Shown here: positions 1 through 64,000 of the stretch, piece by piece
Numbering within the stretch: position 1 is the stretch's first letter
How the letters are laid out: each line of letters opens with the position of its first letter
NCBI GenBank assembly: GCA_019637995.1
Contig: JAHBUQ010000001.1
Coordinates: 682,001-746,000, forward strand
From: Ignavibacteriota bacterium
Lineage (GTDB): Bacteria > Bacteroidota > Ignavibacteria > Kapaibacteriales > UBA2268
DNA: 64,000 bases
Direction of reading: 5' to 3'
Position numbers and translations under genes: made by a program
Notes under the pieces: generated by a model
Told to the model about the DNA's origin: nothing
Seen by the model: only the letters and a program-made list of their open reading frames with translations
Database searches by the model: none

Positions 1-177
1 GTGTTTAGTAGCATTTGCATTTTTTTCGACTTTATTATAACCTTTACCGATTATATCATAACCCCGCACTATAACTGCACCGATAGGAACATCTCCATTC
101 TTTAAGGATTTCTCGGCAAGCCCCAGAGCTATGTCCATATAATAATTATGACTGTATTTAGGATAATTAAGTATCAA
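1..177 (-). CDS. tadA: tRNA adenosine deaminase TadA (5' part; runs off the window)
   Basis: Reverse-strand frame, open to the window edge. It reads DIALGLAEKSLKNGDVPIGA, then VIV, a GYN segment and NATKH at the edge. This is the start of the TadA cytidine/adenosine deaminase fold, just before the zinc-binding HAE motif. TadA converts A34 to inosine in tRNA-Arg(ACG). An ATG lies at 138, but the in-frame codons upstream read SHNYYM, matching the conserved SHEYWM start of TadA proteins. I therefore prefer the TTG at 177, or another non-ATG start near it; the frame is open back to a TGA at 184-186. The zinc ligands and catalytic Glu lie outside the window. Family assignment rests on about 46-59 residues. 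Confidence 0.8.
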   Translation of the reverse strand, partial: MILNYPKYSHNYYMDIALGLAEKSLKNGDVPIGAVIVRGYDIIGKGYNKVEKNANATKH

Positions 178-247
178 TTTTTTCAGGTCAATTTAGTTAA
201 GAATACTATAATATATTTCAGAAACATACTAGAAATGGATTCATTAA

Positions 248-1984
248 TCAAACTAAAAAACTTTTTTGCGAGTAATATCTTTCCTTCATTTCATCTTTTA
301 TCATTGATAAGTCAACCAAAATCAAAGCTCCAATACAATTATTTAAATTATGGTCAACTCCCCATGAAATAAATTGCGTTCCACCTTGGGTAGTGAGCTC
401 ACTGTAGCGTCTGAATAAGACCGGTATACTAAGTCCCAGACTTTTTAAAGCAATTTTTAAATTTATAAAGTCTTTATTTAGATCATCAGCATAAATAATT
501 TTGTCAACATCAGCCAGCACCTTGTTACTGAATTTATTAACCATCAGCGGTTTAGCAAGTGTAGAATCACCCGGATACCATTTTGAATAATATTTCACAA
601 TCAATGCTTTAGCAATTTCAGGATATGAATCACTAAGTGAAACATTACCCCATAAATACTTGATATCAGGATAATTCGATAAATAAGCCCCAATTCCCTG
701 CCAGATATAGTCCAATGCATTACTTCGCCAATATTTTTGTTGAATAAAACTCCTGCCAACCTCAAGTGATGAATCAACCATATCTAAATAGACGTTAGAA
801 AGTTCAAAAAGAGAAGAATTATAAAGTCCTTTCGGACCATATTTATCTAAAATATCGTGGGTATCACCAAGCCTGTAAGCACCAACAATTTCGTTGTTAT
901 TATCATCCCACAATACAATATGCTTATAGTATAAATCATGTATATCCATGTCAAATGTTTTTCCGCTTCCTTCTCCAACTTTGCGAAATGTTAATTCCCT
1001 AAGCCTCGATATTTCCTTAATGATGTTTGGTGCTACGTCATGCTCGACTACATAAATCTTCATATCATCATTAGTATTGCTAAGTAACCTTGAATTACCT
1101 AAATCTTCAACAAGGTTTTTTTTTTCAACAGGATGAATAATTGTTTGCTCGGTTTTGAAAAGTCCGGGCTCATTATCTCTTACTTTATAAATATGCTTGT
1201 AAAGCAGCTTAGTTTGAACGCTAATCTTCAGTTGACTGTTTTTGAAAGTTGTAGCAGGAATCAAATCTCCGATTTTAATCTTAATACTTCCATTTCTTTT
1301 TCTAAAGAGTTCTCTTGGTAACATCAACATACCAATATTAATATTTATCAAAGAGCTTAAATAGAATGTCAGTGAATTTCTGCCTTCTATGAATATTGGA
1401 AGTACCGGAGCTTCAGTTTTACCGCTAAAACGAATAGCTCCATTCTGCCACTTTAAATCACGAATTCCGGAAGCACGTAACCTTGAAACTTTTCCGGCAG
1501 GAAAAATTATTATCGCTTGCTCATCTTTAAGTGCTGCTTCAATATTTAATATCTGGGATTTTTGTTTAGTCATTGAATAAACATCAAGCGGAATAAATAG
1601 TTCGGACAAACTTTCCAAATTTTGCAATATGTCATTTGCCACGACTCTAACATCTTTTCTAACCTCGCTTATTGCTTTTAGCATAGCAAGACCATCAAGC
1701 CCGCCAAGCGGATGATTAGATACAATTATAAGCCGTCCTTCAGAAGGTATTTTTTCCTTATCTGACTGAGACATTATATACTTAAAATTTAACTCATTAA
1801 AAGTGGATTCGATAAAATCCAAGCCCCTTTTTTCACCCGCAATTTCCAAAAAGCGATTTACTTCGTCAACTTTTACAAACCATTTCATAAAATTAACAAT
1901 TAGATTGCCAATAAAATCAGGATATTTGTGAAACAAACCCGGTATTTTAGCATGAAGAATTTTTCGTATATCTACTTTTTGCAT
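248..1984 (-). CDS. olsF: OlsF-like bifunctional acyltransferase (PlsC-type domain + GNAT domain)
   Basis: A 578-residue protein with two acyltransferase parts. Residues about 60-270 are a lysophospholipid-acyltransferase (PlsC/OlsA type) domain with the SNHPLGGLDG motif (His91, Asp97), a known variant of the HX4D box. Residues about 310-480 are a GNAT-type N-acyltransferase of the OlsB/hemolysin kind, seen in RELTFRKVGEG, VGAYRLG and FELSNVYLD. This order (O-acyl first, N-acyl second) is that of OlsF, which makes ornithine lipids; related enzymes in Bacteroidota make glycine lipids. The likely role is therefore synthesis of a phosphorus-free aminolipid at the inner membrane, with the amino acid head group unknown. 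The gene stands alone, between tadA and a TPR gene on the same strand. The domain calls are firm; the lipid product is inference. Confidence 0.7.
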   Translation of the reverse strand: MQKVDIRKILHAKIPGLFHKYPDFIGNLIVNFMKWFVKVDEVNRFLEIAGEKRGLDFIESTFNELNFKYIMSQSDKEKIPSEGRLIIVSNHPLGGLDGLAMLKAISEVRKDVRVVANDILQNLESLSELFIPLDVYSMTKQKSQILNIEAALKDEQAIIIFPAGKVSRLRASGIRDLKWQNGAIRFSGKTEAPVLPIFIEGRNSLTFYLSSLININIGMLMLPRELFRKRNGSIKIKIGDLIPATTFKNSQLKISVQTKLLYKHIYKVRDNEPGLFKTEQTIIHPVEKKNLVEDLGNSRLLSNTNDDMKIYVVEHDVAPNIIKEISRLRELTFRKVGEGSGKTFDMDIHDLYYKHIVLWDDNNNEIVGAYRLGDTHDILDKYGPKGLYNSSLFELSNVYLDMVDSSLEVGRSFIQQKYWRSNALDYIWQGIGAYLSNYPDIKYLWGNVSLSDSYPEIAKALIVKYYSKWYPGDSTLAKPLMVNKFSNKVLADVDKIIYADDLNKDFINLKIALKSLGLSIPVLFRRYSELTTQGGTQFISWGVDHNLNNCIGALILVDLSMIKDEMKERYYSQKSFLV

Positions 1985-2150
1985 TTGATAAAAGTTTAAT
2001 GAATTTAAATCTATTTAATTTTAAACATGAAGAAGACTTACAAATATATCAATATAATCATAAATTGCAAAAAAGAATCAAAAATATAATTTTTTCATAC
2101 TACTTGCATGGGTTGACAATGCAATAATACTATAATGATCCAATTTGTTA

Positions 2151-3371
2151 TCACTTGCAAACTTTTTCAATAAGTTCCTGAGCTTCTTGAAGCCCTAAAC
2201 CAAGAGCTTTGTTGAAATCATCACAAGCACTTTGATTATTGCCGGTTTCAGCATAAGCAATTCCACGGTTAATATATGGCTGAGGTGAATTAGGGTCTAA
2301 TTCAATTACTTTATTGAAATCTCGAATAGAGCCTTCATTATCTCCTAATTCTGATGTCAAATATCCACGCAAATAATACGCTTGATGATTTTTGTTATTA
2401 AGACCGATTTCGCGAGTGCAGTCTGCAATAGCACCATCTTTATCGTCAAGTTCGTGTTTTACTAAAGCTCTGTGATAGTATGCTGCAGGAAAATCTGAGG
2501 CAACATTTACAAGTGTACTAAAATCGTCCAAAGCTTCCTGAAATCTACCGCTTGAATAATTTAAAATCCCACGATTATAATATGCCTGAGGGAAATCAGG
2601 GTTAACTAAAATAGCAAAATCATAATCTTCGAGTGCTCCAAGTTTGTCACCCAAATCATCTTTAATATTTGCACGGTTGTAATATGCTAAATAATAAGCA
2701 GGGTCAATTTCGATACATTTGTTGTATTGAGTAATCGCATCTTCAGGCTTGCCCATAGCTGCATAAGCATTTCCAAGATTTTGATAAGCAGAAAGGTTTC
2801 CTTCGTCATATTTCAAAGCAAGCTTATAATCGGCAGCTGCACCAATATTATCGCCTGAATTTGCTTTGACAAGACCTCTGTTGTTATAAGCTGCTGAGAA
2901 TTCCGGCGTAATTTCCAAACATTTATCAAAGTCTTCAACTGATTTTTTAAAATTACCTTTGCTGCCATGACTCATTGCTCTGCTGTAATAATAATTGGAG
3001 TTTTTGTCATTAACGGCTATGGCATAGTCCAAATATTTGATTGATTCGTCATAGTTACCCAGATAAAAATGTAAATCACCAAGTTCTTTGTAAACATTTA
3101 AATTATTAATATCTTTTTCAAGAGCTTTTTTGTAATAAGTTAAAGCAGTTTCGGAGTCCTGTATCGAAAGATAATATCCGGCTTTATATCTTAGAAGTTC
3201 AGATGATTCAGGAAGTAATTTTAAGCCGTCGTCAATTGCTTTATTAGCTTTATCAAAATCACCATCCTGAATAATCAAATCTATGTTTTCAATAATTTCT
3301 TTTTCAGTCTGAGAAAATACCGTAAAAATTGGTATAATATAGAGCATGAAAATTAGTAATAGAAATCTCAT
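2151..3371 (-). CDS. Secreted or periplasmic TPR-repeat protein
   Basis: A 406-residue protein with an N-terminal signal peptide (hydrophobic residues 3-19, ending FSQ). Back-to-back tetratricopeptide repeats of 34 residues fill the rest, about eleven in all, with typical A-Y-x-N-R-G and D-P signatures such as AYYNRGILNYSSGRFQEALD. TPR solenoids bind peptides or act as scaffolds; the sequence gives no specific partner. A good Shine-Dalgarno AGGAG lies about 9 bases before the ATG at 3371. It is transcribed divergently from thrS across about 210 bases. No catalytic domain is visible. Confidence 0.85.
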   Translation of the reverse strand: MRFLLLIFMLYIIPIFTVFSQTEKEIIENIDLIIQDGDFDKANKAIDDGLKLLPESSELLRYKAGYYLSIQDSETALTYYKKALEKDINNLNVYKELGDLHFYLGNYDESIKYLDYAIAVNDKNSNYYYSRAMSHGSKGNFKKSVEDFDKCLEITPEFSAAYNNRGLVKANSGDNIGAAADYKLALKYDEGNLSAYQNLGNAYAAMGKPEDAITQYNKCIEIDPAYYLAYYNRANIKDDLGDKLGALEDYDFAILVNPDFPQAYYNRGILNYSSGRFQEALDDFSTLVNVASDFPAAYYHRALVKHELDDKDGAIADCTREIGLNNKNHQAYYLRGYLTSELGDNEGSIRDFNKVIELDPNSPQPYINRGIAYAETGNNQSACDDFNKALGLGLQEAQELIEKVCK

Positions 3372-3580
3372 GAGGAATTTCTCCTATGTAAAAATTAGAA
3401 GTTTTGGAAATTATTGATTTAGACGCAAATACATTTCAATTATTAAATTATTTGCAAAAAACAATGATCATAGCACAAATATTAAAAGATTATCAATGAT
3501 TTTTACAATTTTACTGCAAAAATTACTTCTTTATAAAATTAAATATGTCTAAAATTCTATAATTATTTAATATTAAAATT

Positions 3581-5515
3581 ATGATACAGATTAAATTTCC
3601 AGATGGTTCGGTCAGAGAATTCAATAGTGGTGTAACTCCATTCGAAGTAGCAAGTACAATATCAGAAGGATTAGCAAGAAATGCTTTAGGAGCAGTTGTA
3701 AACGGTGATTATTTTGAGATTAATCATCCTATCAGGGAGAATGCCGATGTGAAAATCGCAACGTTTAATGATGATGACGGCAAGCAAATGTTCTGGCACT
3801 CATCTGCCCACTTAATGGCAGAAGCATTGCAGCAACTTTATCCGGGCACAAAGTTTGGTATAGGTCCTTCAATTGAAAATGGATTTTATTACGATGTTGA
3901 CCTTCCCGAAGGAACAAAAATCACAACTGAAGATTTACCTGAAATAGAAAAGAAAATGAAAGAACTTGCCAAAATGAATTCAACATACAATATGTCTGAA
4001 TCTACTTGGGAAGACGCAATGCAATATTATACAGAAATTGGAAATGAATATAAGATTGAACTCATCGAAGGTCTTAAAGGCGAGCAGATTACTTTCTGTA
4101 AGCACGGCAGTTTTACTGACTTATGTCGAGGTGGTCATATACCGAATACCGGCTTAATCAAAGCTGTAAAATTACTTTCGGTTGCAGGAGCATATTGGAG
4201 AGGAAATTCTGATAACAAAATGATGACTCGTATTTACGGCATAACATTTCCAAAGCAAAAACTTCTTGATGAGTACATGGTTTTGCGTGAAGAAGCTGAA
4301 AGACGCGATCACAGAAAGCTTGGTAAAGAGTTGGAATTATATATGATTACTCCAACTATTGGCGGTGGGCTTCCGGTTTGGTTGCCGAAGGGTACAATTA
4401 TTCGCCGAATCCTCGAAGATTTTCTCAAGAAAGAGCTGATCAAACGAGGTTATCAAGAGGTAATAACTCCTCATATTGGAAATTTGAATTTATATAAAAC
4501 ATCAGGTCACTATCCCTATTATTCTGACTCCCAGTTCTCACCTATTAAGGTAGAAGAAGAAGAATATATGCTTAAGCCAATGAACTGCCCGCATCATCAT
4601 CAGATCTATGCTTCAAAGCCACGTAGTTACAGAGATTTACCCCTTAGACTTGCTGAATTTGGTACAGTTTACCGCTATGAGCAGTCAGGTGAACTAAGCG
4701 GCTTGTCACGCGTAAGAGGATTTACCCAAGATGACGCTCATATTTATTGTACTCACGAACAGTTAAAAAGCGAGCTAATTAATGCTGTTGAGCTTACACA
4801 GCTTGTGTTCAATACATTTGGTATGCAGGTTACAACAAGACTTTCATTCAGGGATGACGAGAGTAATAAGTTTGCCGGAGACCCCGCATATTGGGAACAA
4901 GCTGAGAGAGAAATCAAGGAAGTAGCTGATTCAATGGGACTTGATTACTTCATCGGGTTAGGAGAAGCATCCTTCTACGGACCAAAAATTGACTTTATTG
5001 TTCGAGATGCTATTGGAAGGAAATGGCAGTTAGGAACAGTACAGGTGGATTATGTAATGCCCGAACGTTTTGGGCTTGAATATATGGGTAATGATAATCA
5101 AAAACATCGCCCTGTAATTATTCACCGCGCCCCATTTGGTTCTATGGAAAGATTTATTTCAATTTTGATTGAGCATTATGCTGGAAATTTCCCATTCTGG
5201 ATTGCTCCTGTACAAATTTCGATTTTACCGATTGGTGAAAATCAGAACGAATATTGCGAAAATCTTTATAAAAAATTAAAAGAAATGGGATATCGTGTAG
5301 AAATTGATACCCGTAGTGAAAAAGTTAACCGTAAAATTGCAGAATCCGAACAAATGAAAGTACCTTTTGCTATCATTGCCGGTCAAAAGGAAGTTGATAG
5401 TAATACTGTTTCATTACGTCAGCATGGAAAAGGTGATTTAGGTTCAAAATCAATTCATGAAGTTCTTGCGATTTTCGCAGAGCTGAATCAGCCTACGAAA
5501 AGTATAATTGAGTAA
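3581..5515 (+). CDS. thrS: Threonyl-tRNA synthetase
   Basis: A 644-residue class II aminoacyl-tRNA synthetase of normal full length. It contains the N-terminal TGS domain (about 1-60), the editing domain with HSSAH and CRGGH zinc-type motifs, and the catalytic core with MLKPMNCPHHH, RVRGFTQDDAH and IHRAPFGSMERF. These supply the zinc-binding Cys and two His residues and class II motifs 2 and 3. An anticodon-binding domain closes the protein. It charges tRNA-Thr in the cytoplasm and clears mischarged Ser-tRNA. The usual partners infC-rpmI-rplT do not follow here; the gene appears monocistronic and is followed by a hairpin at 5532-5567. Confidence 0.98.
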   Translation: MIQIKFPDGSVREFNSGVTPFEVASTISEGLARNALGAVVNGDYFEINHPIRENADVKIATFNDDDGKQMFWHSSAHLMAEALQQLYPGTKFGIGPSIENGFYYDVDLPEGTKITTEDLPEIEKKMKELAKMNSTYNMSESTWEDAMQYYTEIGNEYKIELIEGLKGEQITFCKHGSFTDLCRGGHIPNTGLIKAVKLLSVAGAYWRGNSDNKMMTRIYGITFPKQKLLDEYMVLREEAERRDHRKLGKELELYMITPTIGGGLPVWLPKGTIIRRILEDFLKKELIKRGYQEVITPHIGNLNLYKTSGHYPYYSDSQFSPIKVEEEEYMLKPMNCPHHHQIYASKPRSYRDLPLRLAEFGTVYRYEQSGELSGLSRVRGFTQDDAHIYCTHEQLKSELINAVELTQLVFNTFGMQVTTRLSFRDDESNKFAGDPAYWEQAEREIKEVADSMGLDYFIGLGEASFYGPKIDFIVRDAIGRKWQLGTVQVDYVMPERFGLEYMGNDNQKHRPVIIHRAPFGSMERFISILIEHYAGNFPFWIAPVQISILPIGENQNEYCENLYKKLKEMGYRVEIDTRSEKVNRKIAESEQMKVPFAIIAGQKEVDSNTVSLRQHGKGDLGSKSIHEVLAIFAELNQPTKSIIE

Positions 5516-5531
5516 GTAATTTTTGATGATT

Positions 5532-5570
5532 ATGAGTCAATTTCGAGATAAATCGGGGTTGACTCATTTT
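5532..5570 (+). terminator. Hairpin after thrS, likely terminator
   Basis: A perfect 9-bp stem, ATGAGTCAA (5532-5540) with TTGACTCAT (5559-5567), encloses an 18-nt loop and is followed by TTT. It starts 16 bases after the thrS stop. The T run is short, so termination may be partial. The convergent oxidoreductase gene ends about 120 bases further on. Confidence 0.5.
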
Positions 5571-5688
5571 CACGAATTGTTTAGATTTAATCTGAATATC
5601 GGATTTCCGAGAATTATGATTGAGGTATTAAGATTGAACTATTCATCTCACAAATTAAGCCAATTAGAATGATTATGTTAGTTTCAAG

Positions 5689-6654
5689 TCATCCAACAAT
5701 TTTTAATATCACGTTTCCCGTCTTTTGGCCGGTTTCAACATATTCATAAGCCGTCCTGATTTCCTCTAATCTGTATTTTCTATCTATGACAGGTTTAAAT
5801 TTTCCTTTTTCCACTAAACCTTTTAAGAATTGCAAGTCTTCCTTATTAATAGTTGGTATCGGAAAAAGTAGTTTTTTCCCTTTTGAAAATTTTGAAGTTA
5901 TAGCTAATAGTATGTTTACCCCATTTTTACCAAGTTCTGTAGAAATGTAAATCCCGCTATCACTTAAAAGTGGTTTACACTGTTTGTACGAACTTTTGCC
6001 TACTGCATCGAATATAAAATCAAATTTCTTGTCAGTCTTTGTAAAATCTTCAGTTTGATAATCAATCACAAAATCTGCACCAAGAGATTTTACAAGTTCT
6101 ATATTTTTGGTATTACATACTGCAGAAACTACGGCACCATAATGTTTTAAAAGCTGAACCGCAGCAGAGCCAATAGCACCTGTGGCGCCATATACCAAAA
6201 CATTGTCATTAGGTTTGACCTTTGCTGCTCTTATGTCCACAAGGGCATAATGACCACCTTCTGAGATAGCTGCTGCTTCATCAAAATCAAAATTTTCAGG
6301 TATATGAACCACTGCATCGTTTTCTGATATTGTTAAAAATTCAGCGTGACCACCAAAAGTAACATCGTTAAAACCAAAGACTGAATCACCAATTTTAAAT
6401 TTAGTAACATCCTTTCCAATATCTTCAATAACTCCGGAGAAATCACAACCTAATATTTGGTATTTCGGTCTGAATAATCCGCTCCAAAATCTTGAAACAA
6501 AATACTCTGCACTTCGAAAGCCGGCGTCTGTACGGTTTACAGTAGATGAATATACTTTAACTAAAATTTCGTTGTCCTTTGGTACTGGCTTACTGACTTC
6601 CATCAATTCTGCTACTTCGGGCGGACCATATTTCTTATAGACAATTGCTTTCAT
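5689..6654 (-). CDS. Zinc-free MDR-family NAD(P)-dependent oxidoreductase (quinone-reductase-like)
   Basis: A 321-residue medium-chain dehydrogenase/reductase. An N-terminal GroES-like domain begins MKAIVYKKYGPPEV and contains the ILGCDFSGVIEDIG motif. A Rossmann domain follows with VLVYGATGAIGSAAVQLLK for NAD(P)H binding. The cysteine cluster of the structural-zinc lobe seen in classical alcohol dehydrogenases is absent, as in quinone oxidoreductase and RTN4IP1-type members. Substrate cannot be told from sequence. A second, divergent MDR gene lies at 21295-22323. The start is ATG at 6654, downstream of the shortened OmpH-like gene on the same strand. Confidence 0.85.
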   Translation of the reverse strand: MKAIVYKKYGPPEVAELMEVSKPVPKDNEILVKVYSSTVNRTDAGFRSAEYFVSRFWSGLFRPKYQILGCDFSGVIEDIGKDVTKFKIGDSVFGFNDVTFGGHAEFLTISENDAVVHIPENFDFDEAAAISEGGHYALVDIRAAKVKPNDNVLVYGATGAIGSAAVQLLKHYGAVVSAVCNTKNIELVKSLGADFVIDYQTEDFTKTDKKFDFIFDAVGKSSYKQCKPLLSDSGIYISTELGKNGVNILLAITSKFSKGKKLLFPIPTINKEDLQFLKGLVEKGKFKPVIDRKYRLEEIRTAYEYVETGQKTGNVILKIVG

Positions 6655-6773
6655 AATATTTATTTTATTGATATTTAGATTTATAAATAAGTTGAATCAG
6701 TAGGTCTGAATTTGAAATATTTCGTAATAAATTTATAATATCATCACAATCTTTAGGTTCGATTCTGAAAGAT

Positions 6774-7184
6774 TTAATCTGTATGCCTTTCTGAAACCTT
6801 AATTTTATCTGAAATTGGCAGAAAAATTGTTTTCACAGCTTCGTCATATTTTCCATTCGGCTCGAATATTGTTCTTGCATATTCTTCGCGAGTTTCCCTG
6901 AGAGTTTCAATTTCTTTCTTTATGCTCTGAACTTCAGTATCATTCCAAATCAAATGATTTTTTTTAAGTTGTGATTCGAGACTATCTGCTTTTTGTTTTA
7001 TTGAATCAAGTTCTTGTTTCCATCCCTCAACCAAACATTGAATCTGCTTTTGTGCGAGTATTACATCGGGAAATTTTTCCAGAATTGTATCAGAATCAAG
7101 GAAATCAACTTTTTGAGAATTTGATATGCTTGTAAATAAAAACAATATTACAATACAACTTGGTATATATCCGTATATTTTCAA
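6774..7184 (-). CDS. Shortened OmpH/Skp-like periplasmic chaperone paralogue
   Basis: A 136-residue protein with a signal peptide (ends SNSQ) followed by an OmpH/Skp helical region. It is clearly related to the full-length OmpH gene at 24686-25417: both share EKFPD, a W-K-x-ELD segment, EYAR/DYAR, FEPxGKYDEAV and TIF. It lacks the C-terminal half: homology stops after SDKIK and the frame ends VSERHTD. A different frame (plus one base) stays open for 40 or so more codons to a stop at 6665-6667, so a frameshift or recent truncation is possible. It starts at TTG (7184) with GGAG 8 bases upstream. Skp proteins trimerise around outer-membrane clients; the missing part makes normal function uncertain. 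Confidence 0.65.
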   Translation of the reverse strand: MKIYGYIPSCIVILFLFTSISNSQKVDFLDSDTILEKFPDVILAQKQIQCLVEGWKQELDSIKQKADSLESQLKKNHLIWNDTEVQSIKKEIETLRETREEYARTIFEPNGKYDEAVKTIFLPISDKIKVSERHTD

Positions 7185-7341
7185 TGTAAATACTCCATAA
7201 TAATAATATAAAATTGCAAATTATTATACAATAAACCATCTATTAATTATTATTACGATAGCATAATAGGATTGTTGCATATTATTTTTAGGGAAAAATG
7301 ATAATAAGTAATTCCAAAATAAAAATTGAACTCTCCTAAAC

Positions 7342-8391
7342 CTACAACTCAAATATCAGCGATACATGATGAGCTATTCTGTCATTTGTCATAAATTCGT
7401 TTGAAATTGAGTAGTCAATATGAATATTGAAGTCCATATCAAGAGGAGGTCTGAAAGATAATCCTCCGCCCCAGTAATTCATAGGCAAGAATTTTGCATC
7501 ACCCATGTCACTCCCATAAACAGCTATTCCACCTCTAATAGCTATAAATTCATGAGGAACTATTTCAGCACCAATAATAAATGATGGAGTTGCATCAAAC
7601 TGATTCATTACCGCATCAAGACCAAGAAGAATATATCTGGTAGGGGGTAGTGTTACTAATTCTTCTTCTCCTGTGATTGATGTTCTTGACATTATTGTTT
7701 CTTCATTAAGTCCAAATTCAGCCGCTACGCCTGTGCGAATTGTAAAAGGAATCTCTTCTGTTGGCGATGAAGCTGTGTTCCAGTTCATCGAGCCGAACAA
7801 ATTATTCATAGCAAGACCGAAACTGAATAAATCAAGTACATTCAATTTTACTCCAAGGTCCATAGCAAAACCGTTTGCCGATATGTTTGCACCATTAAGC
7901 GAGTTGTTGATATACTTAACTGAAGCACCCATACTGAAGTATTCTAATCTGTATGCACCGCTCACCATTGCCGAAATGTGGTTATTATTTAAATCTCTTG
8001 TGGGTGTTCCTTGCACATTACGACCAGTGAAAGAGCCGGAATATAGATTATTTACCCCTGCACCAACTCCGAAATGAGGTAGAATTTCCTGAGCCCATGC
8101 AAGGCTGGCGTGAGTTCTGCCTAATCCAATTGAACTGACTGATGTATTGAAAGTAGGTGCATTTGGCATAAATGCTGTACCTGCTGGGTTATAAAATATT
8201 CCTGATGGCTCATTTACTATAGCTGAATAAACTCCGCCCATAGCGATTGGACGGGCTCCGATATTTCTCGATAGCCATACTTCTGAAAATCCACCGTCGG
8301 ACATTTGCGCATATAATAGAGTTGTGCTAATATTCGCCAATAATGTAATTGACAATGCACAGTATAATACTGTTTTGTATAGATTTTTCAA
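7342..8391 (-). CDS. PorV/PorQ-family outer-membrane beta-barrel protein
   Basis: A 349-residue protein with a signal peptide (about residues 1-28, ending LLYAQ). Its conserved N-terminal block includes GARPIAMGGVYSAI and a downstream FYNPAGTA, typical of the PorV/PorQ (FadL-like) barrels that carry or hand over T9SS cargo at the outer membrane. Alternating amphipathic strands follow, ending in an aromatic-flanked strand HVSLIFEL. The start is TTG at 8391, two bases after the stop of the upstream small T9SS gene, with a Shine-Dalgarno (GAGGTAG) formed from that gene's last codons. The two are thus coupled. Whether it is PorV, PorQ or another paralogue cannot be settled here. Confidence 0.8.
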   Translation of the reverse strand: MKNLYKTVLYCALSITLLANISTTLLYAQMSDGGFSEVWLSRNIGARPIAMGGVYSAIVNEPSGIFYNPAGTAFMPNAPTFNTSVSSIGLGRTHASLAWAQEILPHFGVGAGVNNLYSGSFTGRNVQGTPTRDLNNNHISAMVSGAYRLEYFSMGASVKYINNSLNGANISANGFAMDLGVKLNVLDLFSFGLAMNNLFGSMNWNTASSPTEEIPFTIRTGVAAEFGLNEETIMSRTSITGEEELVTLPPTRYILLGLDAVMNQFDATPSFIIGAEIVPHEFIAIRGGIAVYGSDMGDAKFLPMNYWGGGLSFRPPLDMDFNIHIDYSISNEFMTNDRIAHHVSLIFEL

Positions 8392-8393
8392 AG

Positions 8394-8813
8394 CTACCTC
8401 GATATTATGAATTTCTCGGAATCACGAAAAGTATTGCCTTGCAAAACGCAAATATATATTCCGTTCGGCAAATTGAATGTTGCAGAGTATACCTCTTCAG
8501 TTCTTGTCGAGGAGATACCTTTGAACACTTCCAACACTTCTTTTCCTAACATATTGTAAACCGTAATAGTTATATTCTGTTGCTTCTGAACCTGATACAC
8601 TTCGACATTTAATTCCGCCTGAGTGTACCAGACCTTAGTAATTTTTGTTGAAGTTATTGTATCCTGATTAGTTACAAAATACTTCGAATTAAAACTTACA
8701 AAATCTGTGCCATTTAAGGTGTTGGAAATAATTATATCGGAATGATTGAATCCGCAAAGGAATAACCATAATAATAATACGATTTTTATAATATGTTTTG
8801 TGAAGAAATTCAT
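8394..8813 (-). CDS. Small T9SS cargo protein (signal peptide + type A sorting domain)
   Basis: A 139-residue protein that is little more than a signal peptide, a short linker and a T9SS C-terminal sorting domain. The domain is recognisable from ITVYNMLGKEVLEVF, LPNGIYICVL and the ending EKFIISR. Such domains send proteins through the Por/Gld machinery to the cell surface. With almost no passenger, it may be a remnant of a larger gene or a very small surface protein. It lies directly upstream of, and coupled to, the PorV/PorQ-like gene. Confidence 0.75.
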   Translation of the reverse strand: MNFFTKHIIKIVLLLWLFLCGFNHSDIIISNTLNGTDFVSFNSKYFVTNQDTITSTKITKVWYTQAELNVEVYQVQKQQNITITVYNMLGKEVLEVFKGISSTRTEEVYSATFNLPNGIYICVLQGNTFRDSEKFIISR

Positions 8814-8889
8814 ATAACAAAAGTAGTAAATAAAATCAGACTAACAATAGAAAATTATTAGATTATTATGAAAATTTGCCAACAAAATA

Positions 8890-10026
8890 TCAATTCATTA
8901 TAAAAATCAGAGAATATGCAACTAAAATGGTTAAAAACAAAATTTTAGTAATCTTAAAGGGTAAAATTTTGTCAATTAGTATTGTGAATAAAACTGACAA
9001 TATCATTATAAGAAAACTCATCATCATTGCTCCAAACGGCTCAAACATCTTTCCATAAAAGTATTTAAATCCAGCAAGAGGTCCAATTCCGTAAATCATA
9101 AATAAATGAATAACATATATATAAATTGCTCTTTTGGATAATTTGCTGATAAATTGAATAATTTTTATGTTTGTAATTTTGATTTGTCTTGAAATGGAAA
9201 TTAATAAAATTATTATTCCTATGTTCCGAATCACTACACCTGAATCAATTCTCAAATCAAATCGTAAACCGTTGTAAATTAATAATTTTGTAATTGCAAT
9301 TCCCGATAATATTGAAAATAGTCCTATAGTGAACATTAGAAGTCCCGTTCGCAGTTGGAGTGTATTGTTTGAAAGTTTACGACTTCTGAGCCAAATTCCA
9401 AATACTGTGCCCAAAAACATATATGCTGAGTAGGGGAGCATTGTAAATAATGAGCCACCTTTGAAATTCAAATAATTTGAAATAAATTTTGGAATTGAGT
9501 TAAGTTCTGAAATTCCAATTACAGGAGTAATTAATATTACAAATATTCCTAAAATCAAATTGATGATAAGCACTTTTTTTATACTTCCTGCGAATCTATA
9601 AATGAGTGCAAGAATGAAAAGTCCTACTCCGAATACATGCAAAATATTAACTTGCAAAAATCTTTCAAGTCTATGCGACTGTATAGAATATAATTCGGAC
9701 AAACTATTAATAGGCGAGTTCAGAGTATATCCTATTACAAGAAGTACTATTGCCATCAAAATGCGACGCTTGAAAGTATCTTTTGATATTTGCTCAATTC
9801 CGGATTTGAAATTTGCAAATACGTGAACAGCACCTGAAAGGAAAAGAAACATAGGTGCAGTTTTTCCGCGAGCGAAATTCCACCAATCCCATGGAAAAAC
9901 TTTTAGGTTATAAAATTCAGGGTTTGCTAATTCAAAAAAGGAGTGACCTGCTACCATCATTATCATGGCAAAAAATTTCGCGAGGTCAAGATAGACCTCG
10001 CGATTGGAATTTATAGGGCTGTTCAA
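8890..10026 (-). CDS. Integral membrane acyltransferase (acyl_transf_3 / HGSNAT-like)
   Basis: A 378-residue protein with about ten hydrophobic segments. The N-terminus reads YLDLAKFFAMIMMVAGHSFF, then a TAPMFLFLSGAVHVF segment. This resembles membrane O-acyltransferases and the heparan-alpha-glucosaminide N-acetyltransferase-like (DUF1624) family, with a His in the first membrane segment as the likely acyl-handling residue. The target is unknown, plausibly a surface glycan. The start is TTG at 10026, two bases after the nfnB stop codon, so translation is probably coupled to it. No ATG occurs before codon 18 and that would remove the conserved first segment. Confidence 0.7.
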   Translation of the reverse strand: MNSPINSNREVYLDLAKFFAMIMMVAGHSFFELANPEFYNLKVFPWDWWNFARGKTAPMFLFLSGAVHVFANFKSGIEQISKDTFKRRILMAIVLLVIGYTLNSPINSLSELYSIQSHRLERFLQVNILHVFGVGLFILALIYRFAGSIKKVLIINLILGIFVILITPVIGISELNSIPKFISNYLNFKGGSLFTMLPYSAYMFLGTVFGIWLRSRKLSNNTLQLRTGLLMFTIGLFSILSGIAITKLLIYNGLRFDLRIDSGVVIRNIGIIILLISISRQIKITNIKIIQFISKLSKRAIYIYVIHLFMIYGIGPLAGFKYFYGKMFEPFGAMMMSFLIMILSVLFTILIDKILPFKITKILFLTILVAYSLIFIMN

Positions 10027-10028
10027 TA

Positions 10029-11453
10029 TTACCAGCTTTCTGGATTTTTCAAATAATCATCAATAGCTTTTGCGGCTGTGCGTCCTGCACCCATAGCAAG
10101 AATAACCGTAGCACCGCCGGTAACAATATCACCACCCGCGAAAATACCTCTCATATTGGTTTTCATATTCCCTTCGCTGACTGTGATATTTCCCCATTTA
10201 TTTACAATGAGTTCAGGAGTAGTTGATGAGATAATTGGATTCGAGCCATTACCTATAGCGATAATTGAGGCGGTAATTTCTATGGTTTCAATTGCATCTT
10301 TAATAGGCACAGGTCTTCTTCTGCCGGAAGCATCAGGCTCACCCAACTCCATTTGCTGAAGTTTAACAGCACGAAGCCAGCCCTGCTCATCACCAATAAA
10401 TTCAAGTGGAGCAACAAGCAATTTAAACTCGATGCCTTCTTCTTTTGCATGGTGAATTTCTTCTACTCTTGCAGGCATTTCCTGCTCAGAACGACGGTAA
10501 CAGATAATTGCACGCTTAGCGCCAAGTCTTTTGGATGTTCGAACTGCATCCATTGCGGTATTGCCACCACCAAATACAGCAACAGTCTTATTATAAAGGT
10601 CAAGCATCGGAGTAGGATTATTCGGGAAGTCATAAGCCTTCATCAGGTTAACTCTTGTCAAAAATTCATTTGCTGAATAAACTCCGTTCAGGTGTTCGCC
10701 AGGAATATTGAGAAAGTAGGGAAGACCGGCTCCAACACCGATGAATATAGCATCGAATCTGGATTGTAGCTCTTCGATTGTTTCAGTCAATCCGATTACA
10801 TAATTTGTTACAAACTCAACTCCGGATTTTTGAAGTGCTTCAACTTCAGCTTTAACAATATCTTTAGGCAGTCTGAATTCCGGAATTCCATAAATTAATA
10901 CACCTCCGATTTCGTGCAGAGCTTCAAAAACAGTAACATCATGTCCCATTTGAATAAGGTCGCCTGCACAACTTAGACCTGCAGGACCACCTCCAACTAC
11001 AGCTACTTTTTTCCCTGATTTCGGAACAATTTTAATTTCTTTTAATTTAGCATTATTTCTTTCCCAATCTGCTGCAAATCTTTCGAGATAACCAATTGCT
11101 ACAGGTTTTCCTTTTTTGCCGACTACACAAACAGCTTCGCATTGCTCTTCCTGTGGACAAACTCTACCGCAAACTGCCGGAAGAGCATTATCTTCTTTAA
11201 GAATTGCAGCTGCTTCATCAATTTTTCCATCAGCAATCATTTTAATAAATTCCGGAATTTTGACAGCAACAGGGCATCCTGCAACACATACCGGATTTTT
11301 ACAACGAATACATCTTTCTGCTTCTTCCATAGCAATTTCAATGGTATAACCGAGATTTACCTCTTCGAAATTGTGGCTTCGTTCGACGGGGTCTTGTTCC
11401 GGCATTAGATGTCTTGGAATTTTATAACGTTCTTTTATGCTCATTTCAGCCAT
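10029..11453 (-). CDS. nfnB: NADPH-binding large subunit of NADH-dependent ferredoxin:NADP+ oxidoreductase (Nfn) / GltD-like
   Basis: A 474-residue flavoprotein of the glutamate-synthase small-subunit type. The N-terminus binds two [4Fe-4S] clusters, with Cys in ERCIRCKNPVCVAGCPVAV and AVCGRVCPQEEQCEAVC. FAD and NADPH Rossmann motifs follow: VVGGGPAGLSCAGDL and VFGGGNTAMDAVR. With the upstream small subunit it forms the Nfn/SudAB-type electron-bifurcating transhydrogenase, linking NADH, NADPH and reduced ferredoxin in the cytoplasm. I use the ATG at 11453, which has AGGAG about 8-9 bases upstream; a TTG lies six bases earlier. It overlaps the end of nfnA. A stand-alone sulfide dehydrogenase or glutamate synthase role is the alternative. 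Confidence 0.88.
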   Translation of the reverse strand: MAEMSIKERYKIPRHLMPEQDPVERSHNFEEVNLGYTIEIAMEEAERCIRCKNPVCVAGCPVAVKIPEFIKMIADGKIDEAAAILKEDNALPAVCGRVCPQEEQCEAVCVVGKKGKPVAIGYLERFAADWERNNAKLKEIKIVPKSGKKVAVVGGGPAGLSCAGDLIQMGHDVTVFEALHEIGGVLIYGIPEFRLPKDIVKAEVEALQKSGVEFVTNYVIGLTETIEELQSRFDAIFIGVGAGLPYFLNIPGEHLNGVYSANEFLTRVNLMKAYDFPNNPTPMLDLYNKTVAVFGGGNTAMDAVRTSKRLGAKRAIICYRRSEQEMPARVEEIHHAKEEGIEFKLLVAPLEFIGDEQGWLRAVKLQQMELGEPDASGRRRPVPIKDAIETIEITASIIAIGNGSNPIISSTTPELIVNKWGNITVSEGNMKTNMRGIFAGGDIVTGGATVILAMGAGRTAAKAIDDYLKNPESW

Positions 11454-12330
11454 TGACAATCTCCTCGTTAGCTTTTTTTGAAGATTCTATATCATACATT
11501 TTATCATAATTACAAACATGATGGTCTAAGGTCTCTTTTTCCTGTGGAAGGTACATTCTGTTTCTCTGCAACAAAATTTTGAAGTCAACTTTATGAGCGT
11601 CAAATTCGGGTCCATCAACACAAACAAATACAGGTTTGTTATCAACATAAGCTCTGCAGCCTCCGCACATTCCTGTACCATCAACCATAACAGGATTGAG
11701 CGAAACAACAGTTTGAATACCATAAGGCTCTGTAACTTTGGCTACAGCTGCCATCATAGGAATTGGACCGATTGCAAGGACAAAATCAATTTTCTTGCCT
11801 GACTCAATCAGTTGTTCCAGTTTTTGGGTTACAAATCCATGATATCCATAAGATCCGTCATCGGTTGTTGGGTAAACCTCATCGGAAACTTTTTTCATTT
11901 CTTCTTCAAGTATTATAAATTCTTTCGACCTGCCACCAATGATGCTGATTACATAATTTCCCGCTTCTTTGAGTGCTTTGGCAGTTGGATATGCTATTGC
12001 AGTCCCAACACCACCACCTATGCTCACAGCTGTACCAAAATTTTCTATATGAGAAGCTTTGCCAAGTGGACCAACCACATCATGAATGTAGTCACCGGCT
12101 TCAAGAGTATTCAATTTTTTGGTAGTTGCGCCAATTCCCTGAACTATAATCGTTATAGAACCTTCATTAATGTCAGAATCAGCTATTGTCAATGGAATTC
12201 TTTCTCCAAAATCATCAACACGAAGAATTATAAACTGCCCCGCTTTCTTTTTTTCGGCAATTTTCGGAGCAAGCACTTTAAATAGTTTTACCTCCGGACC
12301 TATAAACCTTGCTTCAAGAATCTTATTCAT
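11446..12330 (-). CDS. nfnA: NADH-binding small subunit of Nfn (dihydroorotate dehydrogenase electron-transfer-like)
   Basis: A 294-residue protein of the PyrK/NfnA type. It has an N-terminal FAD-binding barrel (RIPLTIADS region), an NAD-binding domain (SIGGGVGTAIAYPTAKAL) and a C-terminal [2Fe-2S] loop with cysteines in GTGMCGGC and VFVCVDGPEFD. This DGPEFD ending is typical of NfnA/SudB. It precedes and overlaps nfnB by a few bases, the standard order of the bifurcating transhydrogenase operon, and starts at ATG 12330 shortly after AGGA. A TATATTTG element on this strand at 12434-12441 may drive the operon. Confidence 0.88.
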   Translation of the reverse strand: MNKILEARFIGPEVKLFKVLAPKIAEKKKAGQFIILRVDDFGERIPLTIADSDINEGSITIIVQGIGATTKKLNTLEAGDYIHDVVGPLGKASHIENFGTAVSIGGGVGTAIAYPTAKALKEAGNYVISIIGGRSKEFIILEEEMKKVSDEVYPTTDDGSYGYHGFVTQKLEQLIESGKKIDFVLAIGPIPMMAAVAKVTEPYGIQTVVSLNPVMVDGTGMCGGCRAYVDNKPVFVCVDGPEFDAHKVDFKILLQRNRMYLPQEKETLDHHVCNYDKMYDIESSKKANEEIVNG

Positions 12331-12433
12331 ATCCTGTTAAACCACTATTAGTAATTAAATTATTTATCATACTTATATCAATCTATGCACATATTTAAAT
12401 AGCTAATTTTATTTTTTTGCCATTTAATAATTT

Positions 12434-12441
12434 CAAATATA
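12434..12441 (-). promoter_or_regulatory. Candidate -7 element for nfnAB
   Basis: TATATTTG on the reverse strand fits the Bacteroidota TAnnTTTG -7 consensus and sits about 100 bases before the nfnA ATG. No well-spaced -33 TTTG is evident behind the adjacent T-run, so this is a weak call. Confidence 0.3.
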
Positions 12442-12495
12442 AAAAAAAAAGTTCAATTTATCACAATTTAATACAAATCTATTCACTAAAATACC

Positions 12496-12522
12496 TTTGA
12501 ATTATAATATTTTATATATTTG
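12496..12522 (+). promoter_or_regulatory. Candidate promoter for the barrel gene at 12720
   Basis: TTTG (12496-12499) and TATATTTG (12515-12522) fit the -33 and -7 elements of Bacteroidota promoters. The spacing of 15 bases is shorter than the usual 19 or so, which lowers confidence. It would give a leader of nearly 200 bases if the ATG at 12720 is used. Confidence 0.3.
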
Positions 12523-12719
12523 CAGATATTATTTAATCATATTATGAATCAAAATTGAACAATAGAAACATATATCTTTTAATATATCTATTTTTAAATC
12601 CATCTGAGCAAATTGAAGTATCTTTGAACTTGTTCAAAAATTTTCACTTTCCTCAAAATGGCTTGATTTATATTGATTCATTTTTGAATAATATAAATAT
12701 TAAAACTAAATATTATGTA

Positions 12720-13463
12720 ATGATTTTGTCTGTTATTTTGGCTGTGTTCATGGTAAATAATTTTACTTCATTTTCAACAGAATTATTAAGTGGAAGTAAA
12801 ATTGGTGCCGGATACTCTTATGGATTTGACAATCATTATGCTGACCTGAGTTCAATTTCCGTTCTTGAAACCTGCTGCCCAAAAGACCTTGTCGGTAGTG
12901 GTGGCAGTCATCAGATAGGATTGAATTTTGGGTTCAAGGTATCAGAATCCGGATTTGTAAATTTGGGTATATCATACATAAATAGAAATTCGGCACTTTC
13001 AGCAAATGAAAATATTTTGCTTAATTTTGACAGTGTGCCTTTAAATGGTATTTTCAGACACGACCTTTCTTTAGAATTTCAATCATATTTATTTTCAATA
13101 AGTTATAATCAGGATTTGATTGGAACATTTGGCATTGAATCTGGCATTGACTTCGAATTTCATTTTAAAAATACAATCCAATATTCAGAGAGTCTTACAA
13201 GTCCAGAAGACAGAGGATTTTTTCCTGATACTGGTACAAGAAAAAGAAATTTTGTACAAGGCAGCTATTCAGATTTAAAACCTATGAATATAAATTTTCA
13301 TTTGAAATTTTCAAAAGAATACCCTCTCAATATTGATTATCTATGGACAGCAAATCCATTTATAGGTCTAAGATACACTTTATCAGGAATAAATTCCGTT
13401 CAAAATTGGAATCTTTGGTCAATTGAAATCGGTGTAAGAATCACCAGAAATAAAATCATTTAA
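12720..13463 (+). CDS. Outer-membrane beta-barrel protein, paralogue of the gene at 13570-14337
   Basis: Unrecognised family; about 247 residues from the ATG at 12720, which begins a hydrophobic signal segment (MILSVILAVFMVNN). The frame is open to a TTG at 12555, but those extra 55 codons look unstructured. The body is made of short amphipathic strands with Gly and aromatic residues (SGSKIGAGYSYGF, IGLNFGFKV, WSIEIGVRITR), as in small outer-membrane barrels. It matches the convergent neighbour along its whole length, most clearly in SLTSPEDRGFFPDTGTRKRN versus VITSPKNEGAFQDNQSRSRN. No function can be assigned. Confidence 0.65.
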   Translation: MILSVILAVFMVNNFTSFSTELLSGSKIGAGYSYGFDNHYADLSSISVLETCCPKDLVGSGGSHQIGLNFGFKVSESGFVNLGISYINRNSALSANENILLNFDSVPLNGIFRHDLSLEFQSYLFSISYNQDLIGTFGIESGIDFEFHFKNTIQYSESLTSPEDRGFFPDTGTRKRNFVQGSYSDLKPMNINFHLKFSKEYPLNIDYLWTANPFIGLRYTLSGINSVQNWNLWSIEIGVRITRNKII

Positions 13464-13569
13464 TAATTCCACTTACATTTTTTTACTTAGATATTAAAAT
13501 TTTATAAATTATGGATAGGGCTTGAGAGCTAAGATGATTTTGGTGTTGAAAATGTAAAAAAATCATAAA

Positions 13570-14337
13570 TTAGCTGGGAGTTAAAATATTATCAAAGTTA
13601 AAGTTAAGTGGTTTTTTGAAATGGTATTTGAAACTTAATCCAATACCATAAGACGTAGAAAACCAACCCGAAGATTTTGAAATCTCATTTATTTGAAACT
13701 CCAAAAATAGAGTTGGCGAAATATAATAATTCTTTTCTTCATTCAAAGGAATATCAAAATGAATTTTCGCATAACAAATATAAATAATGCTATTAATATC
13801 AGGAATTTTACCAGTTTGAATATTTCTACTTCTTGACTGATTATCCTGGAATGCCCCTTCATTTTTTGGGGAAGTTATTACTTCTTTCTGATAATACGAA
13901 TTATTAGCAAAAAAATGACCTTCAATTCCAAAAGTCATAAATGTAATACTACTTTCAAATAAAGTCAAATAAGTGCCAATTACAAATGATGTATAATCTA
14001 TTTTAATTGATTGTTTGATATCACCTGTAATTAATTCATTATTTAAGAGTATTTGATCTTTTGAATATCCAAAAACTTCGGCACTTGTTTGCTTGTATCC
14101 TATATTAAATCCCAAATTCAAAGGACTGGGTTGACATTCATTTCTAAAAATTGGAAATGAATAAAAGGCATTAAAATGATTGGAATTACCTTTACCAATC
14201 AAATTTTCTGAAGTTTCTAATATACTTGACCTGATTTTGGTTAATGATGTTCGATGATTTTGAAAACCATGATTATACTCAATTCCGTAAATACTTTGCT
14301 GGTAACAAATTGAAAGGTTCGGTATAAACCATATCAA
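13570..14337 (-). CDS. Outer-membrane beta-barrel protein, paralogue of 12720-13463; 5' end possibly interrupted
   Basis: Unrecognised family; 255 residues from TTG 14337, homologous to the convergent gene 107 bases away. Shared features are YGIEYNHGF near the N-terminus, the TSPKNEGAF / RSRN block and an aromatic-rich C-terminal half. The frame upstream is informative: an ATG at 14388 followed by VINFIKLLGN, then TAA (14353-14355), then LIISILIWFIPNLSICYQQ. Joined, this is a textbook signal peptide with a stop codon in its first third. Either translation restarts at a TTG after the stop with a short leader, or the gene is a recent pseudogene. Confidence 0.6.
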   Translation of the reverse strand: MIWFIPNLSICYQQSIYGIEYNHGFQNHRTSLTKIRSSILETSENLIGKGNSNHFNAFYSFPIFRNECQPSPLNLGFNIGYKQTSAEVFGYSKDQILLNNELITGDIKQSIKIDYTSFVIGTYLTLFESSITFMTFGIEGHFFANNSYYQKEVITSPKNEGAFQDNQSRSRNIQTGKIPDINSIIYICYAKIHFDIPLNEEKNYYISPTLFLEFQINEISKSSGWFSTSYGIGLSFKYHFKKPLNFNFDNILTPS

Positions 14338-14475
14338 TATTGAAATTATTAATTAATTTCCAAGCAATTTAATGAAATTAATTACCATAAATAATATCAA
14401 AATATTTTTAGTTTTATTAATGTACAGAAGTATCATTTTTTTACTTAAAACAATCAATCTGACTTTAAATAAAAA

Positions 14476-14503
14476 ACCTCCGCACTTTTTAGGGTGCAGA
14501 GGT
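14476..14503 (-). terminator. Terminator hairpin after the BNR-repeat gene
   Basis: Ten-base stem, ACCTCCGCAC (14476-14485) with GTGCAGAGGT (14494-14503), with one mismatch. On the minus strand it is followed by TTTTTT, giving a good intrinsic terminator about 40 bases after the stop of the gene at 14545-17781. Confidence 0.75.
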
Positions 14504-14544
14504 ATATGATTTATCGAGAGTTGATATGAGTTATAAAACGAATC

Positions 14545-17500
14545 TTAATTTTTCACTAATTTGATTGTCTTGATTTGATTATTTGCTTGTATTTTTGCTA
14601 TATAAATACCGCTAGCTAAATGAGAAATATCAAGTAAATAGTTGTTTATTGATGCGTAATTATTATCAGTAGAATACAATCTTCTTCCGCTTAGGTCGCT
14701 AACCGAAATAGATATACTTCCAATAATAGGTTGAGTAAATTCAAACGAGAAGTTTCCTTCTCCGGGGTTGTTACTTACTATGAAATCAAAATCATGATAT
14801 ATGTTATTTTCGACGCTTGTTACAATAGAATATGGGTCTGAATCTGTAAAGCATCCATACTCGTTGAATACTCTTACAGAATATTCTCCTATTCTGCCAT
14901 CCTGAATAGTGTGCTTTCTTTCAGTAGAATTAAATATCCTTCTTCCGTCGAGATACCATTGGTATGCAGAACCATAACTTGCTATGAGTGTCGGTCCGTC
15001 TTGTGATATAGTAGGCTTATCAGGTAAAGGTTTGACATCTACATAGATTTCTTCAGATGCCACTGTACAACCTTTCGGGTTTATTCCTACTACTGAATAA
15101 ACACCGGGCTCGCTGACAATTGTGATTCTGTCTGTTCCTCCATTTGACCAAATATATGAATCAAATCCCGGAGAGGCATACAAATATAGCTCTCCACCAG
15201 GACATAAAAATTCATCTTCAATTTGATTAATTAACATTTCATCGAAAGGAGTTTTTTCTACAATATAAGCTTCAGACCTTCCGATACATCCGCTATTATC
15301 AATAACTGCAAGTGAATAAAAGCCGGGTTTGGTTACTTTGATTTCTCTGGTAGTAGCGCCATTTGACCATAAATAATTAGGATGGATATTTTTGGCTCTC
15401 ATAGTGATAGTATCACCCGGGCAGAATTTGCTGTATTCATCTACAATGATTTCCGGTGTGACTGCATTACATTCAATTATGGGGGCTGACCATAAACCTC
15501 TACCGTATGTTCCGGCATAAATTCTTTTTTCACCTTTGTGAATTTCCAATTCCATAACAATAACATTAGGCATATCAGTGCCATATCTTTGCCAGTAATA
15601 TGAATTGTAATCAGTATAAAAAATACCGATATCAGTTCCGATATAAAGTCTGTCAGGTGAATTTTCCTGCAATACAATAGTATTTACAGGTACGTTCGGT
15701 AAATTTCCTGTGAGGTTTCTAACAATTTCACCATTTACAAGCTCCAAAACTTTTTCATCAGCATTATAGCCTGATTTAGAAAGCCAAATTCTTCGTGGAT
15801 TTTGAAAGTCCACTGCAATATAAGTAATATAAGTATTAGATGTATGAATCATTTCCCAGTCTTTGCCACCATTATATGTCGCAAATAACTGATTTAATGA
15901 TGAAGCATAAATTACATTCGTATCACTTGGTGCAACAGCGATTGCCTCCAAAGTCGAAGATGGGGAAAAATCAGATATTTTTCTCCATGAACCCGAGCTA
16001 CCTGAAGTATTTGATCTCCATACGCTTCTGTATCCGGCATATATTGTGTTTGGATTTTTTGGATTAAGGACATAAGGCGTTACCCAGGCTCCTGCTTCAT
16101 CAGTAATATTGCTGTTTAGAATATTAAAAAAGTTTTGTCCGCCGTCAGTCGACCTGAAAATATTTCCGTTATACATAGATGCATACATTCTGTTTGCATT
16201 TGTATAGTCAATAATAGCTTCCATACCGTCAGAAGCTAAAACTTTGCTCCAGTTGTCATTTCCTTTGAAAAGTGATGTACCGTTATCCTGAGAGCCGGAA
16301 ATAACAGTTGAACCGGTTGTCTGGGATACACCAATTCTATAGAACTGAGTGATATTCATTCCACTGGAAAATGACACCCAGCTGCTTCCGCGATTAGTAG
16401 TAGCATCAACACCACCATCATTACCAACAAAAAGAGTCATATTATCAGGGGCAAATGTAAAAGTATGCTGGTCAGCATGCACATAAGGATAATTATTTGA
16501 TGGAGTCCAGTGAGTCACCTTCACATAAGAACTGCTTGTACTTGGGTCAGTCGTTCTCCATATATTAATCCCGCCAAAATAAAGCTCATCTTCTTTTACA
16601 GGTGATGCTATAATACATAAATCATAGAATCCCTGCCCTCTTGAATCATTATTTAAATTGCCGGTATGCCAGCCAAGAATATTCCTGCCTAAAGAAGATA
16701 CAGTAGTTTTCTCTTCAAAAGTTTCACCTGAATTATCAGACTGATGAACTGAATGAAAACCGTTAGTGCCTGTCATTGCTGCTAAAGTATAGACTTTATC
16801 AGGATTTGCAGGTGTAACAGCTATGGCAATTCTTATTGCATTCGATAAATATAATTTTCTTTCCCAGGTTTCACCAGCATCATAACTAACATAAACACCT
16901 GTACCACCAGAATGTGAATATGTTGAGGCATAGATTGTGTTAGGGTCACCAGGTTTGAACTCCATACCCATTACATGAAGATTCCTCTCAAATGCCTTCC
17001 AGTTATTCCCGCCATCAGTTGATTTATGAATACCACGGCTGGTTGCAACATATAATAAATTCGGATTTTGTGGATGAACAAGAACTCTTCCTAATAAAAC
17101 CCGGTCTTCAAGTTTATGGCTCAAATTTGTTACATTCCAGTTTGCACCACCATCAGTAGATTTTATTAAACCTATGGAATAAAAATTTCTATTACTTGTG
17201 GAGCCAAACATATCGCCGGTTGATACATATACAATATTTGTGTTAGTTGGAGCTATTGCTATATCTGATACACCAATAGACAAAAACTGAGTAAACGGAA
17301 AAGTAAACCAGTTTTTACCATAATCATTTGACTTCCATAGACCTCCTGATGCTGAACCAATCCATATTTCGTTTTGATTATTTGGATTAAATCTAATTGC
17401 GTTGACTCTACCAATTCCCTGCTGTCCGTTTGGTGCAGCAGGCTCTTTGTATGGACCGTCAGACCGCCATTTGACATTCAAAGTAAGTTCTGAATCTTTG

Positions 17501-17781
17501 ACTTTGCTTTCATAGTTTTTATAACTGTCAAATATATCAATTCCTTCCGGAAAATTTCCATCAGGATAAGTTCTTTGTTGCCAGAAATATTCCCATCTTT
17601 TGAACTGCTTGAATCCTTTGATATTATCATCACCTACCTTTTTCCATTCATCATAAACCATATTTTGAATTTTATAAAAGTTTAGTGATTCTTTCTCGCT
17701 ATAATCAAGATTAAGTCTTTGGCTTAGTGATGCCGTGATTGCCATAACAAAGGCAATCGTAATTAACAATATTTTTCTCAT
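14545..17781 (-). CDS. T9SS-secreted BNR/Asp-box propeller protein (VPS10/sialidase-like)
   Basis: A 1078-residue protein with a signal peptide (MRKILLITIAFVMAITASLS). Residues about 110-760 form repeated beta-propeller blades carrying Asp-boxes (S-x-D-x-G-x-x-W): SNDYGKNWF, STDGGANW, STDGGNNW, SYDAGETW, STDGGQNF and TYNGGKDW. Two repeated Ig/PKD-like segments follow, each with CPG and WSNG (YLWSNGATTREI, YIWSNGGTDRI), and then a T9SS type A sorting domain ending ASGIYIAKIQANNQIKTIKL. Such proteins are often labelled glycosyl hydrolase, but no sialidase catalytic residues are evident. A surface binding or adhesion role is more likely (inference). Confidence 0.8.
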   Translation of the reverse strand: MRKILLITIAFVMAITASLSQRLNLDYSEKESLNFYKIQNMVYDEWKKVGDDNIKGFKQFKRWEYFWQQRTYPDGNFPEGIDIFDSYKNYESKVKDSELTLNVKWRSDGPYKEPAAPNGQQGIGRVNAIRFNPNNQNEIWIGSASGGLWKSNDYGKNWFTFPFTQFLSIGVSDIAIAPTNTNIVYVSTGDMFGSTSNRNFYSIGLIKSTDGGANWNVTNLSHKLEDRVLLGRVLVHPQNPNLLYVATSRGIHKSTDGGNNWKAFERNLHVMGMEFKPGDPNTIYASTYSHSGGTGVYVSYDAGETWERKLYLSNAIRIAIAVTPANPDKVYTLAAMTGTNGFHSVHQSDNSGETFEEKTTVSSLGRNILGWHTGNLNNDSRGQGFYDLCIIASPVKEDELYFGGINIWRTTDPSTSSSYVKVTHWTPSNNYPYVHADQHTFTFAPDNMTLFVGNDGGVDATTNRGSSWVSFSSGMNITQFYRIGVSQTTGSTVISGSQDNGTSLFKGNDNWSKVLASDGMEAIIDYTNANRMYASMYNGNIFRSTDGGQNFFNILNSNITDEAGAWVTPYVLNPKNPNTIYAGYRSVWRSNTSGSSGSWRKISDFSPSSTLEAIAVAPSDTNVIYASSLNQLFATYNGGKDWEMIHTSNTYITYIAVDFQNPRRIWLSKSGYNADEKVLELVNGEIVRNLTGNLPNVPVNTIVLQENSPDRLYIGTDIGIFYTDYNSYYWQRYGTDMPNVIVMELEIHKGEKRIYAGTYGRGLWSAPIIECNAVTPEIIVDEYSKFCPGDTITMRAKNIHPNYLWSNGATTREIKVTKPGFYSLAVIDNSGCIGRSEAYIVEKTPFDEMLINQIEDEFLCPGGELYLYASPGFDSYIWSNGGTDRITIVSEPGVYSVVGINPKGCTVASEEIYVDVKPLPDKPTISQDGPTLIASYGSAYQWYLDGRRIFNSTERKHTIQDGRIGEYSVRVFNEYGCFTDSDPYSIVTSVENNIYHDFDFIVSNNPGEGNFSFEFTQPIIGSISISVSDLSGRRLYSTDNNYASINNYLLDISHLASGIYIAKIQANNQIKTIKLVKN

Positions 17782-17905
17782 AAAATCTCAATAAATCAAA
17801 TTAACAAAATACTATATCTAAAATCACCTTTAGATTTCATATATATAGACACATCAATTGATGTAAAAGTTACAAAAATAATTATAAAAAATAAATATAT
17901 TTTAA

Positions 17906-19510
17906 TTAATTGAAAATATATACTTGTGTTGCTGTATCATTTCCAATTGTAACTGTAATAAAATAAGTACCAGTATGCATTAATTCTTTATAAAATTTCT
18001 TAATCAGAAACCGACCTGAATTTTCGATTTGAATAATATCTTTTATCAATTGCTTTCCACTAAGGTCGCTAATTGAAATATTCAATAATCCTGGCTTCTC
18101 AATATTTAAAGAAAAGTTAACTTCTCCATTTCCGGGCATCGGGAAAAGCTGCATTCTGAGTTTACCGGAGCTTTGTTCAATATGCTGGCTTACAGAACTT
18201 GATTTTTTCTTAATCAAATATACCTCGAATAAGTTTGAAGTAGCCTCACTTTTAGTTCCATCATCAGTAAAAAATATGTTTGGTTCAGAGCTGTTAATTC
18301 CACCAAATATATATCCAATTAAAACAGAATCTCCAATATCATCATAATTAAGGACACCATTTCCATATTTCGGTAAATTATCAATTGATATGAATTCAGC
18401 ACTTGCACCAAGTAAACCTGGCATTTCAGAATTCAATTTGAATTCTTTCATGCTGTTATCTGAAAATCTTGTTACACTTGCAATCGAATTTACAAACGGA
18501 ACATTATCATCTTGAATCAAAACTCCATCTTCATAATGATATTGTGCTATGCCGCCAAAGAATACTGAGTGCATTTCATTGGCATTGCTACTGTAAAGAG
18601 GTATATGAGCACAATGATAATGGTTAAGATACTGTGCAAAATCATCACGAACAAGATGTTTGTCTGCTGTTATTTCCACTGCACTTAGATATGGTATATC
18701 AGCTTCGGGTCTGAAAACACCAGAAAATGCAGTTAACCCAAAACTTCCATCAGGAAAAATTTGTGGTAGAACATTATAATCTCTTCTATGAAATGCACTT
18801 TCGTCATTTACTTGCTCAATGTGATTTACAAATAGATTTATATCATCATTCTTTATTGTAAACTTTCTAATTTCATTTGTATATTGCTGGGTAAAAGATG
18901 GACCACCCATTGGATTATATCTACCAGTAAATTTGTGTCCTCCAATTAGATAAAACACATCAATTATTTTTTCAAGATAACCACCAGTAACTGCAAACAA
19001 ATCATCTTCATAAATTCGGAAGTTGCTTGATATATCTTCATCTTTTTTAATTGAATTAATCAATCCTCTAAGGTTGACTGCAACTAGTGCGGGATATGTA
19101 ACATGATTATTTAGAGTTGGGCTAAATCCATATCCGCCAATTAAATACAAATAATCATTTTCCTGATAAAATTGAATATTTGTAGAACTTATTTGTTCAG
19201 CAATTTTTGAATTGAGAGTAAGGACAGAATTAGAAAAATAAGTCTTGTTTTTAGTATCAATCACAATTATATTCTTATTTTTTCCATCATAATCAAATGA
19301 AAAAACGGGCTGTCTTCTGTGAAGTCCATCTGTCCTGCCACCAATTATTACAATGAATTCATCAATTTTGCCATAAGTATAAGATTGAACTCCCGGCAAA
19401 TTATCTATATAAACAGGATTTAAATGTAAATCAAAATTCTGTGAAAAATTTATAATTGTTGATGAAATTGCTATTATAATTATAAAAAATATGTTAATAA
19501 AAAATTTCAT
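17906..19510 (-). CDS. T9SS-secreted Kelch-like beta-propeller protein
   Basis: A 534-residue protein with a signal peptide (to about residue 24, ending NFSQ). Repeats around GG doublets after hydrophobic strands (FIVIIGGRTDG, LYLIGGYGFSP, VFYLIGGHKFTGR, VFFGGIAQYH, IGYIFGGINSS) resemble Kelch blades. The C-terminal 90 or so residues are a T9SS sorting domain (LFPMPGNGEVNFSL, LLNISISDLSGKQLI, GTYFITVTIG). AGGAG lies about 10 bases before the ATG. It follows a barrel gene at 33 bases spacing, so the two are probably co-transcribed. Ligand unknown. Confidence 0.75.
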   Translation of the reverse strand: MKFFINIFFIIIIAISSTIINFSQNFDLHLNPVYIDNLPGVQSYTYGKIDEFIVIIGGRTDGLHRRQPVFSFDYDGKNKNIIVIDTKNKTYFSNSVLTLNSKIAEQISSTNIQFYQENDYLYLIGGYGFSPTLNNHVTYPALVAVNLRGLINSIKKDEDISSNFRIYEDDLFAVTGGYLEKIIDVFYLIGGHKFTGRYNPMGGPSFTQQYTNEIRKFTIKNDDINLFVNHIEQVNDESAFHRRDYNVLPQIFPDGSFGLTAFSGVFRPEADIPYLSAVEITADKHLVRDDFAQYLNHYHCAHIPLYSSNANEMHSVFFGGIAQYHYEDGVLIQDDNVPFVNSIASVTRFSDNSMKEFKLNSEMPGLLGASAEFISIDNLPKYGNGVLNYDDIGDSVLIGYIFGGINSSEPNIFFTDDGTKSEATSNLFEVYLIKKKSSSVSQHIEQSSGKLRMQLFPMPGNGEVNFSLNIEKPGLLNISISDLSGKQLIKDIIQIENSGRFLIKKFYKELMHTGTYFITVTIGNDTATQVYIFN

Positions 19511-19543
19511 TTAATAATACTCCTAACGACATATATGTCGAGT

Positions 19544-20725
19544 TTAAAATTCCAAAATTGTCGAAAAAATAATTCCGCTGGTTTCAAATGAATATTCATC
19601 TAAATTTGATTTATTTAAAAAATAGTCAAATTTCAAGTTGAAGTTAATTGATTTTATATAGTTTAAAACCATTTCCGGTTTGTATTTTATCTCAACATAT
19701 AATAAATTGCCGTCATCTTTTCTATTGATATCTTTATTATATTTGTCATCAATAAGTGACAATGAGTACATAAAATCACGCTGAAAATAATTATAAGCAA
19801 TTGATAAATCAATATATTTACTTAAATCAAATATAGTGCTAACTGATATTGACTTTTCTTCATAATTATAAATATCATTGAAAAATTCTCTTTCGTTGTA
19901 TAAGTCAGTTGTACCTGAAGCAAAATAAAACCCGTTATCATTAAGATGAATATTAGTGTTCCCTGATATACTAAATATAATATTATCAGTAATGGGTTGA
20001 TAAATATCAAGCCCAAAATCTATTGTACTTGTTACATTATCAGTATATACGAAGTTTGGGGATTGCCGGTTACCTTGCCTGTTTGAAAAACGTCTGTAAT
20101 TCTTGCCTCTGCCGAGTGGATTTAGTGGAGAATGCAATTCCTGCCCAGCATTGTAGAAATTTTTATACCCTAATTTAGTTAAAAATAATACATTGGTTTC
20201 TGTGCTGAAAGTTTTGTCAATTGATAGTTCGAATTCATTCAGAGAATTATCTAAGTTTCTGAAATTTATAAACGATGTGTTCGAAGGCAGGTAAGACAAC
20301 CCGACAACACCGATATCAGAATACAATACAAAAGAGATTTGAGGATTCACATCAATATAATCATACAATACAGCATCAACTGAATTAAGTCTCATTTTTG
20401 ATATTAAACCGGTTTCAATTTCAAAATAAGGATATTTGAATGGCTGAAAAGTGTAATCACTTCTTAGTATATGTGCATTATAATTTCTTTCCGGAAAGGC
20501 AAAAAAACTTGTAATATTGCCTGAATAAGATGCTTTAAAACCACTTTTAGCAGGAAAATATCCTATACCAAATGAGTTCCTCATAATTGCTGATTCACTA
20601 CTTTCATTCTCTATGAGTGGATTTGTATCATATCCGGCTGATAATGAATAGTAACTTCCGAAATCCTGGGCTTTAGCTGAAATTACAGCTAAAAGAATTA
20701 ATAAAAAAAAATTACTTTTTACCAC
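19544..20725 (-). CDS. Outer-membrane beta-barrel-like protein, coupled to the small basic protein gene
   Basis: Unrecognised; about 394 residues. I start it at GTG 20725, because that gives a proper signal peptide (VKSNFFLLILLAVISAKAQ); an open frame upstream to 20797 only reads through the neighbouring gene. The GTG overlaps the stop of the upstream gene, which implies translational coupling. The mature part is rich in short alternating strands with aromatic residues (YYSLSAGYDTNPL, FKYPYFEIETGL, SINFNLKFDYFL) and ends in FSTILEF, a C-terminal Phe strand typical of outer-membrane barrels. A basic insert, GRGKNYRRFSNRQGNRQ, may be an external loop. Confidence 0.65.
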   Translation of the reverse strand: MVKSNFFLLILLAVISAKAQDFGSYYSLSAGYDTNPLIENESSESAIMRNSFGIGYFPAKSGFKASYSGNITSFFAFPERNYNAHILRSDYTFQPFKYPYFEIETGLISKMRLNSVDAVLYDYIDVNPQISFVLYSDIGVVGLSYLPSNTSFINFRNLDNSLNEFELSIDKTFSTETNVLFLTKLGYKNFYNAGQELHSPLNPLGRGKNYRRFSNRQGNRQSPNFVYTDNVTSTIDFGLDIYQPITDNIIFSISGNTNIHLNDNGFYFASGTTDLYNEREFFNDIYNYEEKSISVSTIFDLSKYIDLSIAYNYFQRDFMYSLSLIDDKYNKDINRKDDGNLLYVEIKYKPEMVLNYIKSINFNLKFDYFLNKSNLDEYSFETSGIIFSTILEF

Positions 20726-21038
20726 TTCTTTTACCTTTGCCTTTTCCCCGCTGCATTCCAAAACCGTTGCAACGATTATCATTAATACCGTCGCCATCTT
20801 TATCTATAAAATGTTCATTTCGTTTTTGGCGCCTTTGTTTGAGTTCATCTAATTTAGGGTTATTTTTATTCTGCTCAATATTCTCTTTGACATTTTTCTC
20901 AACAGAGTTTGGTTCAACAGGCTGTTCAATTTTTTCAATTTCCTTAGACTGTTCTTTGGATTCTAACGGAATTTCCTGAGAATTTAGTGCTGTTACTATA
21001 AAAAGTAAAATTGTAATATATATAAAGATTTTTTTCAT
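20712..21038 (-). CDS. Small secreted charged protein with one EF-hand-like Ca2+ loop
   Basis: About 108 residues from ATG 21038 (a second in-frame ATG at 21047 adds three residues). A signal peptide ends ALNSQE. The mature part has a Glu/Lys-rich stretch, then an Arg/Lys-rich helix, then DKDGDGINDNRCNG, which looks like a thrombospondin type 3 / EF-hand calcium loop, and a tail GKGKGKRSGKK. It is not a known family to me. It overlaps the next gene, a barrel protein, by 14 bases, so the pair is probably made together. Confidence 0.6.
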   Translation of the reverse strand: MKKIFIYITILLFIVTALNSQEIPLESKEQSKEIEKIEQPVEPNSVEKNVKENIEQNKNNPKLDELKQRRQKRNEHFIDKDGDGINDNRCNGFGMQRGKGKGKRSGKK

Positions 21039-21226
21039 ATTAAACATAATACAATAAATATGCCAATATCTATAAATACTATTATTTGCAATGCCTTACG
21101 TGATATTAATCAAAAATTATTGATTTACAATTCGACGAAAATGACGAATTTAATATTATCTTTGAGTCATTTTGCTGCTTATTTATTTAAAAAAGAAATT
21201 GTCATCCAAAGTACATGATTCAAAAT

Positions 21227-21267
21227 GAGCGATGTCGAAAATTTAATATCACACTTCAACATCGCTC
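21227..21267 (-). terminator. Hairpin after the MDR-purB-lpxD-ompH operon
   Basis: GAGCGATGT (21227-21235) pairs perfectly with ACATCGCTC (21259-21267), extended inward by GAA/TTC across one mismatch. On the minus strand ATTTT follows. It lies about 30 bases beyond the stop at 21295 and probably ends that operon. Confidence 0.6.
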
Positions 21268-21294
21268 AAAATTTATTTATAAGTCATTTTTTTC

Positions 21295-22323
21295 TTAAAC
21301 TTTAAGAACAATTTTTCCTGTATAATTACCACTTTCAAGAAGATTATGAGCTTCGGCGGCATCTCTCAAATCAAATACCTTATGAATATTTGATTTTATC
21401 TGCCCTTCACCAATCAATTTTAGAAATGCGGCAAATTCAGGTTTTGAACCGAGATATATTCCTCTTAAATTTAGATGGCGAAAATATGTTTGATGTATAC
21501 TTAATTTGGTTTCAAGTCCTGTAATTATTCCACAGAAAATAATAGTACCATTTTTTCTGAGCATTGAAAAACTTCTGTCAAATGTTGCCGGACCGACATA
21601 ATCCACAACAACGTTCACACCGGAAGGAGTAATTTCCTTAACTAAGGCAGGGATATCCTGTGAGTGATGATTAAAAACATAATCAGCTCCAAATTCTTTT
21701 ACTTTTTTGATTTTGTCATCATTTCCAACAGTGGCTATAACGGTCGCACCTTTCAGCTTTGCCAATTGTATTGCAAAACTTGCAAGTCCTCCACCACCGC
21801 CCCAGATGAAGAAATAATCATCCGGCTTTATTTCTGTCACTGAGTTTACAGCATGATAAGCAGTTAAGCCTGCTATAGGAAGTGATGCCGCAGTTTCAAA
21901 TGAAATGCTGTCAGCAATTTTGAATAAATTTTCAGCCGGAACAGCTACGTATTCACAATAAGCACCCTGCCTCTGCATTCCAAAGAACTGCCAACCGTCA
22001 TTAAGATGCTCCATTTCGCCATAACGGGGGTCGCGGTAATCAGGAAGAGCGACAGGATAGACTGCTACTCTGTCACCTTTCAAAAATCCCTCAACATTTT
22101 TACCGAGTTTTTCAACTGTACCTGCCATATCGCCGCCCAAAATGTGTGGCATTGGTATAGTAAGTCCCGGATAGCCGCGACGCACAACAGTATCAATTCT
22201 GTTTAAACTTGTTGCACCTACCTTAAGTAGTACTTCATTATTCTTTATCTCAGGAACAGGATAGTCTTTAACATATTGGAGTACATCACTACTGCCGTGC
22301 TGATTTAAAATTACTGCTTTCAT
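21295..22323 (-). CDS. MDR-family zinc-binding-type dehydrogenase / quinone oxidoreductase
   Basis: A 342-residue medium-chain dehydrogenase. The N-terminal GroES-like lobe starts MKAVILNQHGSSDVLQY and has HILGGDMAGTVEKLGKNV. The nucleotide-binding part has FIWGGGGGLASFAIQLAKLKGA, followed by an acidic patch. The catalytic-zinc Cys position of alcohol dehydrogenases appears to be replaced by Asn-Arg (TSLNRIDTVVRRG), favouring an NADPH quinone/enone reductase activity. It is only distantly similar to the MDR gene at 5689-6654. It is separated by 9 bases from purB upstream, so it probably belongs to the same transcript although the function is unrelated. Confidence 0.82.
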   Translation of the reverse strand: MKAVILNQHGSSDVLQYVKDYPVPEIKNNEVLLKVGATSLNRIDTVVRRGYPGLTIPMPHILGGDMAGTVEKLGKNVEGFLKGDRVAVYPVALPDYRDPRYGEMEHLNDGWQFFGMQRQGAYCEYVAVPAENLFKIADSISFETAASLPIAGLTAYHAVNSVTEIKPDDYFFIWGGGGGLASFAIQLAKLKGATVIATVGNDDKIKKVKEFGADYVFNHHSQDIPALVKEITPSGVNVVVDYVGPATFDRSFSMLRKNGTIIFCGIITGLETKLSIHQTYFRHLNLRGIYLGSKPEFAAFLKLIGEGQIKSNIHKVFDLRDAAEAHNLLESGNYTGKIVLKV

Positions 22324-22332
22324 GATTTTCCT

Positions 22333-23628
22333 CTAATTTAAACCACAATTTTTAAAAATATAATCTACACTTTCGAACACTTTATCATAACTGAATAGCT
22401 TTTCGAGCTCACTTTTAGAAATATAGCTGAGAAGTTCATCATCCTGACAAAGAGATTCAATAAATGGAATTTTCTCATCCCATGTGCGCATAGCGTTTCT
22501 CTGAACAATTACATAAGCCGTCTGCCTTTGGATTCCTCTTTTGGCAAGTTCAAGCAGTATTTTTTGAGAATGTATAAGCCCATAAGTGAGATTTAAGTTT
22601 TCTATCATTCGCTCAGGATATACAACGAGATTATCTATAAGTCTGATTGCACGGTTGAGTATATAATCAAGAGCAATAGTGCTGTCCGGAAAAATCACAC
22701 GCTCAACACTGCTGTGCGAAATATCTCTTTCGTGCCATAGTGCATTATTTTCAATTGCTGCAATTGAATTGCTGCGAAGTAATCTTGCCTGACCACTTAT
22801 ATTTTCTGAAGCAATAGGATTTCGCTTATGAGGCATTGCTGAACTGCCTTTTTGACCCTTTGAGAAGAACTCTTCAGCTTCTCGAACTTCAGTTCTCTGC
22901 AGATGACGAATTTCAATTCCGATTTTTTCGAGCATAGAGCCAATGATACCAATGACTGTCATCAGATATGCGTGGCTGTCTCTTGAAATTACTTGAGTAG
23001 AAACGTTTGCAGGCTTAAGTCCTAATTTTTTGCAAACATATTCTTCCACAAAAGGGGATAAATGTTCGTATGTACCAACAGCTCCACTTATCATTCCCTG
23101 ACGGCAATCTTCCAAAGCGGATTCAAGACGAGTGATATTACGATTGCATTCGTCATACCATAATGCGAATTTAGTTCCGAATGTCATTGCTTCGGCGTGA
23201 ATACCGTGACTTCGACCTACACAAACAGTATATTTATGCTCAATAGCACGTTTTTCAAGCGCTGCTTTCAATTTATTCATATCATCAAGTAGTATCCTGC
23301 CGGCTTCATTGATTTGTACAGCAAGACATGTATCAAGTACATCGCTGGATGTCATTCCCAAATGTATAAATCTTGCCGGCTCACCTACATATTCTTCTAC
23401 ATTTGTTAGAAATGCGATAACATCGTGCTTTGTAGTCTCTTCAATTTCAAGTATTCTTTTAACATCAAAATTTGCTTTTTGTCTGATTTCCAACACAGCT
23501 TCTTTCGGAACGAGTCCAAGTGCAGATTGTGCCTCAACAGCTAAAATTTCAATTTCTAGCCAGATTCTGTATTTATTTTCTTCACTCCAGACAGCTCCCA
23601 TTTCGGGGCGTGTGTATCTTTCAACCAT
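22333..23628 (-). CDS. purB: Adenylosuccinate lyase
   Basis: A 431-residue member of the fumarase/aspartase superfamily, of normal length. It has the signature GSSAMPHKRNPIASENISG, the catalytic-His region HDVIAFLTNVEEYVG, and MTSSDVLDTC near the substrate phosphate site. It acts twice in purine synthesis, releasing fumarate from SAICAR and from adenylosuccinate. Its ATG directly follows the lpxD stop codon with no gap, so translation is probably coupled. Confidence 0.97.
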   Translation of the reverse strand: MVERYTRPEMGAVWSEENKYRIWLEIEILAVEAQSALGLVPKEAVLEIRQKANFDVKRILEIEETTKHDVIAFLTNVEEYVGEPARFIHLGMTSSDVLDTCLAVQINEAGRILLDDMNKLKAALEKRAIEHKYTVCVGRSHGIHAEAMTFGTKFALWYDECNRNITRLESALEDCRQGMISGAVGTYEHLSPFVEEYVCKKLGLKPANVSTQVISRDSHAYLMTVIGIIGSMLEKIGIEIRHLQRTEVREAEEFFSKGQKGSSAMPHKRNPIASENISGQARLLRSNSIAAIENNALWHERDISHSSVERVIFPDSTIALDYILNRAIRLIDNLVVYPERMIENLNLTYGLIHSQKILLELAKRGIQRQTAYVIVQRNAMRTWDEKIPFIESLCQDDELLSYISKSELEKLFSYDKVFESVDYIFKNCGLN

Positions 23629-24681
23629 TTAATCACCAAGTTTTTCTAAAATATTCTTTAATTCATTTTTTAATTGGTCAACATCGTGAGCCAATTCAGG
23701 TAATCTTCTGAGAACTGCTTCAATTTTGAACGCTTTTAGATGTTCTTTAACAGGTGAACCAAAATAAATACCACTTTTTGTTATAGATTTTGAAACACCG
23801 GACTGGGCAAGTATTGTAACATCATCTGCAATTTCAAGATGACCGGCGATGCCGACCTGACCTCCGAATCTGTTTCTCTTTCCTGAGAATACACTTCCGG
23901 ATACTCCTGTTTGTGCGGCTATACCTGTATTTTCGCCAATGACACAATTGTGAGCAACATGTACTAAGTTGTCTAATTTTGAGCCTTTTCCAATTACGGT
24001 AGAGCCGACTAAAGCTCTGTCGATTGTAGAGTTTGCTCCAATTTCAACAAAATCTTCAAGTATTACATTTCCGAGCTGAGGTACTTTCTCGTAACTTCCG
24101 TCTGCTTTGTTTTCTATATAGCCAAAGCCGTCGGAGCCAATAACCGCACCTGCATATATGAAGCAGTTATTTCCAATTTTACAGTCTTGATAAACAGTTA
24201 CATTTGAATTGATTATCGTATTGCTGCCAATTTTTACATTGTCATAAACTACAACTCCAGGTTTAAGATGAGAGGCATCGCCGATTGAAACATTATCGCC
24301 AATAATGCATCCTGCAGAAATTGCAGCTGATGAACTGATTTCGCAATTCTCTCCAATTACAGCACTTGCATGAATGCCTGCAGTTTTTCTATTAAGGGAC
24401 TTTTCGATATGTTGTAAAAGTGTGACAAAGCTGTTGTAAGGTCTTTCAACTTTGATGTAAGCTTGTTTTTCTTTTGGAATCTTGGGGTTGTCATTAGATA
24501 TTATCAGACACGACGCATTAGATTTTTGAAATTCATTTTTATATTTCTCATGGTAATAAAATGAAATATCACCCGGACCTGCATTTTCAATTGGTTTAAT
24601 TGACTCTATTAATATAGAAGAATCCCCAATGACTTTGCCATTGAGGACCTCAGCAATTCTTTCTACAGTTAAATTAATCAT
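23629..24681 (-). CDS. lpxD: UDP-3-O-acylglucosamine N-acyltransferase
   Basis: A 350-residue protein with the LpxD uridine-binding N-domain and a left-handed beta-helix of hexapeptide repeats (IGDNVSIGD, VKIGSNTIINSN and so on). It also has the conserved stretch DGFGYIENKADGSYEKVPQLG and the catalytic-His region LVHVAHNCVIG. It adds the second 3-OH acyl chain in lipid A synthesis at the cytoplasmic face. It is 4 bases after the OmpH gene, the usual neighbour, and abuts purB. Confidence 0.96.
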   Translation of the reverse strand: MINLTVERIAEVLNGKVIGDSSILIESIKPIENAGPGDISFYYHEKYKNEFQKSNASCLIISNDNPKIPKEKQAYIKVERPYNSFVTLLQHIEKSLNRKTAGIHASAVIGENCEISSSAAISAGCIIGDNVSIGDASHLKPGVVVYDNVKIGSNTIINSNVTVYQDCKIGNNCFIYAGAVIGSDGFGYIENKADGSYEKVPQLGNVILEDFVEIGANSTIDRALVGSTVIGKGSKLDNLVHVAHNCVIGENTGIAAQTGVSGSVFSGKRNRFGGQVGIAGHLEIADDVTILAQSGVSKSITKSGIYFGSPVKEHLKAFKIEAVLRRLPELAHDVDQLKNELKNILEKLGD

Positions 24682-24685
24682 AATT

Positions 24686-25417
24686 TTATCTGTTTATTCT
24701 CCTTTCTTTCATTTCAGGGCTTAACTCAGGGTTTGGGTTATTTCCATCAGGCAATTGTGGTTGTTCGAAAGTGCGCTCTTCTTGTGGTTTGGAAGCAGCT
24801 CCGCGACCTCGCCTTCGTGCAGGTGCTTTGGATTCTCTTTGCTGATTTCTTGGATCTTTATCAATTCTTTCCTGCAGGTCTTTCTCAAGGTCAGCAACAT
24901 CAACTCCTAAATTCTTTAAGACTTTTACAGTCATATCGAATTTATAATTAACATAGGGGAGAGGCTGGATACTTTGGTCAACCAAAATATCAAATCCCTG
25001 CTCTGAAGCTACCTTCTGAACTGCGGCATAAATTTTTTCCTCCACAGGAGTAAATATAGTAGCAACAGCTTCATCATACTTGCCTTTTGGTTCGAAAACT
25101 GAGCGGGCATAATCTTCTCTGCTTTTTCTTAGCGTAGCCAATTCACTTTCTTTATTCTGGCGCTCTGTTTCAGTCCAAATTAATCTGTTCTTTTTAATCT
25201 CGAATTCCAGATTTTCTACTTTTTGTTGCATTGCATCGAGTTCTCTTTTCCATTCATCGGTCATACTCTGGACTCTCTGCTGAGCCTGCATTGCATCAGG
25301 AAATTTCTCTCTGATGGTATTAGAGTTCAAGAAACCGACTTTTTGAGAAAACGCATTGTTGCTTGTAAGAATAATTATTACGAATATGGCAACTTTTGCC
25401 AAAAATGTAATTTTCAT
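24686..25417 (-). CDS. ompH: OmpH/Skp-family periplasmic chaperone
   Basis: A 243-residue protein with a signal peptide (ends NNAFSQ) and a long Lys/Glu-rich helical region of the Skp type, then the conserved IYAAVQKVASEQGFDILVDQS strand. A C-terminal tail of about 60 residues rich in Arg, Gln, Glu and Pro (ARRRGRGAASKPQEER) is not part of normal Skp, which is near 160 residues. Skp holds unfolded outer-membrane proteins in the periplasm. The ompH-lpxD order matches the usual cluster. A shortened paralogue lies at 6774-7184. Confidence 0.88.
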   Translation of the reverse strand: MKITFLAKVAIFVIIILTSNNAFSQKVGFLNSNTIREKFPDAMQAQQRVQSMTDEWKRELDAMQQKVENLEFEIKKNRLIWTETERQNKESELATLRKSREDYARSVFEPKGKYDEAVATIFTPVEEKIYAAVQKVASEQGFDILVDQSIQPLPYVNYKFDMTVKVLKNLGVDVADLEKDLQERIDKDPRNQQRESKAPARRRGRGAASKPQEERTFEQPQLPDGNNPNPELSPEMKERRINR

Positions 25418-25540
25418 GTGAAAAACCTATTTCTATTAATATATAAATTCAGTATCAAGAATTTATAGTTACCATTCAATTTATGAGCAATTCTCAATTA
25501 AATCGGATAACTTTATAAATTATTTTAGTAATAATGCAGA

Positions 25541-28500
25541 TTATCTGATAATCATAAATTTGCCATATACAGGCTCTACGTAAAAATTGCCGTTATACTT
25601 GATTCTGTAAACATAAATACCTGATGATACAGAACTTGAGCCCAAATATCTTCCATTCCATTGGAAGATATTTGTACCAAGACTTAATTCTTTGGAAATT
25701 TCATCTATTTTATTACCTGATAAATCATAAATTTCAAGCGTAGAATTGAGCCCATGGTCAGGTGCTTTGTAAGTCAAACTGAAATTAACAATGTCTCTCG
25801 CCGGATTTGGATACGTAAACACATCTTCTACGAAGGCATTCAACAGAGAAAGTCTGGCTAAAGTTGTTAAAGTATCACGGTTACCTTCATTATCGCGGGC
25901 ATAAACAATTATCGAAGCATCTTCGAATTGTAGTGTATCCGGTATGAATCTGAATATTGCTTTCAGACTTGTGCCATCATTAACAGGAATAAATTCACTG
26001 AATAATGTTCTCTGATAAGGATGTAAAAAACCGTTAATTCTGACAGTAAGTGAAGTTGAGTCAGTGATTGTCATTGGTGAGTTATCGTGCAACTCAACTT
26101 CAACAAGTGGCATTATACTGATATAATCACCATAGGTATGATATTTTCCGTCAATCTTAATTAAAATTCGGGGTTTGACTGTATCAGGTACTGTTCTTAA
26201 AGGAAGTGTAACTGAATTATTGAATGTAAAGAACTCAACTAATTTTTCATCATTGTCAATTTTTATGTCAATACTATTATTTCTATCAAGGAAATCAGTA
26301 TTAATATCTTGTATAAATTCAAATTTAGAATTAGGTTCGAGATTGAAAATGCTGTAGTATGTGAAATTATTATCAGTACCACCTCTCGAGACATTAACTG
26401 ATATATCTGCTGAATCCGTTTTTGTCCTTAGGGATATATTCTCAATTGCAAGATTTAACCCAACAGGTTCACCTTTTAGGATATCGTTTTTGTCAATATC
26501 AGTTTCCGATTGCAAAATAGCAAGTTCATCTGCAGGAACAAATTCCAAACGAATTGAACTGATGAAAGTTTCATCGGAATTTAATAAAGATTTGATATCA
26601 AACTTGGTCTGACTAAATTTCAGACTTGCAAATACTTCAGGATAAATTATTGCATTAATTTGACTCATATCAACATTACCGGGATTAACCTCATGAAGCA
26701 GTGTATCAATATTTCCTGTTTCAGAATTTCTTCCTGCTACGAAAAGTCCAATATTAGTACCATTGTCGGGATATTCAGATTCAATGGTGATTGAGTTCCA
26801 TTTTTTTGACTTATTGATAAAATCGCTCTTGTAATTTCCTTCCGGTGAAAATAATATCAGATTACCGCTAACAAATGCCGTATCTCCATTGAAATTAATT
26901 GCTTCAGGAATAGAACCAACCTCAGCTCCACGCCATCCAACCATTGCAAATGAAACTTGCTCACCGTTGAAATCAGCATCAAAATTCAAGGTATCAGCTA
27001 TCAAAGAGCCAAATGATTTGAAATAATAAAGCAGCGAATCAATTGAGCCGTGGTCTCCATCTTCGCCATACATTTTGTACAAATATGGAATCCTGAACGA
27101 TGATTTATTGGTTGCAATAAGAACGTAATCGTCGTCTTCAACAGAATCTCTTAAAAATTCTACAAGTTCGCGAGATATATCGTTGAACATGAAATTCTTT
27201 TCAGCCGGATATGGAGTACCTTCACCCCATGTATCAAAGCGTTTGTAACGAGTGATTAATTCTCCGCTACGGCTTTTTACAGTAGCTACATTAATTCCAA
27301 TATCATGCGGACCATCTACGAAAACTTCATCTCCTGCTTCGAGATTCACGTGTGCTTCTACCACAGGCTGTCCTTCCGGATTACCCGGTCTGTTGCCCTT
27401 TACACCCAAAGCTCTGAACGGTATTGTATCTCTTCGCATTGATAATTTTACTTGTCCGGCTGATTCGTCGAGCATCAGGTCATCAATTTTACCCGTGAGA
27501 AATTCCTCTTTGCTGCTTATGGATGCAGATACTTTGTTTTGTTCATAATGGATACTGGAATTGACAGGTATGCTTGTCCAGCCGCTCCATGTTGAATTTG
27601 TTTTGTTTATATATCTGACATGGAACCAATATGAATCTTCGCTTAAATTGAAGTCAGGCTTCCAGTCAATAAAATTCTCACTAATGATAACATCTGAATT
27701 GTCACGTGAATTAGAATGATGAATCACAGAATTTGTATCCGAATTACTTGTCAATAAGAAATAGTAATCAAATTCTGAGCCGTCTTTCAATGGATTGATT
27801 ACCCTGAATTTTGGTTTGTTTGAACTTATATTCCAATATGGTTGAGGGTCTAAAGCAAGCAAACTTTCTTTGAAAACATCAATATTGATAACTAACTTAT
27901 TGTTATCTTTAGTTAATTCAGAGATTTCATTGTCAGGGTCAATATCTATAGTTATTCGATGTCTTCCCGGCATATTTAAAATTTCAAAGCTGAAATTAAA
28001 ATCATCAAAATAACATAAATCTTCATAATCAATCCATATAGTATCGCGGGCTGAATTATTTTCTCTTACAATTCTTATTTTAAAAGGAGCATCAATTTTA
28101 TATCCATAGTTGTAAATTTTACCGGATATATTTACATAATTATCCTTATCAGTAAATCTTGAAGTACCATTTTCATTTTGAATCTGAATAGAATTATTAA
28201 ACAAATAGGCGTCAGGTTCAGTTCCTATTCTTGCTCTTACCAGCGGGTCACCAAGCAAAGCGAATGTATGAAGTGTACTGAACTGGTCATTAGACACAGG
28301 AGCCAGAACAGCTTTTCCATAAACCATTAAATCGCCAACAAATCTCATTTGTCTTGCCGGGTCAGCAATTGCTGCCATCATTCTGGTTGCTATTATGTTG
28401 TGCGAACCCACAAATCCGGTAAAACTACCACCTGTAGCAGTAACAAAACCTTTGTCTTTTTCCAGAATATACATTTCGTTACGACTTGCAACAAGTTGTG

Positions 28501-31420
28501 GCTCAGCAAAAGCACCAGTATTGCAGGAAATTGTAGTTAAATTGCCGTAACGCCCTTTATTATTCAACGAGCTTACATTCCAACCGTCAAGGTCGAATAT
28601 TTCCGCTGCTGCGTGACCTATGTAAATTGTCCACATAGCTCCTTTATTGATTTGCTCTCTTATCTCACCACCTTGTGATGAAGTGCTGGGTCCGTCAACA
28701 TCCTTAATCACACTGCTGTAAGTAGCACAGAGCGGGGGATTGAGCAGTCTGTCATGATAATGAAGTCCTATCATGCCTCGAAATCTGTTTATCTCAGCGA
28801 TATTATATCCACCGATTAAGAATAGAATATTCTTCATCCATGGAGATTCGGGAGTATTTTCATACTCTATGACTTTATCTATATAATTATTGGCTTGCTC
28901 TGAACTGTTTACTGGTAGTCTGCCGATGACAAATTCAGGTCTGACATCATCTTCACCATCAAGGCACGAATACCACCAGTCACTGACAGGGAATCCATAG
29001 GTAGGGATCCAGTTTGTACTATGCGAAATTTCGAGCAATTTTCTTGAATCCCAGCTTGCATCACCGATTAATAAGACATGAGTTATATCACGTTGCTCAT
29101 AGGTATATTTCAAAAAGTCTTTTATACCGTGCGGTGATTTTCTGCCGTATGAAAATTCTTTGTAGATATCATCTGCATCAACAACTTCAATTGACATTCC
29201 TAAAGTTTTTCTACGGTAATCTGCCAATCTTTCTGCTTCTTTAATGAAATTTCCATGACTAATAAAAACTACGTCTAATTTCTCACTGTTTCTTAGATTA
29301 GATTTGTTTACTCTGCTAATATTGACAGCATTAGAAATATTGTCAAATCCGCATAAAATGAATTTGCTCTCGGAATTTGACTCTACAGCTATTGAGTGAT
29401 TAAATCGCTTTCCGACGCTATGACTAATAAATTCAGTCATACCAACTTTTACATCAGAAATTCTTTCTATGAAGAAATCATTAGATTTTATGAAAGCCCC
29501 ACAATAAACTTTGCCGCTGGAAATATCACTAAATCTCTGACTGCCAAGCCCTTGAAGAGAAGTGAAATTGCTGCTTATTGTGCCGTCATTAATGATTAAT
29601 ACTGCGATTGAGGAGCCGTTTGATATAGAATTAATGTATTGATTATGCTCAATGTCTGACCCGGTGAAGTGGCGGTAATCATAGTTCCCGTCTGTTCTTT
29701 CAGCTAAAATATGAATTCCGGCTTGGCTTAAGTAAATCAAGCTGTCATTTATTCCTATTGAACCACTGACTGTGCCTTCAAGTGAACCGGAGACTCTGAA
29801 TAATGTTCCTTTATCAGTGCTGTTAAAAGTCGAAAATTTATTGTTTTCAATATCAAATCCGAGCAAGTTACTTGATCGAAATCCCGGGACGGTTAATTTC
29901 ATATCAGTATGTTTGCCTGAAAAGTCAAATGCATCATTTATCGAAGCCGGCTTTATGTTCCCAACTACTTTTATAAAATCAACATTTGTCCTTTCATTTG
30001 TTTCTATGTATATTTGTCGGGATTCGATTTCAATATTATTTAAACCATTGATAAAATTATTGCCATTTGATATATAATCAAGAGAATTCCAGTGAAAACC
30101 CATCAGCGAGTCCCTGTCCCTTTGATTGCCATTTATGTATAACCTCAAGTCGTAATATGTTGGTACGATTGGACGGTTTTCTCTTCTGATTGAGTCCTGA
30201 TTAGTTCGATACCATAGTGAAACAGTTATATTATCTTCAGGATTATCACTTGGGTCAATCATAATGTATTTTGAAAACTTGGGTTTAGTAATTGATGATT
30301 GAAAATTTTGAGGAGCAATAATACTCCAAAACCAACCTTCACCTCTTATTGTTCGTGTATCATAGAAAAAACTCTTTTCAATTGAACCATCAAAGTAATA
30401 GCTTTCAAATTCGGAGCCATGACTGTAAAATTTATCTTCTTCATAGTGACGGTCAATTTTTACAGAACTATATTCAATTACTTCATTACTGTTCGGATTC
30501 ATTTCGGAGAATCTAAATCCAATATTTGCTTCATCAAAAAATAGAAAGAATACTTCGTTATTTGTATAAGTATCAAACCATGTTGTATCGCCTGCGGGGC
30601 GTCTGCCGTAAAAAATGATTTCGTCATTGCCGGATATGATTCCGTCGTCATTCAGTATGATGTAAGGATAAGGCACTCCGCGATACAGCAGATGAATAAA
30701 TTGGCTGCTTTTTCCTGAGATTTGAGGTATTAAATCAATTATTTCCTGCATTTTGACTTTTACAATTTCATCGCTAGTTGTTTCTATTTTAATATAATCA
30801 ATTTCCGGATTGTACCAGTCAGATTTTAGCAAATCGGGTGATACTATTTTATTCTTGTCAGAATTTCTGGAGTCAATAAGTGTCTGAAGTTGAAGAGGAT
30901 TGATAATTTGCTCAAAAAATGGTGTTTCTCTTCCAAAATTTATCGTACTACTTTTTGGAATTTCATCTTTGTGTGTGATTGTAATTTCAAAAGTTTCTGC
31001 ATAAAATATGCTGTTTGTAATGCGGTCATATCTAAAAGGTGCAAAAATCAATTCGTTAATTTTGATACCTCTTATTTTGGAAGCATTGGATATAGTTTTG
31101 TAGTAGTTGTCTATATTGCTTGAATTAAATTCAAATGGAATTACTTTTTCGGAATTAATTTTGATATCATACTCGAAAATTTCATTTGAAGATGCAAATT
31201 GAAATGAAAAAGCATCGTTGTCTTTACCAAATGAGGATAAATATTTTTCAGAATCAGCAATTGTCAATATGCTGACACTATCTAAATGTTTCAATTCGGG
31301 TGAGTTATTTACTACTTTAATGCTTATTTTGTTGTTACTTTCATATATGTGAACATTAGACTTGAGTTCATTCAATAAGCCCAAAAAAAGTACAAACAAG
31401 AATATTCTTTTCAAAAGCAT
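25541..31420 (-). CDS. porU: Type IX secretion sortase PorU-like, C25 (gingipain-family) cysteine peptidase
   Basis: About 1959 residues from ATG 31420, which begins the signal peptide MLLKRIFLFVLFLGLL (a TTG 12 bases earlier is less likely). The C25 peptidase core lies around residues 700-1060, with VLLIGDASWD, FVIGRLPV, the catalytic His in YIGHAAAEIFD (about residue 936) and the catalytic Cys in TISCNTGAFAE (about 966). PorU cleaves the sorting domain of T9SS cargo at the cell surface and attaches the protein to a lipopolysaccharide. Like PorU it carries its own C-terminal sorting domain (VFTYPNPARDIVNFSL, SGIYVYRIKYNG). It is much longer than the roughly 1150 residues of Porphyromonas PorU, because a long beta-rich region lies between peptidase and tail. 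Both catalytic residues look intact. A C25 cargo protease rather than the sortase remains possible. Confidence 0.82.
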   Translation of the reverse strand: MLLKRIFLFVLFLGLLNELKSNVHIYESNNKISIKVVNNSPELKHLDSVSILTIADSEKYLSSFGKDNDAFSFQFASSNEIFEYDIKINSEKVIPFEFNSSNIDNYYKTISNASKIRGIKINELIFAPFRYDRITNSIFYAETFEITITHKDEIPKSSTINFGRETPFFEQIINPLQLQTLIDSRNSDKNKIVSPDLLKSDWYNPEIDYIKIETTSDEIVKVKMQEIIDLIPQISGKSSQFIHLLYRGVPYPYIILNDDGIISGNDEIIFYGRRPAGDTTWFDTYTNNEVFFLFFDEANIGFRFSEMNPNSNEVIEYSSVKIDRHYEEDKFYSHGSEFESYYFDGSIEKSFFYDTRTIRGEGWFWSIIAPQNFQSSITKPKFSKYIMIDPSDNPEDNITVSLWYRTNQDSIRRENRPIVPTYYDLRLYINGNQRDRDSLMGFHWNSLDYISNGNNFINGLNNIEIESRQIYIETNERTNVDFIKVVGNIKPASINDAFDFSGKHTDMKLTVPGFRSSNLLGFDIENNKFSTFNSTDKGTLFRVSGSLEGTVSGSIGINDSLIYLSQAGIHILAERTDGNYDYRHFTGSDIEHNQYINSISNGSSIAVLIINDGTISSNFTSLQGLGSQRFSDISSGKVYCGAFIKSNDFFIERISDVKVGMTEFISHSVGKRFNHSIAVESNSESKFILCGFDNISNAVNISRVNKSNLRNSEKLDVVFISHGNFIKEAERLADYRRKTLGMSIEVVDADDIYKEFSYGRKSPHGIKDFLKYTYEQRDITHVLLIGDASWDSRKLLEISHSTNWIPTYGFPVSDWWYSCLDGEDDVRPEFVIGRLPVNSSEQANNYIDKVIEYENTPESPWMKNILFLIGGYNIAEINRFRGMIGLHYHDRLLNPPLCATYSSVIKDVDGPSTSSQGGEIREQINKGAMWTIYIGHAAAEIFDLDGWNVSSLNNKGRYGNLTTISCNTGAFAEPQLVASRNEMYILEKDKGFVTATGGSFTGFVGSHNIIATRMMAAIADPARQMRFVGDLMVYGKAVLAPVSNDQFSTLHTFALLGDPLVRARIGTEPDAYLFNNSIQIQNENGTSRFTDKDNYVNISGKIYNYGYKIDAPFKIRIVRENNSARDTIWIDYEDLCYFDDFNFSFEILNMPGRHRITIDIDPDNEISELTKDNNKLVINIDVFKESLLALDPQPYWNISSNKPKFRVINPLKDGSEFDYYFLLTSNSDTNSVIHHSNSRDNSDVIISENFIDWKPDFNLSEDSYWFHVRYINKTNSTWSGWTSIPVNSSIHYEQNKVSASISSKEEFLTGKIDDLMLDESAGQVKLSMRRDTIPFRALGVKGNRPGNPEGQPVVEAHVNLEAGDEVFVDGPHDIGINVATVKSRSGELITRYKRFDTWGEGTPYPAEKNFMFNDISRELVEFLRDSVEDDDYVLIATNKSSFRIPYLYKMYGEDGDHGSIDSLLYYFKSFGSLIADTLNFDADFNGEQVSFAMVGWRGAEVGSIPEAINFNGDTAFVSGNLILFSPEGNYKSDFINKSKKWNSITIESEYPDNGTNIGLFVAGRNSETGNIDTLLHEVNPGNVDMSQINAIIYPEVFASLKFSQTKFDIKSLLNSDETFISSIRLEFVPADELAILQSETDIDKNDILKGEPVGLNLAIENISLRTKTDSADISVNVSRGGTDNNFTYYSIFNLEPNSKFEFIQDINTDFLDRNNSIDIKIDNDEKLVEFFTFNNSVTLPLRTVPDTVKPRILIKIDGKYHTYGDYISIMPLVEVELHDNSPMTITDSTSLTVRINGFLHPYQRTLFSEFIPVNDGTSLKAIFRFIPDTLQFEDASIIVYARDNEGNRDTLTTLARLSLLNAFVEDVFTYPNPARDIVNFSLTYKAPDHGLNSTLEIYDLSGNKIDEISKELSLGTNIFQWNGRYLGSSSVSSGIYVYRIKYNGNFYVEPVYGKFMIIR

Positions 31421-31699
31421 AATAAAATCCAATTTATTAATGACATGAATAAATTAAGTATTAAAATTACATTTATCACCCTGAAAGCTGATTAATAATA
31501 AATATAGAAACGCAAAAAGAACCAATATAGTTTTTTTGTTATATAATAATAACACATAATTCCAAAAAAAGTAACAAAAATTTTAAAATAATAATTATAC
31601 AGAGACTTTTGATTGCCAAAATTATAGTGAATTCATTTAATAATAAATTGGCATAATTTTTTCTATGATTAATTAGTTAAGACCATACAAAGCGTTGCT
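31421..31699. other. Divergent intergenic region, porU / flhF
   Basis: About 280 bases, over 75 percent A+T by eye, with long A and T runs. It must hold the promoters for porU (minus) and the flhF operon (plus). I see no clear TAnnTTTG element, no convincing sigma-54 site and no RNA gene. Confidence 0.5.
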
Positions 31700-32812
31700 A
31701 TGAAAATAAAAAAATTTATTGCTAAAGATATCAAGGAAGGTAAAAGGCTTGTCATCGAAGAACTCGGTGATGAGGCAGTTATTCTTTCGAATCGGGTCTT
31801 CAAAGACCCTGAAAATGGCGAGGAGCTTGTAGAAATCGTTGCTGCAATAGATGAGACTGTTGGGAAATCCAAGCCTTCAGAAAGTAAATCGGTCAAAGAT
31901 ACACAAATCAGTAATATCAGACAAATGAGTAAAGCCATTGGCTCTCACAGCAATGAATTAATCTTAAATGAAATTGATACTCTCAAGGATATGATAAATC
32001 AATTGGCTGATAGTATCAAATTCCGTAACATCGCATCACTGGGCAGCCATCTATCCAAACTTTACAAACGTCTCAGAAATCTTGAAATCAGTGATGACCA
32101 GTCCTTGAGAATAGTCAATCGAATATCGGAAAGCGGTGGCGTGAATGACTACAGAGAAGCATTGTATGAAGCCAGAAAAATTCTTGTTGAGGGAATAGAT
32201 ATTGGTAAATCACTGCAAAAAAGCGCGAAATCAAATATTGTCCTGTTCATAGGCACAACAGGAAGCGGTAAAACTGCTACACTTGTGAAACTTGCAATTC
32301 TCAGTAAAATTGTTCAAAATGCCAATAACCTGATTGTATCAGCTGATACTTACAAAGTCGGAGCATCTGAGCAATTGGAAACTTATGCATCAATAGCTTC
32401 TATTCCATTTAGAAGTGCATTTACAAATGATGAACTGAAAAAAATAATTGATGAGAATCAAAATAAAGATTTTATTTTTGTTGATACAACAGGGTTTTCT
32501 CAGAAAAACAATGAACAAATAGAGCAAATTCACGATTTAATCAATACAATTAATCCAAATGTAATTTATCTGACAATACCTGCAGTAGTTTCTGCAACTA
32601 CAGCTGATTCAATATTTAATGGTTTAAAGGGTATAACTATAGATAGTGTGATTCTAACTAAAGCAGACGAGAGTGAGTCCATTGCAAATATGATACAAAC
32701 AATTAAACCCAATAAAGTTCCAATTTCATACATCACAAATGGCATAAAAATACCTGAAGATATTCAACCTGCAGACAGAGTTTTGTTGGGCAAGTTGTCG
32801 CTTTTGGAATAA
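31700..32812 (+). CDS. flhF: Flagellar SRP-like GTPase FlhF
   Basis: A 370-residue protein of the SRP GTPase family. The N-terminal basic domain starts MKIKKFIAKDIKEGKRLVIE, as in FlhF, followed by a helical N domain and the G domain with P-loop GTTGSGKTATLVKLA, the SADTYKVGASEQLETYA motif and DTTGFSQKN. FlhF marks the site of flagellum assembly at the cell pole and works with FlhG. It heads a compact operon; the next gene starts 2 bases on. No flagellar structural genes are in view. Confidence 0.93.
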   Translation: MKIKKFIAKDIKEGKRLVIEELGDEAVILSNRVFKDPENGEELVEIVAAIDETVGKSKPSESKSVKDTQISNIRQMSKAIGSHSNELILNEIDTLKDMINQLADSIKFRNIASLGSHLSKLYKRLRNLEISDDQSLRIVNRISESGGVNDYREALYEARKILVEGIDIGKSLQKSAKSNIVLFIGTTGSGKTATLVKLAILSKIVQNANNLIVSADTYKVGASEQLETYASIASIPFRSAFTNDELKKIIDENQNKDFIFVDTTGFSQKNNEQIEQIHDLINTINPNVIYLTIPAVVSATTADSIFNGLKGITIDSVILTKADESESIANMIQTIKPNKVPISYITNGIKIPEDIQPADRVLLGKLSLLE

Positions 32813-32814
32813 AT

Positions 32815-33627
32815 ATGAAAAATCCGAAAACAAATATAAAAAGTACGGGAGTTATTACATTTTGCAGCGGCAAAGGTGGTGTCGGTAAAAGTGTCATAAC
32901 TGCAAATACTGCTTCAGCATTAGGAATGCATAGCAGTGTTTTGGTTCTTGATAGTGTTACAGATTTACCAAATCAGCATATTATTTTTGGTGTTGAACCT
33001 CCAATAAGACTGATGAGTGTATTGTCTGGTCATGTCATGGTTGAATCCGCAGCTTTTCAGATAAATAAAAATGTTAGTTTACTTGTTGATTCACCGCTTG
33101 AAGTGGGAGAAGAGAATAATTCAGTATTAGAATTGACTGATGTAGTCGCAGATTTGAAATTCAATTCAGAGTTTGATTACCTGATTATAGACACTCATTC
33201 AGGAATTTCCGATCAACTTGTTGAATTTTGTTATATGTCAGATTTAGTAGTTGTTTTAATCACAGATGAACCTACATCACTTTTAGATGCTTATGGATTG
33301 GTTAAAGTGTTGGTAAACTTCATTGACTCAAAAAAAATTGTTCTTCTTGTCAATAATGTTATTGACTCTGAAGATGCAGAAGAGATATCAGAAAAACTAA
33401 ATCTCGCTACCACGAAATTTTTGAATATGAATCTTGAGGTACTCGGATTTGTACCCTACAGCAGAAATGTAAGAAAATCTATACAGAGGCAGGAACTTTT
33501 GACCTTATCCAACAAGGATGATGATGCTACAAAAGCAATTATGAGTATAGCAAATAAAATTCATACAAAATATTTTAAGGATATAAACATTAATACAGTT
33601 GATTTCGAACTTATGAAGGCATTGTAA
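32815..33627 (+). CDS. flhG: MinD-like ATPase FlhG, regulator of flagellar number
   Basis: A 270-residue ParA/MinD ATPase with deviant Walker A motif SGKGGVGKSVITAN, switch region VLVLDSVTDLPNQH, and Walker B YLIIDTHSGIS. It lacks an obvious DQAxxLR activation helix at the N-terminus, which in FlhG stimulates FlhF. The C-terminus is amphipathic, as in MinD-type membrane-binding proteins. The gene lies directly after flhF and 2 bases before the next gene. The FlhG name rests on motifs plus context. Confidence 0.9.
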   Translation: MKNPKTNIKSTGVITFCSGKGGVGKSVITANTASALGMHSSVLVLDSVTDLPNQHIIFGVEPPIRLMSVLSGHVMVESAAFQINKNVSLLVDSPLEVGEENNSVLELTDVVADLKFNSEFDYLIIDTHSGISDQLVEFCYMSDLVVVLITDEPTSLLDAYGLVKVLVNFIDSKKIVLLVNNVIDSEDAEEISEKLNLATTKFLNMNLEVLGFVPYSRNVRKSIQRQELLTLSNKDDDATKAIMSIANKIHTKYFKDININTVDFELMKAL

Positions 33628-33629
33628 CT

Positions 33630-34169
33630 ATGGCATCAAAAGTTAAAGACGGCGACAAGAAAAAACTAAGCGATAGAGAGAAGAAATATCAAAAGAAATT
33701 AGCTCAGGAAAGAAAGAAACTTGACAAAATCATCAGTTTTCCTGGTAGGGCACTTCTTTTAATCTCTATTATTGCCGGTTTATTAATATTTACATATACA
33801 TACTTCGGAAGTAAAACTGAGGTATTATCAGCTTTGCTCACATCATTTTTTGGATTTTCTGTAGTATTTATCGGACTTGGTTTGGCAATGGTACTTTATT
33901 TTTTCTTCAAGTCAGAGCAAATCAAGAAAGAGTATGCTCGTCAACTTGAAATCGAACGTAAAGAACGCGAAATTGATGAGCAATCCAAATTCCGAAGGGA
34001 AATTGCAGAACTTGAATCAATCGAGAAAGAGCTTTTTGATAAAAAAAATAAACAATCAGGTACAAAATCGGAAACTGTCAAACAATCTAAATCTTCTTCA
34101 AAACCAACTATGACTGACGAAGAAGCTTATTTGGAAGAAGTATTAAACAGTAATATGAAAAATGTATAA
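33630..34169 (+). CDS. Small membrane protein with coiled-coil tail, in the flagellar regulator operon
   Basis: Unrecognised; 179 residues. A charged N-terminus (Lys-rich, about 1-35) is followed by two membrane segments (about 37-60 and 67-92) joined by a short loop. A long charged coiled-coil-like helix rich in Glu, Lys and Arg (about 93-150) and a Ser/Lys tail follow, ending EEAYLEEVLNSN. Both ends should be cytoplasmic. Lying between flhG and fliA, it may help anchor the module to the membrane (inference). Confidence 0.75.
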   Translation: MASKVKDGDKKKLSDREKKYQKKLAQERKKLDKIISFPGRALLLISIIAGLLIFTYTYFGSKTEVLSALLTSFFGFSVVFIGLGLAMVLYFFFKSEQIKKEYARQLEIERKEREIDEQSKFRREIAELESIEKELFDKKNKQSGTKSETVKQSKSSSKPTMTDEEAYLEEVLNSNMKNV

Positions 34170-34177
34170 GCTAATTA

Positions 34178-34957
34178 ATGCAATATAACAAGTTAGATAT
34201 TGATTCATTGTGGTATGAATATAAAAAGAATGGGAGTGATGAACTAAGGCAAACTCTCATTTTAAATTATGTATCTTTGATAAATTATACGATTAGCAAA
34301 ATGGTTTTGCCCGTCAATACAATTTTGGAAGAAAGTGATTTTGTTAATATCGGTGTACTTGGATTATATGAAGCAATAGAAAGATTTGAGCCTGACAGAC
34401 AAATTAAGTTTGAAACTTACGCAATTAAAAGGATTAAAGGAAAAATTCAAGATGAACTTCGTAAACTTGATTGGCTGTCACGAACTGCAAGAAAAAGAGC
34501 AACAGAATTCAAATCAATATCAGACACCATGCAGCAAAGACAGGAGAAAGGTGACACAGAACAGCAGGTATTGAATGAATTAAAAATCAGTCCTGAGCAA
34601 TACAGAAGTTATTTAATTGCTGCATCTGATGCAAAATCTTCTATCCCTATTTCGGATAGTTCACTAAAAATCATAAACGATGATGATGAGGAAGTGAATT
34701 TTCTTGAAGAAATTGCCGATGAATCTCAAGATTTTCTTAGCGAAATTCTTGAAGAAGAAAAGCAAAAATATTTGGCATCATCAATATCTAAACTTAAAGA
34801 GAATAAAAGAAACGTACTGGTTTTATATTATTTCGAAAATCTTAATTTCAAAGAGATTGGTCAGGTTTTAGGAGTATCTGAGAGTCGTATATCGCAGATT
34901 CACACTGAAACAATCAAGGAGTTGAAGTTAAAAATGAACAGGTATGAAGATGCTTAA
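34178..34957 (+). CDS. fliA: Flagellar sigma factor FliA (sigma-28)
   Basis: A 259-residue sigma-70 family protein lacking region 1, as expected for FliA/WhiG. Region 2 is ILNYVSLINYTISKM to DFVNIGVLGLYEAIERFEP and KFETYAIKRIKGKIQDELR. Region 3 follows with LDWLSRTARKRATEF. Region 4 is LVLYYFENLNFKEIGQVLGV then SESRISQIH, the helix-turn-helix. It should direct transcription of late flagellar genes. The stop overlaps the start of the HDOD gene by 14 bases. No FlgM anti-sigma gene is in the window. Confidence 0.93.
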   Translation: MQYNKLDIDSLWYEYKKNGSDELRQTLILNYVSLINYTISKMVLPVNTILEESDFVNIGVLGLYEAIERFEPDRQIKFETYAIKRIKGKIQDELRKLDWLSRTARKRATEFKSISDTMQQRQEKGDTEQQVLNELKISPEQYRSYLIAASDAKSSIPISDSSLKIINDDDEEVNFLEEIADESQDFLSEILEEEKQKYLASSISKLKENKRNVLVLYYFENLNFKEIGQVLGVSESRISQIHTETIKELKLKMNRYEDA

Positions 34958-35873
34958 TAAATCTGTTCTGCATAAACTCGAATCAATCAGAAATCTGCCT
35001 ACAATGCCCATCATAGTGTCGGAAGTTCTTTCAGCTGTGGATAATCCAAAATCGAGTGCTGCAAGTCTTGCAAAAATTATTGAGAAAGACCAGGCACTTA
35101 CTGCAAGAGTACTCAGAATCGCGAATTCGCCCTTTTACGGTTATACCCGTAAAATATCCACGATAGATTTAGCTATTGTAATTATGGGCTTTAATACATT
35201 GAAGGAAATAGTGCTTAGTATTGTCATACAAAGATTCTTTTCAAAAGTCAATACTAACGTATTCAATCTCAAAGATTTTTGGCAATATGGTTTGTTCTCT
35301 GGCTCAGCAGCGAGACTTTTATCTCGAAAATTAGGTTATAAATTAGCCGGAGAAGCATTTGTAGCCGGACTAATGCATGATATAGGAGTTTTAATCATAG
35401 CAGAATACTTTACAACCAAATTCAAAGAAATTAAACAATATATAGCTACACATAAAGTAAACTTACTTGATGCAGAGCAGGCGGTGCTTGGATGCACACA
35501 TTCTGAAATCGGTGCTTGGATAGCTGATAAATGGAATCTTCCGGACAAAATGGTTAAAGCAATTCAAAATCATCATATTAATTTCTCTTATTTCAGTAAG
35601 AATGCAGGTGCCGGAATGGATGATGATATTCTCAGTGAAATAGACCAGCCTCTTACAGCAATGGTATCACTTGCGGAATGGTTTGCTCAGATTCTTGGTT
35701 TCAAAAACTGGATTGATGAACCGACAACTCCGGAATACTATTTATCATCTGAAGTATTCGGAGATTTTTCGATTAATGATATAATGGATTCGGAAAGTGC
35801 AATGTTTGCACTTAGAACTGAGTTATTGGATGAGTTTGCAAAAGCTAATATTTTCAATGAATTAAATCTTTAA
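34944..35873 (+). CDS. HDOD-domain signalling protein
   Basis: A 309-residue protein with an HDOD domain over about residues 8-205 (NLPTMPIIVSEVLSAVDNP, KDQALTARVLRIANSPFYG, LMHDIGVLIIAEYF). HDOD proteins are HD-fold regulators that generally lack phosphodiesterase activity and act in signalling, often in chemotaxis, motility and cyclic-di-GMP pathways. The sequence retains one His-Asp pair (MHDIG) but not a full HD-GYP set. It starts inside the 3' end of fliA and is followed 4 bases later by the kinase-like gene. Confidence 0.88.
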   Translation: MKMLNKSVLHKLESIRNLPTMPIIVSEVLSAVDNPKSSAASLAKIIEKDQALTARVLRIANSPFYGYTRKISTIDLAIVIMGFNTLKEIVLSIVIQRFFSKVNTNVFNLKDFWQYGLFSGSAARLLSRKLGYKLAGEAFVAGLMHDIGVLIIAEYFTTKFKEIKQYIATHKVNLLDAEQAVLGCTHSEIGAWIADKWNLPDKMVKAIQNHHINFSYFSKNAGAGMDDDILSEIDQPLTAMVSLAEWFAQILGFKNWIDEPTTPEYYLSSEVFGDFSINDIMDSESAMFALRTELLDEFAKANIFNELNL

Positions 35874-35877
35874 TCTT

Positions 35878-37071
35878 ATGAATAATCAGACAGTAAATAT
35901 TAAAAATTACATAGAAGAATTGAATAAATGCAGCAGCGTTAATTCGATTAATAATGTGATTTTTGAAGTTTTAAAAGATGAATTTGCGATAATCGAATCT
36001 GTAATCATTGAAGTTGATTCAAATTCCAACATCATTACCAGTAATTTGAATGAAGAGTCTGCTTTAAGTGAACGAATTAAATACCTGATAGAAGAAGGGA
36101 TTATAGATTGGGCTCTGCAAACCGGTGAGGCGCAGATTATTATGGATTTGCAGTCTCAGCTGAAAGGCATTTCGAGAAATATTATTATGGCTCCATTTGT
36201 TTATATCAATGATGTTATAGCAATATTTATTGCTTTTACAGAGAAAAATAAAGATGATATTGATAATATATTAAACAAAATTGTTCATGAAGTAATAAGT
36301 ATAACAGCTTTGAAAATAAAGTTGATACAACAGAGTTTCAAGGTTAAAAAAATTAACAGCCGATTGAATGAACTGAACGAAAGATTAATTAATTCTCTGC
36401 CAATGACTACATTTGGGGAAATATCTCTTACAGTTTTAAAAGAGGCAACTCTGCCGCTTCAGATAATCAATTCTAATGTGGAATTAATTGAAAGTGGTGT
36501 CGGTAATACAGCCCGTCGCTTAGAAATAATCAAACAACAAACAAAATCTATAAGTGAAATTATAAATCTTCTAACTGAAATTTCACTCGATTCCTCTAAA
36601 TCTGAGCCCGAAATATTTAGTTTGAGCGAATTATTTGATGAAATCTCAAGCGTAACAGCCTCTCAAATTAAAACCGCGGGAATGAAACTCTACATTGAAG
36701 TAGAAAACGAAAAATTGAGCATTAAAGCCATTAAAACTCAACTCGAGTATTCACTTATTCATATTATTTTGTTTTTCTTAACAACTGAAATTGAATCAGA
36801 TACAATTTATTTGACCGCTAATATTCATAACCCTAGAACTATCGTAATTTCGGTAAAAAGTGATGACAGTATTTTTGATGCTAATAATTTTGAGAAATTT
36901 GTTGAATCAATCAAGCAAATAAGTAAATTTGATAGAATGGTAAATGGGTTTTATTCTGCAAAAAATATTATAAAAAATAGTGGTGGCAAAATTGAATGTC
37001 TTTCAAAATCCGGCGAAGGAACGATTTTTAGAATTTATTTTCCATCAGTAAAAAATATTAAAGTGGATTGA
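35878..37071 (+). CDS. Histidine-kinase-like protein without the phospho-accepting His (GAF-like + degenerate HisKA/HATPase)
   Basis: A 397-residue cytoplasmic protein. Residues about 10-150 look like a GAF-type sensor domain. A linker helix is followed by an H-box-like helix, FGEISLTVLKEATLPLQII, then NSNVELIE, where the usual AHE-xNPL has become LKEATLPL: Lys188 stands in the His position. The ATPase domain keeps the final G2-like part (GFYSAKNIIKNSGGKI, GEGTIFRIYFP), but the N-box Asn is not seen in YSLIHIILFFLTTEI. It therefore looks unable to autophosphorylate and may act as a binding partner or pseudokinase. It sits between the HDOD gene and a TPR membrane protein, and the next start overlaps its stop. 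Confidence 0.78.
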   Translation: MNNQTVNIKNYIEELNKCSSVNSINNVIFEVLKDEFAIIESVIIEVDSNSNIITSNLNEESALSERIKYLIEEGIIDWALQTGEAQIIMDLQSQLKGISRNIIMAPFVYINDVIAIFIAFTEKNKDDIDNILNKIVHEVISITALKIKLIQQSFKVKKINSRLNELNERLINSLPMTTFGEISLTVLKEATLPLQIINSNVELIESGVGNTARRLEIIKQQTKSISEIINLLTEISLDSSKSEPEIFSLSELFDEISSVTASQIKTAGMKLYIEVENEKLSIKAIKTQLEYSLIHIILFFLTTEIESDTIYLTANIHNPRTIVISVKSDDSIFDANNFEKFVESIKQISKFDRMVNGFYSAKNIIKNSGGKIECLSKSGEGTIFRIYFPSVKNIKVD

Positions 37072-38552
37072 ATTTATTGTATAAATTATTTAATATATTA
37101 ATAATTATAATGTTTATAACTTCTGCGAAAGTACTTTATAGCGCAGAAATTAAGTCCATTAGTATCAATCCGCTGAATCGTGCAATAATTCAATTTGATA
37201 CATTACCTGATAATATAAATTCTCATTTATCTGATAATAAAACATTGATAAAAATTGAGTTAGACGCTGTTAGATACGATGAGAAGTTAAGTCAGATTAG
37301 CGGACTTGGTATAATTTCTGATGTGTATCTCAGAAATGAAAACGGGAAAACTATTGTTAATATTAAAACAAAAGATAAACGCGGTTATACTGTTTCCAAA
37401 AGAGCTTTTACCGACCGAATTTTTATTGATGTTTTTCAATGGGATATGCTAAGTATTGAAGAAGAAAATTTTAGAATGGGTTTACTGGCTTATGAGGATA
37501 AAATACTCAATGAGGCATTAAGAAATTTTTATCAGGCTGCAAAAAATGGAGTTTATGAATCAGTTTTCAATTTAGGAAATTGTTATTTTGAAACAGGTTA
37601 CACATACGAAGCATACAAATCCTATGAATTCGCTTATAATTTTGACTCCACTAATATTGATGCACTCGCCGGTCTTGCTGTATCTCTATCGAAACTTGGA
37701 ATGAACAATGAGTCAAAATATTTCTCTGAATTGTTCAAAATGCAGACAGGTAAAGATGTTTCTGCAGTATTTTCAGTGAGTGAAACATTATTGGATAGTA
37801 ATCTATTGGATTTAAGTTTTTTAAATAAGATTAATTTTGACAGTTTAAATATAACTACAAAAGACTCAATTACTGTTTTGGACAGCACATTTTCAGATAT
37901 TGAAATTTCACTTCAGGACAGTACAAGCCATAGTGAGCAAAGCAACAGTCTTTTTTCAGATATTAAAGAATATATTTATTATGCATTAGTGATTGTGGGC
38001 GGTACATTTATTGCATTAATATTTTATTATTTCAAATGGAGAAGGACTCAGATTGAAAGCAGAAGCTCCAAGCCTGTTGAAAAATTTGAAGATAAGCTAA
38101 AAGAAGCAACTGCTAAGGTGAACCCTAATATTCTGAATAATAAATATTCCTCTGTAAGTGTTAATACTAAATCTGATAACAAGGAAAATGAGAATTCAAA
38201 TCCAGAAAATCAGTCTGGCGTCATAAATGATTACAAAATAAATAAATTAGGCGATGTCATTGAATCAATAACCGGCAAACCTGCAGAGAGCTATAAAAAG
38301 TCGGAAAGTCAGAGTAATGTCAACGCTAAACTGCAACTTGCAATGCACCTTGCAGAAGAACAAAGAAGAATTAAGACTCAAAATATTGAAAGTTTGAATA
38401 GCACTTCAATTCCCAATGATAAGAAAAAACTATCAGAGATTTCTAAAAAGCTTGGTATTGAAAAGGGTGGACTTGAAACAAAACTTGCTATGGAAAAATT
38501 AATGAAGGATAAAAATCTTTTGAAAAAGCTTAGTGAAAAATTCGGACTTTGA
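37068..38552 (+). CDS. Membrane TPR protein with AMIN-like N-terminal domain
   Basis: A 494-residue protein starting at TTG 37068, which overlaps the previous stop. It has a signal peptide or anchor (ends VLYSAE). A beta-rich region about residues 27-125 (LGIISDVYLRN, KTIVNIKT, DRIFIDVFQW) resembles AMIN domains that bind cell wall or outer-membrane partners. Two or three TPR-like helical pairs follow (about 135-225). A membrane segment (about 303-323) and a long charged cytoplasmic tail end the protein. It could link the periplasm to the cytoplasmic regulators of the same operon (inference). The domain calls are from patterns only. Confidence 0.65.
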   Translation: MNLLYKLFNILIIIMFITSAKVLYSAEIKSISINPLNRAIIQFDTLPDNINSHLSDNKTLIKIELDAVRYDEKLSQISGLGIISDVYLRNENGKTIVNIKTKDKRGYTVSKRAFTDRIFIDVFQWDMLSIEEENFRMGLLAYEDKILNEALRNFYQAAKNGVYESVFNLGNCYFETGYTYEAYKSYEFAYNFDSTNIDALAGLAVSLSKLGMNNESKYFSELFKMQTGKDVSAVFSVSETLLDSNLLDLSFLNKINFDSLNITTKDSITVLDSTFSDIEISLQDSTSHSEQSNSLFSDIKEYIYYALVIVGGTFIALIFYYFKWRRTQIESRSSKPVEKFEDKLKEATAKVNPNILNNKYSSVSVNTKSDNKENENSNPENQSGVINDYKINKLGDVIESITGKPAESYKKSESQSNVNAKLQLAMHLAEEQRRIKTQNIESLNSTSIPNDKKKLSEISKKLGIEKGGLETKLAMEKLMKDKNLLKKLSEKFGL

Positions 38553-38683
38553 GTAAGAAATACTTCTTTTACAACAACATAAATACCATTTTCTTACAAT
38601 TAAGTTATAGCTTTTTAGTCTATATTTAAATGTTTGTTAATTGCTATATGCATTAATCAATTATTTATTTATTAAAATAAGTT

Positions 38684-40822
38684 ATGACAAGACAAGAACT
38701 AATCCAAGAAATCCTTGATTTGTTAAGGGAAGAGACCTATCCTGTACGAATCAGCGATATATCCAAAATATTGCGAATAAAATCAGATTCAAATGAGTAT
38801 TTCATTCTTAAAGATACTATTGATGATTTAATTGAAAAGCAACTAATTGAGAAATTGCCAAGAAGGAGAATAGCTTTAAAGAAATTTCAAGATGAGTCAA
38901 CAATAAAAGGCATTTTCAAGTTATACCATGGCAAGGCAATTGTTGAAACAGAAAACCCGAATTTTGCTAAGATTAATATCAAAGAAAGGTTTTATAATAC
39001 AGCTCTCGATGGAGATACAGTCACAGTGCAACTTCATGCAGTTAAAAAGGGCAAGAAGCCAAAAGGCGAAGTGTTACAAGTGATTAATCGCAGCAAAACA
39101 GAGATTGTAGGTACTCTCGATAATAACGGCTATTTCTATTTTCTCGTACCTGATGACCCGAATTATTATGTAGATTTTTTAATACCGGACAAGAAACTCA
39201 ATAAAGCAAAAGTCGGTGACAAAGTTAAAGCGAAATTCCTGAAATGGTCTGACCCTACAATAAGCCCTACTGCTGAAATTTCTGAAGTTATTGGTAAGGC
39301 TGGAATTCCGGTTGTTGAGTATGACTCAATTATTAAAGAGTTTGAGATAGTTGAAGAATTTCCTGATGATGTTATAAGAGAAGCGAAAAAATATAAAGCT
39401 CCCGGCAAGAGAAAACCAGCCGGAAGACTTGATCTGCGAGATGAACTAATCATAACAATTGACCCTGTTGATGCAAAAGATTTTGATGATGCTCTTTCGC
39501 TGAAGATGCTTGAAAACGGCAACTATTGGCTTGGTGTGCATATTGCCGATGTGAGCCACTATGTTGAAGAAAACTCAGGACTTGATATTGAAGCAAGATT
39601 CAGAGGTAATAGTATTTATTTGGTTGACCGTGTTGTTCCAATGCTACCTGAAGAACTTTCAAATGAAATATGTTCCCTGAAGCCGAATGAGCCGAGAATG
39701 GCTTTTTCTTGTTTTATGGAAATTACTCCAAAAGGTGCAGTTAAAAATTACGAAGTGCATGAATCCATAATCATCAGTAAACGCAGGTATAATTATGATG
39801 AAGTCCTTGAAATTATTGAAACTGGAATAGGCGATAATGCTGATTTTATACTCGAATTATATAAACTCAGTGATATTTTGAGAAAGAAACGCTATAGGGA
39901 AGGAAGTATTAATTTTGATACACGCGAGTACAAATTTGTACTTGATGAAAATAAATATCCTGTTGAAGTAAAAGTTCGGCAAACAACAAAATCTACTGCT
40001 CTTGTGGAAGAATGTATGCTGATTGCTAATAGAACTGTAGCGAATTATTTTACTAAATTAGCTTCAAAATATCTGAAAGCAGGCAATCTCCCGACTTTAT
40101 ACAGAGTGCACGAAGAACCCGACCCGAAAAAACTTACTGATGCTATTGAATTTTTTAGGACTATGACCGAATTTTCTCTTAAAAAACAACCAAGTTCAAA
40201 AGATATTAATAAATTGCTTCAGAGCTTTGAGAATTTACCTGAAAAACCAATTGTACATCAGGTTTTAATCAGGTCAATGGCAAAAGCAGCTTACTCACCA
40301 ACCAATTTTGGGCATTACGGGCTTGGATTTAATGAGTATGTTCATTTTACATCTCCTATCAGACGTTATCCTGACTTAATAGTTCATAGATTGCTAAAAG
40401 AATACATGAAAGCACTGCCGGATACATCAAGACTGAATTATCTGAAAGTTTTCTGTCGCGATGCAGGAAAGCATTGTAGCGAAACTGAACGAACTGCTAT
40501 GGATGCAGAGCGCGCATCGGTCAAACTTACTCATTCGGTAATGGCAAGTGGTCTGGTAGGCGAAATATTCGAAGGTACTATTTCTGGTGTAACCAGTTTT
40601 GGTCTATTTGTGCAGCTCGATGGCAATTATGCCGAAGGTCTTCTGCACATTAGAGATTTGAACGATGATTATTATGTCTTTGATGAGGCAAAATTCAGAC
40701 TTGTAGGACGTAAGCATAAGAAAATTTTTGGATTTGGAACTCGTTTGAAAGTTAAAATTATTAAAGTTAATCTTGATAAACGCACTATAGATTTAGCATA
40801 TATAGAACAAAATGAACATTAA
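38684..40822 (+). CDS. rnr: Ribonuclease R
   Basis: A 712-residue exoribonuclease of the RNB family. In order: N-terminal winged-helix (about 1-60), cold-shock domains, the RNB domain with catalytic acidic cluster DPVDAKDFDDALSL, and HFTSPIRRYPDLIVHRLL. A C-terminal S1 domain (GTISGVTSFGLFVQLDG) follows. It degrades structured RNA 3' to 5'. The ATG follows a 131-base gap after the flagellar regulator operon, so it may have its own promoter. The ABC gene begins 3 bases after its stop. Confidence 0.96.
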   Translation: MTRQELIQEILDLLREETYPVRISDISKILRIKSDSNEYFILKDTIDDLIEKQLIEKLPRRRIALKKFQDESTIKGIFKLYHGKAIVETENPNFAKINIKERFYNTALDGDTVTVQLHAVKKGKKPKGEVLQVINRSKTEIVGTLDNNGYFYFLVPDDPNYYVDFLIPDKKLNKAKVGDKVKAKFLKWSDPTISPTAEISEVIGKAGIPVVEYDSIIKEFEIVEEFPDDVIREAKKYKAPGKRKPAGRLDLRDELIITIDPVDAKDFDDALSLKMLENGNYWLGVHIADVSHYVEENSGLDIEARFRGNSIYLVDRVVPMLPEELSNEICSLKPNEPRMAFSCFMEITPKGAVKNYEVHESIIISKRRYNYDEVLEIIETGIGDNADFILELYKLSDILRKKRYREGSINFDTREYKFVLDENKYPVEVKVRQTTKSTALVEECMLIANRTVANYFTKLASKYLKAGNLPTLYRVHEEPDPKKLTDAIEFFRTMTEFSLKKQPSSKDINKLLQSFENLPEKPIVHQVLIRSMAKAAYSPTNFGHYGLGFNEYVHFTSPIRRYPDLIVHRLLKEYMKALPDTSRLNYLKVFCRDAGKHCSETERTAMDAERASVKLTHSVMASGLVGEIFEGTISGVTSFGLFVQLDGNYAEGLLHIRDLNDDYYVFDEAKFRLVGRKHKKIFGFGTRLKVKIIKVNLDKRTIDLAYIEQNEH

Positions 40823-40825
40823 CAA

Positions 40826-41605
40826 ATGATAGAAATTGATAATTTATACAAAAGTTTTGGACCGAAAGTCGTTTTAGATGGTGTATCGCTGAATATACCG
40901 GAAGGTGATTCCACTTGTATTATCGGAAAATCAGGCTCGGGAAAGAGTGTATTGCTAAAGCATATAGTCGGCTTGCTTGAACCTGATTCCGGCACTGTAA
41001 AAGTTGACACTAAACAAATTGACAAATTAGACAGAAAAGAACTATTTGCATTACGCCGGCAGATGGGTTTTGTATTTCAGGGTGCTGCACTTTTTGATTC
41101 TCTGAATGTATTCGAAAATACAGTACTTGGTATGTACGAGCATGGAAATCGCAATTTAGCTGAGCTTGAAAAAGAGGCTATCAGAGTTATTTCTGCTGTG
41201 CAATTATTGCCTGATATTGAAGAAGTAGGCGAAGTACAATTCATTAAAGAGTGGGAAATTCTCAAAAATAAAAAACCTTCGGATTTATCAGGTGGGATGA
41301 GAAAGAGAGTTGGTGTGGCGCGTGCCCTTGTGGGCAATCCCAAATATATTTTCTACGACGAACCAACTACAGGGCTTGACCCTGTGACATCAGAACAAAT
41401 TGACGACTTAATAGCTGAATTATCCAATAAGCTAAATGTTACTTCAGTAATTATAACCCATGATATGTTTTCAGTATTCAGAATAGCTAAAACTGTCGCA
41501 ATGATTCACGATGGTAAGCTTCGTTATAATGGTGATGTAGAAGGAATTAAAAACAGCAAGGATGAGGTTGTGGCAGAATTTATTGAACGATTTGTTCGGG
41601 GTTAG
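40826..41605 (+). CDS. mlaF: MlaF-like ABC transporter ATP-binding protein
   Basis: A 259-residue ATPase with Walker A GKSGSGKSVLLKH, Q-loop MGFVFQGAALFDSLNV, signature LSGGMRKRVGVARAL, Walker B IFYDEPTTGLDP and H-loop ITHDM. The QGAALFDSL and GGMRKRVGVARAL wording is typical of the MlaF/Ttg2A lipid-transport branch, which moves phospholipids between the membranes. The expected MlaE permease and MlaD partner are not adjacent; instead a membrane protein of another kind follows 2 bases on. Confidence 0.85.
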   Translation: MIEIDNLYKSFGPKVVLDGVSLNIPEGDSTCIIGKSGSGKSVLLKHIVGLLEPDSGTVKVDTKQIDKLDRKELFALRRQMGFVFQGAALFDSLNVFENTVLGMYEHGNRNLAELEKEAIRVISAVQLLPDIEEVGEVQFIKEWEILKNKKPSDLSGGMRKRVGVARALVGNPKYIFYDEPTTGLDPVTSEQIDDLIAELSNKLNVTSVIITHDMFSVFRIAKTVAMIHDGKLRYNGDVEGIKNSKDEVVAEFIERFVRG

Positions 41606-41607
41606 GT

Positions 41608-42372
41608 ATGACCAAAGCCGGAGAAAAAGGATATGAAAGAGAATTCTATATAAGTGAGATTTTTTCTATCTCATGGGAAGTTTACAGGCAAAATTATCGC
41701 TCACTTTTTCCGCTTGCATTCATAGTTTATTTGCCTTTGAATATTTTTCTGGCTTTTTTTCCAATCACAAGTCTGTCCGAATTTGACCCTGCTGATTACC
41801 AAAGTTGGTTTAGAATTTTTGGTGCTATGAATATCGCTGTCTATTTGAGTTTTATCGGCAACATAGCAGTTGCTATTGCATTAAAGCGTAAGCTTTATAC
41901 TAATAATTTTTCTTTAGGTGCTGTAATTGGAGAAATATTCAAGCGATATTTTAATTATTTCACAACTAATACTTTGATGCTTGTGCTTGTCTTTGTTTGC
42001 TTTAATATTTGGATGTATTTTTCAATTACATTCCCAACTATTTTTTTACTTTTGCTGATTCCGATTATCCTATATTTAGTTTATTGGTCATTTGCTATTT
42101 ATATATTTTCGTTTAAAGATATAAATCTGTATCAATCTATGAGACAGAGCTATGCTATAGTCAATGGCAGATGGGCAAAAGTTTTTTACTATGTTGCATC
42201 ATTCATTCTTTTTTCAGTAATAACGACACTCATACTTGGGTTCCCTTATTCATTTTTGCATGATTCAATATTTGTAAAAATATTATATACAAATCTGGTT
42301 AGTGTTATAACATCTTTTTTTGTTGTAGCATTTATAATTTTTTACGTTAATTTTGATGATACTAAAATATGA
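41608..42372 (+). CDS. Multispanning membrane protein, unknown
   Basis: Unrecognised; 254 residues with about six hydrophobic segments: around 28-50, 72-92, 115-135, 138-160, 190-212 and 222-245. The N-terminal motif (FSISWEVYRQNYRSLFPLAF) and SMRQSYAIVNGRWAKVF, with an amphipathic helix before the fifth segment, recall the DUF975 / glycerophosphodiester-phosphodiesterase membrane-domain family of Bacteroidota. It lies 2 bases after the MlaF-like gene and overlaps mnmA by 4 bases (ATGA). Confidence 0.65.
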   Translation: MTKAGEKGYEREFYISEIFSISWEVYRQNYRSLFPLAFIVYLPLNIFLAFFPITSLSEFDPADYQSWFRIFGAMNIAVYLSFIGNIAVAIALKRKLYTNNFSLGAVIGEIFKRYFNYFTTNTLMLVLVFVCFNIWMYFSITFPTIFLLLLIPIILYLVYWSFAIYIFSFKDINLYQSMRQSYAIVNGRWAKVFYYVASFILFSVITTLILGFPYSFLHDSIFVKILYTNLVSVITSFFVVAFIIFYVNFDDTKI

Positions 42373-43430
42373 AAGTAGCTGTTTTATTGTCTGGCGGAGT
42401 TGACAGCTCTGTAGCACTTTGTTTGTTGAAAGAGCAGGGGTATGATGTTACTGCATTTTATCTGAAAATTTGGCTTGAAGATGAACTTGCATTTCTTGGA
42501 GAATGTCCATGGGAAGAAGATTTGAAGTATGCCCGAAGTGTGTGCGATAGTCTTGGAGTCAAGTTAGAGATTATTAATATGCAGGCGGAGTATCTAAATA
42601 CAGTTGTAGAATATACAATCTCTGAGCTAAAAGCAGGCAGAACACCCAGCCCGGACATAATGTGCAACCGACATATTAAATTTGGACAGTTTTTCGGCAA
42701 AATTGATAGTTCTTATGAAAAAGTAGCATCCGGACACTATGCCCAAATCGAGGAAAACAACCGAAAATTCTATCTGAAAGAATCACCTGACGCTGTAAAG
42801 GACCAGACTTATTTTCTGACTTATCTGAATCAGGAGCAGCTATCTAAAATTATCTTCCCAATCGGAAAATTTACAAAACCTCAGGTCAGGGAATTAGCAA
42901 ATAGATTTGCTCTGCCGACTTCAGGCAGAAAAGACAGTCAGGGAATATGTTTCTTGGGAAAAATCAAGTATAATGATTTTATTAAGTTTCATCTCGGTGA
43001 GTTGGAGGGTGAAATTCGGGAAATTGAGACAAACAAAATTTTGGGAAATCACAAAGGCTATTGGTTTCATACCATTGGGCAGCGAACAGGTTTAGGACTT
43101 AGCGGTGGTCCATGGTATGTTGTAAGGAAAAATATTGAAAACAATATAATTTATGTTTCTCGTGATAATCAAACTGAAAAAATTCCTCATAATATATTCA
43201 ACAGCCGTGATGTAAACTGGATTCCTGAATCGCCTGAGGCAATTAATCTTAAAGTTAAGCTAAGACATGGTCCCGTAAAAAATGATTGCTCAATTGATTA
43301 TATTAGTAATGGTAAGGTCAGAGTAAACCTTGCCACGCCTGACCAAGGTATCAGTGCGGGACAGTTCTCGATTTTTTATAAAGACGGCTACTGCCTTGGC
43401 GGAGGCGTTATTGAGCAAGTTGGTAATTGA
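42369..43430 (+). CDS. mnmA: tRNA-specific 2-thiouridylase MnmA
   Basis: A 353-residue protein of normal length. It has the PP-loop SGGVDSSVALCLLKEQGYD, the first catalytic Cys in DIMCNRHIKFG, GHYAQ, DQTYFLTYLN and the second Cys in DSQGICFLGK. It makes 2-thiouridine at the wobble position of tRNA-Lys, -Glu and -Gln with ATP and persulfide sulfur. It starts on the ATGA shared with the membrane protein gene. It ends 12 bases from the convergent DUF1338 gene, with no hairpin in between. Confidence 0.97.
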   Translation: MKVAVLLSGGVDSSVALCLLKEQGYDVTAFYLKIWLEDELAFLGECPWEEDLKYARSVCDSLGVKLEIINMQAEYLNTVVEYTISELKAGRTPSPDIMCNRHIKFGQFFGKIDSSYEKVASGHYAQIEENNRKFYLKESPDAVKDQTYFLTYLNQEQLSKIIFPIGKFTKPQVRELANRFALPTSGRKDSQGICFLGKIKYNDFIKFHLGELEGEIREIETNKILGNHKGYWFHTIGQRTGLGLSGGPWYVVRKNIENNIIYVSRDNQTEKIPHNIFNSRDVNWIPESPEAINLKVKLRHGPVKNDCSIDYISNGKVRVNLATPDQGISAGQFSIFYKDGYCLGGGVIEQVGN

Positions 43431-43442
43431 CATGTTCAAAAA

Positions 43443-44249
43443 TTATTTTTTATACAAATCAGTACTTTCAAAGATTTTATCTGCTGATTTTGCTATAAAT
43501 CCTGAATATAATTTACCGTTTGAATCAGTGTATCTTTTGGCAAATTCATAATAGCACCCTGTGATGTCAAATTCTCCTTCAAGAAAATGACCTTCGAATA
43601 ATTCAGACTTGATGCTTGATTGCTCAAGCAATTCTTCAGGTGTTCCTTTTATTTCGCCACCAGAATCATTAATCAAAAATCCCTTTGATTTCAGTAATTC
43701 ATTTACTTTTTGAATAGTATCATATTTCTTAAGATGATTTACACTAACTGTAAAATGATTTGCCGCAAATCCATTATAATAGACCCATGCGGCATATTCT
43801 GACTCGCTTCTTAATGCTTCATATACTTTGTAGGATGGCACTCCCCATACATTTCCCGAAAAAATTAGATTATTGGAATTGATAAGTTCATTCGGCATTG
43901 CTGATACCAAACCGTTAACAGTATTTTGGAGAAAATCACTGAATTCCTCTATCTTTAGTTCACTAATAAATACTCTTGGTGAATCGGCTATATCAGGATT
44001 TTCATAATGCTTGGCTAATAGCTTTTTTTCAGGAAATTCATATGACTGAATATATTTATAGCCGTTTTTTATAAATACTTCTCCAAGTTTGTCAATATTA
44101 ATTTTGGGATGATTAAACGTCCTGAATGCAATGTGGTCATTGATGATTTCTTCACCTTCTGACTTGAATAAATCATATACATTTTGAACTGCAGGGTTTT
44201 GGGTTGTATAAATTTCCCAAAGTTTTTCAAATATCAAATTCAAATTCAT
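43443..44249 (-). CDS. DUF1338 / 2-oxoadipate dioxygenase-decarboxylase (HglS-like)
   Basis: A 268-residue protein of the DUF1338 family, which has a vicinal-oxygen-chelate-like fold. It shows a metal-binding set typical of HglS: His39 in NDHIAFRTF, His165 in AANHFTVSVNHL and Glu235 in GCYYEFAKRY. HglS turns 2-oxoadipate (from lysine breakdown) into D-2-hydroxyglutarate. The saccharopine-pathway genes at 49-52 kb in the same window fit that role. It is a single gene on the minus strand, convergent with mnmA. The family call is good; the substrate is inferred. Confidence 0.8.
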   Translation of the reverse strand: MNLNLIFEKLWEIYTTQNPAVQNVYDLFKSEGEEIINDHIAFRTFNHPKINIDKLGEVFIKNGYKYIQSYEFPEKKLLAKHYENPDIADSPRVFISELKIEEFSDFLQNTVNGLVSAMPNELINSNNLIFSGNVWGVPSYKVYEALRSESEYAAWVYYNGFAANHFTVSVNHLKKYDTIQKVNELLKSKGFLINDSGGEIKGTPEELLEQSSIKSELFEGHFLEGEFDITGCYYEFAKRYTDSNGKLYSGFIAKSADKIFESTDLYKK

Positions 44250-44420
44250 ATTATAATTATCATAAATTTTACAAAAAAACTAAGACGAAGCGATATAATT
44301 ATTAATTTCAAAAATGTCTGATGTATTTATAATATTTTGAGATTTTTTTCATTTTTATGTGTTACTATGATTGAAAAGTTTGTTATTTTTGAAAAAGTAT
44401 TTTGAAATAGGTAATAAATC

Positions 44421-45773
44421 ATGAAACACAAAATGTTTTTATTCGTGGCGGCTTTGGTGCTGCTATTTTCTAACTCAAATCCGGTATGTGCCGTAGAGAT
44501 TACGGTAAACTGGAGGACAATTATTGATTCTACACAAATAAACGACCTTAAGTTTATGCCGGGTGAAGAACAATTTATTGTAGGCACTGGTTTTGATGTT
44601 CAGGTTCGCTCTTGTGAAGATGGTGGTAAAGTTAACGTGTATCCTTTCGGAGCTTGGAGAATTGAGTTCACACCTGATAGTAACAGAATTGTTTCAATTT
44701 TACCTATATACGGCTATAAAACATTGCAATTACGCAATGTGAATGATATGAGTTTAATAAGCGAATATGTTATTCCTGAAGATGAAGAAGGTTACGGAGT
44801 TTCTTTTTCTGAAATGAAAGTTGACCCTGTCAGACCCTACATTTATACTATACTAAAAGGGGATAAGGATGTTATTGGAACTTGGGTTCGTTACAGAAAA
44901 ATACTGATATTTGACAGGGAAACCTTGCAACCAGTTGGAGAACTGACAACAGCAGAGGACGAAAAACTGTTGCTTGTAAATCTTGCGGTTTCCAATGACG
45001 GCAAGTACTTGGCAGTAATGAATGAAGGAAGAGTATCTAAACTTATGGTTTGGTCGCTTGATTCTCGGCAGAAGATTGTTGACAAATATATTTCCGACCC
45101 ATCAAGTAAAGAATGGAGTGATCCGGCAGATGTAAAATTCTCTGAACTGAATACTGACAAAATATACTTTACAGGACAGTTTTATCAGGAATTTGGTAAA
45201 GAAACTTTTAATGGGTTATGTATTTACAGTATAAACGAGAAAAGAATAATTGATTCAACTTTTGCTTTATCAAAAGAATTTTATGCAGGTCCTATTAATA
45301 TAGTATTTTTTGACAATGAAGCCAAAGTGCTTGGTATGGCAAATGGCTTTTTAAGAATACTTGACTTTCAAAGCAAGTCAAAGATATTTGAAAAAAGTAA
45401 TATTGAAATAGGGGTTCCATCAGCATATAATGCAATTTATAACCAGATCACTAATTACTTTATTGGAACTAGTTCTCGTTCGATTACAAAATTCCAATAT
45501 CAGCCTGGTACCGATGTACTTGAAAATAAACCACAAGAAATAATATACCCAAATCCTACTTCTGGAATTGTTAATATTCCTTTAAATTGTATAAATTCAA
45601 GTAAATATGAAATATACAATACAAGCGGGCGATTGGTCAATTCAACAGAAATTACTGGAGCGACAAACAATCTGCTAACAATTGACTTTACGCAGTATCC
45701 TTCTGGCGTATATTCTGTAAAAGTTTATTGTGGGAAAAATGTTTTGAATTATCAGGTAGTGAGAGGGGAGTGA
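44421..45773 (+). CDS. T9SS-secreted WD40-like beta-propeller protein
   Basis: A 450-residue protein with a signal peptide (ends PVCAVE) and about six short repeats of the WD40-like kind (LKFMPGEEQFIVGTG, IEFTPDSNRIVSI, LAVSNDGKYLAVM). A T9SS sorting domain follows (IIYPNPTSGIVNIPL, YPSGVYSVKVYCGKN) and ends NYQVVRGE. Its last eight codons with the stop form copy A of a 24-nt repeat found again twice downstream. Ligand unknown. The gene starts with AGGT about 12 bases before the ATG. Confidence 0.75.
   Translation: MKHKMFLFVAALVLLFSNSNPVCAVEITVNWRTIIDSTQINDLKFMPGEEQFIVGTGFDVQVRSCEDGGKVNVYPFGAWRIEFTPDSNRIVSILPIYGYKTLQLRNVNDMSLISEYVIPEDEEGYGVSFSEMKVDPVRPYIYTILKGDKDVIGTWVRYRKILIFDRETLQPVGELTTAEDEKLLLVNLAVSNDGKYLAVMNEGRVSKLMVWSLDSRQKIVDKYISDPSSKEWSDPADVKFSELNTDKIYFTGQFYQEFGKETFNGLCIYSINEKRIIDSTFALSKEFYAGPINIVFFDNEAKVLGMANGFLRILDFQSKSKIFEKSNIEIGVPSAYNAIYNQITNYFIGTSSRSITKFQYQPGTDVLENKPQEIIYPNPTSGIVNIPLNCINSSKYEIYNTSGRLVNSTEITGATNNLLTIDFTQYPSGVYSVKVYCGKNVLNYQVVRGE
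45750..45773 (+). repeat. 24-nt direct repeat, copy A (3' end of the T9SS gene)
   Basis: TATCAGGTAG followed by TGAGAGGGGAGTGA. It encodes the last residues YQVVRGE plus the stop of the propeller gene. Similarity to copy C extends upstream to about 45735. Copies B (46522-46545) and C (47145-47168) each differ from it by one base. Confidence 0.85.
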
Positions 45774-45840
45774 TGAATCATAAATACGATAAAAAAGTAA
45801 ATATGCCGTCAATATTTAATAAATTATTGGAGTTATTAAA

Positions 45841-46110
45841 ATGCAAACAAGTGAAATGCAAATCAGGTTAATAGAAAAATTAATTTTTGCTACTGAAAAG
45901 CAAATATCGGATGTGTATGAGTACTTCTTTAAAATAAAAAGGAAAGACACACATACAAAAAATGTAGAAATTGACTCGCAAAATAAATTTTTTACAGGCA
46001 AAACACTTGCAGATTCAGAGTTTATTGGTATTTGGGAGAATAAAAATATTAAAGATTCTTTAGCTTTTGCTGATAATTTGAGAAATAAAGCCCAAAATAG
46101 AAATATATGA
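45841..46110 (+). CDS. Putative antitoxin of a VapBC-like module
   Basis: An 89-residue small acidic/basic protein of the Bacteroidota antitoxin kind. The N-terminal helix region LIEKLIFATEKQISDVYEYF is followed by a linker and a C-terminal segment rich in Asn and Lys. No DNA-binding motif is clear to me. The ATGA overlap with the PIN-domain toxin frame just downstream (46107-46110) is the classic toxin-antitoxin arrangement and is the main evidence. Confidence 0.6.
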   Translation: MQTSEMQIRLIEKLIFATEKQISDVYEYFFKIKRKDTHTKNVEIDSQNKFFTGKTLADSEFIGIWENKNIKDSLAFADNLRNKAQNRNI

Positions 46111-46485
46111 TATTACTTGATACCGATATATTAATTGATATACTCATAAATTATAGCCATGCAATAGAGTGTCTCTCAATTAGATGACAAAATCGCCATA
46201 AGTGGGTTTACTGCCTTGGAACTTATTCAAGGTTGTGAGAGTAAACAAGAAGTCAGTAAAATTCAGAAATTTATTTCAAAATTTCATATTATTTGGCTTG
46301 ATGCAGAATCTTCAAATCAAGCAGTTGAATTATTTGCTAAAAATAAATTAAAAAGTAATATCGGATTGATTGATATTTTAATAGCTCAGGTTTCAATTCA
46401 ATCAGGTTTAGCTCTACACACATTTAATATCAAACACTATAAATCAATCCCAAATATTGAACTTATTCAGCCATATAAAAAATGA
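46107..46485 (+). pseudogene. VapC-like PIN-domain toxin, broken by a frameshift
   Basis: The ATG at 46107 overlaps the antitoxin stop and encodes MILLDTDILIDIL, the start of a PIN-domain RNase with its first catalytic Asp. That frame ends at a TGA (46185-46187). The rest of the domain continues in the next frame, shifted by one base, from about 46168: QLDDKIAISGFTALELIQGC, then GLIDILIAQVSIQSGLALHT and FNIKHYKSI, ending at 46485. These carry the expected acidic residues (ELIQG, LIDILIA). Joined, it is a normal VapC of about 125 residues. The frame change must lie between 46167 and 46187, so the toxin is probably inactive, barring a sequencing error. Confidence 0.8.
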
Positions 46486-46521
46486 TTATATTATACTTTT
46501 TATTCAATGATAATTCTGCAA

Positions 46522-46545
46522 TATCAGGTGGTGAGAGGGGAGTGA
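46522..46545 (+). repeat. 24-nt direct repeat, copy B
   Basis: TATCAGGTGG followed by TGAGAGGGGAGTGA; one mismatch to copy A. It lies 36 bases after the first PIN-toxin stop. In one frame it still reads YQVVRGE-stop, as in the T9SS gene end, preceded by ILQ. Confidence 0.85.
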
Positions 46546-46604
46546 AAATAATATTTTTGAATTAACGTTTTAGTTATTAAAATAAAACTATTATAGGTAT
46601 AGAT

Positions 46605-46772
46605 ATGAATGTTGCTGTTGATAAAATAAATCTACGGAAATCTAATAAATCGTTATCTGATAAACCTGAGAAATCAGATAAAAGTGGAAATCTGTCGAAA
46701 CATTTCGGTAAGTTGCGTAGAAATATTGATGGTTTGAAGTATCAACAAGAAGTCAGAGCAAATGAAAATTGA
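46605..46772 (+). CDS. Putative antitoxin of a second VapBC-like module
   Basis: A 55-residue frame from ATG 46605 (MNVAVDKINLRKSNKSLSDK, then a basic helical part KHFGKLRRNIDGLKYQQ). It overlaps the start of the following PIN-domain frame by 11 bases. Small basic antitoxins of this form (with a conserved F-G-K-L segment before the toxin) occur with VapC in Bacteroidota. The name rests mainly on this overlap. Confidence 0.6.
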   Translation: MNVAVDKINLRKSNKSLSDKPEKSDKSGNLSKHFGKLRRNIDGLKYQQEVRANEN

Positions 46773-47127
46773 TTTTCTTGCGGATACAAATTTCCTGATA
46801 TATGTACATGAAGGAAATGATATTGTAAACTATTTGATTGATTACTAATTTGGAATATCTTTTATTAGCGAGGTAGAATTACTTGGTTACAAGGGTATTA
46901 CCAAATCAATTGAAGCAAAACTTCGCTCATTGATAAATGACTGCTTTTATTTTGAATGGAACACACAAATCAAAGATACAACAATTAATTTAAGAAAAAA
47001 ATATAACATAAAACTTCCTGATGCTATTATAGCCGCCACTTCTATTAATTACGAATTGCCTTTAGTAACAGCAGATAAAAGATTTACTATGATTAAGGAA
47101 CTTGACTTATTAATCCTTGAAATATAG
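46762..47127 (+). pseudogene. VapC-like PIN-domain toxin, broken by an in-frame stop
   Basis: ATG 46762 begins MKIDFLADTNFLIYVHEGND, with the first PIN-domain Asp. After YLIDY an in-frame TAA stands at 46846-46848, and the same frame continues FGISFISEVELLGYKG to ITKS and later LPDAIIAATSINYELPLVTA, then DKRF, ending ILEI at 47127. All motifs expected of a 121-residue VapC (D, E, D, D) are present around the stop. Full-length toxin needs readthrough, so this is a pseudogene or a sequencing error. Confidence 0.82.
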
Positions 47128-47144
47128 TAAAAATTGTTTTGCAT

Positions 47145-47168
47145 TATCAGGTAGTGAGAGTGGAGTGA
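47145..47168 (+). repeat. 24-nt direct repeat, copy C
   Basis: TATCAGGTAG followed by TGAGAGTGGAGTGA; one mismatch to copy A. It lies 17 bases after the second PIN-toxin stop. The match to copy A extends 15 or so bases upstream (AAAAATTGTTTTGCAT versus AAAAATGTTTTGAAT) with an indel. It still reads VLHYQVVRVE-stop. Confidence 0.85.
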
Positions 47169-47179
47169 GATGTTGCATT

Positions 47180-47203
47180 TTTTCAACTCTTTGGAGTTGA
47201 AAA
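47180..47203. terminator. Hairpin, possible terminator between the TA array and metS
   Basis: TTTTCAACTC (47180-47189) pairs perfectly with GAGTTGAAAA (47194-47203) around a TTTG loop. The T tract lies inside the stem rather than after it, so its role as a terminator is uncertain. It could serve either strand. Confidence 0.4.
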
Positions 47204-47298
47204 CTCGACTCTCATCTCTTGAGAATTCCTGTACCCTGACTACTGCACCCTGTACTCAAAAACACATTTAAAATTAGATAATTTAAAAAACTATGATA

Positions 47299-47421
47299 TT
47301 ATTCATCACCAAATTTATTCTTATTGAGTACTTTCATCGTGCTGTATGACATTACCGAAATCACGATTGTCCAAGCTGCTACCATAAATATAATTCCCAA
47401 AGTTGTAAATTCGCCGCTCAT
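47299..47421 (-). CDS. metS: MetS-type small subunit of an NSS amino acid transporter
   Basis: A 40-residue frame, shorter than normal gene-finder limits. It reads MSGEFTTLGIIFMVAAWTIV and then a second half with VMSYSTMKVLNKNKFGDE. One membrane helix fills residues about 8-27. Tiny single-helix proteins of this kind lie directly after NSS-family symporters (MetPS in Corynebacterium) and are needed for transport. It starts 3 bases after the symporter stop, with AAGGA about 7 bases before its ATG. Confidence 0.8.
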   Translation of the reverse strand: MSGEFTTLGIIFMVAAWTIVISVMSYSTMKVLNKNKFGDE

Positions 47422-47424
47422 TTT

Positions 47425-48981
47425 TTATCCTTGTGTATGATAAGTAAATTTGTGTTTATTTAGTTTCCAAGCTTTGTAAACAAGCCATGTAAAGCCTGCA
47501 TAAAGGGCTATCATCATTAATCTTGCACCCCAAAGATAAGGAACATTCTCAACCGGAACTTTTTCCATCAGTAAAATTGGAATTGCATCTTCAATTGTCC
47601 AATATACAAGTATGAATCCGATATATAGAGGTGAAACATATTTAATTACATAATAGACAATTCGTGGAATTTTAATATCAGCCCCCTTGTTTATTTCTTC
47701 CCAACCTTTATCCATACCATAAATCCAAGCAAATACAATTACTTCAGATAATGCAACAATAACGAGTCCGAACGTACCAGCCCAATAATCAAGCTCATCA
47801 AGGAATCCGAATTTTAGGAAAAGTACTACAAATTGAACACATACAAAAATACAAATTCCAATCACAATTACTGCTTTTTTATGAGTGAATCCAAATTGCT
47901 CTTTCAAAAATGAAATTATCGGCTGAGCCATCGCAACAGATGATGTTATACCGGCGAAAAACAGGAGAAAGAACCATATAAAACCAAGAAAATTACCAAA
48001 TGGTAAATTCTGAAAAACGACTGACATTGACACAAAACCTAAATTAAAGGCGCCGCTTTGAGCTATTGAAGTTGCAGCTGTAAGACCGAAGAATGCTACA
48101 GCTATCGGAATAGCAATAGATCCACCAAGAACAACCTCAACAAATTCGTTTATTGATGCAGTACTTAGTCCGCTAAGAGCTATATCATCATTTTCTCTGA
48201 GATAACTTGCGTACGCCTGAAGTGTACCCATACCTACGCTGAGAGTAAAAAATACCTGACCAGCGGCAGCGAGCCAGATTTTTGCATCTGATAATGCAGA
48301 AAAGTCAGGATTCCAGATAAATGCAAATCCTACCCAGACATTGTTTTCAGGTACTGACGGGTCGGGAGTTCCAATAGTAAATACATAAACTGCGAGAAAT
48401 ATACCAAATAAAAGTAGTAAGGGCATTGCAATTTTTGCAAATTTTTCGACACCTCCTTTTATTCCATGGTACAACACATAAAAATTAGCACATATTGTTA
48501 TGATTAAAAATAAATAAGCAACACCAATCCCATCAAAGTGCCCGGTTTCAACTCCCTGATAGCTATTAAGAAATGATGCCATGGAAGAGAGAGAGTCATA
48601 CTGAAAATACTCTTTAGTAAGTGAGAAATAAGCAAAACCCAAAGTCCAGGATTCGATATAGCAATAGTAAATCATCACTATAGTTGAAACAAAAAGTCCT
48701 GATACGCCTAAATACTTAGCAAATGGATGATTCCACATTACATCAAACATACCGGGCAATGAACCGTGATTATGTTTGCCGCCGAGCCTTCCTGTAGCCC
48801 ATTCAATCCACATTAGTGGAATTGCTAAAAGTAAAAAAGCTACAAAATACGGAATCATAAAGGCTCCGCCGCCATTTTGAGCTGCCTGCACAGGAAATCT
48901 TAAAAAATTGCCAAGACCAACTGCATTACCTGCCATAGCAAGTACTAATCCAATTCGCGTACCCCAACGTTCTCTTTGCAT
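47425..48981 (-). CDS. NSS-family sodium:amino acid symporter
   Basis: A 518-residue protein with about twelve membrane segments. The N-terminus has the NSS/SLC6 signature WGTRIGLVLAMAGNAVGLGNFLRFP with the Na+-binding Gly-Asn stretch, and later VFFTLSVGMGTLQAYASY. NSS symporters carry amino acids inward with sodium. The metS-like gene after it suggests methionine or a small neutral amino acid such as alanine. It is separated from the saccharopine genes by a strong terminator, so it is its own unit. Confidence 0.9.
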   Translation of the reverse strand: MQRERWGTRIGLVLAMAGNAVGLGNFLRFPVQAAQNGGGAFMIPYFVAFLLLAIPLMWIEWATGRLGGKHNHGSLPGMFDVMWNHPFAKYLGVSGLFVSTIVMIYYCYIESWTLGFAYFSLTKEYFQYDSLSSMASFLNSYQGVETGHFDGIGVAYLFLIITICANFYVLYHGIKGGVEKFAKIAMPLLLLFGIFLAVYVFTIGTPDPSVPENNVWVGFAFIWNPDFSALSDAKIWLAAAGQVFFTLSVGMGTLQAYASYLRENDDIALSGLSTASINEFVEVVLGGSIAIPIAVAFFGLTAATSIAQSGAFNLGFVSMSVVFQNLPFGNFLGFIWFFLLFFAGITSSVAMAQPIISFLKEQFGFTHKKAVIVIGICIFVCVQFVVLFLKFGFLDELDYWAGTFGLVIVALSEVIVFAWIYGMDKGWEEINKGADIKIPRIVYYVIKYVSPLYIGFILVYWTIEDAIPILLMEKVPVENVPYLWGARLMMIALYAGFTWLVYKAWKLNKHKFTYHTQG

Positions 48982-49004
48982 AATCTGTGATATTATTTTG
49001 GAAT

Positions 49005-49042
49005 AAAAAACACAATTTTGAAATAACTTATCAAAATTGTGT
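49005..49042 (-). terminator. Strong intrinsic terminator after the saccharopine dehydrogenase gene
   Basis: A perfect 12-bp stem, ACACAATTTTGA (49010-49021) with TCAAAATTGTGT (49031-49042), has a 9-nt loop. On the minus strand it runs into a TTTTTT tract at 49010-49005. It lies 72 bases past the stop at 49114. Confidence 0.85.
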
Positions 49043-49113
49043 ATCTTAAGAATTTTAAAGTATAAATATTTTTGAATTATACCAAATTTTTTGATTTTAT
49101 TTTGTTAATACAG

Positions 49114-50451
49114 CTAAATAATTTCTTTTTCCTCATCAATAAATTTTACACCATATTGCTCTAATTCATCAAGTATTGGATTGTAAACTTCTGGTTTAAC
49201 GGGAATTACTACACCTGAAGCTTTAATTTCTCCGGTTAAAAATAGTTTTATAGCAATAGCCAGCGGAGTTCCAACTGTAATAGCCATAGCAGTATGTGTT
49301 CTGTCTTTACCAATTACAACAAGTGAGGATTTCCGTTCAAATTTTTTTCCACCAAGTTCATAAATGAACTGATGCTGCATAACAACCATATCGAGCTCCT
49401 GCTCCGCAAGCTGCCATTTTTTTTCAATAACAGATTGCAGAATTTTTGCAGCGGATGCTCTTTTTAGTTTAATAGGTTCATCTTCAAATAAACCTAGCCA
49501 TTGCATTTTTTGAAATTCATTACTTTCTTGCGTAATTCCAAGATATCTGCATAAATTTTCTTCAACAGATAATTCGGGATTCTCTGGAAGAAATGAGTCA
49601 ACAAAACTCCTGTTTGTTAGTTCTTCAGAGTTTTCCAATATCAGGTTATCATCCGTAAGACCGATTTTAATAAAACAGTCGAATGCATCTGAATAACCCG
49701 GTCGCCTCATCGTACCACGAAATAATGTCTGTATTCCATCTAAACCGTAAATATCTTTATACAGAAATGAATCTCTGTTTGCATAAACTTCAAAATCACC
49801 ATAATCAAGAACTTGCACAATCTCGGTTCGGCTGAAAAGCTGCTGATAGGGAATATACTTAACTTTACCATTATGTAAAAATCTTGCTCCTGCCTGCCCT
49901 GCAAGAATGACATTGCGGGCATTCCAAGTAAATTTATAGTGCCATGGATTGTTGTCAAATTCCGGGGCAACAAGCCCGCCTGTATTGGATTCAAAATTGA
50001 TTAATTTACCACCTTTTGAGCGGATTTCATCAATTATTTTCATAGCAGACATATGGTCAATTCCCGGATCAACTCCACATTCATTCAAAAATAGCAGTCC
50101 TGCTTCCCTAACCTGCTTACTTAATTTCTGCATAGTTGGTGATACATAAGATGTTGTGAACATGTGTTTTTTCTGACGAAGACACTCACGGGCAACTATT
50201 GGATGATATTTTGCAGGAAGTAGCGAAACTGCAACATCACAATCAGCTATAAGCTCGGGCAGCTTTTTGATATGTGCTGTATCAAATTCTAAAGCAACGG
50301 CATTCGGATGTCCACCGATTTTTTTCTGGGCATCTTTAATGTCAAGAGCTGTAACAGTTATTTTTAAATTAAATTCATCGCTTGTATCAAGCAAATACTT
50401 AATCAGACTGGATGAAGACAGTCCTGCACCCAAAATTAAAATTTTTTTCAT
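49114..50451 (-). CDS. Saccharopine dehydrogenase (LYS9-type)
   Basis: A 445-residue protein with an N-terminal Rossmann motif ILILGAGLSSSSLIKYLLD, then DVAVSLLPAKYHPIVA, LNECGVDPGIDHMSAM and NPWHYKFTWNARNVILAGQ, all typical of saccharopine dehydrogenases. This is the half that releases glutamate and 2-aminoadipate semialdehyde from saccharopine. Its partner, the lysine-ketoglutarate reductase half, lies 27 bases upstream; plants and animals carry both as one fused protein (AASS/LKR-SDH). Here the two are separate genes in one operon. Confidence 0.9.
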   Translation of the reverse strand: MKKILILGAGLSSSSLIKYLLDTSDEFNLKITVTALDIKDAQKKIGGHPNAVALEFDTAHIKKLPELIADCDVAVSLLPAKYHPIVARECLRQKKHMFTTSYVSPTMQKLSKQVREAGLLFLNECGVDPGIDHMSAMKIIDEIRSKGGKLINFESNTGGLVAPEFDNNPWHYKFTWNARNVILAGQAGARFLHNGKVKYIPYQQLFSRTEIVQVLDYGDFEVYANRDSFLYKDIYGLDGIQTLFRGTMRRPGYSDAFDCFIKIGLTDDNLILENSEELTNRSFVDSFLPENPELSVEENLCRYLGITQESNEFQKMQWLGLFEDEPIKLKRASAAKILQSVIEKKWQLAEQELDMVVMQHQFIYELGGKKFERKSSLVVIGKDRTHTAMAITVGTPLAIAIKLFLTGEIKASGVVIPVKPEVYNPILDELEQYGVKFIDEEKEII

Positions 50452-50478
50452 TGGTTTTTTCTCAATATAATTACTTAT

Positions 50479-51768
50479 TTATAGAAACTCCGAAAGGTAT
50501 TTATAGTCCGGAGTTAATTGTCCATTTAATAATATTAACGCTGATTTTATTGGTAGAGGTAATTTTATTGCATTAAAATTTGCATTGAAGTCTGCTTCAG
50601 CAATTTCAGGGATGAAATCACTTAAAGCGTTAGAGAAAGAAATTGAAGACTCTCTTGGAAGTTCACTTGGCAAAATATCTACTGCCATTACAAGCACACC
50701 GTCGCCATCAAATCCCATTACTGAAGTTTGAGTTGATGGATTATAAACAAACACAGGGTCTTCAATTTCTGTGCCTTTGTGTGTGCATTCGATTGAGCCC
50801 TCGGGGTCGCAAGTAATATCACCAATTACAGCAAGTTTCAGATGATTGCTTTCGAATAAATCTTTCAGAAGATCTTTTGTAATTATTCGAGGATATCGTT
50901 CATCCCAATACATCCCATTTACTACGCAAGACAATTTGTGTAAATAGCGATGAAATTTATCTCTGTAATCAGATGGATTGTCATAATAATCCTGAAGTTC
51001 AAATTCACCTGAAATCTTTTCAACTAAGTCTTTTTCCTTGAATACTACTTTGTATAAATTGTGTTTATCAACTTCTGCTGTAAGAATTTCTTCGGGAGAT
51101 ATTTCTTGGTAGGGAAGAAGGTCGAATATTTCCCATGCTCCTCGGCTCACGTTGCCATAACCTGTAAAAGCAGTTATAAAAGGCAGAACTTCATCAGGAA
51201 GACCATCTTTGCGTATCAGATCACCAACTCTTCTAACATCTGATATAGCATCATCAAGTGACTTGTAAGTATGAGCTTGTCTAATATTCAAAAAAGGGGT
51301 ATTTATTCCAAGTCTTGAGTATCGTTGTCCCAATGACCAAAGAGTATTTATCATACCAGCAAGTCCGGCAAATCTTCCAAAAAATATCAGACGTCTTCCG
51401 GCTTCATCTACGATTTTTTCGTACTCAATCAAATTGCAGTTCAGCTCAATTAATCGCTTCAGCATCGGCATATTGTAGCCCTGACCTTTGATTACATGTG
51501 AGAAATAAATATAAGTCTTTGTAGGGAGAAGTTTTTCTACAGGTATTTCTTTGACCCCGAGAATTATATCGCAATCGTCAATGTTGTTTACAACTTTGGC
51601 GCCGACTATTTGATATTCTTCATCACAAAAAATTCTTTTTCCACTGCTTTCAATCTTAAATTCAATTTCATATTTTTCAGTAAGTGATTTAATATCATCA
51701 GGTATCAGTGGAACTCTTTTTTCCGATAAATACTTATCTTCGTGTCTTATGCCGATTTTTTTCATCAT
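50479..51768 (-). CDS. Lysine-ketoglutarate reductase (saccharopine-forming; AlaDh/PNT-N fold)
   Basis: A 429-residue protein of the alanine dehydrogenase / transhydrogenase N-terminal fold. It has GIRHEDKYLSEKRVPLIPDD, GVKEIP and YIYFSHVIKGQGYNMPMLKR, then GRFAGLAGMINTLWSLGQRY, as in the LKR half of LKR-SDH. It condenses lysine with 2-oxoglutarate to saccharopine using NADPH. It sits at the head of an operon with the saccharopine dehydrogenase gene. With the DUF1338 gene it suggests lysine catabolism to 2-oxoglutarate, although the intermediate dehydrogenase and aminotransferase are not in the window. Confidence 0.9.
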   Translation of the reverse strand: MMKKIGIRHEDKYLSEKRVPLIPDDIKSLTEKYEIEFKIESSGKRIFCDEEYQIVGAKVVNNIDDCDIILGVKEIPVEKLLPTKTYIYFSHVIKGQGYNMPMLKRLIELNCNLIEYEKIVDEAGRRLIFFGRFAGLAGMINTLWSLGQRYSRLGINTPFLNIRQAHTYKSLDDAISDVRRVGDLIRKDGLPDEVLPFITAFTGYGNVSRGAWEIFDLLPYQEISPEEILTAEVDKHNLYKVVFKEKDLVEKISGEFELQDYYDNPSDYRDKFHRYLHKLSCVVNGMYWDERYPRIITKDLLKDLFESNHLKLAVIGDITCDPEGSIECTHKGTEIEDPVFVYNPSTQTSVMGFDGDGVLVMAVDILPSELPRESSISFSNALSDFIPEIAEADFNANFNAIKLPLPIKSALILLNGQLTPDYKYLSEFL

Positions 51769-51874
51769 AATATTAATTTTTATTTATTTTGCTAAATCAT
51801 ACACTTCAAAAGTAATAATTTTAAACAAAATAATAAACTAATATCGCAATTATCTTACTTTAAGAGTATATTTA

Positions 51875-53251
51875 TTATTTTCTTAGTATTACAAACTCTG
51901 TACGGCGATTTTTTGCTTTACCTTCATTCGTATCATTATCGGCAATCGGTTCTGTTTCACCAAATCCTTTAGATGTAACTCTGTTTTCTGAAATACCTTC
52001 TTTGATAAGAGCTTGTTTTACAGCATCAGCTCTTGATTGCGATAGCTTCATATTGTGATTAGGGTCACCGGTACGATTACTTGAATCAGTGTGTCCCCTC
52101 AGCTCAATCGCCATTCCGGGATAAAGTTTCATCATAGAAGCTACTTTTTTAATTGCCTTAGCTGACTCGCCCTTTATTGTGGATTTATCACTGTCGAAAT
52201 ATACAGCAAGAAGATTGATGAAACCAATATCAGGCAGGTTGTTGATAGATACAGTGTCAGAAATAACTTTATTCTCAAGACATAATGACAAAACAATCTT
52301 GTGGTCGCCAAAATCAGGTTGTTCAAATTCAACAACGTAGAAATATTCGAATCTTTTGTATAAATCATCAAAAGCAAGTTTGAACTCATCTTTTTGATAT
52401 ATGTGATGATAAATTCCTCCGGTTCCATTCGAAAATTGTTCCATAAAGCCTTTGTTTATTCCATACCCAAAATCCACAGCGCAAACAATAACATTATTTT
52501 CAATTGCTTTTTTAATTACATCATTCACAGGAAATTTTGACGAATTATCATGTCCATCAGTAAATACCATAACAACTCTTTGCATCGCATTATCAGCTTT
52601 TGCAACTTCTTCAATTGCCAGCATAGTAGCATCTGAAACCGCTGTCATGCCACCGAAACCTTCAAGACCATTTCGTTTCATACCGGCAAGAAGAATTGAT
52701 TGGGATGTGGTCAGAGGAACCTCCAGAGAAACTTTGCCGTCATATTTGATAATTGACATAGCGTCTGTATTCTTCATAGATTTGATTAAATCTATCGTTG
52801 CATCCTGACAAGCAAAAGCTCTGTCGCTTCCCATCGAACCGCTAAGGTCCATAACTACAGACAGTGCCATTGGTTTGCGGTCTTTTATAGTGCTCTCGCG
52901 GACAGTCATTTTTTCAAGTGGAACTTCAACTCCGTTAGTAATAACTGTTCCTTTACACCATTTCTTTAACCAGTCGGCTGTTGCAGCTCCGGTCATATAA
53001 AAACTTGACTGGTCAATAAAATGTACATACATTTTCACTTTGTCGGAATTCTTAGCTTCAACACGTGATATGATTACTTGCGGTTCCTTTATTTCATGGT
53101 TCTTAACATCCCTGACATCTACAATAAATTGTGGATTGTAGCCGGGAGGCGGTGCCAAATCAGGCAAAACAGCTTCTTTTTCACCTTTATATACCTGGCA
53201 AGATGAAACTATTAATAATAAAACTGCGAAAAGAGAAAATGCTCTATTCAT
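51875..53251 (-). CDS. Lipoprotein with von Willebrand A and OmpA peptidoglycan-binding domains
   Basis: A 458-residue protein with a lipoprotein signal peptide (MNRAFSLFAVLLLIVSSC). A vWA domain over about 120-320 has the MIDAS motif VVMDLSGSMGSD. An OmpA-C domain over about 340-455 has FDSDKSTIKG, ELRGHTDSSNRTGD and LSQSRADAVKQAL, which anchors to diaminopimelate in peptidoglycan. The vWA part probably binds a protein partner via a divalent metal. It is a single gene, divergent from the metzincin-motif gene. It resembles surface or adhesion proteins of Bacteroidota; partner unknown. Confidence 0.85.
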   Translation of the reverse strand: MNRAFSLFAVLLLIVSSCQVYKGEKEAVLPDLAPPPGYNPQFIVDVRDVKNHEIKEPQVIISRVEAKNSDKVKMYVHFIDQSSFYMTGAATADWLKKWCKGTVITNGVEVPLEKMTVRESTIKDRKPMALSVVMDLSGSMGSDRAFACQDATIDLIKSMKNTDAMSIIKYDGKVSLEVPLTTSQSILLAGMKRNGLEGFGGMTAVSDATMLAIEEVAKADNAMQRVVMVFTDGHDNSSKFPVNDVIKKAIENNVIVCAVDFGYGINKGFMEQFSNGTGGIYHHIYQKDEFKLAFDDLYKRFEYFYVVEFEQPDFGDHKIVLSLCLENKVISDTVSINNLPDIGFINLLAVYFDSDKSTIKGESAKAIKKVASMMKLYPGMAIELRGHTDSSNRTGDPNHNMKLSQSRADAVKQALIKEGISENRVTSKGFGETEPIADNDTNEGKAKNRRTEFVILRK

Positions 53252-53465
53252 TACATTAACCTTCTTAATACTTTTGATTATTCTAAAAATGGAATTTGTT
53301 TATACTTAAAAATAATAATATTTTTTTAAACAACATAATTTTAAATTAATTATTTGAATAAATATTTTTTGATTTTTCTTTGCAACGAAATTTATATTAA
53401 TGTGTAATTATTATTAAGTGAAAATATTATATTTTTGCTATTATTATTTATTTAATGGAGCTATA

Positions 53466-56400
53466 ATGAATAGAATAATTTTGACTACTTTTATAATTTA
53501 CTTAAATATTTTTTTTGTTGCCAATGCAGTAGAAAACAATACTTTTTATGGCATTGTTCATGATTCTGAATTATCAACAGATGATATAAATTCAATTTTG
53601 AGAAATCATGACTTCCGGGTAGCAGTAAAGATTGATAGTATTATAATACTCAAAAGTAAATATGAAAAACAAATAATAATAAATAAACTTGATAAGATTT
53701 CAATTTTTGACAAGAGCAGACTTGACCCGGAATTGCTTTCAAATAATGATTTGTTAAATCAAATTATTAATTACAAAGTTAATCCAGAGTATGAAACAGA
53801 ATTTCTAAAGGAAATTGAAAGTCACAATTGTTCTTCAGGGTGCGGCTGTATTGATAATCATAATCAAAAAGAAATTTCTGAAAAACATTCTGAAATTCCG
53901 ATATTTCAAAATTTATCAGGTAAAAGAATTCTTATGTGCTATAAAAATCCCTGGGAACTTTATGACACTGAGCAATGGAAAACAGTACTTGAAAATCTTG
54001 ACATTCTAAAAATATATATTGGCGATATAAATGAGCGGGTTAATGAGGAGAAAGCCCGTGCTTTGATATCATCTTTGATTAATAACAATATAAAAATTGC
54101 AATAGAAGTAGGTGGCTTACTCGACTGGCACGCCGATAAAAGCGAACAATCTGCTGAAGCATCATTTGCTCAGGAATTTGCAGCGGTTGAGCCACTCATA
54201 AACTTAATTAAATCAATTTCACCAGATAAATCAATTGATATTCTTGATTTTGATGGACCAATTCGCAGAATGTTATTTCCTAATAACAAAATGCAGGATT
54301 ATCATACATTAAAGAGTGCGATGGATGAACTTTTTGAAGTATTAACCCTTTGGAAAGATGCTATACCTGATATAGAGATTAATTTGCTTACAAATTTTCC
54401 TAATTGGGCATGGGGCAATACGCCTGCATATTTCAGCATAGACGGTAGTTCTAATGGTTATGGACAATATCAGAGTATTATGAATGAACTAAGGATGCGA
54501 AATCGCGATAACAAGTATAAATTTAACGGATTGACTATTGATAATCCTTTTGATTATGCTATTGGTATTGCTCAGACTAATCAACCCGAACTCATTGAGA
54601 GTGTTGATTGGTTGAAGCGAATTGGTGAACTTGAAAAGAATGCCCGGAATTTAGGGATGAAAGTAAACATGATATTCAATTCAAATGGTGCTCGTTCAGA
54701 TTCTGCATATTATACACAGACACTTAAGTACATTGATTTATATCTCGATAGTGTTGGGAATCCTGATGGACTATGGATACAGTCATGGTATGACAAACCA
54801 AAATATTGGTTGCCTGAGGATGAGGATTACACTATGACAAATTTAGTCAAAAATGCTTTACCATATAAAGATATAATTATAATTGACTCAAACATGACAA
54901 GTGAGTATATGCGTGGAACTTCAACAGCTGCTATTTTTTTTGTAAATAATACAACAGCTAAGAATTCCGGAGCTCCTGCATGGGATTTGATTAAACAAAA
55001 TTCTGCAATTGCAAATATTGCAGTTAATCTTGCCTGGTGGACTGATGTTGCAGAAGCTTTCGGGCATGATAAATCATTTGAAATTCAAATTTATGGCTAT
55101 GATAACCCTGTCACTCAGGTTGATTTTGACCCAACCGAAGGTTATACAAGTTTATCAAGTAATGACAGCAAATTTCAAATTCCGATTATGGAAAAATTAG
55201 GATATATTAATGGAAATATTATTCAGAGAATGAGAAAGTTTTCACATGATTTACGAAATGAAAAAGAAACTGATTGGGCATTCTGTGCATTTATTTTGGA
55301 AGGATCATTTTCTGTACGGGCTCACGCTTCATTAAAAGGTCCATCAACTGTCCTGACGAGAGGAAGTACAACTAATGGCTTCACATTCACACATGAAGTC
55401 GGGCATATTTATGGCGGATTTGATGAATATTGGGAATTCGATTATGCTATGATAAGAAGTCAGCAATCACGAAACGGTGCTTCAAACGGCAATTTTCACT
55501 GGAGAAATTATCCGGTACAACCCTCTATGATGGCATCTAGTTTTTCAGGTGGAATTTCATATTATACTGCAGTTCATCTTGGACTTGCTGAGAAAGTGAA
55601 ATTCACAAAAGTAAAGGTTAATCCACCCGAAGCTATTTTTGAAGTATCATATTCAAATTCGTCAAATAATTTTCTAACACCCACCCGCTACCAAGGCGAT
55701 GTTGATTTTCATTGGGGTGAAGGTATGAGAATAAAATTAGAAGCCCTACCAAATGCCTTTGCTTCCAATTTAATTTGGGAATCACCAAAGTGGTCAGTAA
55801 GCAGCTCTTCAATCTATGAATTTACTAAGAATAGTACAACTCCTGAAACTATTAATCTTGACTTTCAGATAAGTGACAAACCATCTGAGGAGAATTACAA
55901 ATATTACCATGTTGGTAATGCTCTTGCTTCACCGGATATTTATTCAATAACAAGTTTCGGCAATTTTTATGGTTTTGGAGGCTCACGTGGTATCTCCGTT
56001 TGGGATGGAAGTAATCGGGTAATTCTTGATTACGAGTCACCAGATGGTAGGACAGTTGCACCAAGAGAGTCAAGAGCCGGAGCCGTGGATGATAACGGAA
56101 ATTTTTATTTTGCTACAACCGCAGGTGATGTTTTGGCTTATGAATATGGTCAAAAAACTCAGTTTTTATCTTCAGCTGGAACATCCTTCAGAATGGTTTC
56201 CAAATCAATGGATGAAACCCTTTGGGCTGGCGTTGGTGCAGACGGACGTGGCTCGAAAGATGAAGTATCACCGTCGGGATTGCACTATTACAGCGGGGAC
56301 CGTTTTCAAGTTATGAGAACTGACAACTCAAACATTCCATCAAATCATGTTTCCGGCTTAGCCATTAATTCAAATGGCAATTTGCTTGTTTCATTCTTTG

Positions 56401-57116
56401 GTGCAACTGATGAATTGAGTGGACTTTATGAATATGACTTTCAGAATAAATGGCAAAATTTTTCAAGTGAGTTATCCGGAAAAAAAGTCAGCAAACTTAA
56501 ACAAATTGAGAATGGCGCAATCGCTTATCATAATAGTGGAATTTCGATATTATCGTCAGCAGGAATAATAAATCTTCAGCCGAATTTGCCTGCGAATTCT
56601 AACATATTTGATTTTTCTGTTAATAAGGCAGGTGAGATATTTTATGCTACAAATTTAGGTGTATTTGTGTTTGATTCAGATAATGTACTCATAAGAAATT
56701 ACAATTTAAATAATTCAAGTATTGTATCAAATATAAATCATTCTATAGATGTGAGCGATGACGGCAAAATTCTTATTGGTTCAAATAATGGAGTTACAGA
56801 AATAAGCCGAAGTTCGGCTGTAAGCGTTCGTAATAGTGATGCTATCTCAAAATTTAAATTATTAGGTGCTCATCCAAATCCTGTTCAAAATAATAGTGCA
56901 AATATTGTTTTAATATCAAACATTAACGGCGATGGTATTGTTAAAGTATTTGATTTAAGTGGGAAAGTATTACTTATTGGAACTCATGCTATTTACGAAG
57001 GATTTAATAAGCTTGTTTTAAACTTGAATTATGTTGATTCCAGATTATTATTTTATTCTGTATCAATAGAAAATGAAATTAAATTTGGGAAGATATTGAT
57101 TGACTATGAAAAGTAA
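53466..57116 (+). CDS. T9SS-secreted multidomain protein with a metzincin-type zinc motif
   Basis: About 1216 residues from ATG 53466, which gives a signal peptide (MNRIILTTFIIYLNIFFVANA) and has GGAG 7 bases upstream; the frame is open from GTG 53418. A Cys-rich spot CSSGCGC lies near residue 122. A region about 150-460 has alternating strand/helix pattern (IKIAIEVGGLLDWHA, IDILDFDGPIRR) like a TIM barrel. The motif HEVGHIYGGFDE (His643, His647, Asp653) fits HExxHxxGxxD of metzincin peptidases such as snapalysin, and SMMAS at about 688 may be the Met-turn. A beta-propeller-like region (about 830-1130) and a T9SS sorting domain follow. The peptidase role is inferred from the motif only; Glu644 would be catalytic. 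Confidence 0.65.
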   Translation: MNRIILTTFIIYLNIFFVANAVENNTFYGIVHDSELSTDDINSILRNHDFRVAVKIDSIIILKSKYEKQIIINKLDKISIFDKSRLDPELLSNNDLLNQIINYKVNPEYETEFLKEIESHNCSSGCGCIDNHNQKEISEKHSEIPIFQNLSGKRILMCYKNPWELYDTEQWKTVLENLDILKIYIGDINERVNEEKARALISSLINNNIKIAIEVGGLLDWHADKSEQSAEASFAQEFAAVEPLINLIKSISPDKSIDILDFDGPIRRMLFPNNKMQDYHTLKSAMDELFEVLTLWKDAIPDIEINLLTNFPNWAWGNTPAYFSIDGSSNGYGQYQSIMNELRMRNRDNKYKFNGLTIDNPFDYAIGIAQTNQPELIESVDWLKRIGELEKNARNLGMKVNMIFNSNGARSDSAYYTQTLKYIDLYLDSVGNPDGLWIQSWYDKPKYWLPEDEDYTMTNLVKNALPYKDIIIIDSNMTSEYMRGTSTAAIFFVNNTTAKNSGAPAWDLIKQNSAIANIAVNLAWWTDVAEAFGHDKSFEIQIYGYDNPVTQVDFDPTEGYTSLSSNDSKFQIPIMEKLGYINGNIIQRMRKFSHDLRNEKETDWAFCAFILEGSFSVRAHASLKGPSTVLTRGSTTNGFTFTHEVGHIYGGFDEYWEFDYAMIRSQQSRNGASNGNFHWRNYPVQPSMMASSFSGGISYYTAVHLGLAEKVKFTKVKVNPPEAIFEVSYSNSSNNFLTPTRYQGDVDFHWGEGMRIKLEALPNAFASNLIWESPKWSVSSSSIYEFTKNSTTPETINLDFQISDKPSEENYKYYHVGNALASPDIYSITSFGNFYGFGGSRGISVWDGSNRVILDYESPDGRTVAPRESRAGAVDDNGNFYFATTAGDVLAYEYGQKTQFLSSAGTSFRMVSKSMDETLWAGVGADGRGSKDEVSPSGLHYYSGDRFQVMRTDNSNIPSNHVSGLAINSNGNLLVSFFGATDELSGLYEYDFQNKWQNFSSELSGKKVSKLKQIENGAIAYHNSGISILSSAGIINLQPNLPANSNIFDFSVNKAGEIFYATNLGVFVFDSDNVLIRNYNLNNSSIVSNINHSIDVSDDGKILIGSNNGVTEISRSSAVSVRNSDAISKFKLLGAHPNPVQNNSANIVLISNINGDGIVKVFDLSGKVLLIGTHAIYEGFNKLVLNLNYVDSRLLFYSVSIENEIKFGKILIDYEK

Positions 57117-57198
57117 AAATTAAAGCATAAAGAGTGATATTGAAGCCAGACTTTTTAATTTAATAACCACTTAGGCACAAACTAACTCAATAAAAGTC

Positions 57199-57231
57199 AA
57201 AAAAAAAGCGTAGAGTTTTTGGCTCTACGCT
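57199..57231 (-). terminator. Terminator hairpin between convergent genes
   Basis: Stem AGCGTAGAG (57207-57215) with CTCTACGCT (57223-57231), perfect over 9 bp with a 7-nt loop. On the minus strand an A/T-rich tail gives TTTTTTTT (complement of the A run at 57199-57206). It ends the beta-helix / receptor operon and may also stop the plus-strand gene. Confidence 0.8.
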
Positions 57232-57272
57232 ATTTAAGTGATTAGTGAATATGTTGTTTGGGCAACAATTTC

Positions 57273-59312
57273 TTATCTGATAACATTAAGTTGTTTTGTT
57301 ACAACACCATTCATTGTTTGAATCTGAACAAAATAAGTACCATTTGCAAGGTCACGAACATCAATTGAGAATTCATAGAATCCCTGATTTTGTGAAAGCC
57401 CCTGTGCAATTGTATTTACTAAAGTGCCAGTTGTGTTGAACATTTTAATAGTAACAACTTCATCTTGTGGTAACTGATAGATGATAGATGAAACATTGTT
57501 GGCAGGATTGGGATAGATATTTACATCAAGAATCCACTGATGTCCTGTTTCCACTGAAGCAGGTGATTTTCTTTCATATAGTTTGTTGATTGGGTCGTAT
57601 TCAGCCCATGGTAAGTCCCAACGCTCAGCAATAACAGGACTGAAAGCACCACGGTAAGGAACTCTGTCGAAAAATGGGTCGTCAATTTTCACAACATCAT
57701 TACCATTTGTGAATGATGCATTATTCAGGTAATTTGCATTTGATAGAGGTACTGCATTGAATGCATTGCCAACATAAAAAGGATTTGAAAGAGCTGCATT
57801 ATTTGGTGTTGAAACATCAGCATAGTTGTTATAAGCAGCAGTTTCAAGCCAGTTTGCAGGAATACCCGGAGTTGTTCCGTCAAGTCTTAAAGTTTGTCCT
57901 TTTATACCGAACATACTGTTATTTCTGAACAATAATGAATCGCGTGAAGCAGCAAGCTGACCTTGTGCTGATAAAATTTCAATACCGCGGGGCCAACCGG
58001 CAATTACTGAATTAAATATAGAAGTACGCGCATTACGACGAATCTGAGCTGCAGCACCAAATCTTGTATGATAAGTATTTGGAGCGGCGCCTGTAGCAGA
58101 AGCAGTCCAGCTTGTATCTTGCAATGGACCAATTGCCGTTACATTCGAGAATACAGGAGATGTAAGAGGCAAATTATAATTTCCTGATGAGTTATTATCA
58201 GTTTCCCAAGTTTGTGATGTTGATACGTCTGCACGGTCTTTATGCCTTTGCGTCAATGCAAACTGAATTCTTCCACTGAAACCATTGTCGCAATCCAAGT
58301 CATCATCAAGAGTACCTGTTGCAATAAGGTATTTAGCATCAGCAGTACCACCGAACCATTCGTAAGCATCGTCATTTGCATAGCTTACGTGGATATGACT
58401 AAAGAAAGTACCACGTCCAACGCCGCCCATTGTCAAAGAGTTTAATTCCTGATTAGGAGCGGCGGCAATACCTGCAAATTCAATTCTTAAATATTCATAA
58501 TGTCCACTATTATCGTTGTCATCAGGATTATCTTTTCCACCGAACCAGCCACGCACACCTGCTGCATCGGCAATACCACCTTCTAACTGAGCTTCACCGC
58601 CCGGATGATTTGTTGATGCTTTACCGCAAATAAGCAAGCCACCCCAGTCTCCACCACGTCTTTGTCCGGGAGCTGCAGAACTTGTCATAACGATTGGGTC
58701 TTCTTTTGTACCTCTTGCGAATAATTTACCACCACGATTAACACAGATTGCTGAGTTCTGTCCTACTGTATCACCAATTATTATTGTACCGCGTTGAATG
58801 TGTAATTCACCACCATCATCAACATATACATAACCGTCAAGACCATAAATTTTAGTTCTTGAAAGAAATACTTTACCCTGAATAGGGTCTTTCAAAACTG
58901 AGTCAGGAGCTGTTACCTGTGGCTGTTCGATTGTAAACGGATTGTCGTTTCTATCCTGAACTGCTTCATTGAGAGTGCCGTCAGGATTGACAAGTATCAT
59001 TCTGACATAACCGGAAGTTGTAGCAACAGCCGGAGTACGGAAGCCACCTGCATATCGGCCACGACGAGCCGCTGAGTCAAGAATATTTGAAGCAGCCGGA
59101 AGATTAGTCCAAGGACCATCTGCAGATGTAGCAAACTGGAATGTCCAGCGGGCACCTAAAGTTCCGGTAGTATCCCATACCAAGTCAATAGAAACACCAG
59201 GGCGATATACTTCACCGCCGGCAGGGTTTATCAGTCTTACAGAAGTTGGCTGTGAATAAGCCACAAGCGTTACAGCAAAAAATGCTATTACAAAGAGAAA
59301 AATACGATTCAT
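57273..59312 (-). CDS. T9SS-secreted beta-helix protein paired with a TonB-dependent receptor
   Basis: A 679-residue protein with a signal peptide (ends VAYSQ). A short Ig-like domain of about 80 residues follows (LINPAGGEVYRPGVSIDLVW). A long repetitive region with GGELHIQRGTIIIGD, GGKLFARGTKEDPIVMTS and GGDWGGLLICGKA then looks like a right-handed beta-helix. A T9SS sorting domain closes it (VNIYPNPANNVSSIIY, LANGTYFVQIQTMNG). Proteins of this form are common next to TonB receptors in Bacteroidota and are sometimes mislabelled as transporters. It is encoded 46 bases after the receptor, so the two are probably one uptake unit. Substrate unknown. Confidence 0.75.
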   Translation of the reverse strand: MNRIFLFVIAFFAVTLVAYSQPTSVRLINPAGGEVYRPGVSIDLVWDTTGTLGARWTFQFATSADGPWTNLPAASNILDSAARRGRYAGGFRTPAVATTSGYVRMILVNPDGTLNEAVQDRNDNPFTIEQPQVTAPDSVLKDPIQGKVFLSRTKIYGLDGYVYVDDGGELHIQRGTIIIGDTVGQNSAICVNRGGKLFARGTKEDPIVMTSSAAPGQRRGGDWGGLLICGKASTNHPGGEAQLEGGIADAAGVRGWFGGKDNPDDNDNSGHYEYLRIEFAGIAAAPNQELNSLTMGGVGRGTFFSHIHVSYANDDAYEWFGGTADAKYLIATGTLDDDLDCDNGFSGRIQFALTQRHKDRADVSTSQTWETDNNSSGNYNLPLTSPVFSNVTAIGPLQDTSWTASATGAAPNTYHTRFGAAAQIRRNARTSIFNSVIAGWPRGIEILSAQGQLAASRDSLLFRNNSMFGIKGQTLRLDGTTPGIPANWLETAAYNNYADVSTPNNAALSNPFYVGNAFNAVPLSNANYLNNASFTNGNDVVKIDDPFFDRVPYRGAFSPVIAERWDLPWAEYDPINKLYERKSPASVETGHQWILDVNIYPNPANNVSSIIYQLPQDEVVTIKMFNTTGTLVNTIAQGLSQNQGFYEFSIDVRDLANGTYFVQIQTMNGVVTKQLNVIR

Positions 59313-59358
59313 CGGAAAATAATCCTATAAAATTTAAACAAAAAAGAAAAATAATTTC

Positions 59359-62226
59359 TTAATTCAGGCGGTATCCAAGGCTCAAGCCTATAGTAGTACC
59401 GCGTAAGTTTGATGCAAATGTTCTACCACCCTGTTCCCAGATTAAATGCTGATTAAGAAGGTCGCGAACAATTAGTTTCAAATCCATTTTATTATTGAAA
59501 ACCGGTTGGGATATTGATAAGTCAATAATATCTCTTGGCATTTCATAAATATGTGGGTCTTCAAAATCATACATTCCAACTAAAGCAACCTGCATAATTC
59601 TTCTGCCATAAGTATTGTATGCAAGGTTAATAGATGTTTGTGTTTCTGGGTTAAGATAGAATATTCCAAGATTTAAAGAATAAGGTGATTGTCCCCACAT
59701 AGATCTTGTATCAACTGCGTTACCTTGCTTTACTGTAATTTCAGAATTAATCAAAGAAAGGTTTACGTTTAATGCAAAATGTCTTAAAGCATTACTTATA
59801 AAACTAAAACTTTTTCTTAACTCAAGTTCAACTCCATAATTTATCGCACTACCTTCAGCATTTGCAAAAGATTTACCTAATTCACTTTGAAGTGGTTGAA
59901 TAGTTTCTTCGATAGCATTTTCAAAATTTTTGTAAAATGCACTTACAGAAATTACTTCACCAGGGTTAGGGAATATTTCATATCTTAAGTCGTAATTTTG
60001 AATTAATGTTCTTTGGAGATTTGGATTACCAAATACCAAAATTGTATTAACGAAATCATAGAATGCAAATGGTGCCAATTCTCTTAATGATGGTCTTGAA
60101 AGAGTTTGAGTAGCAGAAGCTCTGATATTGCTTTTATCATTTAATCTCCACATCAAGTTAAGTGAAGGCAAGAAATCCTGAAAATGATTAACTGTATTAA
60201 CAAGTTCATCATTAACATCAAAAGTATTCATAATTTGGCGGCTGTCTTCATAGCGTACACCACCAATGAATCTTAAACTTTCGCTTCCTAATTCAAAGGG
60301 AACGTCAAGCATTAAATACCCGGCAACAAGCTCTTCATCTGCTTTGTATGAGTCGCTAAGTTTGGTTTCTTCACCAATTCTTAAACCGTCTTCCACTCTG
60401 AAATTTTCACTTGCAAATAGCAATTGTGGATTTTCATAATCATTCATCAATGCTTCAATATCTGGATTCAACCATTGACCCGTTGGTGGAGGAATTACAG
60501 TAAGTGAGCGTGCTCCGAAATCTCTGTCTTTAAATTCTGCCAAAGTTCCAAATTTTAATTTAATTGAACTCGTAAGTGGTAATGTGAAGTCAATTTTACC
60601 TGAAAATGTATTATCAATCATATCTGAGAAAAATCTTCCAACTCTTCCTCCATCACCTTGCTCAGTTTGAAGTAGCTGAATGAAGTATGGTGTATTGGGG
60701 TCAAATTCTAAATCATAAAGCTGTCTGTCATAACGTACTTTTCTGAAATCCGGTTCGTAGCGGTTTGCGTATGAATAGCCTGTATTCCATTCGATAAGCA
60801 TATTTCCGAAACTTAGTGCGTGCTCTCCACCAAGCTGAGTAGAAAAGATCTCTTTCTCAACATACTGAGTTGAAAAGTTTCTGTAATCAATAAACTGATA
60901 AGCACTGTCCTGACCGTGAAGTGATACTGTCTCGTCATCAGCAGAGCGATTATAAACATTTCTGAAACTTATTGATGATGATGTACCAAATTTATAAGCC
61001 ATATTAACCAATCCGCCCATACTTACCGAGCGTGTTGCCTGAGTTCCATTTGAGCGAAAGAATGTACTTCCGTCAGCCATTAAAGCGTTTCTTTGTATAT
61101 CATTAATACCAAAGGTTTGTCCCCAGTTAACAGAACTTAAAATTCCAAATTCATTTCCAAATAATGTAAATAGATCAGAATAGTTTAATCCAATGCTTGA
61201 ATTTGAAAGTGCTCCGACAGTTGAGGGATTTTGCTGCCAGATATTATTATTGAAAGATTGAAGCATACCTTCATATCTGTCTCTTGCACCTGTTTGGTCA
61301 GCAGGATTCAAAGCGGCAGTTCTGAGAGCATCCAGCTCACGGCGAGTAGATGGTACAGAAGATGGAAGTGCTCTTGTTCCGTCATCCCAACCGAGCCAGT
61401 CAGTTGCACCGCCTGCAGTTTGGAGAAACTTATTTCCTTTCAACGTTGTATTGGTGTTGTAAGAATTTGAATAAGAGACCTTAAAGGAATGACCATCAGG
61501 GAAATCCACAGTATTTAACTGAACCAATCCCCCTGCAAAGTTACCCGGAAGGTCTGGGGTGAATGATTTAGCAATATTCACATTCTGAAGGAATTCCGAC
61601 GGAAACATATCGAAAGCAAAAGCTTTCTTATCCGGCTCTGTTGAGCTTAGTGAAGCACCGTTAAGCGTTGTATTGCTGTAACGTTCGCTCGAACCTCGCA
61701 CAAACACAAACTTGTTATCTACAAGTGTTACACCGGATACTCTCTTTAGAGACTGTCCGGCATCTGAGTCGGGGAGACGTGACATTTCCTGTTGACTTAT
61801 ACCATCACTCACCTGAGCTGCATTTTTGCGTACAGCTAATATTGCAGATTCATTATCATTAATTCGTCTTGCTTCTACATAAACTTCTTCTGTTGTTTTC
61901 TTTTCAAGACCTAAAACTATTTTCCCAATTGAAGTCGCTTTGCCTTGTACTACAATAACATCTGCAAGTTCTCTGGGGAGATAACCAACAAAACTAATTT
62001 TTATATTGTATTTACCTTCCGGCAAATTTTTAATTTTAAAATCACCTTTAACATCTGAAAAACCGCCTAATTTAGTTCCAATAACAGTTACTGTAGCGCG
62101 ACGTAAAGGTTCTCCGGTTTCTTCATCAATGATTTGACCGGTAATTTCACCATTTGATTGTGAAAAGGATGTACTAAATAGTACCAACATTAATAGTAAG
62201 CCTAAGGCATATACCTTACTTTTCAA
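59359..62226 (-). CDS. TonB-dependent receptor with CarboxypepD_reg-like N-terminus
   Basis: A 955-residue outer-membrane receptor. A signal peptide is followed by a carboxypeptidase-regulatory-like domain (GEITGQIIDEETGEPLRRAT), a plug domain (SRLPDSDAGQSLKRVSGVTL, VFVRGSSERYSNTTLNG) and a large barrel with typical strands (FIGGVRYEDSRQIMNTF, SLPSLNLMWRLNDKSNIRAS). The start is TTG 62226, supported by GGAGGA about 7 bases upstream. It brings a ligand across the outer membrane with TonB energy; no SusD gene is next to it, so it is not a standard SusCD glycan system. The ligand is unknown. Confidence 0.9.
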   Translation of the reverse strand: MKSKVYALGLLLMLVLFSTSFSQSNGEITGQIIDEETGEPLRRATVTVIGTKLGGFSDVKGDFKIKNLPEGKYNIKISFVGYLPRELADVIVVQGKATSIGKIVLGLEKKTTEEVYVEARRINDNESAILAVRKNAAQVSDGISQQEMSRLPDSDAGQSLKRVSGVTLVDNKFVFVRGSSERYSNTTLNGASLSSTEPDKKAFAFDMFPSEFLQNVNIAKSFTPDLPGNFAGGLVQLNTVDFPDGHSFKVSYSNSYNTNTTLKGNKFLQTAGGATDWLGWDDGTRALPSSVPSTRRELDALRTAALNPADQTGARDRYEGMLQSFNNNIWQQNPSTVGALSNSSIGLNYSDLFTLFGNEFGILSSVNWGQTFGINDIQRNALMADGSTFFRSNGTQATRSVSMGGLVNMAYKFGTSSSISFRNVYNRSADDETVSLHGQDSAYQFIDYRNFSTQYVEKEIFSTQLGGEHALSFGNMLIEWNTGYSYANRYEPDFRKVRYDRQLYDLEFDPNTPYFIQLLQTEQGDGGRVGRFFSDMIDNTFSGKIDFTLPLTSSIKLKFGTLAEFKDRDFGARSLTVIPPPTGQWLNPDIEALMNDYENPQLLFASENFRVEDGLRIGEETKLSDSYKADEELVAGYLMLDVPFELGSESLRFIGGVRYEDSRQIMNTFDVNDELVNTVNHFQDFLPSLNLMWRLNDKSNIRASATQTLSRPSLRELAPFAFYDFVNTILVFGNPNLQRTLIQNYDLRYEIFPNPGEVISVSAFYKNFENAIEETIQPLQSELGKSFANAEGSAINYGVELELRKSFSFISNALRHFALNVNLSLINSEITVKQGNAVDTRSMWGQSPYSLNLGIFYLNPETQTSINLAYNTYGRRIMQVALVGMYDFEDPHIYEMPRDIIDLSISQPVFNNKMDLKLIVRDLLNQHLIWEQGGRTFASNLRGTTIGLSLGYRLN

Positions 62227-62449
62227 AATAAATCCTCCGATAATTATATAATATTGCTAAAACCATTCAATACAAAAATGCAACTTTAGTATGAAGTATT
62301 AATAAATGATATGTTAAGAATGAGTTAAATTGAATTTTGTTGAAAACTGTAATTTAATTTTTACTGAGAATAATTTATTTCAAAACTAATCTGAATTATA
62401 TTCGTATTATATTAAATATTATGTCAAACTAATTCAATCTTCAAAATTT

Positions 62450-63328
62450 ATGAAAAAACTTATTATACTACTTACTGTTTTGCTGCTTTTAACAGCAGTT
62501 GATTCAAATGCTCAGCTTTTGACTAAATTCAAAGCAAAAGCCGGATACGCAAAAGCCATTGATTTTGGTAAGTCAACCTTGAATATGGCTAATCCTAAGA
62601 TTCAATTCATGGGTACTTTTAATCAATCAATTGATTTTAATGGGTTCGACGTAACAATCGAAATTGATATGAATAACGGGAGTGCTACCGGTTGGGCTTA
62701 TGTTTTAGTTGATGGTGATTCTGAATCTTCATCTGCAGTGTTTATCGTCAAGCCCATAATCGGTGATTTTCTTACATTTGAAATTCCAGGTTTGAGTTTA
62801 GATGATTTTGATATTGAGTTGGGTGATGGTGTTACAATTGATGATTACAACTGGATGGATAGCGATGCAATGATGACAAGACTAAATACAAACAGTGATT
62901 TCGCTGATTTTTATTCTCAATACCAACCTTTTGAGCAGATTTTTGTCGTTCTTTTTGTAGGACTAAATCCATTAAATATGGAAGTAGAGCCGCTTTGGGC
63001 TATCAGTATGACAAAAGGTGATATTTTTAGAAATTGTGCAGTTCAGGCAGTAACAGGCGATGTTTTTTGCTCAGAGATTCTTACCTCTGTAAAAGATTTA
63101 ATTTCTAATAATATTGAAATTTATCCAAACCCGACAGATGACTTTTTGATTTTTAACAATACAGAATTTGGGGAAAATACGCTTATAACTGTTTTCGATT
63201 TATTTGGGCGGGAATTAATTCGTCATAATGCTATATCCGGTGCTAATTCAGTTGATGTTTCGAAACTCAATCCCGGAGTTTACACAATAAGAGTAAATAA
63301 CTCATTTTCTAAATTTGTAAAGAGATAA
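62450..63328 (+). CDS. T9SS cargo protein, unknown passenger
   Basis: A 292-residue protein with a signal peptide (MKKLIILLTVLLLLTAVDSNA). A passenger of about 190 residues rich in Asp and aromatic residues follows (NGFDVTIEIDMNN, GLSLDDFDIELGDGV), which I do not recognise. The last 80 residues are a T9SS sorting domain (IEIYPNPTDDFLIFN, VFDLFGRELIRH, NPGVYTIRV). Two Cys near the linker (NCAVQAV, VFCSEI) may form a disulfide. It is divergent from the TonB receptor and immediately upstream of an RlmL-like gene. Confidence 0.75.
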   Translation: MKKLIILLTVLLLLTAVDSNAQLLTKFKAKAGYAKAIDFGKSTLNMANPKIQFMGTFNQSIDFNGFDVTIEIDMNNGSATGWAYVLVDGDSESSSAVFIVKPIIGDFLTFEIPGLSLDDFDIELGDGVTIDDYNWMDSDAMMTRLNTNSDFADFYSQYQPFEQIFVVLFVGLNPLNMEVEPLWAISMTKGDIFRNCAVQAVTGDVFCSEILTSVKDLISNNIEIYPNPTDDFLIFNNTEFGENTLITVFDLFGRELIRHNAISGANSVDVSKLNPGVYTIRVNNSFSKFVKR

Positions 63329-63329
63329 A

Positions 63330-64000
63330 TTGAAAGAATTTAATGACAGTTTTGGTATGATAGCCAAAACATTTCAAGGTTTTGAAACTATCCTTGCCGA
63401 TGAGATTTCAGCTCTTGGAGGCAGGGATATATTAATTTTAAACCGAGCTGTTAAATTTAATGGTGACCTGAAACTGTTATATAAGGCAAATCATTTGCTA
63501 AGAACAGCTCTGAGAGTAATTATTCCAATTGATGATTTTGAAGTTCGTAACGAAGATGACTTGTATAAAAATGTCAAAAAAGTCAACTGGAATAATTATA
63601 TAACGCCAAATAAAACTCTTGCTGTTGATAGTAGCATAAACTCCTCACCTTTTAATCATACAAATTTTGTTGCCCTTAAAGTAAAAGATGCTATCGTTGA
63701 CAGGATAAGAGAGGAACATGGCTCAAGACCCAGTATAGACACGAAATCACCTGATTTGATGGTTAATGTTCATATTTTTAAAAATGAGTGTACAATTTCA
63801 CTTGATTCTTCAGGAAGCAGTCTGCACAAGCGCGGATACAGACAGTCTCAAACTGATGCACCGCTTAATGAGGTCTTAGCAGCCGGTCTTATACTTTTAA
63901 CAGACTGGAAGGCTGATGTTGATTTCTATGACCCAATGTGCGGCTCGGGAACTTTTACCACAGAAGCATTCAGTATTGCATCCGGCAAACCACCCAGAAC
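63330..64000 (+). CDS. rlmL: THUMP-domain RNA methyltransferase, RlmL-type (5' part; runs off the window)
   Basis: A frame open to the window end, beginning at TTG 63330, one base after the previous stop; ATG 63357 is an alternative. It encodes MIAKTFQGFETILADEISAL, LYKANHLLRTALRV, a THUMP domain, and then the start of the methyltransferase: TDAPLNEVLAAGLILLTDW and DPMCGSGTFTTEAF, the AdoMet-binding DPxCGSGT motif. This matches the N-terminal (m2G2445-type) half of RlmL, or the short YpsC form found in Bacteroidota. It methylates 23S rRNA. The rest is outside the window. Confidence 0.88.
   Translation, partial: MKEFNDSFGMIAKTFQGFETILADEISALGGRDILILNRAVKFNGDLKLLYKANHLLRTALRVIIPIDDFEVRNEDDLYKNVKKVNWNNYITPNKTLAVDSSINSSPFNHTNFVALKVKDAIVDRIREEHGSRPSIDTKSPDLMVNVHIFKNECTISLDSSGSSLHKRGYRQSQTDAPLNEVLAAGLILLTDWKADVDFYDPMCGSGTFTTEAFSIASGKPPR

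Follow-up and report, generated by a model that had tools for sequence, protein, structure and literature searches.

The locus analysed here lies in a flagellar regulator operon and encodes a protein that resembles a sensor histidine kinase, with lysine at the place of the phospho-accepting histidine. The question is whether this gene is a kinase struck by a local mutation or belongs to a lineage in which the kinase fold has been kept and catalysis abandoned, and, in the latter case, what such a protein may do next to genes for flagellar regulators.

Gene Content of the Flagellar Operon

In the window (the whole stretch of 64,000 nucleotides analysed), the genes of the operon follow the order flhF-flhG-orfX-fliA-HDOD-kinase-membrane protein (Table 1). 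The kinase gene follows the HDOD gene at a distance of 4 bases and runs into the beginning of the next ORF. The earlier note had placed it between an HDOD gene and an "AMIN/TPR" gene. The HDOD assignment is clear and a weak TPR match was found downstream, but the AMIN part was not recovered, with no Pfam match to it here or in the orthologues scanned. By eye, the downstream product carries a signal peptide and a TPR-like part, together with a single transmembrane helix and a tail in the cytoplasm, and it recalls a polar hub protein beside flhF/flhG. An apparent fusion of the kinase to this membrane protein in genome G024 was rejected, since the junction consists of masked or unknown letters. 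No Pfam family matched orfX above the cut-off. On the minus strand, at 25541-31432, a 1963-aa ORF was noticed, the tail of which resembles, by eye, a type IX secretion sorting signal.

Table 1. Features of the flagellar operon in the window.
Feature	Position	Strand	Basis and remarks
flhF (SRP54-type GTPase)	31700..32812	+	Pfam SRP54, E 1.9e-32
flhG (ParA/MinD-type ATPase)	32815..33627	+	Pfam ParA/CbiA, gene order
orfX, small membrane protein, function not assigned	33630..34169	+	Lies between flhG and fliA in most operons of the family
fliA (sigma-28)	34178..34957	+	Pfam sigma-70 r2/r4; NCBIfam FliA_WhiG above cut-off
HDOD gene, proposed partner	34944..35873	+	Pfam HDOD, E 5.4e-62
Putative pseudo-histidine-kinase gene	35878..37071	+	ATG start, 397 aa; ORF, alignments, AlphaFold2 model, PDB DHp-CA matches
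Domains of the 397-aa product			GAF-like ~21-122, long signalling helix, DHp 179-240 (Lys188 = phospho-site), degenerate CA 245-390
Lys188 codon, place of the phospho-accepting His	36439..36441	+	Sequence and alignment with 18 His-bearing orthologues
Membrane-protein gene, weak TPR match	37068..38552	+	Next in operon after kinase gene

Catalytic Residues and Domains of the Window Protein

The GEIS motif and PLQIINSNVELI, reported earlier around the phospho-site, are both present, and alignment with the orthologues confirms that Lys188 stands at the His of their HEINNPLQI motif. The N-box Asn, which had been described as not visible, is indeed gone, both positions being His/Phe. The D-box Asp/Gly/Gly reads S/D/I, the F-box Phe is replaced with Val and the G2 glycines appear as R/V/G, two of the three being replaced. 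The statement that the ATP lid is kept was therefore wrong; only the last strands survive, including the C-terminal G-x-G-T-x-F strand, the second Gly of which (residue 381) is present in 30 of 32 family members.

Profile searches gave a sub-threshold Pfam match to HATPase_c (E 4.7e-4; 21 bits, with the cut-off at 26.4) and weak matches to HisKA (E 0.12) and GAF_2 (E 0.24). The GAF domain proposed to precede the kinase part is clear in intact orthologues (Pfam E 1.5e-9 and 2.8e-11), while in the window protein it has just this weak match. The best NCBIfam match was AtoS, with E 1.5e-8 for the window protein and 4.9e-60 for an intact orthologue; the former scores far below all curated cut-offs. 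Alignments and profiles strongly support the reading of the window protein as a histidine-kinase fold with its catalytic residues lost, that is, as kinase-dead.

The AlphaFold2 model, built with an alignment of 45 orthologues (mean pLDDT 87.3, pTM 0.56), consists of a GAF-like part, a long helix, DHp and CA, with no membrane segment. Residues 21-122 show an alpha/beta pattern at the GAF-like position, and both the DHp helical hairpin and the CA alpha/beta sandwich are present. Comparison with the PDB gave matches to histidine kinases and DivL, chiefly across residues 169-394, and says little on the GAF part; for the CA part, comparison with several kinases gave Z ~18 and an rmsd of 2.3-2.6. 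The Melioribacter-type protein, for which no Pfam match was obtained at E 0.001, yielded a model (mean pLDDT 78) whose PDB matches are histidine kinases, DivL, RetS and NifL. The kinase fold is thus predicted to be kept in the dead forms.

Orthologues in the Family and Order of the Window Genome

Family f1 (Candidatus Kapabacteria-type MAGs) comprises 54 genomes, and an orthologue was found in 32 of them, a count in which absences can be assembly gaps because the named records are nearly all MAGs. A search with the window protein gave 27 of these orthologues and a profile run on operon regions added five (G016, G019, G032, G048 and G053). A profile search of the family returned no further full-length orthologue: the same 32 score at least 224 bits, and the other matches, among the matches listed, score at most 191 bits and start at profile position 164 or later, as expected of paralogous kinases. 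The window protein as the query in the first genome-contig scan had found no relative.

The phospho-site residue in the family is K in 10 members, E in 5, N and R in 4 each, Q and D in 3 each, S in 2 and W in 1; His is found in 0 of 32. The loss of His is accordingly clade-wide and not local, which rules out a mutation or sequencing error at Lys188. The lysine, which the earlier note proposed to check for constancy, is found in fewer than a third of the members. A phospho-His in another register is ruled out as well, since in every DHp column His is limited to at most 3 of the 32. In families f3, f4, f5, f8, f9 and f10 of the same order, the orthologues are intact, with His and the N-box Asn in 18 of 18. 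Some nucleotide-binding residues are still found among the 32 family members (N-box Asn in 13, D-box Asp in 24, two of the G2 glycines in 11 and 12), and ATP binding may persist where they are kept.

Counts for Kapabacteria and for the class survey below were taken by family label. Alignment A1 contains 45 rows of the 50 orthologues and leaves out G024, G025, G056, G061 and G072. The loci with L numbers include 24 rows with His, 21 without it and 2 unreadable ones, and L130 and L157 are truncated before the site; the rows were grouped by His state before motifs were counted, so their His counts hold by construction. This set excludes 17 loci repeating contigs of G genomes and kinases not adjoining an HDOD gene.

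A Second Loss in Ignavibacteriales

The named genomes were scanned with an HDOD alignment and the best 80 loci were used. Among these loci and the family, the order FliA-HDOD-kinase, mostly after FlhF-FlhG, occurs in Kapabacteria, Kryptonia, Latescibacterota, Fibrobacterota and Ignavibacteriales MAGs, and many kinases at the best 80 loci carry HEINNP or HEIKNP. The kinases of Ignavibacteriales/Melioribacteraceae have an acidic or other residue for His, typically in the form GI-[VIL]-E-[DE]-I, and most of these loci contain two HDOD genes in a row. The Melioribacter roseus orthologue was read from a MAG of that name (L176); M. roseus itself is a motile isolate (PMC3534657).

In the class survey, matches with an E value no higher than 1e-35 were obtained in 79 of 391 genomes. 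The neighbouring families f12, f16, f21 and f24 keep His, Asn, Asp and Gly in 16 of 16. In f18, f28 and f30, where the site was readable in 62 of 63 proteins, His was found in 2, Glu in 48 and Glu or Asp in 51; the N-box Asn was found in 0 of 61 readable cases.

A tree of FlhF+FlhG+FliA was built with 53 rows, 33 of them without His, leaving out the near-copies G025, G038 and L134 and rows without FlhF, FlhG and FliA. The His trait needs two changes on this tree, and the starred branches force two. A single clade of His-less rows is rejected (AU p 0.000142), in a test that shares the long-branch pull of its model and with odd composition in 24 tree rows. Since functional histidine kinases in general carry His and the tree rejects one origin, the simple reading is that the phospho-His was lost twice independently, in the family of the window and in f18/f28/f30.

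Several single loci deserve mention. His at the phospho-site was seen in one Ignavibacteriales genus (G253 and G311, loci L224 and L222), and the N-box is lost there. In L239 (G376), from the genus of the Melioribacter query, the copy seems broken (124 residues, 90% identity, two stops). At L151:1585-3003, the kinase next to the HDOD gene still carries HEINNP and its CA domain is degenerate; decay here ran in the opposite order.

Most of what is known of pseudo-histidine-kinases comes from isolated cases. The syntenic gene studied here provides living intermediates, from catalytically complete relatives through His-less proteins with nucleotide motifs to forms without either, with two independent conversions in distinct clades. 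Such a series lets one ask what sensor kinases do besides phosphorylate.

Selection and Domain Conservation

The frames are open across the family. In seven close pairs of dead genes, dN/dS was 0.031-0.131, with 0.04-0.13 for the CA domain, and in intact genes it was 0.047-0.066 (computable for 4 of 5 pairs); these estimates are rough because some dS values exceed 1. Judging by these ratios, the dead kinase genes are under purifying selection.

Mean pair identities of GAF, DHp and CA were 0.230, 0.279 and 0.215 in the family (122 pairs) and 0.289, 0.378 and 0.446 in His-type kinases (29 pairs), both at a FliA identity of 0.44-0.52. By this measure, the CA domain is the part released from constraint, being half as conserved as in His-type kinases, and GAF is the least released.

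Association with the HDOD Gene and Other Candidate Partners

With orthologues defined by E below 1e-70, the HDOD gene was found in 31 of 54 family genomes. HDOD and kinase genes occur together in 29 genomes, HDOD only in 2 (G037, and G043, where the contig ends), kinase only in 3 (G005, G007 and G015) and neither in 20 (Fisher p 1.1e-9); among the 49 FlhA-bearing family genomes the association has a Fisher p of 5.9e-8. Six genomes, G006, G014, G022, G036, G044 and G050 (L086, L089, L101, L102, L103 and L105), lack both the HDOD and the kinase gene, and the membrane-protein gene comes immediately after fliA. Corrected for kinship, the link comes down to 2 independent pairs on well-supported branches, or 4 to 5 if all branches are used, and numbers this small do not reach significance. 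Because relatedness explains much of the count and independent pairs are few, the finding that the kinase gene tracks the upstream HDOD gene is suggestive. The co-loss points first to the HDOD protein as the most likely partner. HDOD proteins GsmR and SadB affect flagellar genes in other bacteria, and the part of PMC6543031 available describes no kinase-like partner for them.

Sigma-54 activators were found in 24 of 24 genomes searched and rpoN in 119 of 122. Neither separates intact from dead clades, so that the loss of a partner regulator alongside could not be demonstrated. FlgM was found above the Pfam cut-off in 0 of 30 genomes searched, 6 of which gave weak matches; the FlgM family is short and divergent, so this count carries no inference of absence.

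Proposed Mechanism and Alternatives

With modest confidence, we favour the reading that the window protein is a pseudo-histidine-kinase working as a non-catalytic sensor or adaptor via protein contact, for which the HDOD protein is the most likely partner. This soluble protein of GAF-DHp-CA architecture would descend from an ordinary histidine kinase of the AtoS/ZraS type that occupied the same place in the operon. The phospho-His was lost clade-wide, and the nucleotide-binding motifs to degrees differing between genera. In the present form, the GAF domain may respond to a signal or partner and so set the conformation of the DHp/CA body. This state would be handed on through direct contact, the HDOD protein encoded just upstream being the most likely recipient, and would result in a tuning of flagellar gene expression or assembly (FliA, FlhF/FlhG). 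Because the residues appear to have been lost at least twice while the gene stays in place and under selection, the protein probably acts by contact and not by phosphorylation. In this scheme we infer the absence of kinase activity in vitro, the HDOD binding, the flagellar output and any signal; it is operon position that speaks for control of FliA or FlhFG by the kinase-like protein.

These observations suggest that flagellar control in these phyla involves an HDOD-kinase module. No earlier account of such a module was found in the open-access literature searched (HDOD with FlhF, fliA and motility; Kapabacteria/Ignavibacteria flagella). Compared with AtoS/ZraS-type kinases (HisKA + HATPase_c), the window protein shares the fold and the DHp-CA order but is without the phospho-His and the N-, D- and F-box residues.

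A possible, rather unlikely alternative is that the protein binds a response regulator at the DHp surface and reads the phosphorylation state set by another kinase. DivL of Caulobacter works in that way, according to PMC4211667, and like the window protein it has a replaced His in a retained DHp-CA fold; its chain 4q20 is among the closest structures to the window model (Z 18.3). Furthermore, the hairpin and the stretch following the phospho-site are recognisable in live and dead Kapabacteria forms (G207, G209, R213, R214, I217 and I218), R214 being present in 25 of 25 family members (7 near-copies removed) and 15 of 18 His-type proteins. However, the Ignavibacteriales pseudokinases do not share this hairpin motif. 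Moreover, a motif scan of the fetched regions revealed no response-regulator gene near intact or dead copies, save a single REC-like ORF in G065 and another in G024, and none was among the nine Pfam-scanned neighbours of the G062 kinase. DivL also carries PAS domains, not GAF as here, and, as far as the same source goes, keeps a conserved Tyr and the N, G1, F and G2 boxes, whereas the window family has a variable residue (no Tyr, with Lys in the window protein and K/E/N/R/Q/D/S/W in the family) and lost boxes.

Phosphotransfer may, more speculatively, never have been the chief output, so that the catalytic parts could be dropped twice. HDOD protein and kinase body would then form a module holding or releasing FliA (or FlhF/FlhG), possibly replacing FlgM, and the Glu in Ignavibacteriales would be a built-in mimic of the phosphorylated state; as a whole, this proposal is unlikely. 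A GHKL anti-sigma factor of the SpoIIAB type binds a sigma factor; for such a role of the window protein, what could be adduced is its place near fliA and the count of no FlgM above the Pfam cut-off in the 30 genomes. In the NifL-NifA system, the kinase-like protein NifL, which carries PAS domains, controls an AAA+ activator by direct binding; Foldseek matched the Ignavibacteriales model to NifL (9qq6). ChrS, too, reportedly has a pseudokinase version.

It is distinctly improbable that the window protein enters mixed complexes with a paralogous kinase that is active, altering the activity of the latter. The precedent is RocA of Streptococcus, a pseudokinase that binds CovS (PMC7028121) and acts without catalysis, as proposed for the window protein. 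The window genome does have kinase paralogues, for example at G000:C3:438045-438764, adjoining a sigma-54 activator at C3:436996, but they share 24-28% identity over the kinase part, which is far for mixed dimers, and nothing links them to the flagellar operon. In addition, RocA is membrane-bound according to the same text, whereas the window protein adjoins HDOD and FliA and its model lacks a membrane segment. The AtoS-like kinase match and sigma-54 activator of this pair (G000:C3:436996-438764, L108) have similar counterparts in several of these genomes, and the pair is itself a possible candidate flagellar regulator.

Continued catalysis, with another residue or the domain of a partner taking over phosphorylation, is very unlikely: an acidic residue does stand at the site in 8 of 32 family members and 51 of 62 Ignavibacteriales proteins, and partial nucleotide motifs are found in some genera, but the site residue drifts among 8 kinds in the 32, the window protein has lost its N-, D- and F-box residues and the DHp offers no alternative His column. 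Decay of a gene without function, which the low identity between genera (mostly 23-30%) and the 22 of 54 family genomes in which no orthologue was found might suggest, is contradicted by the open frames, the dN/dS of 0.03-0.13 and the conserved operon slot, and with the Ignavibacteriales form also conserved it can be set aside as extremely improbable.
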